Source: Prosthecobacter sp.
Lineage (GTDB): Bacteria; Verrucomicrobiota; Verrucomicrobiia; Verrucomicrobiales; Verrucomicrobiaceae
Length of the DNA: 64,000 nucleotides
Reading direction: 5' to 3'
Assembly: GCA_019186985.1 (NCBI GenBank)
Contig: JABARQ010000042.1
Location: forward strand, 1-64,000
Shown: one piece after another, positions 1-64,000 of the stretch
Position numbering within the stretch: the first letter of the stretch is position 1
How the letters are laid out: each line of letters starts with the position of its first letter
Made by a program: the position numbers and the translations under genes
The notes under the pieces: generated by a model
What the model saw: only the letters and a program-made list of their open reading frames with translations
The model's database searches: none
What the model was told of the DNA's origin: nothing

Positions 1-116
1 GCGTTGCCCAGCGATGAGGCGACCTGGCTCCATTCCTCGAAGGTCAGAGGAGCAAGCACATCCAGACCCGTGGGAGAGATTTGGATCTTGGCATGGCTGG
101 GCAGCGAAAGGCTCAT
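1..116 (-). CDS. Partial hypothetical protein, N-terminal 38 residues
   Basis: A leftward reading frame opens with ATG at 116 and stays open to the window edge, giving an N-terminus that reads MSLSLPSHAKIQIS and then LTFEEWSQVASSLGNA. The part seen has no signal peptide and looks like a soluble protein. The Leu-Thr-Phe-Glu-Glu-Trp stretch recalls a group of small bacterial proteins that open with a similar segment before a helical domain, but 38 residues are too few to name a family. The frame has normal high-GC codon use. It diverges from the gene at 720, with about 600 bases between them. The rest of the gene lies outside the window. Confidence 0.45.
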   Translation of the reverse strand, partial: MSLSLPSHAKIQISPTGLDVLAPLTFEEWSQVASSLGN

Positions 117-418
117 GTAGAGGTCAAATCACAAAACCATGACAGTCACCGCCGGACAAGTGCTGGGTGTAAAATAGAACAACCTGCCTGCACCAAAGCA
201 ACCTGCTGTCCAATACTCAACCGGCTTGCACCCTTGAGCCATAAAAAGGTCAAGGAACAACCCTGCGAAACAGTGCGTGAAAGCCCCTTGGCTGCATGAC
301 AAAGCATGACAACCGAAGGTCAAGACAATGCGAAATCATGCCCATGCACCCGCGATAGAGGTTGAGGGAAAGTCCGGAAATACGAAGATTTACACATGGA
401 CGACACTCCACTCCAAGA
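117..418. other. Non-coding stretch, nothing recognised
   Basis: No convincing gene is visible; the short frames here lack a start with a ribosome-binding site and have no family resemblance. It presumably holds the promoter of the leftward gene ending at the window edge. A GAGGGAAAGTCCGG string at 364-377 resembles the conserved P4 region of RNase P RNA, but the rest of that RNA is not present. Confidence 0.4.
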
Positions 419-669
419 CCAACGGGCTTCTGTCATGCAGCCCAGGGTTGCGCGAAGCGCTACCCTGGGGCCAACGCGGCACGTTCACCCCAGGTGCATC
501 AACCCCAACGGGGTTGCGTCAACCGCCGCACGTTCCATCGGCCTTCGTTCGCGATAGAGCCTCCGATGGACGGAACCCCTTTGGGGTTCGGCCAAACATG
601 CGATGTGCCGCCTCCAATACCCAGGGTTGTTCCAACCCTGGGCTGCATGACGAAAGCCCGTTGGGCTTT
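419..669. repeat. Nested array of REP-like hairpins
   Basis: A 250-base block is built almost entirely of inverted repeats. The outer arms, 419-450 and 633-664, are reverse complements over 32 bases with two mismatches. Inside are at least six short perfect or near-perfect hairpins. They are 441-448 with 462-469; 500-506 with 510-516 (CAACCCC/GGGGTTG, 3-base loop); 531-541 with 563-572; 573-579 with 583-589 (GAACCCC/GGGGTTC, loop TTT); 620-629 with 633-642 (CCCAGGGTTG/CAACCCTGGG, loop TTC); and 653-659 with 663-669 (AAAGCCC/GGGCTTT, loop GTT). The repeated 3-base loops and long outer arms look like a clustered REP/BIME-type element of the kind mobilised by Y1 (RAYT) transposases in other bacteria. 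No transposase gene is present in the window. The block ends about 50 bases before the gene at 720. Confidence 0.75.
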
Positions 670-719
670 GAAGGATTACGAACCCAGTCTTCGGCCCAAA
701 CCTCAGCCTAGCCAGCGCC

Positions 720-2069
720 ATGACCACTCGTCGCAATCTACTCCAATCCACCAGCGCAGGCTTCGGCTGGCTGGCTTTCAATGCGCTGCATCAGCAGTGG
801 GCGAATGCGGCGGCACCGCCGAAGACGATCAATCCACTGGCTCCAAAGGCTCCGCACTTCGCGGCGAAGGCGAAACGCGTGATTTTCATGTTCATGCAGG
901 GCGGGCCGAGCCATCTGGACACGTTTGATTATAAACCGGAGCTGGTGAAGGCCCACGATCAGAAGGTGGCGAAATACATGGGCACCGCGTTCGACTTCAA
1001 ACCGCGTGGCAAGAGCGGGCTCATGATTTCCGACGCGTTTCCGGAGCTTTCGAAGCACGCGGACGATCTTTGCATCCTCAACGGCATGCAGACACGCACC
1101 AACGCGCATCAGATGGCCACGGTGGCGCTGCACATCGGCAGCGAGACGTTTGTGCGGCCTTCGATGGGCGCGTGGATCGTCTACGGCCTCGGCACCGAGG
1201 CGGAGGACCTGCCGGGCTTTGTCACCATCAATCCCGTGGCCGATACCGGCGGCGCGATGAACTACGGCTCGGCGTTTTTGCCAGCGAGCTTCCAGGGCAC
1301 GCGACTCAGCACCACCGGCGGCGGTGTTCCCGATCTCTCGAACGGACGGCTCTGCGACGCGCAGCAGCGCAAGCAGATCGAATTCATCCAAAAAGCCAAT
1401 CGCAGGCTCCTTGCAGGCGATCCGGGCAATCCCGAGCTCGAAGGCATCATCCAGAGCTACGAACTCGCCTACAAAATGCAGACCAGCGTGCCCGACGTGC
1501 TCGATCTCGGCAAGGAACCCGCGCACATCCGCGAGCTCTACGGCCTCGACAACGGCGACACCGGGCGCTTTGGCACGCAGTGCCTCATGGCGCGTCGGCT
1601 GGCAGAAAAAGGCGTGCGCTTCATCCAGCTCACCAGCACCGGCTGGGACCATCATCAGCAGCTCCGCGAAGGCATCACCCGCCAGGCCGGCAGCATCGAC
1701 AAACCCATCGCCGGCCTCATCGCCGACCTGAAGCAGCGCGACATGCTCAAGGACACCCTCATCCTCTGGGGCGGCGAATTCGGCCGCGGATCGAGCTACG
1801 ACAACGAACCCTACAACGGCCGCGGACACAACGGCCGCGGCTACACCATGTGGATGGCCGGCGGCGGCGTGAAAGGCGGCTTCACCTACGGCAGTACCAA
1901 CGCCATGGGCGACACCGCCGAAACCGGCATCATCACCACCCACGACCTGCACGCCACGGTGCTTCATCTTCTCGGGCTCAACCACGAGCGCCTCACCTAC
2001 CGCTATTCAGGGCGCAACTTCCGCCTCACCGACGTGCATGGCGCAGTGGCCTCAGACATCCTCGCCTAA
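720..2069 (+). CDS. DUF1501 family Tat-exported protein
   Basis: A 449-residue member of the DUF1501 family, a sulfatase/alkaline-phosphatase-fold group expanded in Planctomycetes and Verrucomicrobia and thought to act outside the cytoplasm. The N-terminus carries a twin-arginine signal (Arg4-Arg5 followed by NLLQ and a hydrophobic stretch), so export of a folded protein by Tat is likely. Family landmarks are GGPSHLDTFD at 61-70, GWDHH near 308 and WGGEFGR near 350, the last two supplying likely metal-binding His, Asp and Glu residues. Length is normal. DUF1501 genes usually sit directly after a DUF1549/DUF1553 cytochrome-type gene; here the upstream neighbour is a hairpin array, so this copy is an orphan. 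The substrate is unknown. Confidence 0.88.
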   Translation: MTTRRNLLQSTSAGFGWLAFNALHQQWANAAAPPKTINPLAPKAPHFAAKAKRVIFMFMQGGPSHLDTFDYKPELVKAHDQKVAKYMGTAFDFKPRGKSGLMISDAFPELSKHADDLCILNGMQTRTNAHQMATVALHIGSETFVRPSMGAWIVYGLGTEAEDLPGFVTINPVADTGGAMNYGSAFLPASFQGTRLSTTGGGVPDLSNGRLCDAQQRKQIEFIQKANRRLLAGDPGNPELEGIIQSYELAYKMQTSVPDVLDLGKEPAHIRELYGLDNGDTGRFGTQCLMARRLAEKGVRFIQLTSTGWDHHQQLREGITRQAGSIDKPIAGLIADLKQRDMLKDTLILWGGEFGRGSSYDNEPYNGRGHNGRGYTMWMAGGGVKGGFTYGSTNAMGDTAETGIITTHDLHATVLHLLGLNHERLTYRYSGRNFRLTDVHGAVASDILA

Positions 2070-2076
2070 GGCCAGG

Positions 2077-2940
2077 TCACCTTGCCTTGGCAAGGGCGAT
2101 GAGCTTCTTGAAGGGCCAGGTGATCAGCACGATCAGCGCACCCACCACGGAGGCAAACAGCTCCATGGGCAGCAGCAGGACACGCAGGACAGGGGTCATG
2201 AGCTTCTGGAAGGCGGGTTTCTGCGACCAGAGGAGGGTCAGCGCCGTGATGACAAGAATGCCGGCGAACTTCACCAGCTTCACCTTCGTCGGCCCCAGGC
2301 CGTGGAAAAAGTCCGGGAACTGCAGCTCCGTCAGCAGGAGCACGCCGACATAACCGATCAGGACAAAGGCGGTGTGCTCGAGCACCGGATACTTGGCAAT
2401 GGCCTTCACCGCCACACCGGCGACGAGCCGCAGGCTGATGATGCCGATGGTGACGCCGACATAGACCGGCCACAGGTCCTTCGGGCTCAGGGCGATGGCT
2501 GCCACCACGTTGTCCACGCTCAGGCTCAGGTCCATGAGCGAGATCATCACGATGGTTCCCGCGAAGGTTCGATGATGGACGTTCACCGCCTCGCCCTCCT
2601 CCTCCGCGATGCCCTTCTGTCCGGCGAAGTGCGCACACATCAGCCAGACAAGGTAAAGCGCACCCACCAGCATGACCCAGTGGTTGGAGATGATCCAGGA
2701 GGCGAACAGCAGCGCCACCAGACGGAAACCATAAGCCCCCAGGTAGCCGATGTTCATGGCCGTGGCGCGGCGCTTTTCATCCAGATGGGATGCCATTGCA
2801 GCAATGGCCAGCGCGTTGTCCACCGAGAGCAGGCCTTCGATCAGGACCAGGCCGAGGATCACAGGCAGGGCCTGTACAAACTGATCCCAGAGTCCGGGAG
2901 TGGCGGCGGTGTTGGCGGCGGCAATGAATTCAGCAATCAT
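2077..2940 (-). CDS. TerC family integral membrane protein
   Basis: A 287-residue polytopic membrane protein of the TerC family. The two family signatures are visible as internal repeats, EGLLSVDNALAIA at 35-47 and DLSLSVDNVVAAIAL from 137, each placing an acidic Asp-Asn pair inside a membrane segment. TerC proteins are linked to tellurite resistance in some bacteria and to manganese export or metal loading of exported proteins in others; which applies here cannot be read from sequence. About seven membrane helices can be drawn. The gene converges with the DUF1501 gene with 7 bases between them and diverges from the acyltransferase gene at 3080. The 139-base leader was inspected for a manganese (yybP-ykoY) riboswitch, and only a weak CCTTTGCC match was found. 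Confidence 0.88.
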   Translation of the reverse strand: MIAEFIAAANTAATPGLWDQFVQALPVILGLVLIEGLLSVDNALAIAAMASHLDEKRRATAMNIGYLGAYGFRLVALLFASWIISNHWVMLVGALYLVWLMCAHFAGQKGIAEEEGEAVNVHHRTFAGTIVMISLMDLSLSVDNVVAAIALSPKDLWPVYVGVTIGIISLRLVAGVAVKAIAKYPVLEHTAFVLIGYVGVLLLTELQFPDFFHGLGPTKVKLVKFAGILVITALTLLWSQKPAFQKLMTPVLRVLLLPMELFASVVGALIVLITWPFKKLIALAKAR

Positions 2941-3079
2941 TAGTCAGAGGCCGGCAGTGAATACGAAGGTTCACGGCAAAGGCAAAGGCCAAGTTCACCG
3001 GCAGCCGCGGCTTTCTTGGCTCAAATGACCATCGGAGGCAAAGGCTGGCCGTTCATGGACGTTTGAGACCTCCCAGCCC

Positions 3080-4249
3080 ATGCCTCCCAGCCAACGCCTC
3101 ATCTCCCTCGACGCCTTCCGCGGATTTGTCATGCTGCTCATGGCCTCCTCCGGCTTCGGACTGGCCCAGATGGCGAAGCTGCACCCGGACTCCTGGTTGT
3201 GGCAGCAGACCAGCCACCAGGTCTCCCATGTCGCCTGGCAGGGCTGCGCCCTCTGGGACCTGATCCAGCCGAGCTTCATGTTCATGGTCGGCGTTGCCGT
3301 GCCCCTGTCCATCCGGCGGCGGCGCGAGGAGGGCCAGGGCTTCTTCAAGCTGAGCTGGCATGCGCTGGTCCGGGCCGTGATCCTCGTGCTCCTGGCGGTC
3401 CTGCTTTCCACCCGGTCAGGGGACACCCTGACACGCTGGGAGTTCCCCAACGTACTGGCGCAGATCGGGCTGGGCTATGTGTTCCTGGTCGCCATCGCCA
3501 GCATGGGCTGGGAATACTGCTTCGCCGCCATCATCCTGATTCTGGTGGGAGACTGGTACTGGTTCTACCAGCACCCGCTGCCAACGGCCGAGCAACTCGC
3601 GGCGATCCAGGCGGCCAAGCCTCCGCCCGAAGCCCTCTTCCAGGGTTTCTTCGCCCATTGGAACATCCATACCAACGCCGCCGCCGATTTCGACCGCTGG
3701 CTTCTGAACCTCTTCCCCCGCGCCGAATCCTTCACCTACAATGCCGGCGGCTATCAGACGCTGAATTTTGTCCCCGCCCTGGCCACCATGCTGGGTGGCG
3801 CCATCACCGGCCAGTTCCTGCTCACCAGCCCGCGCACCGAACGCCAGAAGTTCCTCCGCCTCTTCGCCATTGGCATCGTCTGCCTGCTCATCGGCACGGT
3901 CCTAAGCTTTGTCGCCTGCCCTGTGGTGAAGCGCATCTGGACGCCCTCCTGGGCAATCTTCAGCGGCGGCTGGGTGCTCATCCTGCTCTCGTTCTTCTAC
4001 TGGCTGGTCGAAATCGCCGGCCAGCGCCGCCTCGTCTTCCCTCTCGTGGTCGTGGGCATGAACAGCATCTTCATCTATGTCATGCACAGTCTGGCCGCCG
4101 GCTGGATCAAGGAGCAGCTCGCCAAGCACGGCATGGCCGCCTTCTTCGCCAGCACCTGGGGGCCGGTCATCGAGCGCTGCAGCGTCCTGGCCGTGCTCTG
4201 GCTGCTCTGCTTCTGGCTCTACCGCCAGCGCGCCTTCCTGAGGCTGTAA
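3080..4249 (+). CDS. HGSNAT/DUF5009-like membrane acyltransferase
   Basis: A 389-residue multi-pass membrane protein related to heparan-alpha-glucosaminide N-acetyltransferase and the bacterial DUF5009/NagX group. It opens with ISLDAFRGF (8-16), the usual start of the fold. His50 in VSHVAWQG matches the position of the active-site His of HGSNAT, which accepts an acetyl group from acetyl-CoA and passes it across the membrane to an amino sugar. Next comes LIQPSFMFMVGVAVPLS (61-77), another family hallmark. Roughly ten membrane helices follow. The substrate here is unknown; a cell-wall or exogenous amino sugar is a reasonable guess. It stands alone and converges with the Dabb gene. Confidence 0.82.
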   Translation: MPPSQRLISLDAFRGFVMLLMASSGFGLAQMAKLHPDSWLWQQTSHQVSHVAWQGCALWDLIQPSFMFMVGVAVPLSIRRRREEGQGFFKLSWHALVRAVILVLLAVLLSTRSGDTLTRWEFPNVLAQIGLGYVFLVAIASMGWEYCFAAIILILVGDWYWFYQHPLPTAEQLAAIQAAKPPPEALFQGFFAHWNIHTNAAADFDRWLLNLFPRAESFTYNAGGYQTLNFVPALATMLGGAITGQFLLTSPRTERQKFLRLFAIGIVCLLIGTVLSFVACPVVKRIWTPSWAIFSGGWVLILLSFFYWLVEIAGQRRLVFPLVVVGMNSIFIYVMHSLAAGWIKEQLAKHGMAAFFASTWGPVIERCSVLAVLWLLCFWLYRQRAFLRL

Positions 4250-4264
4250 CACCAGGATCTGGCG

Positions 4265-4299
4265 AAATGAAAAGGGCCAGGCATCCGATGTCCGGCCCT
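4265..4299 (-). terminator. Terminator of the Dabb gene
   Basis: An AGGGCC/GGCCCT stem (4273-4278 with 4294-4299) is extended by inner pairing of GCAT with ATGT. On the minus strand it is followed by TTTTCATTT. It lies between two convergent genes and could also act weakly on the plus strand. Confidence 0.6.
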
Positions 4300-4323
4300 G
4301 ATGCATGATGGTTTTGCCAGCGA

Positions 4324-4632
4324 TCAGGCCAGCTCTTCCGTGTCATAGACCACCACCCGTTCAAACAGCGGCTTGCAGGTGTCCACGAAGCGCTGGTGGT
4401 CCGGGCAGCCGTTCTGATAAAACTCATGGTCCTTCATGGTCTTGAAGGTCAGGCTCAGGCTGTAGTCAAAGCTGTGGTCCGTGACCGGGCGCGGCGCGGT
4501 GGCGGCAGGCCTGCCGACGGCACCCGAGGCCAGGTAGCCGATCTTGGGCAGCAGCTTCAGCTCGGTTTCAAAAAGGGCGCGCTGCTCGGCGGACAGGGGT
4601 TTCTTCAACCAGAAGTAGACGTTGTGGATCAT
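4324..4632 (-). CDS. Dabb (stress-responsive A/B barrel) domain protein
   Basis: A 102-residue protein beginning MIHNVYFWLKK, the standard opening of single-domain Dabb proteins, dimeric alpha+beta barrels. Family features include the HNVYFWLK strand, a central FDYSLSLTFKTMKDHEFYQ segment and a C-terminal VVVYDTEE strand. The frame is open 36 codons further upstream, but that extension lacks Dabb similarity, so the start at 4632 is preferred. Members include plant olivetolic acid cyclase and small stress proteins; most bacterial ones have no known reaction. It is probably a separate transcript, flanked on both sides by terminator hairpins. Confidence 0.85.
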   Translation of the reverse strand: MIHNVYFWLKKPLSAEQRALFETELKLLPKIGYLASGAVGRPAATAPRPVTDHSFDYSLSLTFKTMKDHEFYQNGCPDHQRFVDTCKPLFERVVVYDTEELA

Positions 4633-4698
4633 GGGAGGGCGACGATGGCGGAGAAGCCCTCCGGCGCAATCGCGAACTCGCCCGGCACTCACATCCCT

Positions 4699-4731
4699 CA
4701 AAAACGAAGCCCCCGGTCTTCCGGAGGCTTC
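4699..4731 (-). terminator. Terminator of the thioredoxin gene
   Basis: An 11-base-pair stem (4706-4716 with 4721-4731, one G-U pair) has a 4-base loop. On the minus strand it is followed by GTTTTTG. It lies 30 bases past the stop of the leftward thioredoxin gene. Confidence 0.85.
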
Positions 4732-4760
4732 ATGTTCCAAGGATGGCTTGGCAATTGAAG

Positions 4761-5180
4761 TTACTTGGCGGCCTTTTCACTCACCTTGTTCAGGATGCCG
4801 GCGAACTCGGCAGGTGAAACACCGCCGACCTGGTTGCCCAGCTCCTTGCCGTCCTTGCTGAGAAACTGCACATGCGGGATGCCCTGCACCCCATACTTCT
4901 CGGCGGCCTTGGCGTTGGATTCCTCATCCACGTCCAGGTAGGCCCAGACGAACTTGTCATGCAGCGGCTTGACCTCGGCGCTAGGGTACACGCTCTTCTT
5001 CATCGCCTGGCAGGGCGGGCACCAGACGGCGGAAAAGACCAGGATGACGGGCTTGCCCTCGGCCTTGGCGGTCTTCAGCGCAGCTTCATAATTGGTGCCG
5101 AACTTCGGGCTGCCTTCAGGAAATTCGCTGGCGAGCACAGGCAGGGTGAGCGCGGCAAGGAGGGCGATGAGCTTTTTCAT
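4761..5180 (-). CDS. Exported thioredoxin-family protein
   Basis: A 139-residue protein with a cleavable signal peptide (MKKLIALLAALTLPVLA) and one thioredoxin domain. The active site WCPPC occupies 53-57, and Ile-Pro at 101-102 provides the cis-proline loop. A CPPC centre and the GKPVILVFSAVWCPPC context resemble periplasmic DUF255/thioredoxin_7-type reductants that keep Cys residues of exported proteins or cytochromes reduced. The open frame runs upstream to 5366, but that part has no coding character and the signal peptide fixes the start at 5180. The partner is unknown; the gene has its own terminator and no operon partner. Confidence 0.87.
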   Translation of the reverse strand: MKKLIALLAALTLPVLASEFPEGSPKFGTNYEAALKTAKAEGKPVILVFSAVWCPPCQAMKKSVYPSAEVKPLHDKFVWAYLDVDEESNAKAAEKYGVQGIPHVQFLSKDGKELGNQVGGVSPAEFAGILNKVSEKAAK

Positions 5181-5344
5181 GGGGGTGGGTGTCTTTCGAT
5201 TCAGACAGAGCATACGACGCTCAATCACGGCAATTATTCCAGAAATTGTTCGTCCCGCCAGCCGGCAGCCGGGAGTTTTCGCCTTGCTCCTTGTGAAGCG
5301 GGGATTTTCGATCATGCATCCTGCCAAACATCCCCGCCCCTTCC

Positions 5345-5809
5345 ATGATCGAGGTTCCCAAGTCACGTCTCAGCATCCCGGAATACGCCATGGCCCTGGC
5401 CCATGTCGCCAGCCTGCGCTCCGAGGACCCCTATCGAAAAGTAGGGGCGGTCGCCCTGGATTTCGACAACCGCGTCATCGGCACGGCCTACAACGGCCTC
5501 GCCCCAGGCTACAACGCCCCCGAGGGATTCTGGGATGACCGCGAGGCGCGGCGGAAGTTCATGCTGCATGCTGAAGTGAACCTCTGCAGCCTCTTCACCC
5601 GCGGCTCGGCACGCCTGCTGGCCTGCACGACCATGCCCTGCACGAGCTGCATGCAGATGCTCTGCGCCTACGGCATCAAGGAGGTGTACTACCGCGATGT
5701 CTACCCGGACTCCGAGTCACCGCTCATCGCCGAGCGCTATGGCATCCGCCTCGTGCAGCTGACGGACTATCCGCAGCTTGGCGCCACCCTTCAGGAGCCG
5801 CAGGCCTGA
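5345..5809 (+). CDS. dCMP/cytidine deaminase family protein
   Basis: A 154-residue zinc deaminase of the cytidine/deoxycytidylate deaminase family. Zinc ligands and the catalytic acid are clear: HAE at 75-77 (His75 ligand, Glu77 proton shuttle) and PCTSC at 98-102 (Cys99 and Cys102 ligands). The length and the short spacing between the motifs fit bacterial and phage-type deoxycytidylate deaminase, which converts dCMP to dUMP for thymidylate synthesis. The allosteric dCTP-binding residues cannot be assigned by eye, so another base-modified nucleotide as substrate is possible. The gene ends one base before the stop of the convergent PVC heme protein gene. Confidence 0.85.
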   Translation: MIEVPKSRLSIPEYAMALAHVASLRSEDPYRKVGAVALDFDNRVIGTAYNGLAPGYNAPEGFWDDREARRKFMLHAEVNLCSLFTRGSARLLACTTMPCTSCMQMLCAYGIKEVYYRDVYPDSESPLIAERYGIRLVQLTDYPQLGATLQEPQA

Positions 5810-5810
5810 C

Positions 5811-8540
5811 TCACTTCAAGCTCAGGATGAAGGCCTTCACATCAGCAAATTCCTGCGGCTTCAGAATGAGGTTCATCGGCGGCATCGGGCTGATCGGCGT
5901 GGCCGTGTAACCTTCCGCAAGCCGGGCATTGGGATTGACCAGGCTCTCCAAAATGTAGGCCTCATCCTTGCGCCCGGCGATGCCGTCCAGAGCCGGGCCA
6001 ACGGCGCTGCCCTGCCCCTTCAGCATGTGGCAGTTCTTGCACGCGGCCACGGGATGCTCCCAGAAGATCCTCTCCCCCCGCTTGACGTCGCCAGCAAGCT
6101 TCGTGGCGTCTTCATCCCCTTCGAGGATGATCTCGCAAAGCTTCACGTCATCGAAGTAGATGTCGCCCTTGCCGACATGGAGCAGGTTGATGCTGGCCTT
6201 GGTACGCTCCTTGCTGTTGAAGATGACCTCGACTTCGGTCCAGTCCTGGTTGCGGCTGATTTTGGGCGAGGTCTCGGCGCGGCCGATGTGGTCGTTGAGG
6301 CTGGCTTTGCCGCGGAAGGCGTGGGTCTTGATCCAGGCACTGAGCTTGTAATCCGTGTTCGGCTTGAGCGGCACATCGGCGAAGAAGCTGGTGTCAGCGT
6401 CGTCGCGGGTGATGCAGCGCATGGCGCGGCTGCCGCTGTGGACCATCTTCGGATCCGTGACGAACCCCCACCGGGCGTCGGCGTTTCCTGGACGGTCGCC
6501 GTAGTCGCGGTGCTGCCACGTTTTGGCGATGGGTTCTTCAAAGCCGGGGTTGGGCAGCAGGTTGGGGCCTTCCTTGTAATTCAGGGCCTTGTGCTTCTTG
6601 CCGAGCATCTTCGCGGCTTCGGCGAGCCATTCGTCATTTTTGACGACAGGATCGGCGGAGAGCTTCTTGACGAGCGTCTGGATCTCCGGAGTCGTCGGAA
6701 AATCCGCCAGCTTCACGAAGGCGGCGAGGCGCGTGTGCAGGTCCGGATCGGAAATCACGCCCGAACCAAAAAAGAGATCCTGCGCGGCCTTGTCGCTGCC
6801 AAGCGCCCGGATGGCGTTGCGGCGCAGTCCGGCATCCTTGGACATGAGCGCGGCCTGATGCACGACCGGCGCCAGCTTTCCAGTTCCATGCAGGGCCCAG
6901 AATTCATGGGCGTTGCCGGGTGCCGCCGGGCAGCCGTTGGGATCCTGTTCAGCCACGATGATCCGCTGGGCCGTGAGACGTGCAGTCAAGTTTCCGGCCG
7001 TCAGCGCAGGCTTCTCCGGCCTTGGATTCGTGCCCTTCGCCACAATCCGGTAAATCCGCCCCCGGCTGTGATCACGCAGTTCATTTTCATGAGCGCCGCC
7101 AACGCCCGTGGTGCCGACAAAGCCACCGCGCTCCAGGCTGGGCGTCGGGTTGTGCTGGATGATGAAGTTCTCAAAATCCGCCACCCACACCGCGCCATCA
7201 GGCCCGACCTCGGCATGCACCGGGCTGTTCCATTCGTCGCTGCTGGCGTAGATGTTGTAGAAATCGAGCGCCTTCCATCCCGCGCCGTCGGGCACCACGT
7301 CAAACAGGGACACGACCTTCATCGTGGGTTCACAGACCATCGCCTTGCCCTGGAAGCGCTTCGGCAGCGCATTGCTGAAGATGAAGCTGGAGCCTGCGGC
7401 GGCCGTGTAACCGCCGAAGACGTCCACCTGCCGGAAGTTCGGCGTGATGGTATGGCAGGTGTCCACGACATTGATCTTCTTCGCCGTCATGCCGCGCGAG
7501 CCCTCGCCATAGGCGGTGGCCGGGATGCCGCCGAAAAAGATGGGCGCGCCGTTGGCCGTGCCGCCGAACTGATCTCCCGCGTCATTGGTGCCATGAGCCC
7601 AGGCGTTGTTGGTGAACTGATGCAGGAACTCCAGCGCGCTGCCGTCCGGCTTGAAGCGGTAGGTGCCCATGGCGAACTGATGCTGCCTGCCGCCGACATA
7701 ACCTTCAATGCCGCTGTAGCCGACGCAGCCGTAGATCCAGTTGTCGAAGCCGTAGTGCAGGTTGCTGGCCTGGGCATGCGTGTCACGGATGCCCCAGCAG
7801 TCCATGATGGCCTCGCGCTTGTCGGCCTTGTCATCGCCATCCGTGTCCTCCAGGTAGATGAATTTCGGCGGCGCGGCCACGATGATGCCCTTGCGGGCGA
7901 AGACGATGCCGGTGGGCAGGTTCAGCTTGTCGGCAAACACGGTGAACTTGTCCGCCCGTCCGTCGCCATCCGTGTCCTCGCAGATCTTCACGCTGTCCCC
8001 GCCCTCGCCGTTTTCCTGCTCTCCATGGGGATAGTCGCGCGTCTCCACCACCCAGCAGCGCCCGCGTTCATCCCAGGCGAAGGCGATCGGCTTGGCAATC
8101 TCCGGTTCGGCGGCGAACAGCTTCAGCTCGCAGTCGGCCGGCACCTGGGTGCGCTCCATGCTTCCCCTGGGTGAAAACGGCTTCTGGAAGGTCAGCGGCT
8201 CAGGGCGCTTCTCGTAGTTGGCCACCTGCGGATGCTTCTCGCGCTGCTCCGGCTCTCTTTGGGCCAAAAAGGCCTCGTAGGCGGCACGTCGCTCCGCTGA
8301 CAGCCTCCTGAGGATGGCTTCGCGCCCCAGCTCCTCCCCCGGCCTGAGGACAAGGTCATAGCCGGCATCGACCTTCTCGCGGGCATAGTCAAAATAGATC
8401 GCGTCGCGTCCCAGGTCACGCATGGCCTCATGAAGCGGCCCGACGGCGGACTGCTCCCGCCCTTCGGCATCGAGGTAGAGCACACGGATGGGCGAGGCGC
8501 TGGCGCTGAGCGCCGTGAGCAGAATGAGCAGCGATTTCAT
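5811..8540 (-). CDS. PVC-type membrane-bound heme dehydrogenase-like protein with inserted CBM-like domain
   Basis: A 909-residue exported protein with an N-terminal signal (MKSLLILLTALSASA). After about 130 residues comes a beta-propeller of the PVC-type membrane-bound dehydrogenase family (LFAAEPEIAKPIAFAWDERG is its usual opening), rich in EDTDGDGRADKF-type calcium-binding loops. A HEAT-like helical region follows, then a jelly-roll module starting around PNPGFEEP that resembles carbohydrate-binding modules of the CBM4/9 type. Last is a cytochrome c domain with CKNCH at 834-838 and a downstream Met (886 or 889) as a possible axial ligand. Such proteins are abundant in Planctomycetes and Verrucomicrobia and are proposed to oxidise sugars and pass electrons to the heme; no reaction is proven. 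Confidence 0.87.
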   Translation of the reverse strand: MKSLLILLTALSASASPIRVLYLDAEGREQSAVGPLHEAMRDLGRDAIYFDYAREKVDAGYDLVLRPGEELGREAILRRLSAERRAAYEAFLAQREPEQREKHPQVANYEKRPEPLTFQKPFSPRGSMERTQVPADCELKLFAAEPEIAKPIAFAWDERGRCWVVETRDYPHGEQENGEGGDSVKICEDTDGDGRADKFTVFADKLNLPTGIVFARKGIIVAAPPKFIYLEDTDGDDKADKREAIMDCWGIRDTHAQASNLHYGFDNWIYGCVGYSGIEGYVGGRQHQFAMGTYRFKPDGSALEFLHQFTNNAWAHGTNDAGDQFGGTANGAPIFFGGIPATAYGEGSRGMTAKKINVVDTCHTITPNFRQVDVFGGYTAAAGSSFIFSNALPKRFQGKAMVCEPTMKVVSLFDVVPDGAGWKALDFYNIYASSDEWNSPVHAEVGPDGAVWVADFENFIIQHNPTPSLERGGFVGTTGVGGAHENELRDHSRGRIYRIVAKGTNPRPEKPALTAGNLTARLTAQRIIVAEQDPNGCPAAPGNAHEFWALHGTGKLAPVVHQAALMSKDAGLRRNAIRALGSDKAAQDLFFGSGVISDPDLHTRLAAFVKLADFPTTPEIQTLVKKLSADPVVKNDEWLAEAAKMLGKKHKALNYKEGPNLLPNPGFEEPIAKTWQHRDYGDRPGNADARWGFVTDPKMVHSGSRAMRCITRDDADTSFFADVPLKPNTDYKLSAWIKTHAFRGKASLNDHIGRAETSPKISRNQDWTEVEVIFNSKERTKASINLLHVGKGDIYFDDVKLCEIILEGDEDATKLAGDVKRGERIFWEHPVAACKNCHMLKGQGSAVGPALDGIAGRKDEAYILESLVNPNARLAEGYTATPISPMPPMNLILKPQEFADVKAFILSLK

Positions 8541-8865
8541 GTCGGTTGGCTGGCGGGTTGTCCTATCAACGCCCGAACCCTGCTGATGCGCTCTGACATG
8601 TTTTGGGTGAAATCCGTCTCGCCCATGAAACGGCCATTCTCGTCAGCCACATCGACCCGCCCCCTGCCAGCGTGAATCCTGGAGCCCCTCCCCGGGGCCT
8701 CCCAAGAAACCACCGAACCCTGTCTCCAGCTCCCGACGGACGCCCCGGGGCCTGTTCGCACCCGGAGCTACAAGGCGCGGCTCCAGGCCGGCTGGCAAAA
8801 CCACCCATCACCCCTCCTTGCGCCCCGGCATTTCCGCCCCATCTTTCGCGCCCCTTTTCCCGCCC
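8541..8865. other. Divergent intergenic region, no gene seen
   Basis: This 325-base spacer separates the leftward PVC heme protein gene from rightward valS and should hold both promoters. It is GC-rich, with C-runs and a GGAGC/GCTCC hairpin near 8764-8784. No T-box, aptamer or conserved small ORF was recognised. Confidence 0.4.
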
Positions 8866-11736
8866 ATGCCCGAACTCGACAAAACCTATTCGCCGGCCGA
8901 GGTCGAAGCCCGCATCTATCAGCGCTGGCTCGACGACAAGTGCTTTGAAGCCGACCCCGCCCGCGTGAGCGACAAGCGTCCGGCCTACTCCATCGTCATC
9001 CCGCCCCCGAACGTCACCGGCGTGCTTCACATGGGGCATGTGCTCAACAACACCATCCAGGACATCCTCGCACGCCGCGCCCGCATGATGGGCAAGGAGG
9101 TGCTCTGGCTGCCCGGCACCGACCACGCCGGTCTCGCCACTCAGAACGTCGTTGAAAAGACGCTCAAGAAGGAGGGCAGGATCAAGCACCGCGACGACCT
9201 CGGCCGCGAGGGCCTGATCGCCAAGATCTGGGAATGGAAGGACAAGCACGGCGACATCATCATCGAGCAGCTGAAGCGCCTCGGCGCCTCCTGCGACTGG
9301 AGCCGCCAGCGCTTCACCTTCGACGACGACTACAACCGCTGCGTCATGAGCGTGTTCGTCGATCTCTACAAGAAGGGTCTCATCTACCGCGGCAAGCGCA
9401 TGGTGAACTGGTGCCCATCCTCCCTCACCGCGCTCAGCGATGAGGAGGTCGTCATGAAGCCGCAGAACGCGGTCATGTATCACTTCAAGGTGCAGGTCGT
9501 CGAGGAGCCGGACACCTGGCTCACCATCGCCACCACCCGCCCCGAAGTCATCCCCGGCGACACCGCCATCGCGGTGAATCCGAAGGACGAGCGCTATGCC
9601 CATCTCATTGGCAAGCACGTGCGTCGTCCCCTGCCGGTCGAAAACCAGGCCCTGCTGCCCATCGTCGGTGACGAACATGTCGATTTCACCTTCGGCACCG
9701 GCGTGCTGAAGGTCACGCCCGCCCACGACAAGGCGGACTTTGAAATCGCCCAGCGGCACAGCCTGCCCGTCATCGACGTCATGCACCCGAACGGCGTGCT
9801 GAACGAACTTGCCGGCCAGGACCTGGGCGGCATGGAGCGCTTCGCCGCCCGCAAACGCGCCGCCGAGCTGCTCGCGGAAATCGGCAGCCTCGTCAAAGAG
9901 GAGCCGTATCAGAACAACCTCGGATATTCAGAGCGCGCCGACGTACCCATCGAGAGCCGTCTGAGCGAACAGTGGTTCCTCAAATACCCGAGCGTCAAAG
10001 AGAGCCAGGATGTCGTCGCCAAGGGCGAGATGAAATTCCACCCCGACCGCTGGGCGAAGGTCTATGACCACTGGCTCAGCGGCATCCAGGACTGGTGCAT
10101 CAGCCGCCAGTTGTGGTGGGGGCATCGGATTCCGGTGTGGACGAAGACGATCATGGGCACCCATGCTGAGGTGAATCAACTCTGCATAGAGCTGGTATTC
10201 GATACTGAAAAGCAGACCAGTGAACAGGAGATCGATAGCATCGGAATCTCCATTAACGGGACTCGCTTCGATGATGCCGCCGTTATGCCTTATCTGGACA
10301 AAGATGAGTCCAATGAGATCAAGGAGTTCACCATCCAGGTTTGCACTGCAAATTCCCGCTATGAAGCCAACTTGAATAAAAATGGCTTTACCCAAGACCC
10401 CGACGTCCTCGACACCTGGTTCAGCTCCTGGCTCTGGCCCTTCGCCACCATGGGCTGGACCGGCGACAAGGAAAAGGATTCCCTAAACCCGACCCTCAAG
10501 GCCTTCTATCCGACCACCGACCTCGTCACCGGCCCGGACATCATCTTCTTCTGGGTCGCCCGCATGATCATGGCCGGCTTCGAATGGATGGGCGAGCTGC
10601 CATTCAAGAACGTCTATTTCACCGGCATCATCCGCGACAAGCAGGGCCGCAAGATGTCGAAGTCTCTCGGCAACTCCCCCGACCCGCTCGACCTCATCGC
10701 CCGCTACAGCGCCGACGCCCTCCGCTTTGGCATCATGCGCGGCGCACCGCTCGGCCAGGACGTGCTCTTTGATGAAAAGAACGTCGAGCTCGGCCGCAAC
10801 TTCTGCACCAAGCTCTGGAACGCCGCGCGCTTCCGCCAGATGCAGGGTGGCAGCTCCGAAACGGAGATCAACCCCGCCCTGCTCAGCAGCGACGACAAGT
10901 GGATCCTCCTGCGCCTCAACACCGCCATCAGCGAAGTCACCACCGCCCTCGAGGACTACCGCTTCAGCGACGCCGCCGCCGCTCTCTACCGCTTCTTCTG
11001 GAGCGAGTACTGCGACTGGTACATCGAGGCCAGCAAGGCCGTGCTGCAGGGCGGCGACGAGAAGCGCAAGGCCAACACCCTGGCCGTCATCGACTTCGTG
11101 CTCGGCCACACCCTGCGCCTCTTCCACCCCTTCCTGCCCTTCATCACCGAGGAGCTCTGGAACGGCATGGGCTTCAACGCCGACATGCCCGGGGACCAGG
11201 GCGGCAGGAGCATCATGACCGCCCCCTGGCCGAAGCCGCTCGACGCCGACGAACTCGCCCACTTCGGCATCCTGCCGGAGGACGAAAAAACCGCGAACGA
11301 CAAGTATGAAACCGTCGTGCTCGGCCGGGGCCTGAAGAGCACCTTCAACATCAACAAGAAGGTCCGCTTCGTCCTCAAGCCCGTCCAGGAGCTGCCCGCC
11401 CACGAAATCGAGGTCATCCGCATCCTGCTCAACGCCGAGCCGCTCGACATCGCGCCGGACTTCAGCCCGACCCGCGGCACGCCGAGCGCCCTGACGCCGC
11501 TGGGGACCATCTACCTGCCGCTCGACGGCCTCATCGACGTCGAGGCCGAGCGCGCCCGTGTCGGCAAGGAGGTCGCCAAGGCCGAGGCCGAGCTGGAGAA
11601 GGTCACCTCCAAGCTGGCCGATGAAAACTTCACCTCCAAGGTCCCCCAGAAGGTGCTCGACGAGCATCAGCAGCGGAAGACCGACTGGGAGGAGAAGCTG
11701 GCGAAGCTTCGGGAAATGCTGACCGCCCTGGGCTGA
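8866..11736 (+). CDS. valS: Valine--tRNA ligase
   Basis: A 956-residue class I aminoacyl-tRNA synthetase that charges tRNA-Val. Domains in order: the Rossmann core with HMGH at 55-58 (the HIGH motif), the CP1 editing domain around 195-340, the second half of the core with KMSKS at 596-600, an anticodon-binding domain, and a C-terminal coiled coil from about 890 that contacts tRNA. Start 8866 (MPELDKTYSP) is preferred over an ATG 48 bases upstream because family proteins start here. Odd: residues about 426-510 (10141-10395), between WWGHRIPVW and DPDVLDTWFSS, replace the usual short or zinc-binding connective segment with unrelated-looking sequence at about 47% GC, against about 60% on either side. 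The frame is intact, so the enzyme should be functional. Confidence 0.97.
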   Translation: MPELDKTYSPAEVEARIYQRWLDDKCFEADPARVSDKRPAYSIVIPPPNVTGVLHMGHVLNNTIQDILARRARMMGKEVLWLPGTDHAGLATQNVVEKTLKKEGRIKHRDDLGREGLIAKIWEWKDKHGDIIIEQLKRLGASCDWSRQRFTFDDDYNRCVMSVFVDLYKKGLIYRGKRMVNWCPSSLTALSDEEVVMKPQNAVMYHFKVQVVEEPDTWLTIATTRPEVIPGDTAIAVNPKDERYAHLIGKHVRRPLPVENQALLPIVGDEHVDFTFGTGVLKVTPAHDKADFEIAQRHSLPVIDVMHPNGVLNELAGQDLGGMERFAARKRAAELLAEIGSLVKEEPYQNNLGYSERADVPIESRLSEQWFLKYPSVKESQDVVAKGEMKFHPDRWAKVYDHWLSGIQDWCISRQLWWGHRIPVWTKTIMGTHAEVNQLCIELVFDTEKQTSEQEIDSIGISINGTRFDDAAVMPYLDKDESNEIKEFTIQVCTANSRYEANLNKNGFTQDPDVLDTWFSSWLWPFATMGWTGDKEKDSLNPTLKAFYPTTDLVTGPDIIFFWVARMIMAGFEWMGELPFKNVYFTGIIRDKQGRKMSKSLGNSPDPLDLIARYSADALRFGIMRGAPLGQDVLFDEKNVELGRNFCTKLWNAARFRQMQGGSSETEINPALLSSDDKWILLRLNTAISEVTTALEDYRFSDAAAALYRFFWSEYCDWYIEASKAVLQGGDEKRKANTLAVIDFVLGHTLRLFHPFLPFITEELWNGMGFNADMPGDQGGRSIMTAPWPKPLDADELAHFGILPEDEKTANDKYETVVLGRGLKSTFNINKKVRFVLKPVQELPAHEIEVIRILLNAEPLDIAPDFSPTRGTPSALTPLGTIYLPLDGLIDVEAERARVGKEVAKAEAELEKVTSKLADENFTSKVPQKVLDEHQQRKTDWEEKLAKLREMLTALG

Positions 11737-11773
11737 TCCCCGCCCAGGACCGGCAGATTCCCCAAAAGCACCC

Positions 11774-11795
11774 GGAGGTGGCGCCTGCCACCTCC
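11774..11795 (+). terminator. GC hairpin after valS, possible terminator
   Basis: A perfect 9-base-pair stem (11774-11782 with 11787-11795) with a 4-base loop lies 38 bases past the valS stop. No T-run follows, so termination would need Rho or another factor. Confidence 0.35.
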
Positions 11796-12028
11796 CTGGC
11801 GGCTTGTGCAGGGGAACAACGGCCTTGCATCCACCACCGCCTCAGAGGCCTTGAGACAGGCTCCTTGGAATAACCAGGATTGATTCCAAACCGGTGAAGC
11901 CGGTGCCCAGGACCTCCCCGCGAAGGGATCCAGGTGCCCGGCCTCGCTGAACCCTCCTTGAAAGAACGCCCGCCGGCCGGTCGTGATGGTGTCGTCCGGT
12001 TCGTTACCCCGCACCCAGCCACGACCCC

Positions 12029-13342
12029 ATGAAACCCGGGCTTCTCCTGCTCGTCATGACGACCGCCGTCATGGCCGCCGACACGCTGAACTGGCCGCAG
12101 TTCCGCGGGGCCGCCTCCGACGGAATCGCTGAAGGCGAGACGGTGCCGGAGACCTGGAGCGAGACGGAAAACGTCGTGTGGAGGACACGGGTGCCCGGCT
12201 GGGGCTGGTCATCGCCCATCGTCTGGGGGGACAGGATTTTCGTGACTGCGGCGATCGGCGAGAAGGACCTGCCCACACCGCATGTCGGAGGCTACCCCGG
12301 CGGCCATGTCGGCAGCGGAGAGGTGCATCGGTGGATGCTCTTCTGCCTCGATTTCGAAACGGGCAGGATCCTTTGGGAGTTCGAGGCGCACAAGGGCATC
12401 CCTCCACAGATGCGACATCCACGCGGCTCCTTCGCCAACGAGACACCGGTCACGGACGGCGAACGCGTCTACGCCTACTTTGCCAACATCGGCCTGTTTT
12501 GCTGTGACATGAACGGCCGGAAGCTCTGGGAGCGCCGCTGGCCCAGCCATCCGATGCGCGACGGCTGGAACACCGGCACGTCCCCCGTCCTGCACGCCGG
12601 CCGGATCTTCATTCAAAACGACAACGAGGAGTCGTCCTTCCTCGAAACCCTGGACAAGCTCACCGGCAGGACGCTGTGGCGTGTTTCGCGTGACGAAAAG
12701 AGCACCTGGTCCACGCCCTATGCATGGGAAAGCGGACAGCGCACCGAACTGGTGACGATCGGCATGAACAGGATCCGTTCCTATGCCGTGGAGGATGGTG
12801 CGTTGCTGTGGGAGATCCGCGGCACGGCCGGCCTCGTGAGCCAGATCCCCCTGTCGAAGCACGGGCTTCTCTATGCGGGCGCCGGCTACCACTACGGCCC
12901 GCTCTATGCGGTCAGGCCCGGCGCAAAGGGCGACATCACGCCTGAGGGCGACGCGACGGGCGGCGGGTTCATCGCATGGTCGCAAAAGCGCGGGTCCAGC
13001 ATTCATCCAGGCTATCTCATCAGCGGCGACCGGCTCTTTGTGTGCTATGACTCCGGCCTGCTCGGCTGCTTTCATGCCAAGACGGGCGAGGAGATCATCC
13101 CCAAGACGCGGCTTAACACGAAAGGCGGACGCTTCTACGCCTCGCCCTGGGCCTGCAACGGCCGCATCTTCATGCTGAATGAAAACGGCGACACCTGGGT
13201 GGTCGAGGACGCGCCGGAGTACCGGCTCGTCCGCAAAAACAGCCTTGGCGACGTCGCCTGGGCCACGCCGGCGATTGCGCGGGGCAGCCTCTTCATCCGC
13301 ACCTACTCATGGTTATACCGGCTGCAAAACCTGAAGAAATGA
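12029..13342 (+). CDS. Exported PQQ-like beta-propeller protein
   Basis: A 437-residue secreted protein with a signal peptide (MKPGLLLLVMTTAVMA) followed by NWPQFRG, the usual opening of PQQ-binding-like propeller proteins of Planctomycetes and Verrucomicrobia. Blades are marked by repeats such as LDFETGRILWEF, MNGRKLWERRW, DKLTGRTLWRV and VEDGALLWEI. These are the tryptophan-docking motifs of the fold; the residues that bind PQQ in true dehydrogenases are not evident, so catalysis is doubtful and a scaffold or binding role is possible. It shares opening and architecture with the gene at 14986, 1.6 kb downstream, and is the first gene of a rightward group of exported proteins with short gaps. 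Confidence 0.88.
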   Translation: MKPGLLLLVMTTAVMAADTLNWPQFRGAASDGIAEGETVPETWSETENVVWRTRVPGWGWSSPIVWGDRIFVTAAIGEKDLPTPHVGGYPGGHVGSGEVHRWMLFCLDFETGRILWEFEAHKGIPPQMRHPRGSFANETPVTDGERVYAYFANIGLFCCDMNGRKLWERRWPSHPMRDGWNTGTSPVLHAGRIFIQNDNEESSFLETLDKLTGRTLWRVSRDEKSTWSTPYAWESGQRTELVTIGMNRIRSYAVEDGALLWEIRGTAGLVSQIPLSKHGLLYAGAGYHYGPLYAVRPGAKGDITPEGDATGGGFIAWSQKRGSSIHPGYLISGDRLFVCYDSGLLGCFHAKTGEEIIPKTRLNTKGGRFYASPWACNGRIFMLNENGDTWVVEDAPEYRLVRKNSLGDVAWATPAIARGSLFIRTYSWLYRLQNLKK

Positions 13343-13370
13343 CCCAAGCCCCCCGCAGGACGGAACCTTG

Positions 13371-14048
13371 ATGAAAACGGCGGACGCATGCCTTTCGAAA
13401 TCCCGCCCCCCGGGGTGGGTGGATCATTTGTCATCCGCGTTCCGGCATGGCCGCACCGCCGCATTCGCATTGATCCCGGCGCTGCTTCTCGCCGCGGAGA
13501 CCCAGGTCATCAACCAGGTGAAAGAACGCCCGCAGCGCGGCACCTTGAGCGACCAGCGCCAGATTGTGCGTGGCGACACCGGCAGGTGGAACGACGCGGC
13601 GACGCTCCTGCCGGCGCCATCCCCGGCAGGCAGGCCGCAGGGCATGCCGCTCGACGACTGGATGGACGAGGTGAGTGAAAAAAAGCCTGCCCTGGCCGCC
13701 GGGGAAGAAGCCTGGCTGCTCTTCCGAACGCGCCAGCTCGATGACAACGACCGCGCGTGGATTGAAAAAGTCGAACGGCAGGGCAACGCCTTCACCATCA
13801 CGATGCACGAGGCCGTCTGGCAGGGCAGCTACTTCAAGACCTTCACCTACTACGAAGTCGACGCCTTGAACCTCGGCCGGCTTCCACGGGGTGATTACAC
13901 CGTGACCTGGATCGTGAAGCCGCTCGTCTTCAAGCAGCTCGAAAAGCCGCGCGAGGCCCAGAACAACCACCAGACCAACTGGCCCACCGACGAACAGCCT
14001 GGAGAAAGGCCGCCGGTGGAGCTGAAGGCGGCGTTCAGCGTCAGGTGA
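13371..14048 (+). CDS. Hypothetical exported protein
   Basis: A roughly 225-residue protein of unknown function. After about 25 polar residues there is a hydrophobic stretch (TAAFALIPALLLAAE) that reads as a signal peptide; the true start may lie further in, for example at an in-frame GTG just before it. The mature part includes a conserved-looking segment TYYEVDALNLGRLPRGDYTV and an extended C-terminus rich in charged residues, suggesting a mostly beta protein. It begins 28 bases after the PQQ-like propeller gene and ends 7 bases before the SGNH-like gene, so it is very likely co-transcribed with them. No family recognised. Confidence 0.68.
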   Translation: MKTADACLSKSRPPGWVDHLSSAFRHGRTAAFALIPALLLAAETQVINQVKERPQRGTLSDQRQIVRGDTGRWNDAATLLPAPSPAGRPQGMPLDDWMDEVSEKKPALAAGEEAWLLFRTRQLDDNDRAWIEKVERQGNAFTITMHEAVWQGSYFKTFTYYEVDALNLGRLPRGDYTVTWIVKPLVFKQLEKPREAQNNHQTNWPTDEQPGERPPVELKAAFSVR

Positions 14049-14055
14049 CACGCCC

Positions 14056-14940
14056 ATGAAAACAACCCGGCACATCCGGATCCAAACAGGGCTGCTGGCG
14101 GCGTTCATGCTCACCAGCATGGGATGCCCCACGCTCGGGGCGGAGGCCGGCCCTGCTGACAAAGGACTGAGCGTCTTCTCGGCGGGGCACAGCTTCCACA
14201 TGTTCATGCCGAAGATGCTGGCCGACCTGGCCCGGGCGGCAAAGGTTTCCGGGCACCAGCAGGCGGGCGTCAGCTCGATCGGCGGCTCCTATGTCCATCA
14301 GCACTGGGACGTGGCGGATGAGAAGAACACCCTCAAGAAGGCCCTGCGCGACGGCAGGGTGGACGTTCTCACGCTTTCGCCGATCTACCTGCCGGACGAC
14401 GGGATTGAAAACCTAGCCAGGCTGGGCCTGGAGCACCGGCCGGACATTCGTGTCACGATCCAGGAGTTCTGGCTGCCTTATGATGTCCTTGACCTGAACT
14501 ACAAGAAGCAGCGCCCCGCGCCGGTGGACCGGAACTCCCGGACAGCCGCGGAGATGCGTGCAATCCATGAACCGTATTTCAGGAGCATGGACGACCATGT
14601 CCGGGCGCTGAACCAGAAGTTTGGCCGGCAGGTGCTGCTGGTCGTGCCCGCCGGCCAGGCGGCGCTGGCGCTGCGCACGAGGATCATCGAGGGCAGGGCT
14701 CCCGGGTTGAAGCAGCAGGACGACCTGTTCACCGACGCCATCGGCCATGCAACGCCTCCGCTGCAATGGCTGACGGCCTACTGCCATTTCGCGGTGATCT
14801 ACCGCCGCCCGCCAGCGGGCCTTCCCTGCCCTCCGGCCCTGGCAAGGGAGGCGCATGGTGAAGCCCTCAACCGACTGCTGCAGGAACTCGCGTGGGAGGC
14901 GGTGAAATCACACCCATTGAGCGGAATCCAGGCCCGCTGA
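14056..14940 (+). CDS. Exported SGNH/GDSL-like protein
   Basis: A 294-residue protein with a signal peptide ending near ALA-type residues after GCPTLG. The mature part opens with LSVFSAGHSFHMF, which sits where SGNH hydrolases place the nucleophile block. DLFTDAIGHATP near 246-257 has the Asp-x-x-His spacing of the last block of that fold. The nucleophile serine (the Ser in AGHSFH) is plausible, but the surrounding sequence is divergent. Such proteins are common as unannotated secreted proteins in Planctomycetes and may be esterases or sugar deacetylases. It is the third of four consecutive exported-protein genes, 7 bases after the previous stop. Confidence 0.6.
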   Translation: MKTTRHIRIQTGLLAAFMLTSMGCPTLGAEAGPADKGLSVFSAGHSFHMFMPKMLADLARAAKVSGHQQAGVSSIGGSYVHQHWDVADEKNTLKKALRDGRVDVLTLSPIYLPDDGIENLARLGLEHRPDIRVTIQEFWLPYDVLDLNYKKQRPAPVDRNSRTAAEMRAIHEPYFRSMDDHVRALNQKFGRQVLLVVPAGQAALALRTRIIEGRAPGLKQQDDLFTDAIGHATPPLQWLTAYCHFAVIYRRPPAGLPCPPALAREAHGEALNRLLQELAWEAVKSHPLSGIQAR

Positions 14941-14985
14941 CATGGGATGCAAAGCATGCGCGTCCGGCAGCGTTCACATGAGGCC

Positions 14986-16248
14986 ATGAAGATCCTCCTG
15001 CTCCTTGTCTGCCTCAGCCTGACCGTTTCCGCCGCCGACTGGCCGCAGTTCCGCGGGCCGACCGCCGATGGCGTCACCACGGACACCGGCCTGCCGCTGA
15101 GCTGGAGCGAGAAGGAGAACCTGGTCTGGCGCACCGAGCTGCCCGGCCCTGGCTCCTCAAGCCCGGTCATCGCGGGCGACAAGGTCTTTCTCACCTGCTA
15201 CAGCGGCTATGGGACCGACGTGAAGGAGCCGGGCGACATGAAGGACCTCAAACGCCACGCCCTGTGCCTCGACAAAAACACCGGCCGGATCCTTTGGAAC
15301 CAGGAGGTCGTCTCCGACCTGCCTGTGAAGCCCTACACCGGCACCTACATCACCACTCATGGTTATGCCTCCAGTTCCGCAGTCACCGACGGCATGGGTG
15401 TGTTCTTCTTCATGGGCAACGCAGGGGTGTTCGCCTACACCGTCGACGGCAGGCCCGTCTGGAATGTCAGCGTGGGCGAAAAGGCGCATGACTGGGGCGT
15501 CGGCTCCTCCCCCATCCTCTATGGCGAGCTGCTCATCGTGAACGCCGCGCTGGAGAGCAACCAGCTGCTCGCTCTTGACCGGAAAACCGGCAGAACCGTG
15601 TGGAGCGCCACCGGCTTCCCCGCCTCCTGGAACACACCGGCCATCGTGAAGGTGGACGGGCATGACGAGCTGGTGCTCAACGCCAGCGGAAGGCTCCGTG
15701 CCTTCGATCCTCTCACCGGCAGGGAGCTGTGGAACTGCAGCAGCATCAAGGCGGCCGAGCTTTGCCCGAGCATCGTCTCGCATGACGGCGTCATCTTTGT
15801 CATCGGCCATCCCGGCGGCCAGAGCCAGGCGGTGAAGGCCGGCGGCAAGGGCGACGTCAGCGCCACCCACATCCTCTGGCAGGCGCAGAAGGGCAGCAAT
15901 GTCGGCTCCCCCGTCTACAAGGACGGCCACCTTTATTTCATCAATGACTCGCGCGGCGCCGCCACCTGCCTCGATGCCGGAACCGGCATGGTGGTTTACG
16001 AGCAGCCGCTGACCTCCCGGCAGAGGCGCGACCGTTTCTACGCCACACCGCTGCTGGCAGGCGACAGGCTCTACTGCGTGGGCCGTGAGACCGGCACCTA
16101 TGTCATCGCGGCGAAGCCGCAGTTCGAGCTGCTGGCAACCAATGTCATCAGCGACGACTCCAGCATCTCCAACGCCAGCCCCGCCGTGAGCGACGGACGC
16201 ATCTTCCTCCGCTCCAACAGGTACGCCTACTGCTTCGGCGGCAGGTGA
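14986..16248 (+). CDS. Exported PQQ-like beta-propeller protein
   Basis: A 420-residue secreted propeller protein, paralogous to the gene at 12029. Start 14986 gives a clean signal peptide (MKILLLLVCLSLTVSA) followed by DWPQFRGPTADGV, matching its paralog; the open frame upstream adds 13 charged residues that make no sense in a signal. Blade motifs include LDKNTGRILWNQ, LDRKTGRTVW and FDPLTGRELWNC. As in its paralog, clear PQQ ligands or calcium ligands are not identified. It closes the rightward group 12029-16248; bioA follows 81 bases later and is probably separate. Confidence 0.88.
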   Translation: MKILLLLVCLSLTVSAADWPQFRGPTADGVTTDTGLPLSWSEKENLVWRTELPGPGSSSPVIAGDKVFLTCYSGYGTDVKEPGDMKDLKRHALCLDKNTGRILWNQEVVSDLPVKPYTGTYITTHGYASSSAVTDGMGVFFFMGNAGVFAYTVDGRPVWNVSVGEKAHDWGVGSSPILYGELLIVNAALESNQLLALDRKTGRTVWSATGFPASWNTPAIVKVDGHDELVLNASGRLRAFDPLTGRELWNCSSIKAAELCPSIVSHDGVIFVIGHPGGQSQAVKAGGKGDVSATHILWQAQKGSNVGSPVYKDGHLYFINDSRGAATCLDAGTGMVVYEQPLTSRQRRDRFYATPLLAGDRLYCVGRETGTYVIAAKPQFELLATNVISDDSSISNASPAVSDGRIFLRSNRYAYCFGGR

Positions 16249-16329
16249 CCCGGTGACCGTGAATCCGCCCGCCTTCAAGGCAGGACAAAGGTTCTGGAGC
16301 CCTGGCTGTCTTCATGCTAATCGGCACGG

Positions 16330-17598
16330 GTGCCCGACCTCCTCCAGCTCGAAAAACGCCATCTGTGGCATCCCTTCACGCCCATGCAGGCCTGGTGTGC
16401 CGACGGGCATGAGCCGCTGATGATCACCTCGGGCAGGGGCTGTGAGCTGACCGACCAGCACGGCCGCACCTACCTGGACGGCAACAGCTCCATCTGGACC
16501 AACATCCACGGCCACGGCCACCCAACCCTCAATGCCGCCATCCGGGCCCAGCTTGAAAAGGTCGCGCACACCTCCTTCCTCGGCTTCACCCACGAGCCCG
16601 CCATCCGGCTGGCGGATGAGCTGACCGGACTGTTCCCAGGCAGGCCGCTGAGCCGGGTCTTCTATTCTGATGATGGCTCCACCGCCGTCGAGTGCGCGAT
16701 GCGCATGACCCTTCAGTACTGGGGCCAGGACGGTCACCCGGAACGCAGCACGATCCTCAGCTTTGACCGTGCCTACCACGGCGACACCCTCGGCGCCGCC
16801 AGCGTCGGCGGCATCCCCGTCTTCAAGGGCAGCGGCAACGACTTTGGCTACAAGACCCTTCGGGTGCCTGACCTGGAATCCCTCGGCCGGCTCACGGAGC
16901 AACAGGTGCAAAGCCTCGCCGCCGTCATCATCGAGCCGCTGGTCCAGGGCAGCGCCGGCATGAGGCTCTGGCCGAAGGGCATGCTGAAGGAGCTTGCCGC
17001 CTGGTGCCGCGAACGGGACATCTTCCTCATCCTGGATGAGGTGATGACCGGCTTCGGCAGGACCGGCACGATGTTTGCCTGCCAGCAGGAGGAGGTCGTT
17101 CCGGATTTCCTCTGCCTCGCCAAAGGCCTCACCGGCGGCTACATGCCCATGGCCGCGACACTGACCACCGAGCGTGTCTTCGAAGGCTTCCTGGGGGCTG
17201 GACGCACTTTTTATTATGGCCACAGCTACACGGCCAGCCAGCTCGGCTGTGCTGCGGCGCTTGCCAGCCTCCAGGTGTTCAGGGAGGAACAGGTGCTGGA
17301 GCAGCTGCCCGCGAAGGTCGCCTGCCTCACCGAACTGCTGGAGGATCTGCGCCGACTTCCACGGGTGATGGACGTCCGTCAGTGCGGCCTGGTCGCCGGG
17401 ATTGAGGTCGGCCCCTGGCCCGCCGGTGAACTGCGCGGGGCGAAGGCCTGCCTGGCGGCGAGAAAACACGGCCTGCTGACCCGTCCCGTGCTCGACACGC
17501 TCGTGCTGATGCCGCCGCTTTCCGTCAGCCTGGAGGAGCTGGCGCGCATGGTGGCGGCGCTGCGCCACGGCATCGAGGAAACATCCGCCCAGGCATGA
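16330..17598 (+). CDS. bioA: Adenosylmethionine--8-amino-7-oxononanoate aminotransferase
   Basis: A 422-residue PLP-dependent class III aminotransferase that makes 7,8-diaminopelargonic acid from KAPA, using S-adenosylmethionine as amino donor, in biotin synthesis. BioA hallmarks: WHPFTPMQAW at 13-22, the SIWTNIHGHGHP block, DEVMTGFGRTG with Asp236 for the PLP pyridine nitrogen, and AKGLTGGYMP with Lys265 as the Schiff-base lysine. The start is GTG at 16330, as in-frame sequence upstream is not coding. No other bio gene is in the window, so biotin genes are dispersed in this genome. It converges with the lipoprotein gene, 6 bases between stops. Confidence 0.93.
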   Translation: MPDLLQLEKRHLWHPFTPMQAWCADGHEPLMITSGRGCELTDQHGRTYLDGNSSIWTNIHGHGHPTLNAAIRAQLEKVAHTSFLGFTHEPAIRLADELTGLFPGRPLSRVFYSDDGSTAVECAMRMTLQYWGQDGHPERSTILSFDRAYHGDTLGAASVGGIPVFKGSGNDFGYKTLRVPDLESLGRLTEQQVQSLAAVIIEPLVQGSAGMRLWPKGMLKELAAWCRERDIFLILDEVMTGFGRTGTMFACQQEEVVPDFLCLAKGLTGGYMPMAATLTTERVFEGFLGAGRTFYYGHSYTASQLGCAAALASLQVFREEQVLEQLPAKVACLTELLEDLRRLPRVMDVRQCGLVAGIEVGPWPAGELRGAKACLAARKHGLLTRPVLDTLVLMPPLSVSLEELARMVAALRHGIEETSAQA

Positions 17599-17604
17599 TG
17601 CCGC

Positions 17605-18525
17605 TCAGGACGGCCGGTCACCCTTCCCCGGTTTCCTGTCTCCGGCCTTCTTCTCCTCGGGCTTCTTTTCGGAGGCGGCAGGCTGTTCCTTTTTCACCGT
17701 CTCCTCCTTCACCCACGGCGCAGGGGGATCGGCGGGCAGGCTGAGCGCCTCGGCGCGGTTCTGCTGCAGCACGGCCTCCGCCTCGGCCGCCTTCATCATC
17801 TGGTCACGGATGTCGTTAGGCACGGCGGCCTCGGTCAGCGGCGGCAGGAGCGGATTGGGGCCCTCGGTCCAGGGCCCGAGGTCGGGCAGCTTCGCGAGCA
17901 TGTCCGTCTGGTTGGTGAGGCGGTGCAGGCCGAGCACGCGCAGACGGCCGCCGAACATGTAGGCCACCGTCTCGTCCTCCAGGCCCTCGATGGTGCTGTT
18001 GCCGCGCTGGACGATGGGCTTGCCGCGAAGCACGATCTCCCAGGAGCTGACATAGGCCTCATGACAAAGCACCTTGGCCACGTCCTCGCCAGTCCCGCTT
18101 TCAAGATACACACGCCCCTTGGCCCTGATTCGCACCGGACGGTCGGCCCGGTCCTTTTTCAACACCTCGATGCTGTCGGCGGCCACTCTTACTTCGGAGG
18201 GCATTTCGACGCTCTGGGAGGAGATCGCCTTCGCCTCGTCGAAGGTCATGCCCAGCAGAAAGCCGAGGTCGATGCCGGCGGCTGCCGCAGAGGCCTTCTT
18301 CTGCAGGTTTTCAGCAGCCAGGGCCTCGGCGTTCATGCGTGAGATGGTGCGCAGATGCTCCGCCTGCTCCTCCTTGGAAAGCGTGCCATCCTCCGGACCG
18401 CCGGCCCCGAGCTTCTTCAGGAGGGGGATTTCAAACCCGGAGCAGCCCGAAAGGCCGACGGCCGCCAGCAGGCTGGCGGCTAGGGGGGCGATCAGGGGCG
18501 CAAGTCGCGGGGGATCGGCTGGCAT
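17605..18525 (-). CDS. Hypothetical lipoprotein with Lys/Pro-rich tail
   Basis: A 306-residue protein with a lipoprotein signal: a hydrophobic stretch ending LSGC, Cys28 being the likely lipidated residue. The middle contains a segment (MPSEVRVAADSIEV, then RPVRIRAKGRVYLE) that reads like beta-strand sequence, possibly related to the OstA/LptA-like fold used in periplasmic LPS transport, but this is a guess. The last 50 residues are charged and repetitive (KKEQPAASEKKPEEKKAG), probably disordered. It is the last gene of the leftward run that includes ftsX (65 bases upstream). The function is unknown. Confidence 0.72.
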   Translation of the reverse strand: MPADPPRLAPLIAPLAASLLAAVGLSGCSGFEIPLLKKLGAGGPEDGTLSKEEQAEHLRTISRMNAEALAAENLQKKASAAAAGIDLGFLLGMTFDEAKAISSQSVEMPSEVRVAADSIEVLKKDRADRPVRIRAKGRVYLESGTGEDVAKVLCHEAYVSSWEIVLRGKPIVQRGNSTIEGLEDETVAYMFGGRLRVLGLHRLTNQTDMLAKLPDLGPWTEGPNPLLPPLTEAAVPNDIRDQMMKAAEAEAVLQQNRAEALSLPADPPAPWVKEETVKKEQPAASEKKPEEKKAGDRKPGKGDRPS

Positions 18526-18590
18526 GACCTCAGAGTAGGCTGCTGATCACGCCTGGCAAGATGCTGTGCAGGCATGTCACCGCCTTCGCA

Positions 18591-20960
18591 TCAGTCCCGA
18601 GCCTTCAGCACGCCGACCATGTCCAGCTTCCTCAGCATGCGGCCGACCACCCAGAAGCAGGCCAGCGCGGCGCCGGCAACCACAAGCACGGCAAGGCTGT
18701 AGGTCTTGTCACTGATGATGAGAGGCAGGCGCACCGTCTCGGTGCGGACCTTGGTGATGATCCAGAGCGCCAGCCCCTTGCCGAACATCAGGCCCAGAGG
18801 CAGCGCCACGGTGACCAGCAGCGTCAGCTCCCCCAGCAGCACGGCGGCGACCTCACGCTGAGTGAAACCGACGACGCGCAGCGTGGCCAGGTCACGGCTG
18901 CGTTCGCTGAGGGCGATGCGGGCGCTGTTGTAAACGACGCCGAAGGCCACGATGACTGCCAGGGTGAGATAAAGGCGGCGCAGGATGCCGATGCTCTCGC
19001 CGGTCGTGCTGCGGAACGCGGCGAGCTGGTCCTTCTTCACCAGCGTGGTGGCCAGGCGCGGCGTCTGCTTGACCTCGGCCATGAAGTCCTCCCAGCGGCC
19101 CTGATCCACCTTCAGATATGCGCCGCTGACGCTGTCACCCTCATGCATCGCGCGACGCAGGGCGGCGATGTCCATGAAGGCGGAGACGCCGGAGAAATCC
19201 TCGATCAGGCCGCGCACGGGCAGGGTGAGGACAGGCCGCCTGCCTTCGAGCACCGCGACCCGGACCATCTGGCCTGTGGTGAGCTCCAGCTTTTCGGCGA
19301 GCGCCTTGGACATGACCACGCCGTCGTCCGGCAGCACGATGCGTCGGCCCTGGGCGTCCAGAAGCCGGTTGAGCGTCGTGTTTCTCGGCAGGCCGGTCAG
19401 GGCCAGCTTGCGCGAGTGATGACCGTTTTGAAACCTGGCCTGCACGGCCCGGACGGGTTCGGCCAGCATGACCCCTGGAAGGTGATCAAGATCGTGCAAC
19501 GCCGGGGCGGAACCAGGTTCGATGAGGAAGGTGACCGCGTCCTGGCGCTGGACGTCGTTCCACTGATAGGTCAGCAGGTGGTCGATGCTGTCCGCCATGC
19601 TGCCGGGCAGCACCATCAGGCCGGTGGCAAGGGACAGGCCGGCGATGGTGAAGACGGACTGCCAGGGGCGGCGCTCGATGTTGCGCAGGGCCATGCGCAT
19701 GGCCGGGGACATCCAGCCGGTCAGTCCGGCGCGCTCCAGAAGGCTGGGCTTGTAGCTGGCGGGAGGCTCGGGCCGCATCGCCTCCGCCGGCGGCAGCTTG
19801 ACCGCCATCCACACCACGCTGAGCACGCCGGCGAGGGAGGCCGCCGTGCTGACCACCAGGGCCACGGCCACGGCGCGGTAGTCCATGAGGAAGTCCAGGC
19901 TGGGAAAACGGAAGAACAGCCGGTACAACGCCAGCAGCCCCCCGCCCATGTAGCGTCCTGCCAGCCCGCCGAGAGCGGAACCGAGGACAACGATGACGAT
20001 GGCAAAGCCCAGGTAGTGCCGCCCGACCTGCCAGGAGGAATACCCCAGCGCCTTGAGCTGGGCGATCTGCTCGCGCTGCAGCCGCACCAGGCGGGCGAGC
20101 ACGGCGTTCACCATGAAGGCGGCGACGCTTAGAAACACCACCGGGTAGGCCACGGAGAGTGCGCTCAGAACCGTGATCTCGTCATCCAGCCGCTTGGCGC
20201 TGCCGTGGTCAGCCCGCGTGATGGCGCCGCCGGCCCCATACACGGCCAGGAGGCGGTCGAACTCGACCAGCGCGGGCCCGGCCTCGGCGCCCGGAGCCAG
20301 GTCGGCGCAGAAGTCGTTGAACGCGCCGTCCATGTCATAGGCGACGGACAGCGCCCGGTAGTTCATCCAGAAGACGCCAAATCGTTTGTTATCCGGCAGG
20401 CTCTCCCCCGCCCTGGCCTCAAAGACGTATTCCGGTGACAGGCCGATGCCGGTGACCTCCAGGGTGTCCGCCCGCCCGTTGATGATGGCCCTCACCCTGT
20501 CGCCTGGCTGAAGCCTGTTGGCCTCGGCGAAGGCCTCGCTGACCACCGCCTCCCGCCGTGCGTCCGCCCGCGGCATGCGGCCCCGGCGCAGGAAGACCTG
20601 GTTCAGCAGCGGCTGGCTGCCATCCTCAGGCAGCGAGACCAGCTGTCCGGTGCATGGCTCGGCGACGCCGGGCAGGTCAAGCACCGCCGCCCGGACCACG
20701 CGCAGCTCCAGGGCGGCGACGCCCGGGACCTCCAGAAGACGGCCGCGCAGGGACAGCGGTGCACGCTTCAACGAGCCGAAGACGTCCGCCATCCGGTGGC
20801 TCTGGTAATAGGCGTCGCGCGTCTCCTCCAGGGTCAGGAGCAGGCTGCGCGTCATGATCATCATCGCCAGTCCGCAGGCCATGACAAGCGACACCGCCAC
20901 GACCTGCCCCTTCATGCGGCCGAGGTCGCGCAGGAGCTTGAGGTCGAGCGGCGTGAGCAT
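18591..20960 (-). CDS. FtsX-family ABC transporter permease
   Basis: A 789-residue membrane protein with two FtsX permease domains. An N-terminal helix (about 17-38) precedes a large periplasmic domain. Three helices follow around 265-400, then a second unit beginning with MRMALRNIERRPWQSVFTIAGLSLA, another periplasmic domain, and three C-terminal helices. This is the duplicated layout of mechanotransmission or lipid/lipoprotein-handling ABC permeases (MacB/LolE-like superfamily). No ATP-binding subunit is adjacent on either side, which is unusual, since permease and ATPase are nearly always paired. It starts 7 bases after the apbE stop, so the two are co-transcribed. Confidence 0.88.
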   Translation of the reverse strand: MLTPLDLKLLRDLGRMKGQVVAVSLVMACGLAMMIMTRSLLLTLEETRDAYYQSHRMADVFGSLKRAPLSLRGRLLEVPGVAALELRVVRAAVLDLPGVAEPCTGQLVSLPEDGSQPLLNQVFLRRGRMPRADARREAVVSEAFAEANRLQPGDRVRAIINGRADTLEVTGIGLSPEYVFEARAGESLPDNKRFGVFWMNYRALSVAYDMDGAFNDFCADLAPGAEAGPALVEFDRLLAVYGAGGAITRADHGSAKRLDDEITVLSALSVAYPVVFLSVAAFMVNAVLARLVRLQREQIAQLKALGYSSWQVGRHYLGFAIVIVVLGSALGGLAGRYMGGGLLALYRLFFRFPSLDFLMDYRAVAVALVVSTAASLAGVLSVVWMAVKLPPAEAMRPEPPASYKPSLLERAGLTGWMSPAMRMALRNIERRPWQSVFTIAGLSLATGLMVLPGSMADSIDHLLTYQWNDVQRQDAVTFLIEPGSAPALHDLDHLPGVMLAEPVRAVQARFQNGHHSRKLALTGLPRNTTLNRLLDAQGRRIVLPDDGVVMSKALAEKLELTTGQMVRVAVLEGRRPVLTLPVRGLIEDFSGVSAFMDIAALRRAMHEGDSVSGAYLKVDQGRWEDFMAEVKQTPRLATTLVKKDQLAAFRSTTGESIGILRRLYLTLAVIVAFGVVYNSARIALSERSRDLATLRVVGFTQREVAAVLLGELTLLVTVALPLGLMFGKGLALWIITKVRTETVRLPLIISDKTYSLAVLVVAGAALACFWVVGRMLRKLDMVGVLKARD

Positions 20961-20967
20961 GGTCTGA

Positions 20968-21912
20968 TCAGGGTTTCGCGGAAGGCCTGGAGAAGCGCAC
21001 CTCCACGCCGGGCAGGCGGCCTGCCAGCTTCATGCCCGCCTCCTCCCCCAGCACGCACATGGCGGTGGCCAGGGCATCGCTCGTGGTGCAGTCGGGGGCG
21101 GTCACGCTGCAGGCGATGCGTTCCGTCAGCCCAAGGCCCGTCCTGGGGGAAAGGATGTGCGAATAGCGCCTGCCATCCAGCTCGATGAACTGATGCAGGT
21201 CCCCCGAGGTGGACACGGCACGACCGGCGAGACGGATCTTGGTTTCCTGGCTCGAACCTGTGCGCAGCACCACCTCCCACCCGGCTTCACCAGGTGGAGG
21301 ATCCCCCGCAGCGGTGTCGCCCCCCGCCTGCACGACAGCCCGGGTGATGCCGCATTCCTTGAGGATCCGCAGGCACTCATCCGCGGCACGCCCCTTGGCG
21401 ATGCCGCCGAGGTCGATCAATGTTCCAGGAGCCAGGCTGACCTTCCTGCCTTCAGGAATCAGCGTGACACGGTGCCAGCCGGTCGCCGCGATGCCCTGCG
21501 CCAGACGGCCTGCCGGGGGCAGCCTGCCCGTGCGTTTCGACCTCCTCCACAGGTGTGACAGGTGACCGCAGGTGGGGTCAAAGGCGCCTCCGGTGGCTTC
21601 GGCAAGCTCACGGGCGCGCAGCAGCAGGTCAAACATCGGCTCGCTCACCGCCACAGGCATCGGGGTGCCTGGTGCGCAGAGGCGCATCAGCTCGCTGGCA
21701 GGGTCGTAGTCGGTGAACCGGGCGTTCAGTTCGGCGACCCTCTGGAAGCACTTTTCAGCAGCCGCCGCAGCCGCCCTGGAGTCCTCGGCATAACAAGCAA
21801 TGCGAAAAATGGTCGCCATGCCGGGGCCTGAAAAGTCATGGCGCAGCAGGTCGGCCCCCAGCCCGGGGGAGGCAAGGGCGGCCATCAGCAGGACCCGGCG
21901 GAGGCAAAGCAT
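20968..21912 (-). CDS. apbE: FAD:protein FMN transferase (ApbE)
   Basis: A 314-residue exported ApbE, which splits FAD and attaches FMN covalently to Thr/Ser of target proteins such as Nqr/Rnf subunits. Motifs visible: GMATIFRI near 31-38, IDLGGIAKGRA at 166-176, AGGD at 196-199, STSGD at 234-238, SPRTG at 255-259 and TTSDALATAM at 276-285, the last carrying the magnesium-binding Asp. Start 21912 gives a signal peptide (MLCLRRVLLMAALASPGLGA); a GTG 39 bases upstream would bury it. No lipobox, so it is probably a soluble periplasmic protein. No flavoprotein target is encoded nearby. It lies 50 bases after the adenylate-forming enzyme gene. Confidence 0.92.
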   Translation of the reverse strand: MLCLRRVLLMAALASPGLGADLLRHDFSGPGMATIFRIACYAEDSRAAAAAAEKCFQRVAELNARFTDYDPASELMRLCAPGTPMPVAVSEPMFDLLLRARELAEATGGAFDPTCGHLSHLWRRSKRTGRLPPAGRLAQGIAATGWHRVTLIPEGRKVSLAPGTLIDLGGIAKGRAADECLRILKECGITRAVVQAGGDTAAGDPPPGEAGWEVVLRTGSSQETKIRLAGRAVSTSGDLHQFIELDGRRYSHILSPRTGLGLTERIACSVTAPDCTTSDALATAMCVLGEEAGMKLAGRLPGVEVRFSRPSAKP

Positions 21913-21962
21913 CGGGTGATCATTCCGCAGGCTGGCGGCGCTGTCCACCACCGTCAGGGCAT

Positions 21963-23246
21963 TCAGGCCGCCAGCTTCCGCCAGCGGCGCGCCTTGAACT
22001 CATGCCGGGGCAGGCTGCCAGGGGATGCCTGATGCACGGGAATGCGCAGCGAAAAGGTGTCCCGGAGCCTGGTTTCCAGGCGTTTGAGCAGGTTTTTGGG
22101 AGCATCCTCGGCCACTTCGACCATCAGCTCCAGCTCATCCATGGCGTCCACCTTCTTCTGCTCCACCATGAACTCGACCACTCCGGGAAACTGCCTGACG
22201 ACGGCCTCGATGGCGCTGGGATAGATGTTCACTCCCCGGACCACGACCATGTCATCCACCCGGCTGAGCACACCCCCTGGAAGGATCAGCCGGCCGCCAT
22301 GTTCACCACGACAGACCCAGTCGCCGGTGCGGTAGCGAAGGAGAGGGCAGGCGGCACGGTCCAGCGTCGTCAGCACCAGCTCCCCATGGGCGCCTTCCGG
22401 CACTTCAAGACCGGTCGCGGGGTCGACGACTTCAGCCAGGTAGGCTTCCTCGATCACCACAAGGTCACGCGGACGTTCCGTGATCTCATAACTGACCGGA
22501 CCGACCTCGGTCATGCCGTGGTGGTCGTAAACGCGCGCATCCCAAAGCTGCTCGATGCGGGCACGAACTTCCGGAATGCTGCCTCCCGGCTCGCCGGCGA
22601 CGATGATCTTGTTCACCCGCAGGGCCATGCGCTCGACCCCGCTGGGGGCGCCGATCATCTCTCCCAGCCGCAGGGCGTAGGTCGGAGTGCAGCAAAGGCA
22701 GGTGGCGCCGTAGCGGGCCATCATTTCCAGCCTTGCCTGGCTGGACAGCCCCCCGCCGGGAATCACCAGATAATCGCGAGCCGCCGCCTCAAAAGCCGTC
22801 CAAAACCCCAGAAAAGGCCCGAATGAAAAGGCGAAAAACAGCCGGTCACGACCACGCTGGATGTCCGCCCCCTGGAAGACACGGCGCCAGCAGGCCAGCA
22901 TCGCCTCCCAGCTTTCGGAGGTGTCCAGCCAGGCCATGGGCAGCCCGGAGCTGGTGCCGCTGGTCTGACAGAAGCGGGTGTAATGCTCGAAAGGCCGGGT
23001 CAGGTTGCTGCCAAAGGGCGGATGCGCCAGGCGGTCCTGAAGCAGTTCAGCCTTGTGGGTGAACGGCATCTGCTGAACGAAGTCCTCGATGCGGTTCAGG
23101 GAGGTGACCCGGATGCCATGTTCATGGAACTTGCGGGAATAAAAACCGTCCGTGGTGGCGAGGTGGAGGACGATGGAACGCAGCTTGCGCCACTGACAGG
23201 CACGCAGACGCGCTCGATCGATGAATAAGCGGGTGTCGGGCTCCAC
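21963..23246 (-). CDS. PaaK-like adenylate-forming enzyme (phenylacetate--CoA ligase family)
   Basis: A 427-residue member of the ANL superfamily in the PaaK/coenzyme F390 synthetase branch, which activates a carboxylic acid as an acyl-adenylate and usually transfers it to CoA. Landmarks are TSGTSSGLPMAW (the phosphate-binding loop), YDHHGMTEVGPVSYE, LLRYRTGDWVCRG (the adenine/ribose-binding Asp) and VVVRGVNIYPSAIE leading into the C-terminal lid domain. The length fits PaaK, but there are no phenylacetate degradation genes in the window. The substrate is therefore open; PaaK-like enzymes of this kind also serve biosynthesis of aryl-lipids. It sits between rnd and apbE in a leftward run. Confidence 0.82.
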   Translation of the reverse strand: MEPDTRLFIDRARLRACQWRKLRSIVLHLATTDGFYSRKFHEHGIRVTSLNRIEDFVQQMPFTHKAELLQDRLAHPPFGSNLTRPFEHYTRFCQTSGTSSGLPMAWLDTSESWEAMLACWRRVFQGADIQRGRDRLFFAFSFGPFLGFWTAFEAAARDYLVIPGGGLSSQARLEMMARYGATCLCCTPTYALRLGEMIGAPSGVERMALRVNKIIVAGEPGGSIPEVRARIEQLWDARVYDHHGMTEVGPVSYEITERPRDLVVIEEAYLAEVVDPATGLEVPEGAHGELVLTTLDRAACPLLRYRTGDWVCRGEHGGRLILPGGVLSRVDDMVVVRGVNIYPSAIEAVVRQFPGVVEFMVEQKKVDAMDELELMVEVAEDAPKNLLKRLETRLRDTFSLRIPVHQASPGSLPRHEFKARRWRKLAA

Positions 23247-23302
23247 GCTGGAGCGATGGCGAGGCGGCAGGCCGGGTCAAGCCTGCAGGAAAAGCAAGGG
23301 CC

Positions 23303-24463
23303 TCAAGCCACGGACGGTGCAGGCTGGATGATGTCCGTCAGGACCGGGCGCAGGATCTCGTCCTGCCAGGGCATGAGGGGCTGTCCGGAGGCGGGCTCGA
23401 CAACCAGAAGTTCAAGGTCGCTGCGTGAACCCAGAAGGCTGCCTTCGAGATCCAGGGACTGGGCGATCTCATCCCGCTTGGCACAGAGCCTGTCCACGGC
23501 ATCACGCTGGGAGTCCGTCATGCGGTTTTTGACGCGTTTCTGGCGCTGCGGCCAGGATGCCTGCCCCTGGCGGAAAACCGCGGCGACCAGGTCATGAAAC
23601 TCCTTTTTCCACTTCGGCCTCCAGCCGGCCGGAGGATTCATCACACCGCCCTGCTCAAAGGTCTCGGCATAGGCGACCATCTGCTTGTTCGACATGATGC
23701 GGTAGCAGGGCATGTCACGCTCCTGGGCGATGCCTTCGCGCCACTCCCACATGGCCTTGAGGATGGCGAGTCCCTTGGGGTTCAGCCTGCCGCTGCCCTG
23801 GACGCGCCAGGGATCCTCGCGCGGGGCCATGCTGCGCTGGGCCACCTCGGCCTGAAGCGCGCGGCAGCTTTGCTCAAACCATGCCATCCGGTTCTTTTCA
23901 CGCAGGATCGCCAGGAAATGATCCGCCACCTGGAGCAGGTAGCGCACGTCATCCACCGCGTAGGACAGCATGTGCTCCGGCAGCGGACGCCGGCTCCAGT
24001 CGGCCTTCTGCGGAGCCTTGCAGATGGTCAGGCCAAGGACGTTCTGAAGCAGGGCGGCCAGGCCGAACTGCCGGGCGCCGGCAAGACGCGCCGCGATCTG
24101 CGTGTCACGGATGAGGCGCGGCTCCCAGTTGTAGCTCCGGCGAAGCATGGTGAGGTCGTAATCGGCGCCGTGGAACCAGAGCTCGTAACGGTCCAGCAGG
24201 GCGAGAAGCGGCGACACGTCGGCAATGGCCAGGGGATCGACGAGCGCAAAACGACCGCCGCAGGCCACCTGGAGAAGGCAGAGCTTCTCATGATAGTGGT
24301 GCAGGGAGTCGGCCTCCGTGTCGAGGCAGACACGCGTCTCCCCCGTCTGCTGGAGATGCGCCTCCGTGTCGGCGATCCATTGAACGAGGTGCCCGGGCGT
24401 GGCGATGAACTCGAAATCGCGGGCCGGAGGGGTGGAAGAATCTGGGCTGCTGGCCTGGCTCAT
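23303..24463 (-). CDS. rnd: Ribonuclease D
   Basis: A 386-residue 3'-5' exoribonuclease for tRNA and small-RNA end trimming. The DEDDy catalytic residues are clear: DTE at 48-50 (Exo I), HGADYDL at 98-104 (Exo II) and YAVDD at 168-172 (Exo III, Tyr168 and Asp172). HRDC-type helical domains follow (about 220-300 and the C-terminus). The length matches family members. It begins 6 bases after the rho stop and is surely co-transcribed with coaE and rho. A Ser/Pro-rich N-terminus of 15 residues precedes the exonuclease fold. Confidence 0.92.
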   Translation of the reverse strand: MSQASSPDSSTPPARDFEFIATPGHLVQWIADTEAHLQQTGETRVCLDTEADSLHHYHEKLCLLQVACGGRFALVDPLAIADVSPLLALLDRYELWFHGADYDLTMLRRSYNWEPRLIRDTQIAARLAGARQFGLAALLQNVLGLTICKAPQKADWSRRPLPEHMLSYAVDDVRYLLQVADHFLAILREKNRMAWFEQSCRALQAEVAQRSMAPREDPWRVQGSGRLNPKGLAILKAMWEWREGIAQERDMPCYRIMSNKQMVAYAETFEQGGVMNPPAGWRPKWKKEFHDLVAAVFRQGQASWPQRQKRVKNRMTDSQRDAVDRLCAKRDEIAQSLDLEGSLLGSRSDLELLVVEPASGQPLMPWQDEILRPVLTDIIQPAPSVA

Positions 24464-24469
24464 CGGAAT

Positions 24470-25933
24470 TTACTTGAGGCCGGTCAGCAGGATCTCGGCG
24501 TTGTTGCTGGTGCGGTTGATGTTGCGGATGAGCAGCTCCAGAGCCTCGACCGCAGGCACCTGGGCGAGCTGACGACGGATGGCCATGATGCGGCGGAATT
24601 CATCCGGATGGTAGAGGAGGTCGTCCTTGCGGGTGCCCGACTTGAGCAGATGAATGGCCGGGAAGATGCGGCGTTCCGCAATCTCACGGTCCAGGGTCGC
24701 CTCCATGTTGCCGGTTCCCTTGAACTCCTCGAAGATGACCTCGTCCATCTTGCTTTCCGTCTCGATGAGGGCGGAGGCGATGATGGTGAGGCTGCCACCC
24801 TCCTCGACGTTGCGTGCGGCGCCGAAGAACTTCTTGGGCTTCACCAGCGCCTTGGCGTCGATGCCGCCGGACATCGTGCGCCCCTTGCCGCCCATGAGGG
24901 AGTTGTAGCCACGAGCCAGACGGGTCAGGGAGTCGAGCAGGATGACCACGTCCTTGCCCGCCTCCACCAGGCGGCAGGCACGCTCGCGGACAAGCTCGGC
25001 CAGCTGACAATGGCGCCTGGGGCTTTCATCAAAGGTGCTGCTGTAGATTTCGCAGCCCGTCACGGATTCCTCAAAGTCGGTCACCTCCTCGGGGCGCTCA
25101 TCCAGCAGGAGGATGATCAGCGTGATCTCCTTGTGATTATGCACAATGCACTTCGCAATGTCCTTGAGCATCATCGTCTTGCCAGACCTGGGCGAGGCGT
25201 TGATAAGCCCGCGCTGCCCCTTCCCCAACGGCGCGATCAAATCCATGATACGCGCTGAAACCGGGCAGATGGACTTGGGAAGCTCTAGGATGATGCGCTG
25301 CTTGGGAAAGGTGGCTGTGAGCTTGTCAAAATGCGTGGGGGCCTGGTAGTTGTCGATCTCCACGTCATCCACATGGGTGATGCGGTCGATGGCGAGATAC
25401 TTGTCCCTGTCCTTGGGCGCCCTGGCGATGCCGCGGATGCGGTTGCCCGCACGAAGGTTGAACTTGCGAACGAGGAAGAGGGGGACAAACACATCCTCAG
25501 GCAGGGGCGCGAAACTGTAGCCGGGATACTTGATAAGCCCGAAATTTTCGGCCCCCACTTCGAGGATGCCGTCGACAAGAACCCTCGTGCGATGATCCGC
25601 CATCCAGGAAAGGACATCGTAGATGAGCTGATGCTTGCTGCGGGCCGCATTGATCTTGAAGTTGACGCTGGCGGCAAGCTCCTGGATTTCCCCAAGGCTC
25701 ATCCCGTGAAGGGAGTTGAGGGAAATCTCCAGGGGGAAAGGCGGTTCAGGGGGAGGCGGGGAAGGTTTTTCGGACACGGCAGGCGCATCAGCAGCATCCG
25801 CAGCAGCCTCCTGGACCTGGCCTTCAGTCACAATCTGGGAATTGATGGACACGGGGGTCTTTTCAGGGGCCGTCACCGGCGCATCGGGGGTTGAAACGCT
25901 GGAGGTAGGTTCAGGGGAGGCTGTGGGATTCAT
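24470..25933 (-). CDS. rho: Transcription termination factor Rho
   Basis: A 487-residue hexameric RNA helicase that ends transcription of untranslated RNA. After an acidic, Pro/Ala-rich N-terminal extension of about 65 residues come the Rho N-terminal helices, the RNA-binding cold-shock-like domain ([20 protein letters not shown] region, 122-141), and the ATPase core. The Walker A region reads ASPRSGKT at 246-253, where many Rho proteins have APPKAGKT; the invariant Gly-Lys-Thr is kept. [13 protein letters not shown] (catalytic Glu), the Walker [16 protein letters not shown] and the GGIDAKAL Q-loop are intact. The start codon overlaps the coaE stop by 4 bases, so translation is coupled. Confidence 0.96.
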
Positions 25934-26550
25934 GCTGGCCGGAGTTGTTTTGCAAGTGTCAGCACCTGGGCCTCGAGAGCGGCACGATCACCATCATTCC
26001 AGATGACCACATCAGCCCTTTCAACCTTGGCCTCAACGGACCACTGGGAACCCAGCATCCTTTCGGCGGTGCCTTGGTCGAGTTCCCGTAGTTCCATCAA
26101 GCGCCTGATCTGCACCGCCCGGCTGGCAGCCACCACGATGACCCGATCCGCTGTTACTATGCCGCCAATCTCATAGTGCAGAGGGACTTCCGCAAGAAAA
26201 AGTTCACCCCCCCCCTCACGAACCCGCACACGCTCCATTTCAAGGGCCTCCAGAATGCGGGGATGCATCATCTCCTCCAGGGCATGCCTCTGAGCGGGAT
26301 CAGAAAAAATCATCCGGCGGAGCCAGGAACGGCTGACCCGCCTGCCATCGGCAGAAGACGGGTCCTGCTCGATCACCGAGGGTCCAAAAATGCCCTCCAG
26401 CCTAGCCATGATGGAGGCATCCTGCATCAGGCGGCCCGCCTCCTGGTCACAGGAGAATGCCGTCAGCCCGGCCAGCCCCACCCGCCCAAGCAGGCTGACA
26501 ACCGCGCTTTTACCACAGCCAAGGCCACCGGTCACGATCCATGAATTCAT
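25930..26550 (-). CDS. coaE: Dephospho-CoA kinase
   Basis: A 206-residue P-loop kinase catalysing the last step of coenzyme A synthesis, phosphorylation of dephospho-CoA. The P-loop is GGLGCGKS at 8-15. SCDQEAGRLM near 33-42 replaces the usual DAD-containing segment, with Asp35 the likely catalytic residue. LAEVPLHYEIG matches the conserved substrate-lid region (usually DxPLLfE), and the RxxxR-type lid arginines are present. The length is normal. First gene of the coaE-rho-rnd leftward operon; its start lies 5 bases upstream (in plus coordinates, left) of the terminator of the pilus locus, so that operon has its own promoter very close to the hairpin. Confidence 0.92.
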   Translation of the reverse strand: MNSWIVTGGLGCGKSAVVSLLGRVGLAGLTAFSCDQEAGRLMQDASIMARLEGIFGPSVIEQDPSSADGRRVSRSWLRRMIFSDPAQRHALEEMMHPRILEALEMERVRVREGGGELFLAEVPLHYEIGGIVTADRVIVVAASRAVQIRRLMELRELDQGTAERMLGSQWSVEAKVERADVVIWNDGDRAALEAQVLTLAKQLRPA

Positions 26551-26555
26551 ATCCT

Positions 26556-26591
26556 AAAGAAGAAGGCAGGAGACTTGCATCTCCTGCCTTC
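26556..26591 (-). terminator. Terminator of the pilus-like operon
   Basis: A perfect 12-base-pair stem (26562-26573 with 26580-26591) with a 6-base loop, followed on the minus strand by TTCTTTAGG. It lies 27 bases past the secretin stop and only a few bases ahead of the coaE start codon. Confidence 0.88.
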
Positions 26592-26618
26592 GAGTCAAAT
26601 TCAGTGCTGTAGAGAAGG

Positions 26619-29093
26619 TCAGTTGCCGACTGCGGGGAGAAGCGGGTTGGGAGCGTCGCCGGACTCCTCGGTGGACGAGCCCGTGCCCTGCTGACGGATG
26701 CGGTTGCCCGCAGGGTCGATCAGGGAGGCGGTCACGAAGATCATCAGGTTACGCTTGAAATGGTCCTCAACCTGGGAGCGGAACAGGCGGCCGATCAGCG
26801 GAACGTCACCCAGCACTGGCAGCTTGTCCTCAACATCCTGGACGTCCTCACGAATGAGGCCGCCGAGAGCGACTGTCTGACCGTCCCAGACCGTCACCGA
26901 AGTCTTCACCTTGCGGGTGGAGAAGATGGGCTGGTTGATGATGTTCGGGGTCAGTTCAACGCGGCTGCCGGCAGGATTCAGTACGGTGGGAGGCTGAACA
27001 CTGTAAATCGGGTTGCCGTAGTTCACGAAGCCGTCGAACTCCGTCACCTCGGGGAGAAGGTTGAGGTCGATCGAACCATTCTCACCAATCACCGGGTCAA
27101 CTTCCATGCGGACACCCACAGGACGCATTTCGAAGGCCGTGGGAGTCGTGGGAGTGACTGGGATCGAAGAAGAAGAGCCACCCACGCCACCGCCGTTCTG
27201 GGCGCCAACGTTGGTCGGAATCTGAGGCGGATCGAACTCGGTGGGGTAAATGAACTCGCGAATCACTTCGACAGTGGCAGGCTGGCCTCCCTTGGTGGTG
27301 ACGCTCGGAGCGCTCATCAGGTCAACGCCCTTGCGCTGTGAAAGCGCCCGGATGACCATGCCGAACTGCGGGTCGGTGAAGATGCCTGCAATCGACAGCA
27401 CGCCAGGAGCCACCGTGTCGGATGTTGCATCGATCGGGTTGAAAAGAGAGTCGATGCTGTCACCACGAACAGCCTTGGAACCAGTTCTCAGGCCGCGGGT
27501 CACAGGAGCAATCGCACCAGCGGTGACCAGATCACTCACAGCGCCCGTGTAGGACACGCGCCCGCCCCAGTTGCCATTGGTGCCACCACCAACATCAATG
27601 TTGTCAGCGTTGACGCCGAGTCCGCCAAGCAGCCAGTCAAAGCCGAGTTCGTCGGTGTTTTTCTGGGTCACTTCCACGAACTTCGTGGTCACATACACCT
27701 GCTTGGTGATACGACCGATGATGGAGTCAACGAAGGCCTCAACAAGGTCGAGGTTGGGCTGGGTGTTTTTGACAATGAGCTGGGAGGTGACCTTGTTGAA
27801 GACCGCCGTGGCTCCCTCGGGGAAGGGAATGCCCTGTTCCTTGAGGATTTCGAGAGCGCTCTTGCGCTTGATCAGGCCGGATGCGGCACCGGGGGCGGCG
27901 CCACCAGCGGCAAAGGGATCAGCCGGAGCGGCGGCGGGGGCGGCATCACCACCTGCCGTGCCCATGGTTTCGAAGTCCGGCGGGACTTTGTAGATGCGGG
28001 TAAACTGCTCCGTCGTGGTTTCCGTCACAGGGACAATCAGCACGGCAAAGGGTTCGACCTTGTACTTCATGCCTGCAAGCTCCGTCACATAACGCAGGGC
28101 CTCCACCATGGGAACGTCCTTCAGGTCGAGGCTGATGGAAGCGGTCGGGGCGTTGTCACCGGGTTTCAGGATGATGTTGACGCCTTTGCGGGCCGGGTCG
28201 GTTTCAAAGACATCCAGGTCGCGGCTCTTGACGCGCAGGAACTCCACGGCCTCGTCAATGCTGGCTCCGGAGAACTGCACCTGCGGGAAGATGATTTTCT
28301 GCATCTTCTGGCTCAGGTAGACCGTCGGCGCACGGGCACCCGCCTGGGTGCCTTCGACCTGGAATCCCTTCACCGGCGGCTTGTGCTCCCAGGCTTCAGT
28401 CACCATGTTCAGCATGCGGATGCGGTTGTGGTCGTAGGCCGAGTTGAAGTACTGCGAGCGTTTTTGCTCGGCAAGCTCCATGCCACGCCTTGCTGCAGTG
28501 TTGTAAGGGTCGATGCGCAGGACATCCTCATATTCCTCCATCGCCTTGTCATAGTTGCCGATTTCCACGGCGCTGGCACCCTTGACCAGGCCCTTCTGAA
28601 CCTTGCCCACGTTTTCCACATGTTCAGCCGTCAGCGCCTGCGGCCAGCGGTCCGAGTCGTTCATCTCCGCCGCGAAAAGCGCAGCCTTCTTGTGTCCGGG
28701 AACGGCGGCGGTGGCCTCGTCCAGAAGCTTGCGGGCCGCCTCATAATCCCCGGCGACCGTCTTTTCACGGGCAACGGCGACGGAGCAATCAGCAAACTTG
28801 AGGTTGGCGAGTTCACGCCAGTCCTGGATGAAGGGGGCGTTGGGCAGCTGGTCAAAGACCTCCTTGGCGGAACGGTACTGGGACAGGGCCGTTTCACGAT
28901 CACCGGAAGCAAAGAGCTCATCCCCCTTTTCCATGGCCTTCTGAGCATCTTGAATGCGGGCCAGTCGACGGGCAATCTCACGCTCGGCAATGCCGGGCAC
29001 GCTGTTATTGTGTCCACCGCTCTGTGCCTGGGCGGGGAGGCTTGACAGCGGGATGGCGGCCGAGATCAACAGGGCGAGTTGCTTTCTTTTCAT
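26619..29093 (-). CDS. Secretin-like outer-membrane channel (Amuc_1098 family)
   Basis: An 824-residue exported protein of the type II/type IV pilus secretin superfamily. A signal peptide (MKRKQLALLISAAIPLSSLPAQA) is followed by a TPR-like helical region to about 230 that is not found in ordinary PilQ. Then come a secretin N0/STN-like segment (VSLDLKDVPMVEALRYV), an Ala/Gly/Pro-rich linker, an N1-type domain, and the C-terminal secretin barrel with VWDGQTVALGGLI and VPLIGRLFRS (from 764). Architecture and gene order match Amuc_1098 of Akkermansia. It should form the outer-membrane ring of the pilus-like complex. The alternative ATG at 29111 adds six residues. Last gene of the operon, directly before its terminator. 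Confidence 0.9.
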   Translation of the reverse strand: MKRKQLALLISAAIPLSSLPAQAQSGGHNNSVPGIAEREIARRLARIQDAQKAMEKGDELFASGDRETALSQYRSAKEVFDQLPNAPFIQDWRELANLKFADCSVAVAREKTVAGDYEAARKLLDEATAAVPGHKKAALFAAEMNDSDRWPQALTAEHVENVGKVQKGLVKGASAVEIGNYDKAMEEYEDVLRIDPYNTAARRGMELAEQKRSQYFNSAYDHNRIRMLNMVTEAWEHKPPVKGFQVEGTQAGARAPTVYLSQKMQKIIFPQVQFSGASIDEAVEFLRVKSRDLDVFETDPARKGVNIILKPGDNAPTASISLDLKDVPMVEALRYVTELAGMKYKVEPFAVLIVPVTETTTEQFTRIYKVPPDFETMGTAGGDAAPAAAPADPFAAGGAAPGAASGLIKRKSALEILKEQGIPFPEGATAVFNKVTSQLIVKNTQPNLDLVEAFVDSIIGRITKQVYVTTKFVEVTQKNTDELGFDWLLGGLGVNADNIDVGGGTNGNWGGRVSYTGAVSDLVTAGAIAPVTRGLRTGSKAVRGDSIDSLFNPIDATSDTVAPGVLSIAGIFTDPQFGMVIRALSQRKGVDLMSAPSVTTKGGQPATVEVIREFIYPTEFDPPQIPTNVGAQNGGGVGGSSSSIPVTPTTPTAFEMRPVGVRMEVDPVIGENGSIDLNLLPEVTEFDGFVNYGNPIYSVQPPTVLNPAGSRVELTPNIINQPIFSTRKVKTSVTVWDGQTVALGGLIREDVQDVEDKLPVLGDVPLIGRLFRSQVEDHFKRNLMIFVTASLIDPAGNRIRQQGTGSSTEESGDAPNPLLPAVGN

Positions 29094-29201
29094 TCGGGAG
29101 GGGGAGGTCATGGGCGCTTGGGAAAAGGAAATTTGACGATAAGCTGGTTTTTTTAGCAAGGCGTGGACGCTTTTGGCGAGATGTTTTTTCTGTTTTTTGA
29201 C

Positions 29202-30173
29202 TCAACCTTTCTTGATGGTGATCGACTCACCGCTCGGATTCTTGCCGTCGACGGGCACGATGACGGCCTGGGACTCCTCAATGCCGAGGACCTTGAAGGT
29301 CACCCCAAGTCCCGGAATCTGGAAGGTCTCGCCTTCACGCACCTTGCGGATTTCCGGTGTTCCGATGCGAAACTCGAACTCTGCCTCATAGTCGGCAAGG
29401 TTGGTCTCCTGCCCCTTGATGAGCACGAACTCCTTGTTGGTGGAGATGTCCACGCACTTGAGCTCGGAGACATCCGTCTCCAAGCCCGTTGTCGGGCTCT
29501 TTTCAAGCTTCTGGGTGAAGGTCAGGGCCTTGAACCTGGCCGCCGCGTTTTTATCGAAGCCAAACTCGTCACCCGGGGAGACGAACTTGCTGGCCCTGGG
29601 TTCAGGTGCGATGCGCTGCACCTGATAAGGCGGCGAGCTGCTGTTCAGCTTGATCTTGTAGTCGTGCGTGATGCGCTGCTTCAGGAAGAGCTTCTGAGTC
29701 ACCGGCGGATGAGAGTGCTCGTCACGGGGATTGGTCTTGGCGGTGAACTCCTCCTCATTCGAGAACCCGTCGTTGTCAGGGTCCAGTGAACCGACGTTGG
29801 GAGATTCGATGTTCGGGATGTCATTCTTGACCAGGAATTCATTGGTCATGGGCGGACGCAGGGCCGGCTCCGGAACCTGCAGGTCAAACAGCTGGTCGCC
29901 CTTTTGAAGGAGCAGGATCGACTTGTTCAGAGGCACCGGCTTGCCGTTGATGACCGGGGAGACCCAGTTCACCTTTTCCATGAGCCGTGCCAGCACGCTC
30001 TTGACGCGTTCCGTCGGGGGGGGATTCAGGTTGTTGGGTGATGATGCCTGCTTGATCGCGAGCCTTTCCGAGAGCCCCTGGCTGTCCAGGATGGTGAAGG
30101 TCACAACGCCCGCCGCAAGCAGGGCGGCGATGATGAGCAGAACCTTTTCGTAATTACCGTTCTTCTTCTGCAT
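29202..30173 (-). CDS. Amuc_1099-like pilus-system protein
   Basis: A 323-residue protein with one N-terminal membrane helix (about 10-30), the rest presumably periplasmic. Residues around 130-150 contain DPDNDGFSNEEEF, a calcium-binding loop of the thrombospondin type-3 kind. Two PilP-like beta segments follow, ending with GETFQIPGLGVTFKVLGIEE, where PilP/PilO-type adaptor proteins also have a beta domain. Position between the Amuc_1100-like gene (27 bases) and the secretin gene, together with size, supports the Amuc_1099 assignment. A role as an adaptor linking inner membrane and secretin is inferred from PilP, not shown. Confidence 0.8.
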   Translation of the reverse strand: MQKKNGNYEKVLLIIAALLAAGVVTFTILDSQGLSERLAIKQASSPNNLNPPPTERVKSVLARLMEKVNWVSPVINGKPVPLNKSILLLQKGDQLFDLQVPEPALRPPMTNEFLVKNDIPNIESPNVGSLDPDNDGFSNEEEFTAKTNPRDEHSHPPVTQKLFLKQRITHDYKIKLNSSSPPYQVQRIAPEPRASKFVSPGDEFGFDKNAAARFKALTFTQKLEKSPTTGLETDVSELKCVDISTNKEFVLIKGQETNLADYEAEFEFRIGTPEIRKVREGETFQIPGLGVTFKVLGIEESQAVIVPVDGKNPSGESITIKKG

Positions 30174-30200
30174 GGAATCTTGATTGTGAGGGGGGTGTTC

Positions 30201-31208
30201 TCAGCGAGAAGCAGCCGCAGAGGCCTGGGGGTTGAGGAATTTGACCAAGTCGATCTCGATGAACGCGCGAAGCGTCTCGCGACCAAGGACGACATGCGAA
30301 TCAGGTGCGGCGGGCTGGGCGCCCGGGGCGGCGGGCTTGGCCTCAGCCGCAGCTGGCTGGGCGCCTTCGGCAGGAGCGGCGGCGGAAGGATCAAGCGAGG
30401 CATCCAGAGATGCCCCGGAAGCCACGCGGGGAGGGCCGACCTGCGCCTCGTTTTCAATGCGCACGAGCCTTGCAACGGTGAAGAAAGGCATCTCGGAAGG
30501 ACTGGCCAGTGAGCTGAGCAGGGTCTGAAGGGCTCCCTGGTCGGCACGCACAACAACGCGGACCTGACGTCGCTCGGTGATGTTGATGGCGGCAGGAGCT
30601 GCCTGACCAGGACCTTTGGCAGCCCCCTTGGCCTTGGCTTTCGAAGCCTGGCGCTGCGGCTTGTCCGCCTCGTTTTTCTCCGAGGCGAGCAGCGAACGTT
30701 CGAGCTGGTCAACCGACTTGACGCCGCTCTTGAGCAGCAGCCTGGTGATCTCCTCGATGGAGTCCAGATAGGTCGAGAGTTCGGCAGCCACCTGGTCAGA
30801 CTTGGGGAGTTCGCTGGTGTACTGGTCGAAGGCCAGGTTGAACTCAGCGGGCAGGCGGCCTCCGCCGGCCTTCTTGATCTCAGCAATGCGGGCCTTCAGC
30901 TTGGCCTGGAAATCCGTGTTGGAGGTGGGCTTGTCCTCAGGCTGAAGCTTGTAAAGCACCAGGGAGAGCTTTCCGACCTCACCCGTGTAATCCTGCACCA
31001 GCTTCTGCTTTTGCGCCAGGTTCTCCGGCGTTGGAGCGAGCGAAGCGCCCTTGAGCCTCGCCAGGGAGGCGTTTGCCATGTCAAACTCTTCCTGGGCGCC
31101 GGAGGCGCCGGACCAGGCGTTGAAAAGCATCACTCCAAGTCCGACCACCCCGGCCCCAGTGAGACCAAGAATGGCGGCAGGCACTTTGTTGTCTTGAATC
31201 CAGCTCAT
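30201..31208 (-). CDS. Amuc_1100-like pilus-system protein
   Basis: A 335-residue bitopic protein: MSWIQDNKVPAAILG opens much as Amuc_1100 does (MSNWITDNKPAAM), followed by one membrane helix, a coiled-coil region (about 35-200) and a C-terminal alpha+beta domain interrupted by a long Ala/Pro/Glu-rich linker (about 265-305). This layout is that of PilO. Amuc_1100 of Akkermansia is the outer-membrane protein reported to signal through TLR2. Here the organism is not necessarily gut-associated, so the family evidently has a pilus function first. The start ATG overlaps the PilM-like stop (TGATG). Confidence 0.88.
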   Translation of the reverse strand: MSWIQDNKVPAAILGLTGAGVVGLGVMLFNAWSGASGAQEEFDMANASLARLKGASLAPTPENLAQKQKLVQDYTGEVGKLSLVLYKLQPEDKPTSNTDFQAKLKARIAEIKKAGGGRLPAEFNLAFDQYTSELPKSDQVAAELSTYLDSIEEITRLLLKSGVKSVDQLERSLLASEKNEADKPQRQASKAKAKGAAKGPGQAAPAAINITERRQVRVVVRADQGALQTLLSSLASPSEMPFFTVARLVRIENEAQVGPPRVASGASLDASLDPSAAAPAEGAQPAAAEAKPAAPGAQPAAPDSHVVLGRETLRAFIEIDLVKFLNPQASAAASR

Positions 31209-32941
31209 CAGTCTTTGAAGTTCATTGTCTGCTTGAGGGGCAGCTCGATTTTAAAAGTGTAGGCATAACGGTCTTCCTCGACGCCGCTCTGCGCGCTGAC
31301 ATATTCGGCCCGCTTGGCCTCGAAGTCGGCAACATCAAACCAGGGAAGCTTGGCCAGTGCGGCGGCGTAGCGGTAGACCACCTGCTCGCCTTCGTCATTC
31401 TTCCTGTAGAGTCCCTGCAGGCGAAGGCTGTAGGCGGGCGCGGCACCGGCGGCGGTTTCCTCCTTCTTGGATCCACCCTCCCCCTGCCCGACAAGCTGGG
31501 GGGTGATGGAAGCCTTGTCCTTCAGGGGCTCGACCAGCGTCAGCCAGATCAAGTCATTGTCGAACTTGGCGTTCAGATCCGTGAGCAGCCTGACCCAGTA
31601 GGAGCGCTCGGCGACCGCCTGCTCAAGCTGCTGGCTCAGGGCTGCATACTGGCCCTGCTGGGCGTCCAGGGCGGCGATCTTGTCACCGAGGCCCTTCAGA
31701 CGGGCGTTTTCAGCCACCATTCCACCGAGTTTTTCGCGGATGACACGTTCGCTGTTCTGGTAATAGACAACGCCGGTGCCGAGGGCAGCCCAGAAAAGCA
31801 GCATGCCGAGGATCAAGGCCGGCGTTCTGCGTGCGGCGTCCCGGGCGTTGGCGACGGCTGTAGGCACCAGTTCAACTTCGGAAGGACAGCCGCCTGAGGA
31901 CCTGAGGGCAAGGCCGACGAGTTCGCCCAGGAAAGGTGCGTCTGCGGCGGCCACATCCTGCTTGACCGCACGGTCAAGCTGAACACCGCGAAGAGGGTTG
32001 AACACCTCAACAGGAAGCTTGAGCTTCTCATTGAGGAAGGAAATCATGTTGCCAAGCAGCGCGCCACCTCCGGTGATGAACACGCGCCTGGGCTGGGCGC
32101 CCCCCTGCTGGCTGCGGTAGAAGGTGATGGTGCGCATGACCTGCGTGTGCAGGTTCGACGCCGCATTTCGGATCACCTTGGAAAGCGCCGCGATCTCAGG
32201 ATCTTCATGCTCCTGAACCGCACCTCCGGGCGCAATGAAGCCCCGGTTGATCTTCTGGGTTTCTGCTTCGGCAAATCCAATGCCAAACTCCTTGGAGACG
32301 GCGGAGGTGATGGATGCGCCTCCCACGAGGAAGTTGCGGATGAAGAAGCGGCCGGGTTCCACAAAAACCATGTTGGTGGACCTGGCGCCAAGGTCGATCA
32401 GCACCGCAGGCTCGTCGACATCAGGGTAGCTGTAGCGGAAGGCGTTGTAGAGAGCCAGGGGGGCGACATCCACGCCGGAGGTGGCCAGCCGGGATTCAAC
32501 GACCTGGTCATTGATCTCGTTGAGTGCGTCCGACTTCATCGCGACCAGCACGACTTCGGTCTCGACTCCCCCCTCGGAGGAGAACTCGTAATCCCAGACC
32601 ACTTCATTGATTGGGAAGGGCACGTTCTGGCGGGCTTCGAACTCGACGATCTGCGCCACCCGGTCATCCTGCACGGGGGGCAGCTTCACAAAACGATTGA
32701 AGACGGTGTGCCCGGCGACGGCATACCAGACGGCGGAACCCTTGATCTTCAGGCGGCTGGCGAGCTCCTGAAGTCCGATTTTGAGCTGAGGAATCCGGGT
32801 GGCGTCCACCGTGGGATCTCCCGGCATGTCGACGAACTCGTAACGTTTGAGGACAAGATCCCCTCCGGACTTGGAGAAAATGGCCCCGGAAAGACGCTGG
32901 GAACCCAGGTTCAGGACCGCGATGATTTTGCTGTCTGCCAT
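31208..32941 (-). CDS. PilM-PilN-like fusion (Amuc_1101 family)
   Basis: A 577-residue protein combining two pilus-assembly parts. Residues 1-350 are an actin-like ATPase of the PilM type (IAVLNLGSQRLSGAIF, LIDLGARSTNMVFV, VFITGGGALLGNM are the nucleotide-binding blocks). A transmembrane helix follows near 375-395 (ALILGMLLFWAALG), then a coiled coil and a PilN-like ferredoxin-fold domain. In most bacteria PilM is cytoplasmic and PilN a separate bitopic protein; the fusion ties them together. Amuc_1101 is annotated as PilM-like. It starts 66 bases after the Amuc_1102-like gene and overlaps the next gene by one base. Confidence 0.9.
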   Translation of the reverse strand: MADSKIIAVLNLGSQRLSGAIFSKSGGDLVLKRYEFVDMPGDPTVDATRIPQLKIGLQELASRLKIKGSAVWYAVAGHTVFNRFVKLPPVQDDRVAQIVEFEARQNVPFPINEVVWDYEFSSEGGVETEVVLVAMKSDALNEINDQVVESRLATSGVDVAPLALYNAFRYSYPDVDEPAVLIDLGARSTNMVFVEPGRFFIRNFLVGGASITSAVSKEFGIGFAEAETQKINRGFIAPGGAVQEHEDPEIAALSKVIRNAASNLHTQVMRTITFYRSQQGGAQPRRVFITGGGALLGNMISFLNEKLKLPVEVFNPLRGVQLDRAVKQDVAAADAPFLGELVGLALRSSGGCPSEVELVPTAVANARDAARRTPALILGMLLFWAALGTGVVYYQNSERVIREKLGGMVAENARLKGLGDKIAALDAQQGQYAALSQQLEQAVAERSYWVRLLTDLNAKFDNDLIWLTLVEPLKDKASITPQLVGQGEGGSKKEETAAGAAPAYSLRLQGLYRKNDEGEQVVYRYAAALAKLPWFDVADFEAKRAEYVSAQSGVEEDRYAYTFKIELPLKQTMNFKD

Positions 32942-33007
32942 GCTAGGAAAATGAATTCAGGCCAGTTGAGCCGGAGCTTGTGCTCCAGGCTGGGTGTGAC
33001 TGTCAGT

Positions 33008-33619
33008 TTACTTGTTCTTCACGCCGACATCATAGTCGCCCCACAGGATGGCGAAGGGGGTGTCCTTTTTGGGCAGCATGGTGTTGTCGTTGATGGCCAG
33101 GCCGTCCGCCTTCTCCCACCAGGGCCCCTTGATGCTGCCGTCACCGGCGACACGCTGGCCTTCCACAATGACTTCCACGCCCCAGCCGGTGACGTCCGAA
33201 GGCTGGAAGGTGTCCTTTTCGAGGATGCGGCGAAGCATGGCCGGGGAGACATAGGCCAGGGCATGGCAGCGCTCCGAGGCCGGGATGTCAACATACTCGA
33301 TGGCACCCTTGATCACCTGACGGCGGCCATCCTTGGTCGTGGTGCTCATGGCCAGGTAGTAGTTCACCGTCATTGAGGAAAGGCTGCCGTTGCGGCCGCC
33401 GGCGGTCGTTGGAAGCTTGATGTCAAACTCCATGTCGATTTCAAGCCAGTCCTTCGGGCGCCAGTTCCTGGAGGGCACGTTGGAAGCCTGGAACTGGGGT
33501 GTCTGGACATTGGCGAACTTCAGCGGCTTGATGTCCACCTTGACGGCAGGGGCCGTCTGGGCCTGCAGGCCACTGGCGGCCAGTGCCAGGACGGCAAAAG
33601 CGAGATGAAAGGATTTCAT
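33008..33619 (-). CDS. Amuc_1102-like exported protein
   Basis: A 203-residue exported protein with a clear signal peptide (MKSFHLAFAVLALAASGLQA). The mature part is predicted to be mostly beta strands (DWLEIDMEFDIKLP, SLSSMTVNYYLAM, GWGVEVIVEGQRV), compatible with the beta-rich fold known for Amuc_1102. It is first in the operon, as Amuc_1102 is at the end of the colinear set. The open frame continues upstream to 33805 but is not coding there. Function unknown; it travels with the PilM/O/P/secretin genes in Verrucomicrobiota. Confidence 0.82.
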   Translation of the reverse strand: MKSFHLAFAVLALAASGLQAQTAPAVKVDIKPLKFANVQTPQFQASNVPSRNWRPKDWLEIDMEFDIKLPTTAGGRNGSLSSMTVNYYLAMSTTTKDGRRQVIKGAIEYVDIPASERCHALAYVSPAMLRRILEKDTFQPSDVTGWGVEVIVEGQRVAGDGSIKGPWWEKADGLAINDNTMLPKKDTPFAILWGDYDVGVKNK

Positions 33620-33679
33620 GTGGAGTCGGGGGGTGGTCACAGACTTGCGCACGGTAGGTCGGTTACACGGGCGGGGGTC

Positions 33680-33712
33680 GCGTGAATTAATTCTTTTTAT
33701 TCGCAAACTGCG
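33680..33712 (-). promoter_or_regulatory. AT-rich patch, candidate promoter of the pilus-like operon
   Basis: In an otherwise GC-rich 100-base spacer, the minus strand reads TTGCGAATAAAAAGAATTAA. It is the only AT-rich stretch upstream of the first pilus-locus gene and the likeliest place for a promoter, but good -35/-10 boxes with 17-base spacing cannot be assigned. Confidence 0.35.
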
Positions 33713-33719
33713 CCGGTCA

Positions 33720-34673
33720 TCAAGACTTGATTGCAAGAAACTCACGAAAATAGGCGATCGTGCGCGTGATGCCCTCCTCGAAGTCAACCTTCGGCTCCCA
33801 GCCAAGGAGCTTCCTGGCCAGCGTGATGTCAGGCTGGCGGACCTTGGGATCGTCGGTCGGCAGCTCCTTGTGGATGACGGGCAGGTCCACGCCGGTGTGC
33901 TTCAGGATGGCCATGGCAAATTCCAGCACGGTCATTTCACGGGGGTTTCCGATGTTCACCGGCTCATGATAGCCGGACTGGGACAGGCGGTAGATGCCGT
34001 CGATCAGGTCGGAGACGTAGCAGAAGCTGCGGGTCTGCGATCCGTCGCCAAACACGGTCAGCGGCCTGCCCTGGAGAGCCTGGCCGATGAAGGCCGGCAC
34101 CACCCTGCCGTCCTCCAGGCGCATGCGCGGCCCGTAGGTGTTGAAGATGCGGACGATCTTGGTGTCCACCCCATGCGCCCGGTGATAGGCCATGGTCATC
34201 GCCTCCGCAAAGCGCTTGGCTTCGTCATAGCAGCCACGCGGGCCGATGGGGTTGACGTTGCCCCAGTAGGTCTCCTTTTGCGGATGTTCCAGGGGATCGC
34301 CATAGCACTCGCTCGTCGAGGCGATCAAAAAGGTGGCCCCCTTCTCCTTGGCCAGTCCCAGTGCGTTGTGCGTGCCGAGCGAGCTGACCTTCAACGTCTG
34401 GATGGGGATCTGGAGGTAGTCGATCGGCGATGCCGGCGAAGCGAAATGAAAGATCAGGTCCACCTTGCCCGGCAGGAAGATGAACTTCGTGACATCGTGC
34501 TTGATGAAGTCATAATCGGGGTTGCCGGCCAGATGCTCGATGTTCCGGACGTTCCCCGTGATCAGGTTGTCCATCCCGATCACCCTGTAGCCCTCGGCAA
34601 GCAGGCGGTCGGTGAGGTGGGATCCCAGGAAGCCGGCGGCTCCGGTGACAACGGCGGTTTTTTTGGCTGACAT
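33720..34673 (-). CDS. UDP-glucuronate decarboxylase-like NAD-dependent sugar epimerase/dehydratase
   Basis: A 317-residue extended short-chain dehydrogenase. NAD-binding GAAGFLG at 11-17; active site Thr/Ser120-121 and Tyr149-Lys153 in GCYDEAKRF. The strings [22 protein letters not shown] and [11 protein letters not shown] are the signature of UDP-xylose synthase (UXS), which decarboxylates UDP-glucuronate to UDP-xylose via a 4-keto intermediate. Start 34673 is chosen because the Rossmann fold begins there. Ugd at 53780 could supply UDP-glucuronate. It follows the mutarotase gene by 61 bases and precedes the pilus locus by 100. Confidence 0.9.
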
Positions 34674-34734
34674 GGACAGGGGGAAAACGAAGGGCCGCGA
34701 GTCTGTGGCTTTTCCAGTAAAGCGCAAGCAGGGA

Positions 34735-35763
34735 CTACTCTGACAACCTCAGCAGGCCCTGCCACACTTCCGGCGACCTTTTTCCCGGCCTGGCCTCCCC
34801 ACCCGGGATGACCACCCTGCCCCGCCACTCAACAGCGGGCGTGGTGACTCGCGAAAACGGCACCTCGCCGGCCGAACTCCACCGGTTGTTTGCCGGATCG
34901 TAGGCCAGGATCCTTCTGGGGAAGCCGGGATGCTTGTCCCTGGGCTCAAAGCTGACGAGCGCCCCATCATCACCGCCAATCAGGAAAAGCTTGCCATCGC
35001 GGCCAGGCAGCGGTCCAGGCGCAGCCACGGCCGCATGAGCCAGCCCAGCGACCTGCCGCCATCCCTCCGCAGGACTGAAGCACCAGCCATCCTTCAGCCA
35101 CCCACGTTCCGCCTTGCCATCCGCGCCGGGCTTGAGCGAGGCCCCGCTGAACAGGTAAACCCTGCCCTTCGCCGCTGCCATGGAGGCCAGGATGCGGGCC
35201 GGCCCCGGACAAGGTTCGAGTTCCTTCCACCCTGCTTCCAACTGCGACAAGTCGAGCGCCCAGAAGGTCCCCAGGGCGGCCGTGTCCGCAGGCCGCTCGA
35301 TGCCGCCGACCACATAAATGATGCCGCCAGACTCCACCCCGGCCATGAAGGCGCAGGGCCGGGGCAGGTCAGCAAGCCTGTCAAAACGGGCCTCACCACC
35401 CTCCAGGCGCAGCCTCCAGACCGACCGGAAATGTTCCTGGGCGTCTCCGCCTCCGATCAGCAGCAGCCCTTCCCGTGTGCTCAGGCTCACTCCATAACCG
35501 TTCGGCCTCGGAAGCCGTCCGGCCTTTTCCCAGCGCCCGGCTGGATCGTGCAGCACATGGACATCGTCATACCAACGCTTGACGCCTCCCTCCCAGGGCA
35601 TCTTGTCCGGGAAATTGGTCCCGCCGGCCACGATCAGTGCGTCGGCACTGACACCGGCAAAGGCCCCGGCAACCCCCTCCTTGTCCGGCAGAGGCTCCAG
35701 ACGTGTCCACTGTCCCTGCGCCGAGGCGGACAACAGGCTGAAAATCAGGATTCGTGCAAACAT
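34735..35763 (-). CDS. Kelch-type mutarotase/N-acetylneuraminate epimerase-like protein
   Basis: A 342-residue exported protein (signal [17 protein letters not shown]) with about six kelch repeats, seen as [54 protein letters not shown] and [37 protein letters not shown] is the opening typical of the cyclically permuted mutarotase/NanM family, which interconverts anomers of sialic acid. No other sialic acid genes are nearby, so the sugar is uncertain. It is probably co-transcribed with the UXS-like gene. Confidence 0.82.
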
Positions 35764-35831
35764 GCATCAGCCTACTTTCAGGTCTCCGCTCAAAACAATC
35801 GCAAATGCAGTCGCGGCTGAATCGTACTGAC

Positions 35832-37112
35832 ATGACGATGCCCCATCCACGGATCACCGCCATCCTCACGTTTTCCCTGGCCGGAAGCCTTCACCTTCAA
35901 GGTGCCGGGCCGGAGGTGAAGGAGACGGCGTTTGAGTTCCGCAAGCCACCCCACAACTACCTCACCCACGAGGCCCGGGACCGCTTTGCCGGACTGCTCA
36001 AGAAGCTGAACTCCGGCGAGGTCAGGCTCGACACTGCGGATGACAAGGCCTTCCTGGCCAGCCTGCTCTCAGCCCTCGACGTGCCCGTCAGCTCCCAGAT
36101 CCTCGTCTTTTCCGCCAGCTCCCTGCAGAGCGAGATCATCAATCCGCGCAATCCGCGCGCCCTCTACTTCAATGAGGACACCTATGTCGGCTTCGTGCCG
36201 GGCGGCAAGGTTGAGGTCATCAGCATGGACCCCACCCATGCCGCCATCTTTTACATCTTCGACCGGCTCCGCCCAGGTGGGGGGCTGCCAGCCATCGCGC
36301 GTTCCGACAAATGCTTCAACTGCCACGCCGGCAACGCCACGCGCCGAGTCCCCGGGCTGATTGCCGAATCCCTCCTGCCCATGGCCAGCGGCGCCAGCCT
36401 GGAAACCTACCGCCGCGACGAACAGGGACATCACATCCCGCTCGACCAGCGCTTCGGCGGCTGGCACCTCACCGGCGGACATCACCTGACCTCGACGCAC
36501 GCCAACCTGATGGGCGTCGCGACCACCGCCGGCCAGTTTGACAAGGTGCCCGCCGAGCCTGGGCAGATGTGGGACATCAACCGCCACCTCCTGCCCACCA
36601 GTGACATCCTGCCCAACCTGCTTCACGAACATCAGCTGGGCTTCGAAAACCGGGTCTTCCACGCCGCTTATGTCATGCGCCAGCTCCTGGCCGACGGCCG
36701 CGGCACCCTGCCCTTCTCCGCCAAGGCCGAGTTTGAAAAAATCGCCGACGAACTGGCCCGCTACATCCTGTTCACCGACGAAGCTGCGCTTCCCAGGGCT
36801 GGCATCGAAGGCGATCCAGCCTTCATGAAGGACTTTGCACGCAACCGAAAGCCCGCCCGCAGCGGGCTCGCCCTGAAGGATCTCGACCTCAAAAGCCGCC
36901 TGTTCAAGCACCGTGCCAGCTACATGCTCTACACCGAGTCCTGGCAGAAGCTGCCCGCCATGCTCAGGGAACGCGTCTACTACAAGATGGCGGAAGGGCT
37001 GCGCGAACAAAACCCAGCCCCGGTCGGCGCCCACATTCCCGTCCAGGAAAAGCTCGCCATCCGCAGCATCCTCAAGGAAACCCTGCCCGGCCTGCCCTCG
37101 TGGTGGAGGTGA
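35832..37112 (+). CDS. Exported CxxCH-containing hypothetical protein
   Basis: A 426-residue protein with a signal peptide and a single CFNCH at 161-165 (Cys161, Cys164, His165), the heme c attachment motif. Unlike normal cytochrome c domains, the motif sits in a large region with many His residues (GGWHLTGGHHLTSTHANLMG near 215-235), which might contribute a second heme ligand or bind another metal. The rest has no recognised fold; similar hypothetical proteins occur in Planctomycetes. Start 35832 is preferred over the open frame from 35754, which lacks a signal sequence. It stands alone and converges with rlmN. Confidence 0.7.
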   Translation: MTMPHPRITAILTFSLAGSLHLQGAGPEVKETAFEFRKPPHNYLTHEARDRFAGLLKKLNSGEVRLDTADDKAFLASLLSALDVPVSSQILVFSASSLQSEIINPRNPRALYFNEDTYVGFVPGGKVEVISMDPTHAAIFYIFDRLRPGGGLPAIARSDKCFNCHAGNATRRVPGLIAESLLPMASGASLETYRRDEQGHHIPLDQRFGGWHLTGGHHLTSTHANLMGVATTAGQFDKVPAEPGQMWDINRHLLPTSDILPNLLHEHQLGFENRVFHAAYVMRQLLADGRGTLPFSAKAEFEKIADELARYILFTDEAALPRAGIEGDPAFMKDFARNRKPARSGLALKDLDLKSRLFKHRASYMLYTESWQKLPAMLRERVYYKMAEGLREQNPAPVGAHIPVQEKLAIRSILKETLPGLPSWWR

Positions 37113-37130
37113 TCATTCAGCGCCCCAGGA

Positions 37131-38216
<1,086 letters not shown>

Positions 38217-38248
38217 GGAGGCTCAACGGCGGCGGGTCAGCGGACGCA

Positions 38249-40135
38249 TCATTGACGCGCCACCAGCTTCAGACGGAACTTCTCGACCGCAGCCTTGATC
38301 AGCGGGTCGTTTTGAAAATCCCCCTCAGCTGCGGCAGGGACGGCCTCCGTGGCTGCGACGGCCGAGGCCGCAGGCGCCGCTGCGGCAGCCCTGGCAGGCT
38401 CCGCCCTGGGCTCGGCCGCAAGCTCGGGCTTCGGCGGCGGGGCGTCGAGCAGGTCAAAGCTCATCTCGCTGGCCATCGGAGGCGCCAGCGAAGCATCAAG
38501 CACGAATTCAAACTTCACCGTCGTCCCCAGGATCTCCTCAGCGACCGACTCCAGGTATTTCTTTTGGTTATCCCGGTTCAGGCTGTCCCTGGCATGAGCC
38601 TCCGTGGTGGGAAAGCCAACCTTCATGACGCTCCTGGCAAACGAAAGCACGGTGCCGATTTTCAGCCAGCTGACGATCAGGGCGCGCCGTTCCTGGATCA
38701 CGGCGGTGAAGTCCGCCCAGAACTGCTCAAGATTCACCTCGGACGGAGGTGCAGCAGGCTCGGCGGCCCGGACGGAAGGCGCCGCCTCAGGTGCAGGAAC
38801 AGGCACGGGTATCGGGGCCGGAGCTGGCTCGGGTTTCTGCTCCACGAAACGGGCTGCGGCAACCAAAGGCTCAGGGGCAGATCGTGCCTCGGGTGCGGCC
38901 ACAACAGCCTCCGCACTCCTCGGCGCACGTTCCACCGCCGGAGCGGCCGCACGCGCCGTGGTCACCTGCGGAGGGCGCGGCATCACTTTGGGGACCGGGC
39001 CTCCGGGGCCGCTGTCCAGAGCTTCAATCACATCACTCAGGCTGACTTCATTCAGATGCTGCACGGCCTGGATGACGCCAAGTTCCAGGTGCAGCCGCTT
39101 GTTCGTCGCCCAGCGCATCCGGGCGTCCACCTCGGCCAGTCCGTCCACAATGCGCAGAAGCTGCTCCGTCGTCGCCATCTGGCTCTGCGCCGCCACGCGC
39201 TCGGCGATCTCCGGCTCCAGGTCCTCGGCGCCGGCCTCAGGATCGGCCTGGCTGACGAGCAACGTACGAAAATGCTGGATCAGGTCGGCCAGCAGCTTGC
39301 CCAGGTCCTTGCCGGACTCGCTGGTGTCATGCACGGCCTGCAACGCCGCCACAGTGTCACTTTCCAAAATCTGCTGCGCCAGCTGCACCACCGTCTGCAT
39401 GGCGGTGAAGCCAAAGATGTCGAGCACGTCCTGCTCGCAGATCTTGCTGCCGCAGAATGCCACAAGCTGGTCGAGCATCGACTGTGCGTCGCGCATGCCG
39501 CCGTCCGCCCCCTTGCCGATGGCAAAGGCGGCCTTTTCGTCCAGGTCCACCCCCTCCAGCTTCGCAATGTGCAGCAGGTGGCGGGCGATCACATTCAGGG
39601 GGATGCGGCGCAGGTCAAAACGCTGGCAGCGGCTGATGATCGTCGGCAGGATCTTGTTCGCCTCGGTGGTGGCGAAGATGAACTTCACATGCGGAGGAGG
39701 CTCCTCCAGGGTCTTCAGCAGCGCGTTGAAGGCGGAGGCCGAGAGCATGTGCACCTCGTCGATGTAATAGATCTTATAACGGCATCTGGCCGGGGCGTAC
39801 TTGACGCTTTCCCGCAGGTCCCTGACCTGGTCCACGCCGTTGTTGCTGGCACCGTCGATCTCCAGCACATCCAGGCAGTTGCCCTCGGCGATCTCCTTGC
39901 ACAGGGGATCCTCGGGATCGAAGTCGATGCTCGGCCCGCCCGGGCAGTTGAGCGCCTTGGCAAAGATGCGTGCCGTGGAGGTCTTGCCGGTGCCGCGCGG
40001 CCCGACGAACAGGTAGGCATGGGCCAGCCGGTCCTGGGCGATGGCGTTCCGCAGGGTACGCACGACATGTTCCTGGCCGAGCACGTCGGCGAAGGTCTTG
40101 GGACGATATTTGCGGGCAAAAACCTGGTAGCTCAC
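38249..40135 (-). CDS. dnaX: DNA polymerase III subunit gamma/tau
   Basis: A 628-residue AAA+ clamp-loader subunit. The Walker A GPRGTGKT is at 45-52, IDGASNNGVDQVRDLRE is the strongly conserved family segment, YIDEVHMLS is Walker B, and the sensor-1 FATTEANK follows. A zinc-binding Cys cluster lies between (ALNCPGG to GNCLD). After residue 370 there is a long Ala/Pro-rich linker and a C-terminal tau-like domain. In-frame internal frameshifting to make gamma could not be recognised. No recR or YbaB gene is nearby, although they often accompany dnaX. Confidence 0.95.
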   Translation of the reverse strand: MSYQVFARKYRPKTFADVLGQEHVVRTLRNAIAQDRLAHAYLFVGPRGTGKTSTARIFAKALNCPGGPSIDFDPEDPLCKEIAEGNCLDVLEIDGASNNGVDQVRDLRESVKYAPARCRYKIYYIDEVHMLSASAFNALLKTLEEPPPHVKFIFATTEANKILPTIISRCQRFDLRRIPLNVIARHLLHIAKLEGVDLDEKAAFAIGKGADGGMRDAQSMLDQLVAFCGSKICEQDVLDIFGFTAMQTVVQLAQQILESDTVAALQAVHDTSESGKDLGKLLADLIQHFRTLLVSQADPEAGAEDLEPEIAERVAAQSQMATTEQLLRIVDGLAEVDARMRWATNKRLHLELGVIQAVQHLNEVSLSDVIEALDSGPGGPVPKVMPRPPQVTTARAAAPAVERAPRSAEAVVAAPEARSAPEPLVAAARFVEQKPEPAPAPIPVPVPAPEAAPSVRAAEPAAPPSEVNLEQFWADFTAVIQERRALIVSWLKIGTVLSFARSVMKVGFPTTEAHARDSLNRDNQKKYLESVAEEILGTTVKFEFVLDASLAPPMASEMSFDLLDAPPPKPELAAEPRAEPARAAAAAPAASAVAATEAVPAAAEGDFQNDPLIKAAVEKFRLKLVARQ

Positions 40136-40319
40136 GGCCGGAGACTAGGCCGCGTTTTCCTGCTGGCAATGGAGCATTCACACGCTGCGTCACTTCATCC
40201 ACCTCCCCTCAAAAGCCGGCTCCAGCGGCCGCACCCGTCCAGCCCCCGCCAGGGCTGAGAGGAAAAGACCAATTTCGGGTGAGCGGCGAACACCATGCAG
40301 CATTTGGCTGAATTTGTGC

Positions 40320-40343
40320 GTAACATCCACCGACTCAGTCCGT
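40320..40343 (+). promoter_or_regulatory. Candidate ECF-type promoter, GTAACA-N14-CCGT
   Basis: The sequence contains AAC-N16-CGT, the spacing of ECF sigma -35/-10 boxes, 16 bases ahead of the first gene of the copper island. The same arrangement (TAACA, 14 bases, CCGTG) occurs at 47990-48013 ahead of the copper ATPase gene. Confidence 0.5.
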
Positions 40344-40359
40344 GTGCCTGTTCGAGTCC

Positions 40360-40731
40360 ATGAACTGCCCTCGCTCCATCATCCTCCTTTTCACGCTGCT
40401 GGCGCAGATCTGGCCAGCCCAGGCGGTGATGAATGCAGGCGGCCGTCCTGAGACTTGTGAGATGGGCTGTTGCTTGGCCATGGCTGAACCTGGCATGAGC
40501 GCCTGCGGCTGCCTGGATGAACCCTCCACAGCTCCGGTGAATCCCGCCGCACCCACGTCAGCTGATGATCGGTTGATCTCGCCAAGGGTGTTGTGGACGA
40601 CCCAGGAGCCCCTGTCGCCATCACGTCCCGCCCGGGAGCTTCGGGCGGCGCATCAGAATCCCGCTGAGAATGGAGCCTGTCGGCAGCCGCATGTCCGGCG
40701 GACGGTGCTGTTCTGCTCCCTGCTGAACTGA
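40360..40731 (+). CDS. Small exported Cys-rich protein of the copper island
   Basis: A 123-residue protein with a signal peptide (MNCPRSIILLFTLLAQIWPAQA). The mature part has a dense cysteine patch CEMGCCLAMAEPGMSACGC including several Met residues, a composition suited to Cu(I) binding. The C-terminal half is Pro/Arg-rich and featureless. It is the first gene after the candidate ECF promoter, 102 bases before the multicopper oxidase gene, so a periplasmic copper-binding role is inferred. No family recognised. An upstream in-frame GTG at 40342 would add six residues to the signal peptide. Confidence 0.62.
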   Translation: MNCPRSIILLFTLLAQIWPAQAVMNAGGRPETCEMGCCLAMAEPGMSACGCLDEPSTAPVNPAAPTSADDRLISPRVLWTTQEPLSPSRPARELRAAHQNPAENGACRQPHVRRTVLFCSLLN

Positions 40732-40833
40732 GTCGGCGTCCTCCAAGGACCCATCATGCCCACGCATCGCAGCCCTTCAGGGGAGGTGTGCGCCCATGGG
40801 CCGGTTTTCAAAACCTTCAACGACTCACCTGCC

Positions 40834-42945
40834 ATGAAACGATCCAGCCTTTTTTCAGCCTTCCTCCTGCCAGCCACCCTTCTCGCCTGCGACACCTGCG
40901 GCAGAGGCGCCCCGAGCCCCGGCGGCCGGATGGTCGAACATGACCTCCACATTGCCGAACAGCACCTGAGCCCGGCCGGGAAACGTGTGCGTGCCCTCAC
41001 CATCAACGGAACCATGCCGGGCCCCACCCTGCGCTTCCAAGAAGGCGACATCGCACGGATCCGGGTTCACAACGACCTCCGGAACGAGGAGACCTCGACC
41101 CACTGGCACGGTCTGCTCCTGCCTAATGAACAGGATGGCGTGCCATATGTGACCACGCCCCCGATCCTGCCCGGGGCCGTTCACACCTTTGAATTCCCGC
41201 TGCGCCATGCCGGCACCTACTGGTTTCATTCCCACACCCATCTCCAGGAGCAGGGCGGCGTCTTCGGCAGCATCGTGGTCGAGCCACGGGACGGCGAACC
41301 CGTGAAGGCTGACAGGGAGCAGGTCCTGGTGCTGTCCGACTGGACCAACTACGACCCGATGGAGGTACTGCGCATGCTCATGCGCGGCAGTGATTACTTC
41401 GGCATCCTGCGCAACAACTCCCAGAGCATCCTCGGCGCCTGGAGGCGCGGCATGCTGAAGGAGTATTTCCAACGCGAATGGGACCGCCTGCCGCCCATGG
41501 ACATCTCGGACGTGGGCTACCATGCCTTCCTCATCAACGGCCTCCCGCAGACACGCATCGAAGGCAGGCCTGGGGAGCGCGTCCGGCTCCGGGTGATCAA
41601 CGCCAGCGCCGCCACCTATTTCTACCTGCACTCCAGCGCCGGCCCCATGACGATCATCGCCGCCGACGGCCCCGCCGTTGAGCCGGTGAAGGTGAACCGC
41701 TTCCTCATGGCCATCGCCGAAACCTACGACCTTCTCATCACCATTCCCGCCAGCGGCGAATTTGAGCTGCGCGCCACCAGCCAGGACGGCAGCGGCCATG
41801 CCTCCGCCTTTTTCGGCCAGGGGGCCTCTCATCCCGCCGACGACCCTCCCAGACCCAACCTTTATCAGATGGACCAGATGCTGAACCTCGCCCTTGAGGA
41901 GCAGGAGGACGACCCCCGTGCCTCGCTCCGGCTTGACCGGCCCGGCTCGCCCTACCGCCTGCTGAAGGCGGTGAAGGACACCACGCTGCCAGCCGGCCTG
42001 CCACGCCGCAGGATCACCCTGCATCTCACGGGCGACATGAACCGGTACATCTGGAGCTTTGACGGCAGGACGATCGCCCAGGAACCCTTCATCAAGATCC
42101 GGAAGGGGGAGATCATCGAGCTTGAGCTCATCAACGACAGCATGATGCATCATCCCATCCACCTTCATGGACATTTCTTCCGCCTGTTGATGGGAAACGG
42201 CGCACGCTCACCCCTGAAGCATACCGTCGATGTCCCGCCGATGAGCAGCCGGCTCGTGGAGTTCGAGGCCAATGAGGAAAAGGACTGGATGTTTCACTGC
42301 CATATCCTCTACCACATGATGAGCGGCATGGCGCGCGTGTTCCGCTATGAGCAGGAAGCCGGGGCTCCGGCTGTCGGCGCTCATGCCCCCCAGGCTCCGG
42401 CCTCCCCCGCAGAGCATCGCCGTCAGCACACGGGCGGCCTTGGCGAACACGCCCATGACATGAGCCACGTCTGGGGGGCGGCCTCCATCCAGAGCCAGAT
42501 GAGCAGCGGCCTGCTGACGTGGATGAACCCCAGGAACAACGTGCTGCTGTCCTGGGAGGTCGGCTGGGGACAATCCGATCAAGCCGAGCATGAGGTTGAC
42601 CTGACCTATCAGCGCTACCTGGACATGAACTTCCAGGCTTATGCCGGCTACCGCCTGGCGGACCATGGAGGCGGCGACCGCCCCATCGCCGGATTCAACT
42701 ACCGCCTGCCCCTCATGATCCTTTCGGACGTCACGGTGGACGGCCGGGGCAACGGCCGCTTCCAGCTCTCCAAACGCCTCCAGATCACTTCACGCCTGGG
42801 CGTTGCCGGTTACGCCTTTTACGACACCGGCAGCCATCTCGAATGGAGCGCCGCCGCCGATTACACGCTCACCCGATCCACCTCCCTCAGCATCTCCTAT
42901 CACAGCGATTACGGCCTCGGCGCCGGACTGCTTCTCCGTTTTTGA
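40834..42945 (+). CDS. Multicopper oxidase (CopA-like) fused to CopB-like outer-membrane barrel
   Basis: A 703-residue exported protein. Residues 30-510 are a three-domain multicopper oxidase with all four copper-binding blocks: HWH at 90-92, HSH at 132-134, HPIHLHGH at 440-447 and HCHILYHMMSGM at 488-499 (type 1 Cys489, Met499). It likely oxidises Cu(I) to Cu(II), as CopA/CueO do. After an Ala/Pro/His linker, residues about 535-703 form a separate domain of alternating strands (VLLSWEVGWGQ, FQAYAGYRLAD, SLSISYHSDYG) ending LLLRF, which resembles the CopB/PcoB outer-membrane barrel with its terminal Phe. In known pco/cop operons these are two proteins. The signal LLAC may be a lipobox (Cys19). 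Confidence 0.88.
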   Translation: MKRSSLFSAFLLPATLLACDTCGRGAPSPGGRMVEHDLHIAEQHLSPAGKRVRALTINGTMPGPTLRFQEGDIARIRVHNDLRNEETSTHWHGLLLPNEQDGVPYVTTPPILPGAVHTFEFPLRHAGTYWFHSHTHLQEQGGVFGSIVVEPRDGEPVKADREQVLVLSDWTNYDPMEVLRMLMRGSDYFGILRNNSQSILGAWRRGMLKEYFQREWDRLPPMDISDVGYHAFLINGLPQTRIEGRPGERVRLRVINASAATYFYLHSSAGPMTIIAADGPAVEPVKVNRFLMAIAETYDLLITIPASGEFELRATSQDGSGHASAFFGQGASHPADDPPRPNLYQMDQMLNLALEEQEDDPRASLRLDRPGSPYRLLKAVKDTTLPAGLPRRRITLHLTGDMNRYIWSFDGRTIAQEPFIKIRKGEIIELELINDSMMHHPIHLHGHFFRLLMGNGARSPLKHTVDVPPMSSRLVEFEANEEKDWMFHCHILYHMMSGMARVFRYEQEAGAPAVGAHAPQAPASPAEHRRQHTGGLGEHAHDMSHVWGAASIQSQMSSGLLTWMNPRNNVLLSWEVGWGQSDQAEHEVDLTYQRYLDMNFQAYAGYRLADHGGGDRPIAGFNYRLPLMILSDVTVDGRGNGRFQLSKRLQITSRLGVAGYAFYDTGSHLEWSAAADYTLTRSTSLSISYHSDYGLGAGLLLRF

Positions 42946-42994
42946 AGGCACAAGCCCTCGAATAAAACACAACACCCCAAACCCACCCCACATC

Positions 42995-43222
42995 ATGAAA
43001 ACACTCGTCACCACCCTCCTGTTCAGCCTCGCCTCCGCCGCCCTGGCCGCCGACAAGCCCTATCCGCTCGACACCTGCATCGTCAGCGGCAACAAGCTCG
43101 GCACCATGGGCAAGGTCGTTGTCAGGTCCCACGAAGGCCAGGAGATCAAGTTCTGCTGCAAGCCCTGCGTGAAGAAGTTCGACGCCAATCCCGCCAAGTA
43201 TCTGTCCAGGCTGAAGAAGTAG
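42995..43222 (+). CDS. Small exported YHS/TRASH-like metal-binding protein
   Basis: A 75-residue protein with a signal peptide (MKTLVTTLLFSLASAALA). The mature 57 residues contain YPLDTCIVSGNKLG and IKFCCKPCVKKFDANPAKY, the layout of YHS/TRASH domains, in which one early Cys and a CCxxC cluster bind a metal. Such domains are found in copper chaperones and P-type ATPases. The final residues (KYLSRLKK) follow the usual end of the domain. It lies 49 bases after the multicopper oxidase gene and is probably the last gene of that transcript. Confidence 0.82.
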   Translation: MKTLVTTLLFSLASAALAADKPYPLDTCIVSGNKLGTMGKVVVRSHEGQEIKFCCKPCVKKFDANPAKYLSRLKK

Positions 43223-43312
43223 GCGGGCCTGGCCTTGCTGCCTTTATTGCGCTGTTCTGCGCCTGCCTTGCGCCGTCACCACGGTGGCAGGGCACGGTCG
43301 CAGGATTTCAGA

Positions 43313-43337
43313 GGGTTTGGCGTGTGAAAGGTGTTTG
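43313..43337 (+). promoter_or_regulatory. Shared motif GGGTTTG-N9-AGGTGTTTG, copy 1
   Basis: A 25-base bipartite motif ends 46 bases before the start codon of the cnrY-like gene. An identical pair with the same 9-base spacer occurs at 44794-44818, 47 bases before the next transcript. The constant distance to the ATG suggests a promoter or operator. Confidence 0.5.
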
Positions 43338-43383
43338 TCTGATCGTCCCCACGGTGGAAAAGCACCCCCCTACACCACCCTTT

Positions 43384-43707
43384 ATGAACGACGACGAACT
43401 TCACCGCATCCTCTGTCGTGCAACAGCACGGAGCAGCCTGCCGGACACGTTCAACCGCGAGGTCTGGCACCGCATTGAGGCCGAGGAATCCATCTCCCTT
43501 GGGGCATGCCTCCGCCAGCTGTGCCAGAGGTTCTTCACCCTGCTCGCGCACCCATGTACCGGAGGGGCGGCCATCCTTGCCAGCATGGCTCTGGGAGCCT
43601 GGCTCGGTGTTCAGACAGCAGAAGCAGAGCCTCCCCTTGACGGCGCCTCAGCCTACCTCCGCTCCATTGACCCGCTGAAGGGCCACCCCAAGGAGGTCCG
43701 GCCGTGA
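43384..43707 (+). CDS. Putative membrane anti-sigma factor (CnrY-like position)
   Basis: A 107-residue protein with a cytoplasmic N-terminus (DDELHRILCRATARSSLPDTFNREVWHRIE) and one membrane helix (about 60-78, TGGAAILASMALGAWLGV), leaving about 28 residues in the periplasm. This topology, the size and the position directly before a periplasmic sensor and an ECF sigma match CnrY, the anti-sigma factor of Cupriavidus cobalt-nickel resistance. The N-terminal LPDTFNREVW helix is of the kind that wraps ECF sigmas, but sequence identity to CnrY is not claimed. The stop overlaps the GTG of the next gene (GTGA). Confidence 0.65.
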   Translation: MNDDELHRILCRATARSSLPDTFNREVWHRIEAEESISLGACLRQLCQRFFTLLAHPCTGGAAILASMALGAWLGVQTAEAEPPLDGASAYLRSIDPLKGHPKEVRP

Positions 43708-44180
43708 GAAAAGGCCAGTTCATCCTGCTGATCGCCCTGATGCTTGGCATCTGCATGTTTTTCTGCGCCCGCATGCTGCAGCGGCCACACGCCGGGGAAG
43801 CCCCCCCCTGGGAAGACCAGATCATGCTGCCGGAGCTGAAATGGCTGCGGGAACGACTGGGGCTGGATGAGCGGCAGTTCGCCCGCGTTCAGGAGCTGCA
43901 TGTGTCCTACCGTCCCAGGTGCCGTGAACTCTGCCAGCGGATCAGCCACGCGGAAGAATCCCTCATGCAAGTCCTCAGCGACCCCGGGAAGGATGCCACC
44001 GAAGCACTTCAGGAGGCCGCTTCCGTCAGGCTTGAATGCCAGAAAGCGATGCTGGACCACATCCGGCAGACAGCCGCCTGCATGGATCCCCAGCAGGCCA
44101 AGGACTATTTCAACACCGTGCTGCCGCACTTCCTGGGAATCCGGCACTGCTGCGAGCTGGAACCCCGGCCATCCAACTGA
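43704..44180 (+). CDS. Periplasmic metal sensor, CnrX/ZraP-like
   Basis: A 158-residue protein with one N-terminal membrane anchor (about 6-26) and an all-helical periplasmic domain. LKWLRERLGLDERQFARVQELH is the first long helix of Spy/CpxP/ZraP/CnrX-type proteins, and a second helix pair holds MLDHIRQTAACM, with His and Met placed like CnrX metal ligands. The Cys-Cys pair near the C-terminus (RHCCEL) is extra. The start is GTG at 43704, overlapping the upstream stop, with a strong AGGAGG at 43691-43696. Probably senses a metal and releases the ECF sigma through the membrane partner. Confidence 0.75.
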   Translation: MRKGQFILLIALMLGICMFFCARMLQRPHAGEAPPWEDQIMLPELKWLRERLGLDERQFARVQELHVSYRPRCRELCQRISHAEESLMQVLSDPGKDATEALQEAASVRLECQKAMLDHIRQTAACMDPQQAKDYFNTVLPHFLGIRHCCELEPRPSN

Positions 44181-44185
44181 GCCCG

Positions 44186-44752
44186 ATGTCAGACACCCCT
44201 CCCGACGCCGACCACCTTGCCATGCAGCGGCTTGCCTCAGGCGATGACACCGCCCTGAACGAGATCATGAACCGGTGGAAGGAGAAGGTGGCCGGCTTTG
44301 TGCAGCGCATGACAGGAGATGCTGAAACAGCGGCTGATCTTGCCATGGAAACCTTTGTCCGGATCTATCAGCACCGGCATTCCTACCAGGCGAACGCCGC
44401 CTTTGCCACCTACCTGTTCCGCATTGCGACGAACCTCACCCGCAACCACCTGCGCTGGCAGCGCCGTCACCCCTCGGCCTCCATTGACGATGCGCGCCTG
44501 ACCGTGGAAACCCAGCAGGGAGAGCTGCCATCCGATGCTGACGCTGGCCTGAGGGAACGCCTGACCATCGTTGAAAAGGCCATCAGCGCACTGCCACCGG
44601 ACCTGAGGGAAGCCATTCTGCTCTTCACCTACGAGGACATGAGCTACGCTGAGATCGCCAGAACCTCCCGCTGCAGCATCAAGGCCGTGGAAACACGCAT
44701 CTACCGGGCTCGCCAGATCCTCAAGTCGCTGCTTAAAGATTCAGGCTTTTAG
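44186..44752 (+). CDS. ECF RNA polymerase sigma factor (CnrH-like position)
   Basis: A 188-residue sigma-70 family factor with regions 2 and 4. Region 2 runs from GDDTALNEIMNRWKEKV to FATYLFRIATNLTRNHLRWQRR (2.4), and region 4 contains LPPDLREAILLFTYEDMSY and AEIARTSRCSIKAVETRIYRAR, the -35-binding helix-turn-helix. It is the third gene of a Y-X-H-like set, 5 bases after the sensor gene, so sigma, sensor and anti-sigma are made together. Likely targets are promoters inside the same island (see the motifs at 40320, 43313, 44794 and 47989). The distal stretch to 44866 has no terminator. Confidence 0.9.
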   Translation: MSDTPPDADHLAMQRLASGDDTALNEIMNRWKEKVAGFVQRMTGDAETAADLAMETFVRIYQHRHSYQANAAFATYLFRIATNLTRNHLRWQRRHPSASIDDARLTVETQQGELPSDADAGLRERLTIVEKAISALPPDLREAILLFTYEDMSYAEIARTSRCSIKAVETRIYRARQILKSLLKDSGF

Positions 44753-44793
44753 AACATCTTTGCTCACCGGCGCGCCTGTATTGGCATCTTTCA

Positions 44794-44818
44794 GGGTTTG
44801 AATCCGGGCAGGTGTTTG
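44794..44818 (+). promoter_or_regulatory. Shared motif GGGTTTG-N9-AGGTGTTTG, copy 2
   Basis: Same bipartite motif as at 43313-43337, with a 9-base spacer of different sequence. Both copies are preceded by TTTCAG. This copy ends 47 bases before the Cys-rich lipoprotein start. Confidence 0.5.
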
Positions 44819-44865
44819 ACGTGAGAAGGCAGGTCACCTGCCTCAACTCAAACCTAAACACCACC

Positions 44866-45159
44866 ATGAAAACGAAACTCGCCCGCCTCATCCTCCCAAG
44901 CCTCGTCAGCCTCGGCGCCCTGGCGCTGTCATCCTGTCAGAGCCAGGGTCCGACATCCGCCATCGCCTGTTCAAAGTGCCAGACGGTCTGGGTCAAGACC
45001 GGCAGCTCAAGCGGCAAGGGCAACCCTGTCGTCCTGAAATCGACCGCCGCCATGAACTGCCCGGACTGTGAGAACAAGGCCACCCCCTTCTTCAAGGGCA
45101 TGACCGTCAACACGCACACCTGCAAATCCTGCGGCGGAACCATGTTTCACTGCAAGTAA
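44866..45159 (+). CDS. Cys-rich lipoprotein of the copper island
   Basis: A 97-residue protein with a lipoprotein signal (SLGALALSSC, lipidated Cys). The mature part holds three CxxC pairs (CSKC, CPDC, CKSC) and a final Cys near the C-terminus, the pattern of a zinc-ribbon or copper-thiolate domain; MFHCK ends the protein. It starts 47 bases after the shared motif at 44794, and it is probably under the same control as the cnrYXH-like genes. Metal scavenging in the periplasm is inferred. No named family recognised. Confidence 0.8.
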   Translation: MKTKLARLILPSLVSLGALALSSCQSQGPTSAIACSKCQTVWVKTGSSSGKGNPVVLKSTAAMNCPDCENKATPFFKGMTVNTHTCKSCGGTMFHCK

Positions 45160-45165
45160 CCTTTT

Positions 45166-45200
45166 CCAGGCTCCGGAACGGATGTCCTTCCGGAGCCTGG
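45166..45200 (+). terminator. Strong hairpin without T-run
   Basis: A perfect 13-base-pair stem (45166-45178 with 45188-45200) and 9-base loop lie 6 bases past the Cys-rich lipoprotein stop. There is no T-run on either strand, so it may be an RNA-processing or partial-termination site between two lipoprotein genes. Confidence 0.5.
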
Positions 45201-45219
45201 GCAAACCATTCACCCCACC

Positions 45220-45360
45220 ATGAAAACACCGTTCCTCATCATCCTCGCGGCCATGTCATTCGCGCTGCCAGGCTGCGCCAGCAGGCCGGGTTCGGCATCC
45301 GGCTACCATTTTTCACCCAACCCCATTCAAAGCAAAACAGGCGTCGTTACACATCGCTAG
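45220..45360 (+). CDS. 46-residue small lipoprotein
   Basis: A very short gene: ATG at 45220, TAG at 45358-45360. The first 19 residues (MKTPFLIILAAMSFALPGC) are a textbook lipoprotein signal with lipobox LPGC, leaving a 28-residue mature peptide without Cys after the lipidated one. Codon use matches its neighbours. It lies 19 bases past a strong hairpin and 94 bases before the next gene. Small lipoproteins of this kind are often envelope stress proteins (entericidin-like in size), but no family can be named. Presence inside the copper island suggests metal or envelope stress. Confidence 0.6.
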   Translation: MKTPFLIILAAMSFALPGCASRPGSASGYHFSPNPIQSKTGVVTHR

Positions 45361-45454
45361 ACCGGCTCCATGCAAACCAGGACAGGCAATGACCGGCGCC
45401 GACGTTTGATGCATGCCCATGCATGCCTTCCATGAACATCCAGCCTCCAGGGTC

Positions 45455-46597
45455 ATGATTCGATGGTCAGCGCTTTTGCAGCCGCCCTGGATCAGCCTTG
45501 CCATCGCCGTCCTGCTGCCTCTGACCGTGTCCGCACAGGTGGTCCGCATCGAAACGCTGCCAGAACCAGGCATGCAACCTCAGGTCGCGGTCAGTTCCGG
45601 CGGTGTGGTGCATCTGGTCTACCTCCTGGGTGAACCCGGAGCCTGCGATGTCCGCTACACGAACCGCCCCGCGAAAGGAGGAGCGTGGACAGCGCCCGTC
45701 ACCGTGAACAGCGAACCCGGAACCGCCATCGCCACGGGCACGATCCGGGGCGCCCAGCTTGCCCTTGGAAAAGGAGACAGCGTGCAGGTGGTGTGGAATG
45801 GCAGCACAGGCGGCAAGAAGGAACGCATGATGCATGCACCGCTGTTTCACGCCCGCCTTGTCCCTGGAGCGAAAACCTTCAGCCGGCAGCAAAACCTCTC
45901 CGGGGACACCACGGCGCTTGACGGTGGAGCCTCGATTGCTGCGGACGGCCGGGGGACAGTCAGCCTCGTCTGGCACGCCACGCCCTCCGAAACCGCAGGC
46001 GAATCCACGCGCCTTGTCTACGAACGCCGTTCCATGGATGATGGTGGAACCTTTGCCGCCCAACAACCCCTCAACACTGAAAAACCGGGGGTTTGCGCAT
46101 GCTGCTCCCTGCGTGCTCATCTGGCGGCGGATGGCACGCTGACCGTGCTTTATCGCAACATGTCACCACCCGCTTCACGCGGCATGACACTGCTCACACG
46201 CCAGGCCGGCAGAACCCGGCTCACCCGGCTTGACGACTGGCAAGCCGCCATGTGCCCGATGAGCAGCGCCAGCCTGATGCCATCAGGCCAGGGGCTTCTG
46301 GCGGCCTGGGAAAATGAAGGCCGGATCAGCACAGGCATCGTTGGAGGCACGGCCACAGCAGTGCAAAGGACCGGCCCTGCAAACGCCAGGCATCCCGCGC
46401 TTGCCAGAAATGAGCAGGGCTGGACCCTCATCACCAGCGTCGTTGGTACGGGCTGGAACAAGGCTGGGACACTTCATTGGGACCTGATGAACGCAGCGGG
46501 GCGGATCACCGCTTCAGGCTCCGGAGTCAAGCTGCCGACATGGAGTTTCCCTGCGGCTCATGCCTGCCCTGACGGCAGCTTTGTCGTCCTGCAATGA
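45455..46597 (+). CDS. Exported BNR/sialidase-like repeat protein with CxCC motif
   Basis: A 380-residue exported protein (signal MIRWSALLQPPWISLAIAVLL, cleaved near VSA). The mature part is a beta-propeller of the BNR/exo-alpha-sialidase superfamily: repeated Asp-rich turns such as SMDDGGTF, IAADGRGTVSLVW and HLAADGTLTVLY. The catalytic Arg triad of true sialidases is not evident. A CACC motif (GVCACCSLRAHL, about 210-225) and a second Cys (AAMCPMSS) could bind copper. Two further in-frame ATGs lie upstream at 45413 and 45419. It ends the rightward part of the island and converges with the second ECF sigma gene. Confidence 0.7.
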   Translation: MIRWSALLQPPWISLAIAVLLPLTVSAQVVRIETLPEPGMQPQVAVSSGGVVHLVYLLGEPGACDVRYTNRPAKGGAWTAPVTVNSEPGTAIATGTIRGAQLALGKGDSVQVVWNGSTGGKKERMMHAPLFHARLVPGAKTFSRQQNLSGDTTALDGGASIAADGRGTVSLVWHATPSETAGESTRLVYERRSMDDGGTFAAQQPLNTEKPGVCACCSLRAHLAADGTLTVLYRNMSPPASRGMTLLTRQAGRTRLTRLDDWQAAMCPMSSASLMPSGQGLLAAWENEGRISTGIVGGTATAVQRTGPANARHPALARNEQGWTLITSVVGTGWNKAGTLHWDLMNAAGRITASGSGVKLPTWSFPAAHACPDGSFVVLQ

Positions 46598-46620
46598 CCG
46601 CAGGCCAGGTCCGTGCCGCC

Positions 46621-47139
46621 TCAGGCGCAGTCACAATCCAGGCAACCATGGGCGGCGCAGGCCCGGCAGGTGCGTTCGACTAGTTCGCGCAGCCTTCGCC
46701 GGGCACGGTACAGCCTGACATTGAGCGTGTTGACACGCAGGTTCGACGACCTGGCGACCTCGGAGGCCGGCTCACCCTCCAGGTCAACGCGGCGGATCAG
46801 TGCGGCATCCTCCGCCGGCAGCCCTGGCAGCAGCTTCATCACGCACTGGCAGATGTTCTTCTCTTCCTCAGGCTCCAGCCTGCCTGACAGCTCGAGCACC
46901 AGGGCGTCAGACGATTTTTCCCTCGTCTCCCTGCGGCGGTGCGCATCAATGATCGCATGCCTCAGCACGCGGTAAAACCAGGTCACCACACCCTCGGCAT
47001 CCTCCGGCACAGGGTCGGCCTTCATGGCCTTCAAAAGACACTCCTGCACCAGGTCGGCCGCCAGTTCCGGATCACCCGTGCGGGCGCGGGCAAAGCCGAC
47101 AAAGGCGTCGAGATGCTGAAGCAGAGGATCGAGGGACAT
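46621..47139 (-). CDS. ECF sigma factor with C-terminal five-Cys tail
   Basis: A 172-residue ECF sigma factor. Region 2 includes DPELAADLVQECLLKA and VVTWFYRVLRHAIIDAHRRR, and region 4 includes LPAEDAALIRRVDLEGEPASEVA. Instead of ending after region 4 it carries CRACAAHGCLDCDC, with Cys158, 161, 166, 169 and 171. A Cys-rich tail after region 4 is known from CorE-type sigmas of Myxococcus, where it senses copper directly and no anti-sigma is used. The same logic is likely here, with no anti-sigma gene adjacent. It lies 13 bases after the L,D-transpeptidase gene, so the two are co-transcribed. Confidence 0.85.
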   Translation of the reverse strand: MSLDPLLQHLDAFVGFARARTGDPELAADLVQECLLKAMKADPVPEDAEGVVTWFYRVLRHAIIDAHRRRETREKSSDALVLELSGRLEPEEEKNICQCVMKLLPGLPAEDAALIRRVDLEGEPASEVARSSNLRVNTLNVRLYRARRRLRELVERTCRACAAHGCLDCDCA

Positions 47140-47152
47140 GGCAGCCGCTTGG

Positions 47153-47866
47153 TCAACGAACCCGCACGGGTGTTCCATTCAGCACCCATTCAAAGAAAAG
47201 CTTCGCCGGATTGCCTTCATCCAGCGGCAGGCGGATGCAGCCGTGCGACGCCGGATAAGCGGGCACGCTGGTGAAGCCATGAATGAAGACGTGCCCGTTG
47301 ATCTGCACGCTCCAGGGCATGGGGGCGTTCTGATAACGGCTGGAACGATGCATCACCGCCCGGTAGGGGCCTGCACGAAAATCCCCCTTCGGTGTGCTCC
47401 CTCGCCGACCGGAGCTGATGCGCGTCTTCAGCACCAGGCGTCCGCCCTGCCAGCATTCCAGAGTCTGCGCGGCCAGATTGACCTCCACCCGCTGGGCCGA
47501 AACCAGCACCGTGAATCCACGAAACAGCCGCCCCACCCGGAACCGGCCTTTTTCATCCAAAGCCGATGCCGGCGCCCCGGCCAGCTCAAGCAACTCCTTG
47601 TCCACCAGTTCAGTGCCGTCGGTCAGGCACCGCAGCGAGCCCGCCCGCATGGGCAGCCCGTTCAGCTCAAAGACCTTTCCTTCATCATCCTGACGCAGGC
47701 TCCACTTCAACGCCTCCACCGCCTCCTCCACGGGCACAAAGACCTTCCCGGGCTCAGCGGCAAACACGATTCCCTCAAGCGTCGCCGACTTCAACGGCTG
47801 GGCCAGGGCAGACCATGCCAGCAGACAGATCATCCATGAAGGGAAAGAGCGGCGAGGGTTCCTCAT
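47153..47866 (-). CDS. L,D-transpeptidase (YkuD domain) exported protein
   Basis: A 237-residue exported protein (signal MRNPRRSFPSWMICLLAWSALA). After a copper-amine-oxidase-N-like segment (FVPVEEAVEALKW), the C-terminal YkuD domain has HGFTSVPAYPASHGCIRL, giving the active-site His and Cys210, which form 3-3 cross-links in peptidoglycan or anchor proteins to it. Start 47866 is chosen for the signal; the open frame upstream to 48001 is not coding. It precedes the five-Cys sigma gene and is divergent from the copper ATPase gene. Some YkuD proteins respond to copper, and L,D-transpeptidases are copper-inhibited, which may explain its place. Confidence 0.85.
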   Translation of the reverse strand: MRNPRRSFPSWMICLLAWSALAQPLKSATLEGIVFAAEPGKVFVPVEEAVEALKWSLRQDDEGKVFELNGLPMRAGSLRCLTDGTELVDKELLELAGAPASALDEKGRFRVGRLFRGFTVLVSAQRVEVNLAAQTLECWQGGRLVLKTRISSGRRGSTPKGDFRAGPYRAVMHRSSRYQNAPMPWSVQINGHVFIHGFTSVPAYPASHGCIRLPLDEGNPAKLFFEWVLNGTPVRVR

Positions 47867-47988
47867 CGGCCGGACCATAACGCATGCATCAACATTGCCG
47901 TCAGATCTTTTTCGAGCCTGGGCACGGCCCTCTGGCGGCCGCCGCTTCAGCTTGCCAAGATCCGCGCAGACAGGTCTGCTTTTCATCG

Positions 47989-48012
47989 GTAACACTTCCA
48001 CGCCTCATCCGT
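47989..48012 (+). promoter_or_regulatory. Candidate ECF-type promoter, GTAACA-N14-CCGT
   Basis: Same layout as the site at 40320: AAC-N16-CGT within TAACA-14 bases-CCGTG. It lies 54 bases ahead of the copper ATPase ATG at 48067 (9 bases before an alternative ATG at 48022). Confidence 0.5.
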
Positions 48013-48066
48013 GAGCGGATCATGGAGGCCCTTCATTCCGGCCCCGCCCAAACACCTCCATCCACC

Positions 48067-50340
48067 ATGTCAGCCCATCATCACGACAAACCTGCCTCCT
48101 GTTGCTCACGCAAGCCGAGGCCTTCCCCGCCCTCCTGCTGCGAGGCGAAACCCGCCAAACCGGCCTGCTGCGGGCATGAGCACAGCCCCCCCGTCCAGCC
48201 CTCCGCCTCCGCGAAATACTTCTGCCCGATGTGCCCCGGGGTGGAGTCCGACCAACCGGGCATCTGCCCCAAGTGCGGCATGGCCCTGGAGCGCAACCCC
48301 GCCTTCGGCCCTACGGCGCCGGGAGAAGATGACGCGGAGCTGAAGAACATGACGCAGCGTCTTTTCTGGAGCACGCTGCTGACGCTGCCGGTTTTCATCA
48401 CCGCCATGGCTCACCTGGCACCAGCCTGGCGTCATGCCGAGTGGGCGAATGGTGAAGCTTCGCGCTGGATGCAGTTCGCCCTGGCCTTTCCAGTGGTCCT
48501 CTGGGCTGGCGCACCCTTCTTTCTTCGTGCCTGGCTCTCGCTGAAGCACGGCAGCATGAACATGTTCACCCTCATCGCCCTCGGCGTAGGTTCGGCCTTT
48601 GCCTTCAGCGCCGCCGTCATGCTGGCGCCCGGAGCCTTTCCCGCATCCCTGGCGGATGCCCACGGTCGCCTGCCGCTCTATTTTGAGGCTGCCACGGTGA
48701 TCATCGTGCTGGTCCTGCTCGGCCAGGTCCTGGAGCTTCGAGCCCGCGCCCGCACCGGCAGCGCCATCCAGGAACTGCTGGGGCTCCAGCCCAAAACCGC
48801 CACACTGCTCAAGCCGGAGGGTGATGTGGAGGTGCCTCTCGAATCCGTGAAGGTGGGCGACCGCCTGCGCGTCCGTCCTGGCGAAAAAATCCCCGTGGAC
48901 GGCCGGGTCACTGAAGGTCGCAGCCATGTCGATGAAGCCATGATCACCGGCGAGGCCATCCCGGTTGAAAAAACCACGGGCTCCCATGTCACCGGCGGCA
49001 CCTTGAATCAGCAGGGCTCCCTGGTCGTTGAGGCGACCCGCATCGGCGCGGACACCCTGCTGGCACAGATCGTCAAACTGGTCGGGGAAGCCCAGCGCAG
49101 CCGTGCTCCTGTGCAGGCGCTGGCCGACAAGGTGGCGGCCTGGTTTGTCCCCGCCGTGCTCCTGGCCTCCCTGGTCACCTTTGCCCTCTGGTGGAGCCTG
49201 GGCCCCGAGCCGCGGCTGGCCCACGCGCTCACCAGCACCGTCGCCGTGCTCATCATCGCCTGCCCCTGCGCCCTTGGCCTGGCCACCCCCATGAGCGTCA
49301 TGGTCGGCATCGGCCGCGGCGCCAGGATGGGCGTGCTGATCCGTGAGGCCGCCGCCATCGAGAAACTGGCCTCGCTCAACACCCTGGCCGTGGACAAGAC
49401 CGGCACGCTCACCCTCGGGCGTCCCGACGTGACGGAGATCCTGACCGCCTCTGAATCCCGCCCCGGCAGCGACGCAGCACTCGCCCTGGCAGCCGCCGTC
49501 GAACGGCACAGCGAACATCCTCTCGCCCAGGCCATCACCCAGGCCGCCCAGGCCCGCGGCCTCCCCCGGCTCGACGTCCTTGAATTCCACAGCACCACCG
49601 GCGGCGGTGTGAGCGGACGTGTGACTGAAAAGCTCGTGCTCATTGGCAAGCCGGACTTCCTCCGCCAGCATCAGGTCAGCGGCCTGGAATCGCTGGAAAC
49701 CAGGGCTGCTGCGCATCAGCAGGAAGGCAGGACGGCCATCTTCATGGCGGTCGATGGACAAGCCGCGGCCGCGCTCATCATCAGCGACCCCGTCAAGCCG
49801 ACCACGCCGGAGGCACTGGCAAGGTTGAAACAGCTCGGCGTCCAGGTCGTCATGCTCACGGGAGACAACGAACGCACCGCCGCAAGGATCGCAGGCTTCC
49901 TGGGCATCGAACGCTTCCACGCCGGAGTCACCCCTCAGGAAAAGCATGCCCTGGTGCTTGGCATGAAGCATCCTGGCAGCGTCGTCGGCATGGCGGGAGA
50001 TGGCGTGAATGACGCCCCCGCCCTGGCCGGCGCCGATGTCGGCATCGCCATGGGCACGGGCACGGACATCGCCATGGAAAGCGCGCCTGTCACGCTCGTG
50101 CACGGCGACCTGCGCGGCATCGTTCATGCCATTGAACTCGGGCGTGCCATGATGCGGAACATCCGCCAGAACCTGCTGTTCGCCTTCCTCTACAACGCCG
50201 TCGGCATCCCGGTGGCCGCAGGCATGTTATATCCTTGGTTCGGCATCCTCCTCAGCCCCATGCTGGCCGGGGCCGCCATGAGCCTGAGCTCCGTCTCCGT
50301 CATCAGCAACGCCCTGCGCCTGCGGCGCTTCCAGGCATGA
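48067..50340 (+). CDS. copA: Copper-translocating P1B-type ATPase
   Basis: A 757-residue P-type ATPase exporting Cu(I) from the cytoplasm. The N-terminus is rich in His and Cys (HHHDK at 4-8, CC pairs at 12-13, 24-25 and 34-35, CGHEH at 35-39), then a heavy-metal-binding domain [10 protein letters not shown] to CPKCGM at 51-72 replaces the usual HMA domain. Ion-path CPC at 399-401, phosphorylated Asp443 in [14 protein letters not shown] in the actuator domain, SEHPLA with His484-Pro485, and GDGVNDAPA at about 644 are all intact. An upstream in-frame ATG at 48022 would add 15 residues. Confidence 0.95.
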
Positions 50341-50474
50341 TCGGGCGCCTGGCTTTCCTTCTTGTCAGCCCGGTCCTGGCCCGGTAGTATCCGTATCATT
50401 CAGGAGATCCCGTTCCTGGCTCTTTGCATTTCCATTTTGATGCGCCGGCTGCTCAGGAGCCGGCCGTCCTCCCC

Positions 50475-50652
50475 TTCCTGCGGTGTTCGTCCTCAGACTG
50501 TTGTGGCCCGGCCCGTTTTTATGACACCGGGAGCCGCGTGACCTGGGATGTCTTGTCATGCCTTCACTGGAAGACAGCGCCCTTGTTCACGGGCACCCAC
50601 CTCGTCTCCTTGGGATTCGAGGCCCCCAGATCGAACGACACAGGCGGGTCAG
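50475..50652 (+). ncRNA. ssrS: Probable 6S RNA
   Basis: A 178-base gene-free stretch bounded downstream by its own terminator. Its 5' part, CCTGCGGTGTTCGTC at 50477-50491, and an internal GGGCACCCACCT at 50591-50602 match strings I recall as conserved in 6S RNAs of Alphaproteobacteria. The ends pair: GTGT-(T)-CGT at the 5' end with ACG-ACAC at 50636-50641, as in the closing stem that mimics an open promoter. The middle can fold into further hairpins, with a large internal bulge possible. 6S RNA binds sigma-70 RNA polymerase and lowers transcription in stationary phase. The exact 5' end is uncertain. Confidence 0.7.
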
Positions 50653-50683
50653 GCGCCCCGGCTTCGTCCGGGGCGCTTTGTTT
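50653..50683 (+). terminator. Rho-independent terminator of the probable 6S RNA
   Basis: A 9-base-pair GCGCCCCGG/CCGGGGCGC stem (50653-50661 with 50668-50676) with a 6-base loop is followed by TTTGTTT. The nearest upstream ORF stop on this strand is 313 bases away, so it must end a non-coding transcript. Confidence 0.9.
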
Positions 50684-50755
50684 GAGGCCCGTCATCAACC
50701 GCCGCGAACAACATCCGCTGAATAGCCCGCCCCCCTGCCCTGTCTCATTCCCGCC

Positions 50756-51484
50756 ATGGAACCCCCTTCCACACCCCCTATCCCGCCCGCCAGACAAGGC
50801 CTTTCAACCCGGCAGACCCTGCTGATCATCCTCGGCGGCCTCCTGCTTTTCTCCGCCCTCGCCACAGGTGCGGTGATCTGGTGGTTCCAGCACAACTTCA
50901 ACCCCGCGCCCCTGCAGCCGGTGGTGCTTTCCGAAGTCGAAAAGCAAGCCTTCAGCGCCAAGCTCTCCGCCTTCGGTGACCCGGCCATGTCCCCGGTCAT
51001 GCTGAAGTTTCCAACGACCGGCACCGTCTCCACGCCATCCCCCACCTCTCCTGCCGCCGCTTCCGCCCCCACGGTTCCCGCAGGCCTGGAAAACAAGACG
51101 ATCGTCCTCACCGAGCGTGAGGTGAACGCCTACCTCGCCTCCCAGAACCTGGGTGAAAACATCCAGGTGAGCTTTGCCGAAGGCCGGGTGATCACCGCCA
51201 TCATTGTCGAAATGCCGCCGGACTTCCCCATCCTTCCCGGCCAGAAGGTGCGTGCCCGCATCACCTTCGGCACCGGCCTGACTCCCGAACACAAGCTCTC
51301 CCTGGTCTTCAACGACCTCAATGTCGGCGGCATTTCCCTGCCCAACGCCTGGCTCGGCGACTTGAAGGGCGTGGATCTGATTGCTGAAAACCTCCAGCGC
51401 GACCCCGCCCTCCAGCGCTTCCTTTCCGGCATCCGCTCCCTGGAAATCCACCCCGAGGGCGCCCGGGTGATCCTGAATGAGTAA
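50756..51484 (+). CDS. Hypothetical membrane-anchored protein (YpmS/DUF2140-like)
   Basis: A 242-residue protein with a short Pro-rich cytoplasmic N-terminus, one membrane helix (about 19-43, TLLIILGGLLLFSALATGAVIWW) and an extracytoplasmic part. After a Thr/Ser/Pro/Ala-rich linker (about 88-108), a beta-rich domain runs to the C-terminus (TIVLTEREVNAYLASQNLG, KVRARITFGTGL). The TEREVNAYL helix followed by long strands resembles YpmS/DUF2140-type domains related to lipid-binding TULIP folds. It starts 73 bases after the terminator of the 6S RNA and has its own promoter; no operon partner. Confidence 0.65.
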   Translation: MEPPSTPPIPPARQGLSTRQTLLIILGGLLLFSALATGAVIWWFQHNFNPAPLQPVVLSEVEKQAFSAKLSAFGDPAMSPVMLKFPTTGTVSTPSPTSPAAASAPTVPAGLENKTIVLTEREVNAYLASQNLGENIQVSFAEGRVITAIIVEMPPDFPILPGQKVRARITFGTGLTPEHKLSLVFNDLNVGGISLPNAWLGDLKGVDLIAENLQRDPALQRFLSGIRSLEIHPEGARVILNE

Positions 51485-51507
51485 GGCGGCGACCGGCCAG
51501 GTTCTTC

Positions 51508-52404
51508 TCAGCTTACCGGCGTGATCAACGGCTGCCCGGCAAAATGCGCGGCCAGGTTGTCGACCACGAGCTGAGCCATCGCACGGCGTGTTTCATGCGT
51601 GGCGCTGCCAAGGTGAGGAAGCACGACCGCCTGAGGACAGGCCAGCAGGCGTTCCGGCACCTGCGGTTCGTTTTCAAACACATCCAGCCCGGCGCTGCGA
51701 ATGCCGCCAGACTCGAGCGCCCTGATCAAGGCCTGCTCATCCACCACCGAGCCCCGGGCGATGTTGATCAAGGTTCCCTTGGAGCCGAGGTCGGCGAGCA
51801 CTTCCGCATCGATCAAATGACGCGTTCCCGGCCCGCCCGGGCAGGCGACGATCAGAAAATCAGACACCTGGGCGAGTTCGCGGAGGCTCGGGCAAAAGCT
51901 GAACGGCACCGGCTGGGGCCTGCGCCCGTGATAGGCGATCTTCATGCCAAAGGCCTCCAGCCGCCGGGCGATCGCCTTGCCGATCCGGCCCAGGCCAAGA
52001 ATGCCCGCCGTCTTGCCCCGCAGCGCATGGGCCAGAGGAAAGGTTCCAAGCGGCCACTGCCCGCCGCGCACATGCCGCTCGGCCTCGCCCAGACGGCGGC
52101 TCGTCATCAGCACCAGCGCCACGGCGATGTCCGCCACGTCATCGGTGAGCACGTCCGGCGTGTTGGTCACACGGATGCCCCGTGCCTGGCAGGCCGGAAG
52201 CGGCACTCCATCATATCCCACACCGAAAACGCTGATGATCTCCAGGCCGGGCAGCGCGGCGATCATGGCCTCCGGCACGGCATAACCTCCGGGCACCACC
52301 ATCGCCCGCACCGCCGCCTCAGGGATCTTGACGCAATCATGGTTCGCGGCAAGCGGAGCGGCCAGGAAATCCGGCAGAGGGACAGGGGTCAGGACGGTGG
52401 GCAT
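51508..52404 (-). CDS. D-isomer specific 2-hydroxyacid dehydrogenase
   Basis: A 298-residue NAD(P)-dependent dehydrogenase. The Rossmann motif GLGRIG is at 137-142, with catalytic Arg217 in NIARGSVVDE, Glu246 in DVFENEP and His264 in LPHLGSAT. Size and the FGVGYDGVPL opening fit hydroxypyruvate/glyoxylate reductase (GhrB-like) enzymes, though lactate or phosphoglycerate-type substrates cannot be excluded. One oddity: the loop usually reading PLTPETRH is CPGGPGTRH at 188-196, which may alter cofactor or substrate handling. It begins 18 bases after rsmB and is likely co-transcribed. Confidence 0.9.
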   Translation of the reverse strand: MPTVLTPVPLPDFLAAPLAANHDCVKIPEAAVRAMVVPGGYAVPEAMIAALPGLEIISVFGVGYDGVPLPACQARGIRVTNTPDVLTDDVADIAVALVLMTSRRLGEAERHVRGGQWPLGTFPLAHALRGKTAGILGLGRIGKAIARRLEAFGMKIAYHGRRPQPVPFSFCPSLRELAQVSDFLIVACPGGPGTRHLIDAEVLADLGSKGTLINIARGSVVDEQALIRALESGGIRSAGLDVFENEPQVPERLLACPQAVVLPHLGSATHETRRAMAQLVVDNLAAHFAGQPLITPVS

Positions 52405-52422
52405 GACGGGAGGCGGGTCGGG

Positions 52423-53658
52423 TTATTTTTTCACCAGACGTGCGGCATAGGCACCGTCCATCTGGTCCTTCGGCGGGAACACCAGGCGGCTCTCGATCAT
52501 CTCCAGCTCCGGGTGATCGGCCATCACCGCCTTCACCAGCTGGTGGTTCTCCTCGGGATCAATGCTGCACGTGCTGTAAACCAGGCTGCCCCCGGGCTTG
52601 AGGCAGCGCAGGGCGCTCTCGAAGATCCCGCGCTGCGTCCTGGCCAGCTCGGCGAACTCGGCCTCCTGCAGCCGCCAGCGCACATCAATGCGGCGACGCA
52701 TGACACCGGTGTTGGAACAGGGAACATCGAGCAGGATGCGGTCGAAAAGCAGGTCGCCAAAGGGCGGCGGATCCTGGCTGAGGAAATCGTGCTGCATCAC
52801 CTGGGCGTTGTGCACGCGCAGCCGGGTGAGGTTTTCACGCAGACGGGTCAGGCGAGCGGGCGAGCTGTCGCAGGCGACCAGCCTTCCCTCGCCGCACATG
52901 GCCTGGGCCAGGATGGCGGTCTTGCCTCCCGGGGCGGCGCAGGCATCGAGCACCGTTTCACCCGGACGCGGGGCGAGCATTCCGGGAGCGACGGCCGTGC
53001 TCGGATCCTGGGCGTAGCAAAGGCCGGCCTTCAGGGCCTCGCGCGGCACGGAGGTGGTGAGAAAAAAGTCTTCCGCCCCGGGGTGAGGGGCCAGCCCAGG
53101 GATGGCAGGCAGTTTTTCAGCCGCATCCTCATGCAGGCGGTTGAGGCGCACAAACGTCTGCGCCGGCTCCTGGTTCCACTGACAAAGGGCCTCGGTCTTG
53201 GCCTTGCCCATGGTCTTGATCCAGCGGCGCACCAGGAACTCAGGATGCGAAAAGGCCACCGCCAGCGGCAGGGCCTCGCGACCGGCCAGGAGGGAATCCT
53301 TTTCACGCCCGGCACGGCGCAGCACGGCATTGACCAGGCCGGAGGCACGCCCGGCCGCCGCCACGGTTTCATTCACCGCCGCATGAGAGGGCACGCCGAG
53401 CAGCAGGAGCTGGCTCAGCCCCACACGCAGCACCCATCGCGTACGATGATCCAGATGACGTCCGCTGGTCAGGTGGCCGATCCAATGGTCCAGCAGGCTG
53501 AGGTTCCGCAGCGTGGTCAGCACGATGTCGTGCAAAAAGGCGGCGTTCGGCCCGGACAGGGCGGTCTGACGGGTCTTGTCATCAAGCAGGTCCGCGGCAT
53601 ATCGCGGCGTTTTTTGCCAGGCTTCGAGGACTTCAACGGAGAGACGACGGACATTCAC
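52423..53658 (-). CDS. rsmB: 16S rRNA (cytosine(967)-C(5))-methyltransferase
   Basis: A 411-residue RNA m5C methyltransferase. The N-terminal NusB-like RNA-binding domain (about 1-130, with LRVGLSQLLLLGVPSHAAVNETV) is followed by a SAM-binding domain: DACAAPGGKT for SAM, DVPCSNTGV with the release Cys near 310, and YSTCSIDPEEN with the catalytic Cys near 362. This two-domain layout identifies RsmB rather than RsmF. Fmt and Def, often nearby in other genomes, are absent. It is transcribed with the dehydrogenase gene and lies 121 bases after ugd. Confidence 0.94.
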   Translation of the reverse strand: MNVRRLSVEVLEAWQKTPRYAADLLDDKTRQTALSGPNAAFLHDIVLTTLRNLSLLDHWIGHLTSGRHLDHRTRWVLRVGLSQLLLLGVPSHAAVNETVAAAGRASGLVNAVLRRAGREKDSLLAGREALPLAVAFSHPEFLVRRWIKTMGKAKTEALCQWNQEPAQTFVRLNRLHEDAAEKLPAIPGLAPHPGAEDFFLTTSVPREALKAGLCYAQDPSTAVAPGMLAPRPGETVLDACAAPGGKTAILAQAMCGEGRLVACDSSPARLTRLRENLTRLRVHNAQVMQHDFLSQDPPPFGDLLFDRILLDVPCSNTGVMRRRIDVRWRLQEAEFAELARTQRGIFESALRCLKPGGSLVYSTCSIDPEENHQLVKAVMADHPELEMIESRLVFPPKDQMDGAYAARLVKK

Positions 53659-53779
53659 AGGCGGTCAGGGGGAGGGGCCGGAGCCCAAGGTGCTTGAGGG
53701 GAGGAAGGCTGGATAAGCCACAGCCTGCCGGGATGAGCAAGGCGGAGTTCGCTCCCCCGCAGGAAACCACCGCCCCATC

Positions 53780-55096
53780 TCAGGCCCTCGTTTCCACCAC
53801 ACCCCGCCCGATGCCCCGGTATTGGAAGCCGAAGTCAGCGGCGGCGACAGGATCGATGAGATTGCGGCCGTCAAAGATCATCGGAGCAAGCATGGTGGCG
53901 CGCAGCTCGGAGAGGTCGACCGTGGCAAACTCGGGCCATTCCGTGGCGATGATGAGCGCCTCGGCACCTGCGGCAGCCTCCAGCGGACTGCCGGCAAACT
54001 TGATCTTGGCAGCGACAGGCAGTTCCTTCGCCTTCTCCATGGCCTTGGGATCGTAGGCAACCACCTCCGCACCTTCAGCCACCAGCTTCTCCACCAGCGC
54101 GACGGCCACCGAGGAGCGGACGTCATCGGTGTTGGGCTTGAAGGCGAGCCCCCAGACGGCGAGCTTTTTGTCCTTCAACACCCAGAGCGCCTCACGGATG
54201 GCATCGACGAAGCGGTCAAGCTGGCGCTGGTTGATGCGCTGCACCTCCTTGAGCAGCGTGAACGGGGTGCCGAGCTGCTCGGCGATGGCGATGAAGGCGG
54301 CGATGTCCTTGGGGAAGCAGGAGCCCCCATAACCCAGGCCTGCGTTGAGGAAATCCCGGCCGATGCGCTTGTCGGCACCGATGCCTTCGGCCACCTTGAG
54401 CACGTCCGCCCCTGAGGCCTCGCAGATCTCGGAAAGGGCGTTGGCATAGCTGATCTTCAGCGCCAGGAAGCTGTTGGCCGCATGCTTGATAAGCTCCGCG
54501 CTGTTGATGTCGGTGACGAGGACCGGCGCGGCGAAGGGTTCATACACCTTCTGCATCAGCGCGATGGCACGGTCGGTGTTGCCGCCGATGACAATGCGGT
54601 CCGGCTTCATCAGGTCGGCCACGGCGCTGCCTTCGCGCAGGAACTCCGGATTGCTGACCACGTCAAACTCCACCCCGGGCCTGGCATAACGCCGGATGGT
54701 CTGCCCCACCCTCTCGCCGGTCCTGACCGGAACCGTACTCTTGTCCACCACCACCCGGTAGCTGTCGAGATACTGGGCGATCTCACGGGCCACCTTCTCC
54801 ATGTACGTCAGGTCGACACTGCCATCGGGCTGGGGCGGCGTGGGCACCGCGATGAAGATGACCTCGCCATGGTCCACACCCTCCTCCGTGCTGGTGGTGA
54901 AACGCAGGCGGCGGGCCGCGACGTTTTTCTTCACCAGGGCCTCCAGGCCGGGTTCATAAATGGGGATCTGGCCCGCCAGCAAAGTCTCCACCTTGCGTGG
55001 ATCATTGTCCACACAGCAGACATGGTGGCCGACTTCAGCAAAACATGCGCCTGTGGTAAGGCCGACGTAACCAGAGCCAATGATGGTGAGCTTCAT
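53780..55096 (-). CDS. ugd: UDP-glucose 6-dehydrogenase
   Basis: A 438-residue NAD-dependent enzyme oxidising UDP-glucose to UDP-glucuronate. GSGYVG at 7-12 binds NAD, the family VPTPPQPDGSVDLTYME block follows, SNPEFLREGSAV lies mid-protein, and GYGGSCFPKD carries catalytic Cys260. The central helix and C-terminal domain (WGLAFKPNTDDVRSS) are complete. With the UXS-like enzyme at 33720 it would make UDP-xylose; UDP-glucuronate can also feed capsule or LPS sugars. It follows lptD by 139 bases. Confidence 0.95.
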   Translation of the reverse strand: MKLTIIGSGYVGLTTGACFAEVGHHVCCVDNDPRKVETLLAGQIPIYEPGLEALVKKNVAARRLRFTTSTEEGVDHGEVIFIAVPTPPQPDGSVDLTYMEKVAREIAQYLDSYRVVVDKSTVPVRTGERVGQTIRRYARPGVEFDVVSNPEFLREGSAVADLMKPDRIVIGGNTDRAIALMQKVYEPFAAPVLVTDINSAELIKHAANSFLALKISYANALSEICEASGADVLKVAEGIGADKRIGRDFLNAGLGYGGSCFPKDIAAFIAIAEQLGTPFTLLKEVQRINQRQLDRFVDAIREALWVLKDKKLAVWGLAFKPNTDDVRSSVAVALVEKLVAEGAEVVAYDPKAMEKAKELPVAAKIKFAGSPLEAAAGAEALIIATEWPEFATVDLSELRATMLAPMIFDGRNLIDPVAAADFGFQYRGIGRGVVETRA

Positions 55097-55175
55097 GCAA
55101 GAGGGGAGAACGGGATCTGCCGTCCATAACAGGCAGTACCATCACACTCAAATCACAAACCTGCCTCTTGAAATT

Positions 55176-55206
55176 TCGAATTCGACATAATGTGGGGACA
55201 GTCCTG
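55176..55206. other. Palindrome and GGGGACAGTCC string, possible repeat remnant
   Basis: Between lptD and ugd, TCGAATTCGA at 55176-55185 is a perfect palindrome, followed by TGTGGGGACAGTCCTG at 55191-55206. The latter recalls terminal sequences often seen near Y1-type transposases, but no second copy or gene is visible here. Confidence 0.25.
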
Positions 55207-55235
55207 CTCCCTGTGCCAACCCACCCAGGATCAAA

Positions 55236-57671
55236 TTACTGCGACTGGGAGCCGCCGCGTCCGGAGGGATTGGGATCAATGTCCAGCGGGATGGTGACTC
55301 CGGGGAAGTCCTTGAGGGTCAGGGAGAAGATGATGCCGAATTCCGTGCGCCCGTTACGGTTGTCGCGTTGCATCGCACCAATGGAGGCCACCCAGCTCGT
55401 CAGGTCGCGGGTGATGCTGTAGCTCTGGAACTCCAGGGTGCTGTCATCCATTTCATAGACGTGATACATGGACACTCCCCAGTTTTCCGTCAGGCGGGCA
55501 TAAGTGCGCGCAAAGATGAGGCTGGAGTCCTGGAAATACGGGCTGTCGTTGACGAACTGATGCCCGAGCGTGAATGACATGGAGTCCGACGGCATGAAGG
55601 TGATCCCCTGGTTGAACTCGGTGAAGTTGCCATCCTTGTTGGAGATGGGAAGCTGCATGTCCATCCACAGGTTCACCCAGGGCACCGGGCGGAAGAAGAG
55701 CTCATTGTAGAGGTTGGACATGTCGCGGTTGAACTCAGGATCCTTGGCAAACAGGTCCACATAGGTGTTCATGCCTGCAAAGGTGTAGGTCTGGACGGGG
55801 TCATCATTGGCCGAGGCAAAGCGCCCGTTGCCCTCAATCGTGTAGTCACGCCGGGTCTGGAGGAAATTCTTGATTCCAAGGCGGGTGGTGTTCCAGGAAC
55901 GCAGGCTGTCCACGGCGGAATAGAGCGGCACATCAATCGGACGCGGACGCGTGGTCGGGGAAAGCCGGTCAACACCAACAAACCCGATGGGCATGGAGGC
56001 ATCCAGGTAGGAATAGTTCACATAAGGCTGGAAGACATGCCGGAGCCCGTCCAGACCCAGCGTCTCGTTGGTGTAATCAGACCAGGTTTTCGTCAGCTTG
56101 AAGGACACATCAAGCCCTGCATGGAAGATCGGCCGGGTTTCCTGCGAAAATGCGTCATAAAGACCGCTTTGGGTGCGCCCATAACCCGCATAATGAGTGA
56201 CTCCGGCGCCAAGTCTCGGCACCACGTTCAACCAGCCGCCAAGGGTCTTGGGATAAAGAAACTCGTGATAGGTGTGCAGGCGGGCATACTCTGAGACTCC
56301 GCCGGCAAGCATGCCAAAGACACTGACATACTCATTAAAGCCGATCGCGGCATCATCCTGCAGTTCCAGCAGATTTCGGATGAAGTTGTTTTCACGGTCA
56401 CTGAGAACACCTCCTGACACACCCTTGAACGAGGCTTTGTAAGCCGACTCCTCCAGTTCGCTGGCCAGTTCACGCATGTAACCGATCGAGGCGGTGCCCT
56501 GGTGGTAGATGCCGGTGTTCCAGAGGGGACGGCGCGTCCAGTCGATCGAAAGCTCGGGCAGCTTCTCGCCCACACGGTAGAAGTCATTCGCCTGGAACCT
56601 CGCCATCAGCGTGGCGAGGTAGCTGTCAGACCGATGCACCAGGGAAACCTGGTTGTCCGGCTGCGGCGTCTCGCGGAAGTCGTTGAAGAAGAAGTCCTCG
56701 TAAAAATGGGCGTCGCTGATCTTGTTGATGTCAAAGTCCAGGTACCAGGTGCTCTCCTCCGGGCCGGGAAGGTAGATGCGATGCTGGAAGTTGACCCGGT
56801 AGCGGTTTTCAGGAACCGGCCCACGCGGCACGGACGTGCGGTTCTTCGTCGGATCGCTGTCGCGCTGATAATAAAGCTTCAGGCCGGAGAAGTTGTTCCA
56901 GTTGTTGCGATAACGCATGGAGAACAGGTCCACCCCGACACCCACGCCACGCGCTGAACGCAGGTCCAGATGGTATCGTGCCCGGGTGTGATCACCGTGA
57001 ATCACATCATACTGATTCAGCATGAAGGCACCCCACCGGCTCTGCTGGCCGACATTGAACCGGTAGCCCGCCTCAGCCTCCAGGGACTGTGACAGGTAGG
57101 GAAGGTAAAAAACCGGCACATCACCGGCAAGCACGGTCACATTCCGGAGAACCACCTTGTCCTCAGGAATGACCGTCAGGCTGCGCGCCCTCAGCCTGAA
57201 GTTCGGATTTTCTGAATCGTGGGTGGTCAGGTAGGTGTCACCGCCTTCAAGCTTCTGGGTAAGCTTGGTCTCCGTGTCAAAACGGTCCGTCTGGAAGAAC
57301 AGGCTGCCCAGGTCCATGGCCTGGGAGCTCCTCACCGCGTCCCCGCTGATCTCCCCGGAATTCGCGTTGTATAGAATGTTCTCCCCCTTGTAGGTGATGC
57401 CAGACTTCCAGATGATGACGTTCTCACGCGCAATGACCTCCCCGGTCGTCTGGTTGTAGCTCGCCTGGCCGCAGCGAATCTCCACATCCGTGTAAGATAT
57501 CCGCACATCCCCCTTGGCGATGGCAAGCCCCGTCGTCGGGTCGTAGCTTGTCTCCAAACCCTCAATGTCCAGGTTGCTCGTCAGGGAATCCAGCACCGTC
57601 TGGCCCTGCAGGCCTGGAACGGTGAGCCAGCCAAACAGGGTCAGTGCCGCAAACAGACGGGAAAATGTCAT
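55236..57671 (-). CDS. lptD: LPS-assembly protein LptD
   Basis: An 811-residue outer-membrane barrel that inserts LPS into the outer leaflet with LptE. A signal peptide (MTFSRLFAALTLFGWLTVPGLQG) is followed by an OstA/LptA-like jelly roll (TSYDPTTGLAIAKGDVRI, VIARENVIIWKSGITYKGENI). Then comes a long barrel of strands rich in aromatic residues, with VFYLPYLSQSLEAEAGYRF at its start. The C-terminal strand is followed by SGRGGSQSQ, so the last strand does not end at the terminus. LptE-like protein not seen in the window. The presence of LptD shows an LPS-bearing outer membrane. Start 57671 is chosen for the signal peptide. Confidence 0.88.
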   Translation of the reverse strand: MTFSRLFAALTLFGWLTVPGLQGQTVLDSLTSNLDIEGLETSYDPTTGLAIAKGDVRISYTDVEIRCGQASYNQTTGEVIARENVIIWKSGITYKGENILYNANSGEISGDAVRSSQAMDLGSLFFQTDRFDTETKLTQKLEGGDTYLTTHDSENPNFRLRARSLTVIPEDKVVLRNVTVLAGDVPVFYLPYLSQSLEAEAGYRFNVGQQSRWGAFMLNQYDVIHGDHTRARYHLDLRSARGVGVGVDLFSMRYRNNWNNFSGLKLYYQRDSDPTKNRTSVPRGPVPENRYRVNFQHRIYLPGPEESTWYLDFDINKISDAHFYEDFFFNDFRETPQPDNQVSLVHRSDSYLATLMARFQANDFYRVGEKLPELSIDWTRRPLWNTGIYHQGTASIGYMRELASELEESAYKASFKGVSGGVLSDRENNFIRNLLELQDDAAIGFNEYVSVFGMLAGGVSEYARLHTYHEFLYPKTLGGWLNVVPRLGAGVTHYAGYGRTQSGLYDAFSQETRPIFHAGLDVSFKLTKTWSDYTNETLGLDGLRHVFQPYVNYSYLDASMPIGFVGVDRLSPTTRPRPIDVPLYSAVDSLRSWNTTRLGIKNFLQTRRDYTIEGNGRFASANDDPVQTYTFAGMNTYVDLFAKDPEFNRDMSNLYNELFFRPVPWVNLWMDMQLPISNKDGNFTEFNQGITFMPSDSMSFTLGHQFVNDSPYFQDSSLIFARTYARLTENWGVSMYHVYEMDDSTLEFQSYSITRDLTSWVASIGAMQRDNRNGRTEFGIIFSLTLKDFPGVTIPLDIDPNPSGRGGSQSQ

Positions 57672-57944
57672 GGTTCCTGAATGAAAATGAGGTGATTGGG
57701 AAGTCTGTCGGCAGGTCAAAGGTCCTCTCCGGCAAATCCCGCCGTCGCTCATAGGCCACTGACTAGAAAGTGACAAGAAAAACGACGGGAAAATCTGCCA
57801 CCTGCCCCGGCCCGAACCAACGTTTCAGAAGTTTGTCAGGCGCTTACAAAAAGATGACACAGGTCCCTGGATTATTTGGGAAAGCTAATTTTTCGCTCGA
57901 CAAATTATTATATTTATGGAAGTTTTGGTTAATCAACGCATCTC
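57672..57944. promoter_or_regulatory. Divergent promoter region with strongly AT-rich core
   Basis: This 273-base spacer lies between leftward lptD and the rightward pair at 57945. The stretch 57870-57935 (for example CAAATTATTATATTTATGG) is the most AT-rich in the window and holds a TATATT at 57909-57914 suitable as a -10 box for the rightward genes; no good -35 box could be placed. Confidence 0.4.
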
Positions 57945-58723
57945 ATGCCCCTGGCCTTCTCCTTTTTTAGCTCCAAAAATCCGGCCTCGCCTGCTCCGGC
58001 AGGGCCTGAATTTCCTGGCGCTCAACAAGTTGATGCCAATGCCTCCGAATCGAAGAAAACCACCCCTTCGAGTCCTTTTCCGATCCATTCTCCTTTTGCA
58101 GGCTCCACAATCATTTCTCAGGAGCAGCCGCCCAGCCATGAACGGCTTCACCACGAAGAAACCGTTCTTCTGACAAAGCCTGAGCCGCCCCCCCTTCCCC
58201 AGGTGGAAAGACGCCCTGGCACCGGCGGACTTGCTGCCATGGTGTTGAGCCAGAGTGACATTGCCGCTCCTCCGCTCAACAAACGGCTTCCCCCGACCCC
58301 AGGAGCCGCCGTTTCCTCCGAACCCGCCAGGCCGGTCGAATCCACCAGCCTGCGTCCCTCCTCCACGCCGTCACCAACGGAGGTGGATGCCCTGAAACAG
58401 GAACTCCAGGCGGAGATTGAGCAGGTGAAAAATGACCTCTTTGGTGCTGTCATGGGCGTCAGCGCCCTCAAGGACCGCCTGGATGGAATCGAATCCCAGG
58501 TCCAGCAAACCGGTGCCGAGTCGTCCTCCTTCCCTTCCCGCAGCGAGCTCGAAACCTGGATGTCCGCCTGGCTGGAGGCACGCCTGGGCGAGGCTCTGGA
58601 GCGCACGCTCACTCCCGTCCTGAACAAGTTTTCCACCCAGGGCCTGCTGCGCCTGCCCCTGCCTCCCGCTGAACTGCACTCCTCGCTCTCTCAACCTCCC
58701 GTCATCCTAACCTCAACACCCGT

Positions 58724-58727
<4 letters not shown>
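57945..58727 (+). CDS. Proline-rich hypothetical protein coupled to histidine kinase
   Basis: A 260-residue cytoplasmic protein of unknown function. The first 140 residues are disordered, rich in Pro, Ser, Ala and Lys; a coiled coil covers about 145-190 (EVDALKQELQAEIEQVKNDL). A C-terminal helical segment with Trp and Arg (LETWMSAWLEARLGEALERTL) follows. There is no signal peptide. The stop overlaps the start of the histidine kinase gene (ATGA), so it is translated with it and may be an accessory or scaffolding partner. No family could be named; the MPLAFSFFSS start is short of a membrane helix. Confidence 0.65.
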
Positions 58728-60706
<1,979 letters not shown>

Positions 60707-60733
60707 CTTCCCCCCGACCAACAGCCAGACACC

Positions 60734-60778
60734 CCGGGGCATGAATGCGCGACAGCGGTTCATGCCCCGGCTTGTTTT
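60734..60778 (+). terminator. Rho-independent terminator of the histidine kinase gene
   Basis: A perfect 12-base-pair stem (60734-60745 with 60759-60770) with a 13-base loop, followed by CTTGTTTTT. It lies 28 bases past the histidine kinase stop and ends the two-gene transcript. Confidence 0.92.
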
Positions 60779-60814
60779 TGCAGGGCGGGCTTCCTGAAAG
60801 GCATCGCGCAGCGT

Positions 60815-62389
60815 ATGCATGCCATCATGCCGCGGCGCCTCCCTCCCCTCCTCCCCACGATCACCCTGCTGCTCTACGGCGGCGTCCTGGCCTACGCCGG
60901 CCTCCAGCCCGACCTCGAACGCAACCTCAAGGGCTGGCTGATCATGGCGTCCAGCCTGCTCGCCGCCCTGCTGCTGGTGCTTTGGTTCCTGCTGTCGCGA
61001 CGTTTCCGTCCCCGCACCCGTGTGCTGGGCTTTCTCGCCCTGCTGCTCCTCCTCTTCACCGCCCGTCTCTGCCTCAAGGTGGACGGCGTGATCGACGGCC
61101 GCGGCCTGCCCAGGCTCGCCTGGCGGTGGTCGGCCAAACCAACCACGCCTTCTGTTTCCCAGCCCTCCCGGCAGCGCGCTGAAAGCGCCGGCCCGGCTCT
61201 CGCCCAGGCTGCGGATGTACCACAGTTCTTCGGCCCGCATCGCGACGGCCATGCCCCCGATGTCAGGCTCGATCCGGACTGGCTGAAGCATCCTCCGCGC
61301 GAACTCTGGCGCCATGGCATCGGCGCCGGCTGGTCGGCCTTCGCCGTCGCCGACGGGCTTGCCTACACCCAGGAGCAGCAGGGGGAGAAGGAAATCGTCA
61401 CCTGCTACGACCTCCTCACCGGCGCCCTTGTCTGGTCCCACGCCGACACGGCGCGCTTCGACCAGTGGCAGAGCAGCGAAGGGCCGCGCGCCACCCCCGC
61501 CCTGCACCAGGGACGCGTCTTCACCTATGGCGCCACCGGCATCCTCAACTGCCTCGACGCCGCCACCGGCAGCCCCGTCTGGCAGCGCCGCGTGCTTGAG
61601 GAAAACAAGATCGCCAACCTCGAATGGGGCGTCTGCGCCTCACCGCTCATCGTCAACAACCTCGTCATTGTCACCGGCGGCAGAACGCGCGGCCCCGTGC
61701 TTTTTGCCCATGACATCGCCACCGGCTCCCGCGTGTGGAAGGCGGGTGATGATGAAGCAGGCTATGCCTCCCCGGTCCTCGCCACCCTGGCGGGAAGACA
61801 GGTCATCCTCAGCAGCAACGCCCGTTCCATCACCGCCCATGATCCGGCCACGGGCGAACTGCGCATGGAGCACGCCTGGGGCGTGGAGAAATGGCCCAAG
61901 GCCAGCCAGCCCGTGATCGCCGGACCTGACCAGGTGTTTCTCTCCGCCGGCTATGGCATGGGCTGCCTGCTCCTCGAAATCAAGGCGGAGCCCGGCGGCA
62001 GGCTGACGGCCTCCGAACTCTGGACAAGCATGAAGATGAAAACCCAGTTCAACAGCCCCGCCCTGCTCGGCCACCATCTGTTCGGACTCGATGACGGACG
62101 CCTGGCCTGCATGGACCTGAAGACCGGTGAGCGCCTTTGGAAGGAGGGTCGTTTTGCCTCCGGCCAGAGCCTGATCGCCGGCGACAAGGTCATCGTGCAG
62201 AACGAGGCTGGCAGCATCCATCTCTGCGCCGCCGACCCGCAGGGCTTCAAGGAACACGGCCAGCTCCCCGCCCTCGGCAGCAAGACCTGGAACCACCCCG
62301 TCCTCGCAGGCCGCTACCTGCTCGTCCGCAACGACCGCGAAGCCGCCTGTTACGAACTCCCCGTCCTGCCGCAGACCGACTCCAACTGA
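60815..62389 (+). CDS. Membrane-anchored PQQ-like beta-propeller protein
   Basis: A 524-residue protein with three N-terminal membrane helices (about 10-30, 42-62 and 68-86) and a large extracytoplasmic PQQ-like propeller starting with VPQFFGPHRDGHAP. This is the same opening as the soluble propellers at 12029 and 14986, but membrane-anchored. Blade repeats include YDLLTGALVWSH, LDAATGSPVWQ, HDIATGSRVWK and MDLKTGERLWKE. This layout is similar to membrane glucose dehydrogenase, but the PQQ-contacting residues are not evident. An ATG at 60827 is an alternative start. Confidence 0.88.
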   Translation: MHAIMPRRLPPLLPTITLLLYGGVLAYAGLQPDLERNLKGWLIMASSLLAALLLVLWFLLSRRFRPRTRVLGFLALLLLLFTARLCLKVDGVIDGRGLPRLAWRWSAKPTTPSVSQPSRQRAESAGPALAQAADVPQFFGPHRDGHAPDVRLDPDWLKHPPRELWRHGIGAGWSAFAVADGLAYTQEQQGEKEIVTCYDLLTGALVWSHADTARFDQWQSSEGPRATPALHQGRVFTYGATGILNCLDAATGSPVWQRRVLEENKIANLEWGVCASPLIVNNLVIVTGGRTRGPVLFAHDIATGSRVWKAGDDEAGYASPVLATLAGRQVILSSNARSITAHDPATGELRMEHAWGVEKWPKASQPVIAGPDQVFLSAGYGMGCLLLEIKAEPGGRLTASELWTSMKMKTQFNSPALLGHHLFGLDDGRLACMDLKTGERLWKEGRFASGQSLIAGDKVIVQNEAGSIHLCAADPQGFKEHGQLPALGSKTWNHPVLAGRYLLVRNDREAACYELPVLPQTDSN

Positions 62390-62547
62390 AACCGTTCGCA
62401 CCCCGGGCCCGTGCAGGAATGAAGCATCCCTGCCACTGATGCATCCTCCATCATGACAGGACACCGGCCCAGCCCTCTTGCCGGGCCGGGTTGACGCCCT
62501 TTCAAAGCACCGGACTAACAAATGATTCTTAACAACCAGATGCCCCG

Positions 62548-64000
62548 TCACTTCGCCTGAAGCACGGCGATCTCTTCTGCGGTCAGGGCGCGGTCGAAGA
62601 CGGCGGCTTCATCCAGCCGGCCTTCCCAGCCCGAATCAAAATCACTGCGCGAGCCGAAGAACACGGTCGGAATCCGGCACTCGGCGGACTCCCCTTCACA
62701 CTCAAGCCGGCCGTTGAGATAGACACGCACCCTGCCGCCTTCGCGCACCAGCACCACCTGCTGCCAGGTCCAGCGTGGAATCTCCGTGCCCCCGGTCAGG
62801 ATCTTCTGCGCCTGAAACACAAGACGCCCCTGCCTGTCGACTCCGAGATGCTCGCCGTACGCGCTGACGCCGTGGCTGTGGTCGCGTGAGTAAAACCAGC
62901 CGGTGATGTCCCGCACGCCGTTGGGCATGCCGTTCCAGATCCACAGCGACACCGTGTAGCTCCCTGACACATCCCCCAGCCCTGCGGCAAGCCGCCCGCC
63001 CACGAAGTGCGGCGCACGGTTCACCTCGCCCGCACAGAAGGCCTGCGAATGCGGTCCGTCGAGGTAATAGGCCACGCCGCCCTCATAGGTGCCGTGACGT
63101 TGATGTCCGCTCTCATCCGCCGCCAGCGGCCCCTGAAACTCGTTCAGCCGCCACCACAGCACCGGCTTCAGGCCGGCCAGCGCCCGTGCCGCCGGCCCTG
63201 AGCCCAGGCCATGCGGACGCCTCGGCGCACCGGCCACCTGCTCGAGCAGGCCGATCGCCGCCTGGGCGATCTTGGGTTCGGCCATCACCTCCAGGCCGGC
63301 GCTCCGGGCCGCCCAGGTGTTGTAACCGCCCCAGGCATGCATCTCCGGCGGCGGAATGTAGCCGTCGCCACCGTTCGCCAGCTCGATGACCATGTTGTTC
63401 GGCAGCGGGCTGGCGGCCTTGATCTTCAGGCCGGTGATGGCGTAGGTTTCGTTGGGCGTGGTGGCGATGCCGATGTCGCCGATGCGCAGCGCCTGCACGA
63501 CAACCTCCGCCTGCTTGCGCTCATCGAGGAGGATCTGCTCACGCGCATAGACCTCGGTCTGCGTCTTCGCGAGGCGATCCCCCATCTCCGCGACGATTTT
63601 GCGCGCCCATTCAAGCCGCTGCCTGTCCGGCAGGCGGTAGTTCAGCGTCATTCGCCGCTCCGCCATGACCACATCGACGTTGTCGCGGTATTGAATGCCG
63701 CCATAGGCCTTCAGGGCGATGCCCAGCAGTCCCTGGGTGTACTCGTCGATGGTCGGCTTCGGCCGGTCCTTTTCAGGCACCTTGTAATCCACCCGGTAGA
63801 TGTCGCCGCTGCAGCCGTGGGACATGATGCCCACCATGCCGCCCTGCGGGTCAATGCGCTGCTTCAGCCCTTCCGAAAACAGGCCGAAATAGTCCGCGCT
63901 GATGTCCTTGTCACCAAAGTAGTGCATGGAGAAGTTCGCCAGCACCGCCAGCGGCCGGCCCTGCTTCGTCTGCAGGGAGATCAGCGAGAGGTCCGGATCT
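62548..64000 (-). CDS. Partial ceramidase-like protein with C-terminal LamG domain
   Basis: A leftward gene cut by the window edge; the frame is open to base 64000 with no start seen, and 484 residues of the C-terminal part are visible. The first part (LANFSMHYFG, MSHGCSGDIYRVDY, PNETYAITGLKIK) matches neutral/alkaline non-lysosomal ceramidase-like proteins of Planctomycetes and Verrucomicrobia; SGD is likely part of the zinc site. The C-terminal about 200 residues form a LamG/concanavalin A-like domain (LWWRLNEFQGPLAADESGHQ, YTVSLWIWNG, GRVRVYLNGRLECEG), so the enzyme may bind a sugar. It probably acts outside the cell. Confidence 0.82.
   Translation of the reverse strand, partial: DPDLSLISLQTKQGRPLAVLANFSMHYFGDKDISADYFGLFSEGLKQRIDPQGGMVGIMSHGCSGDIYRVDYKVPEKDRPKPTIDEYTQGLLGIALKAYGGIQYRDNVDVVMAERRMTLNYRLPDRQRLEWARKIVAEMGDRLAKTQTEVYAREQILLDERKQAEVVVQALRIGDIGIATTPNETYAITGLKIKAASPLPNNMVIELANGGDGYIPPPEMHAWGGYNTWAARSAGLEVMAEPKIAQAAIGLLEQVAGAPRRPHGLGSGPAARALAGLKPVLWWRLNEFQGPLAADESGHQRHGTYEGGVAYYLDGPHSQAFCAGEVNRAPHFVGGRLAAGLGDVSGSYTVSLWIWNGMPNGVRDITGWFYSRDHSHGVSAYGEHLGVDRQGRLVFQAQKILTGGTEIPRWTWQQVVLVREGGRVRVYLNGRLECEGESAECRIPTVFFGSRSDFDSGWEGRLDEAAVFDRALTAEEIAVLQAK

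Follow-up and report, generated by a model that had tools for sequence, protein, structure and literature searches.

Copper resistance of the pco/cop type depends on a copper-resistance oxidase, PcoA (CopA), and a 12-stranded outer-membrane barrel, PcoB (CopB), encoded in one copper locus. The barrel of E. coli PcoB has 12 strands, both termini on the periplasmic face and two acidic pore pairs, D97-E207 and E130-E223, as described in PMC9210255. In Caulobacter, where PcoB is a separate protein, its disordered N-terminus stabilises PcoA and must keep a minimal set of His residues for resistance (PMC12509749). The transport direction of PcoB is disputed, uptake being advanced in PMC9210255 and efflux in PMC12509749, and its contact with PcoA has only been inferred. 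The initial annotation of the gene described here held that oxidase and barrel are separate in known pco/cop operons. This is usually, though not always, the case, since one sentence of a 2012 paper mentions fused PcoA-PcoB in five Legionella species (PMC3548706). In addition, the 809-residue multicopper oxidase G2EDV6 of Bizionia argentinensis was described in 2024 as having a C-terminal porin-like region with some similarity to PcoB (PMC11213822). Compared by description only, the Legionella proteins are the same kind of fusion as the one reported below; on the same basis, G2EDV6 shares the oxidase with a PcoB-like C-terminus and belongs to Bacteroidota, the phylum of most plasmid fusions, but has 809 residues and comes from a phylum other than ours. 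Given these two reports, the oxidase-barrel architecture has some precedent. Among open PMC papers, none was found that describes the fusion in Verrucomicrobiota or its missing twin-arginine (Tat) signal. A supposed precedent for a "fused copA", PMC11082258, was rejected because it deals with a P-type ATPase tagged with GFP.

We analysed a window of 64,000 nucleotides from Prosthecobacter sp. (contig JABARQ010000042.1, positions 1 to 64,000), in which a gene on the forward strand (40834..42945) encodes a multicopper oxidase fused to a predicted C-terminal outer-membrane barrel. All features of this gene given below lie on the same strand. The product has 703 aa and ends in LLLRF, and coordinates and frame are as first annotated. 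An alternative upstream ATG at 40756 would give a product of 729 aa; the start at 40834 is preferred because a hydrophobic export signal opens there and because it aligns with the starts of close relatives such as L034, L035 and L037. The predicted export signal, read from the sequence (residues 1-18; 40834..40887), is without a twin arginine and is followed by a CDTC motif (residues 19-22; 40888..40899) at the likely mature N-terminus. A C[DN]xC motif occurs at this place in 32 of 42 fused proteins (the window protein and 31 of 41 relatives) and is missing in the other 10 of the 41. Some fused proteins may use the motif as a lipid anchor. Since Leu before Cys does not fit a lipobox, and Leu precedes the Cys of the motif in L029-L031, a metal or disulfide role is also possible.

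The multicopper oxidase region covers about residues 33-505 (40930..42348), and the Pfam domains Cu-oxidase_3, Cu-oxidase and Cu-oxidase_2 match at residues 40-507, all over the cut-off. The four copper-site blocks claimed for this polypeptide are all present, namely HWHG (residues 90-93; 41101-41112), WFHSHTH (residues 130-136; 41221-41241), HPIHLHGH (residues 440-447; 42151-42174) and HCHILYHMMSGM (residues 488-499; 42295-42330). Together with the three oxidase domains, these blocks, which hold the ligands of the type 1 and trinuclear sites, identify a multicopper oxidase, and all four were found in 42 of the 42 fused proteins compared. The fused gene is the one PF07732 gene found in this genome. 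Behind the oxidase, a linker of about residues 506-544 (42349..42465), which has low model confidence, leads to the barrel; six His lie within residues 505-545. Linkers of the window's subfamily contain His, while the Bacteroidota and Ilyobacter fusion linkers compared have 0 to 2.

The best NCBIfam match of the protein is TIGR01480, the copper-resistance oxidase model, which is far ahead of the next model (E 4e-119 vs 1e-40). This argues against an enzyme whose substrate is mainly Fe(II), Mn(II) or phenols, that is, a laccase at the outer membrane, as does the presence of copper and metal genes around the fusion, both in the window and at all five distant fusions that we opened. Such a laccase would be consistent with the TIGR01480 score of 398.6 bits, which misses the curated cut-off of 478.95, with the occurrence of laccases among the best solved relatives and with the window's subfamily having no Met-rich insert (2-4 Met per 75 residues where measured). 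Fe(II) oxidation has moreover been proposed for some PcoA-PcoB pairs (PMC5566968). Weighing both sides, we regard a mainly non-copper substrate as improbable, and copper as the substrate is preferred. Other fused lineages (L046-L049, L071, L073 and L075) do have long stretches rich in Met, either within the oxidase or ahead of it.

The initial annotation also proposed that the C-terminal domain is strand-rich and resembles CopB/PcoB. Structure prediction bore this out for residues 545-703, which end in LLLRF (42466..42942) and were modelled as a 12-stranded outer-membrane barrel of the PcoB fold. AlphaFold2 models of the full-length protein and of the C-terminus alone were built on 17-row alignments. 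The full-length model, which was of moderate confidence (mean pLDDT 65.2), displayed 12 strands over residues 545-702 behind a low-confidence linker (508-543), and a fold search with it returned oxidases only among the 50 best matches listed. Because the enzyme domain fills that list, the barrel was modelled and searched separately; the C-terminus alone (168 residues) gave the same 12 strands at a mean pLDDT of 87.3. In Foldseek, PcoB (7pge) came first at E 1.4e-5, with a designed barrel a close second at 2.1e-5. VIA-align likewise placed 7pge first (Z 17.7, rmsd 2.8 A, 159 of 168 residues), followed by the porins VhGalP (Z 16.3) and KdgM (Z 15.8).

Type V autotransporters have a signal, an N-terminal passenger and then a 12-stranded C-terminal barrel, and the fusion has the same signal-passenger-barrel order. 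The oxidase might accordingly be thought to pass through the barrel and to work at the cell surface, and autotransporter barrels such as EstA and NalP do match the fold, though more weakly (Z 12-13). However, the barrel is much shorter than autotransporter barrels and nearer to PcoB, its model is without a helix of at least 4 residues, and the fusion has no Pfam autotransporter match: no autotransporter family is among the 13 Pfam families matched by 20 fused C-termini. In addition, a folded copper enzyme would be too large for a pore of such size. Surface display is therefore very unlikely in our estimate, the least likely of the readings considered, and we continue with an oxidase that stays in the periplasm.

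Sequence profiles also connect the barrel with CopB/PcoB. A profile of 20 fused C-termini aligned with one of 10 CopB/PcoB proteins at an hhalign score of 57.1, whereas the best of 200 column shuffles scored 28.4, the best of 200 block shuffles 43.5 and the reversed profile 26.5. In a Pfam scan of the 20 C-termini, CopB (PF05275) was the top family, matching 11 of the 20 with a best E of 4.5e-6; of the 12 remaining families matched, eight bear the names of outer-membrane, receptor or porin barrels. For the window's own C-terminus, Pfam gave an OmpG-type porin (E 0.029) but no CopB match, and the fused frames in the genome search all missed the PF05275 cut-off, scoring below 27 bits. Unlike PcoA and PcoB, the fusion thus misses both curated cut-offs, TIGR01480 and PF05275. 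A sequence-profile search of the PDB with the barrel ranked a designed 12-strand barrel (E 5e-4) ahead of PcoB (E 0.066). Matches occur in both directions, the CopB model matching fused frames (G412, E 1.3e-5) and the fused-barrel profile matching a separate CopB (G267, E 1.3e-6). We read the kinship of the barrel with CopB/PcoB as probable remote homology, on the combined evidence of profile and fold. The contrary outcome, a soluble or disordered C-terminus unrelated to CopB, was not seen, given the barrel model and a profile match above all shuffles.

A further question is whether such a barrel carries copper. In a global profile alignment that is weak over the strands with the acidic pore pairs, PcoB E207 stands opposite a Ser of the window protein and E223 falls in a gap. 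This would suit a barrel that is an anchor only, which carries no copper but keeps the enzyme placed and stable on the periplasmic side of the outer membrane, as would the small size and short turns of the 168-residue model and the influence that the separate PcoB already has on PcoA stability, as stated in the Caulobacter account (PMC12509749). On the other hand, the family strictly conserves charged residues of the barrel strands (E587, for instance, in 20 of 20 rows), which seems beyond the needs of an anchor, D636 is another conserved acid of the barrel, and the closest fold is that of a protein described as conducting Cu2+ (PMC9210255). A mere anchor is, in our judgement, rather unlikely, and a barrel that takes part in copper handling is favoured.

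The fusion is not confined to this contig. Among 68 genomes searched in the same family, 51 had some match, and 34 (the window's own included) had the fusion as one stop-free piece that starts at residue 32 or before and reaches at least residue 700. In the phylum, the fused-barrel profile matched 33 of 387 genomes, 29 of them in uninterrupted frames of at least 700 aa. A frameshift, stop-loss or assembly artefact is rejected in view of this stop-free recurrence in 34 of 68 family and 29 of 387 phylum genomes, and of the occurrence of the fusion in named records as well. Of the remaining four of the 33 phylum matches, G329 and G179 have one in-frame stop each, the frame in G320 is only 77 aa long, and the match in G267 is a separate CopB. 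In G329 (L066/L096), a single TAG (1245-1247) stands between oxidase and barrel, exactly at the linker; it could be an error, mark a pseudogene or have split the gene secondarily. The barrel was also searched for in plasmids, at the lax E-value limit of 1, and 20 records matched: 18 from Bacteroidota, one from Ilyobacter (Fusobacteriota) and one from Klebsiella. The Klebsiella match is short and without an annotated gene, and the other 19 are annotated merely as "multicopper oxidase". A search of phages gave no match. The occurrence of the fusion in relatives, which the initial annotation had named as a point to check, holds for half of the 68 family genomes searched and for plasmids. A separate CopB over the cut-off was found in eight of the 387 phylum genomes, and it adjoins its own oxidase gene in seven of the seven compared (G115 left out); the window's own genome has none over the cut-off, its single weak match being at E 0.29. 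Oxidase and barrel in one chain seem to be a widespread variant of the known copper-defence pair that mostly goes unlabelled, and for the many Verrucomicrobiota and Bacteroidota proteins labelled just "multicopper oxidase", the outer membrane is the place to look.

Fused and separate oxidases differ in descent and in export signal. In an unrooted tree of 42 hand-picked oxidase domains, 33 fused ones (found via the barrel) were split by a 100/100 branch from nine with a separate CopB (found via CopB). The simplest reading of these sequences would be one fusion that then spread. The Tat signal, usual for CopA, was absent by simple pattern match from all 41 fused relatives and, by eye, from the window protein. 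In contrast, the Tat motif was present in 9 of 11 separate oxidases: three of four from plasmids (by pattern) and six of seven from Verrucomicrobiota (by eye, in seven of the eight CopB-positive genomes, G115 being left out). The difference has a Fisher value of 1.2e-8, which ignores kinship and is a guide only; L112 and L113 are near-identical, and for L071, where the pattern was applied to a stretch beyond the N-terminus, the N-terminus was read by eye. L079 and G267, the two separate oxidases that lack the motif, cluster together in the tree. Tat transports folded proteins and the barrel has to arrive in the periplasm unfolded, which is likely the reason that the fusions have no Tat pattern. 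An SRR pair that falls short of the pattern was seen in the fused L029-L031, and Tat export may occur in these three. On contig 7 of G436 (150500-162500; L110), a twin-arginine separate oxidase, its CopB and a fused oxidase-barrel lie within 6.6 kb, so that the two arrangements occur naturally next to each other.

Taken together, sequence and models indicate that the gene product is probably a PcoA/CopA-type oxidase that acts on Cu(I) in the periplasm and is covalently joined to a PcoB-like outer-membrane barrel of its own. Sec would carry the polypeptide unfolded across the inner membrane, BAM would insert the barrel with both ends periplasmic, and the oxidase would fold and acquire copper in the periplasm. 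At the inner mouth of the small barrel, the oxidase would then turn Cu(I) into Cu(II), which the barrel would bind or pass, in either direction, and the fusion linker would stand in for the disordered, His-containing N-terminus of the separate PcoB. In this way the fusion would couple oxidation with export or sequestration, as the initial annotation suggested. A stronger version is possible but doubtful, namely that the fusions are a family apart, whose members combine oxidase and channel in a single polypeptide exported by Sec. Copper would be oxidised by the periplasmic domain and handed via the linker into the molecule's own barrel, so that the oxidation state would gate passage through the outer membrane. 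If that were true, the separate PcoA and PcoB would also act as a one-to-one complex. Since the natural fusion fixes the partners 1:1 in a single construct, the coupling of oxidation with outer-membrane passage is directly testable. The fusion also raises a question of export, because Sec in place of Tat would imply that copper is loaded in the periplasm.

The neighbourhood of the fusion was compared at 29 loci (L005-L033, one genome each) with flanks of up to about 1.5 kb. Upstream in the window, on the forward strand, is an ORF for a small exported Cys-rich protein (40360..40731) that has no Pfam family and is perhaps a copper carrier; its relatives lie beside the fusion at 16 of the 29 loci. 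An exported YHS/TRASH-like protein of 75 aa (42995..43222, forward; Pfam YHS E 7e-6, below the cut-off) begins 49 bases downstream, and a relative of it was found at all 29. A sigma module follows on the same strand (43324..44752), consisting of a small membrane-type protein (43324-43707), a Metal_resist-like sensor (43704-44180; below the cut-off) and an ECF sigma factor (ORF 44036-44752, likely start 44186). A BNR-repeat-like exported protein (45413-46597, forward; below the Pfam cut-off) recurs beside fusions in six loci. On the reverse strand, a second ECF sigma factor (46621..47178) has a Cys-rich tail, CRACAAHGCLDCDCA, read from the sequence, and resembles the copper-dependent CorE of Myxococcus; two CorE-like sigma factors in Verrucomicrobia are listed in PMC3107203. 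This gene is divergent from, and near, that of a copper-type P1B ATPase (47884..50340, forward; over the TIGR01511 cut-off), with an L,D-transpeptidase gene between the two.
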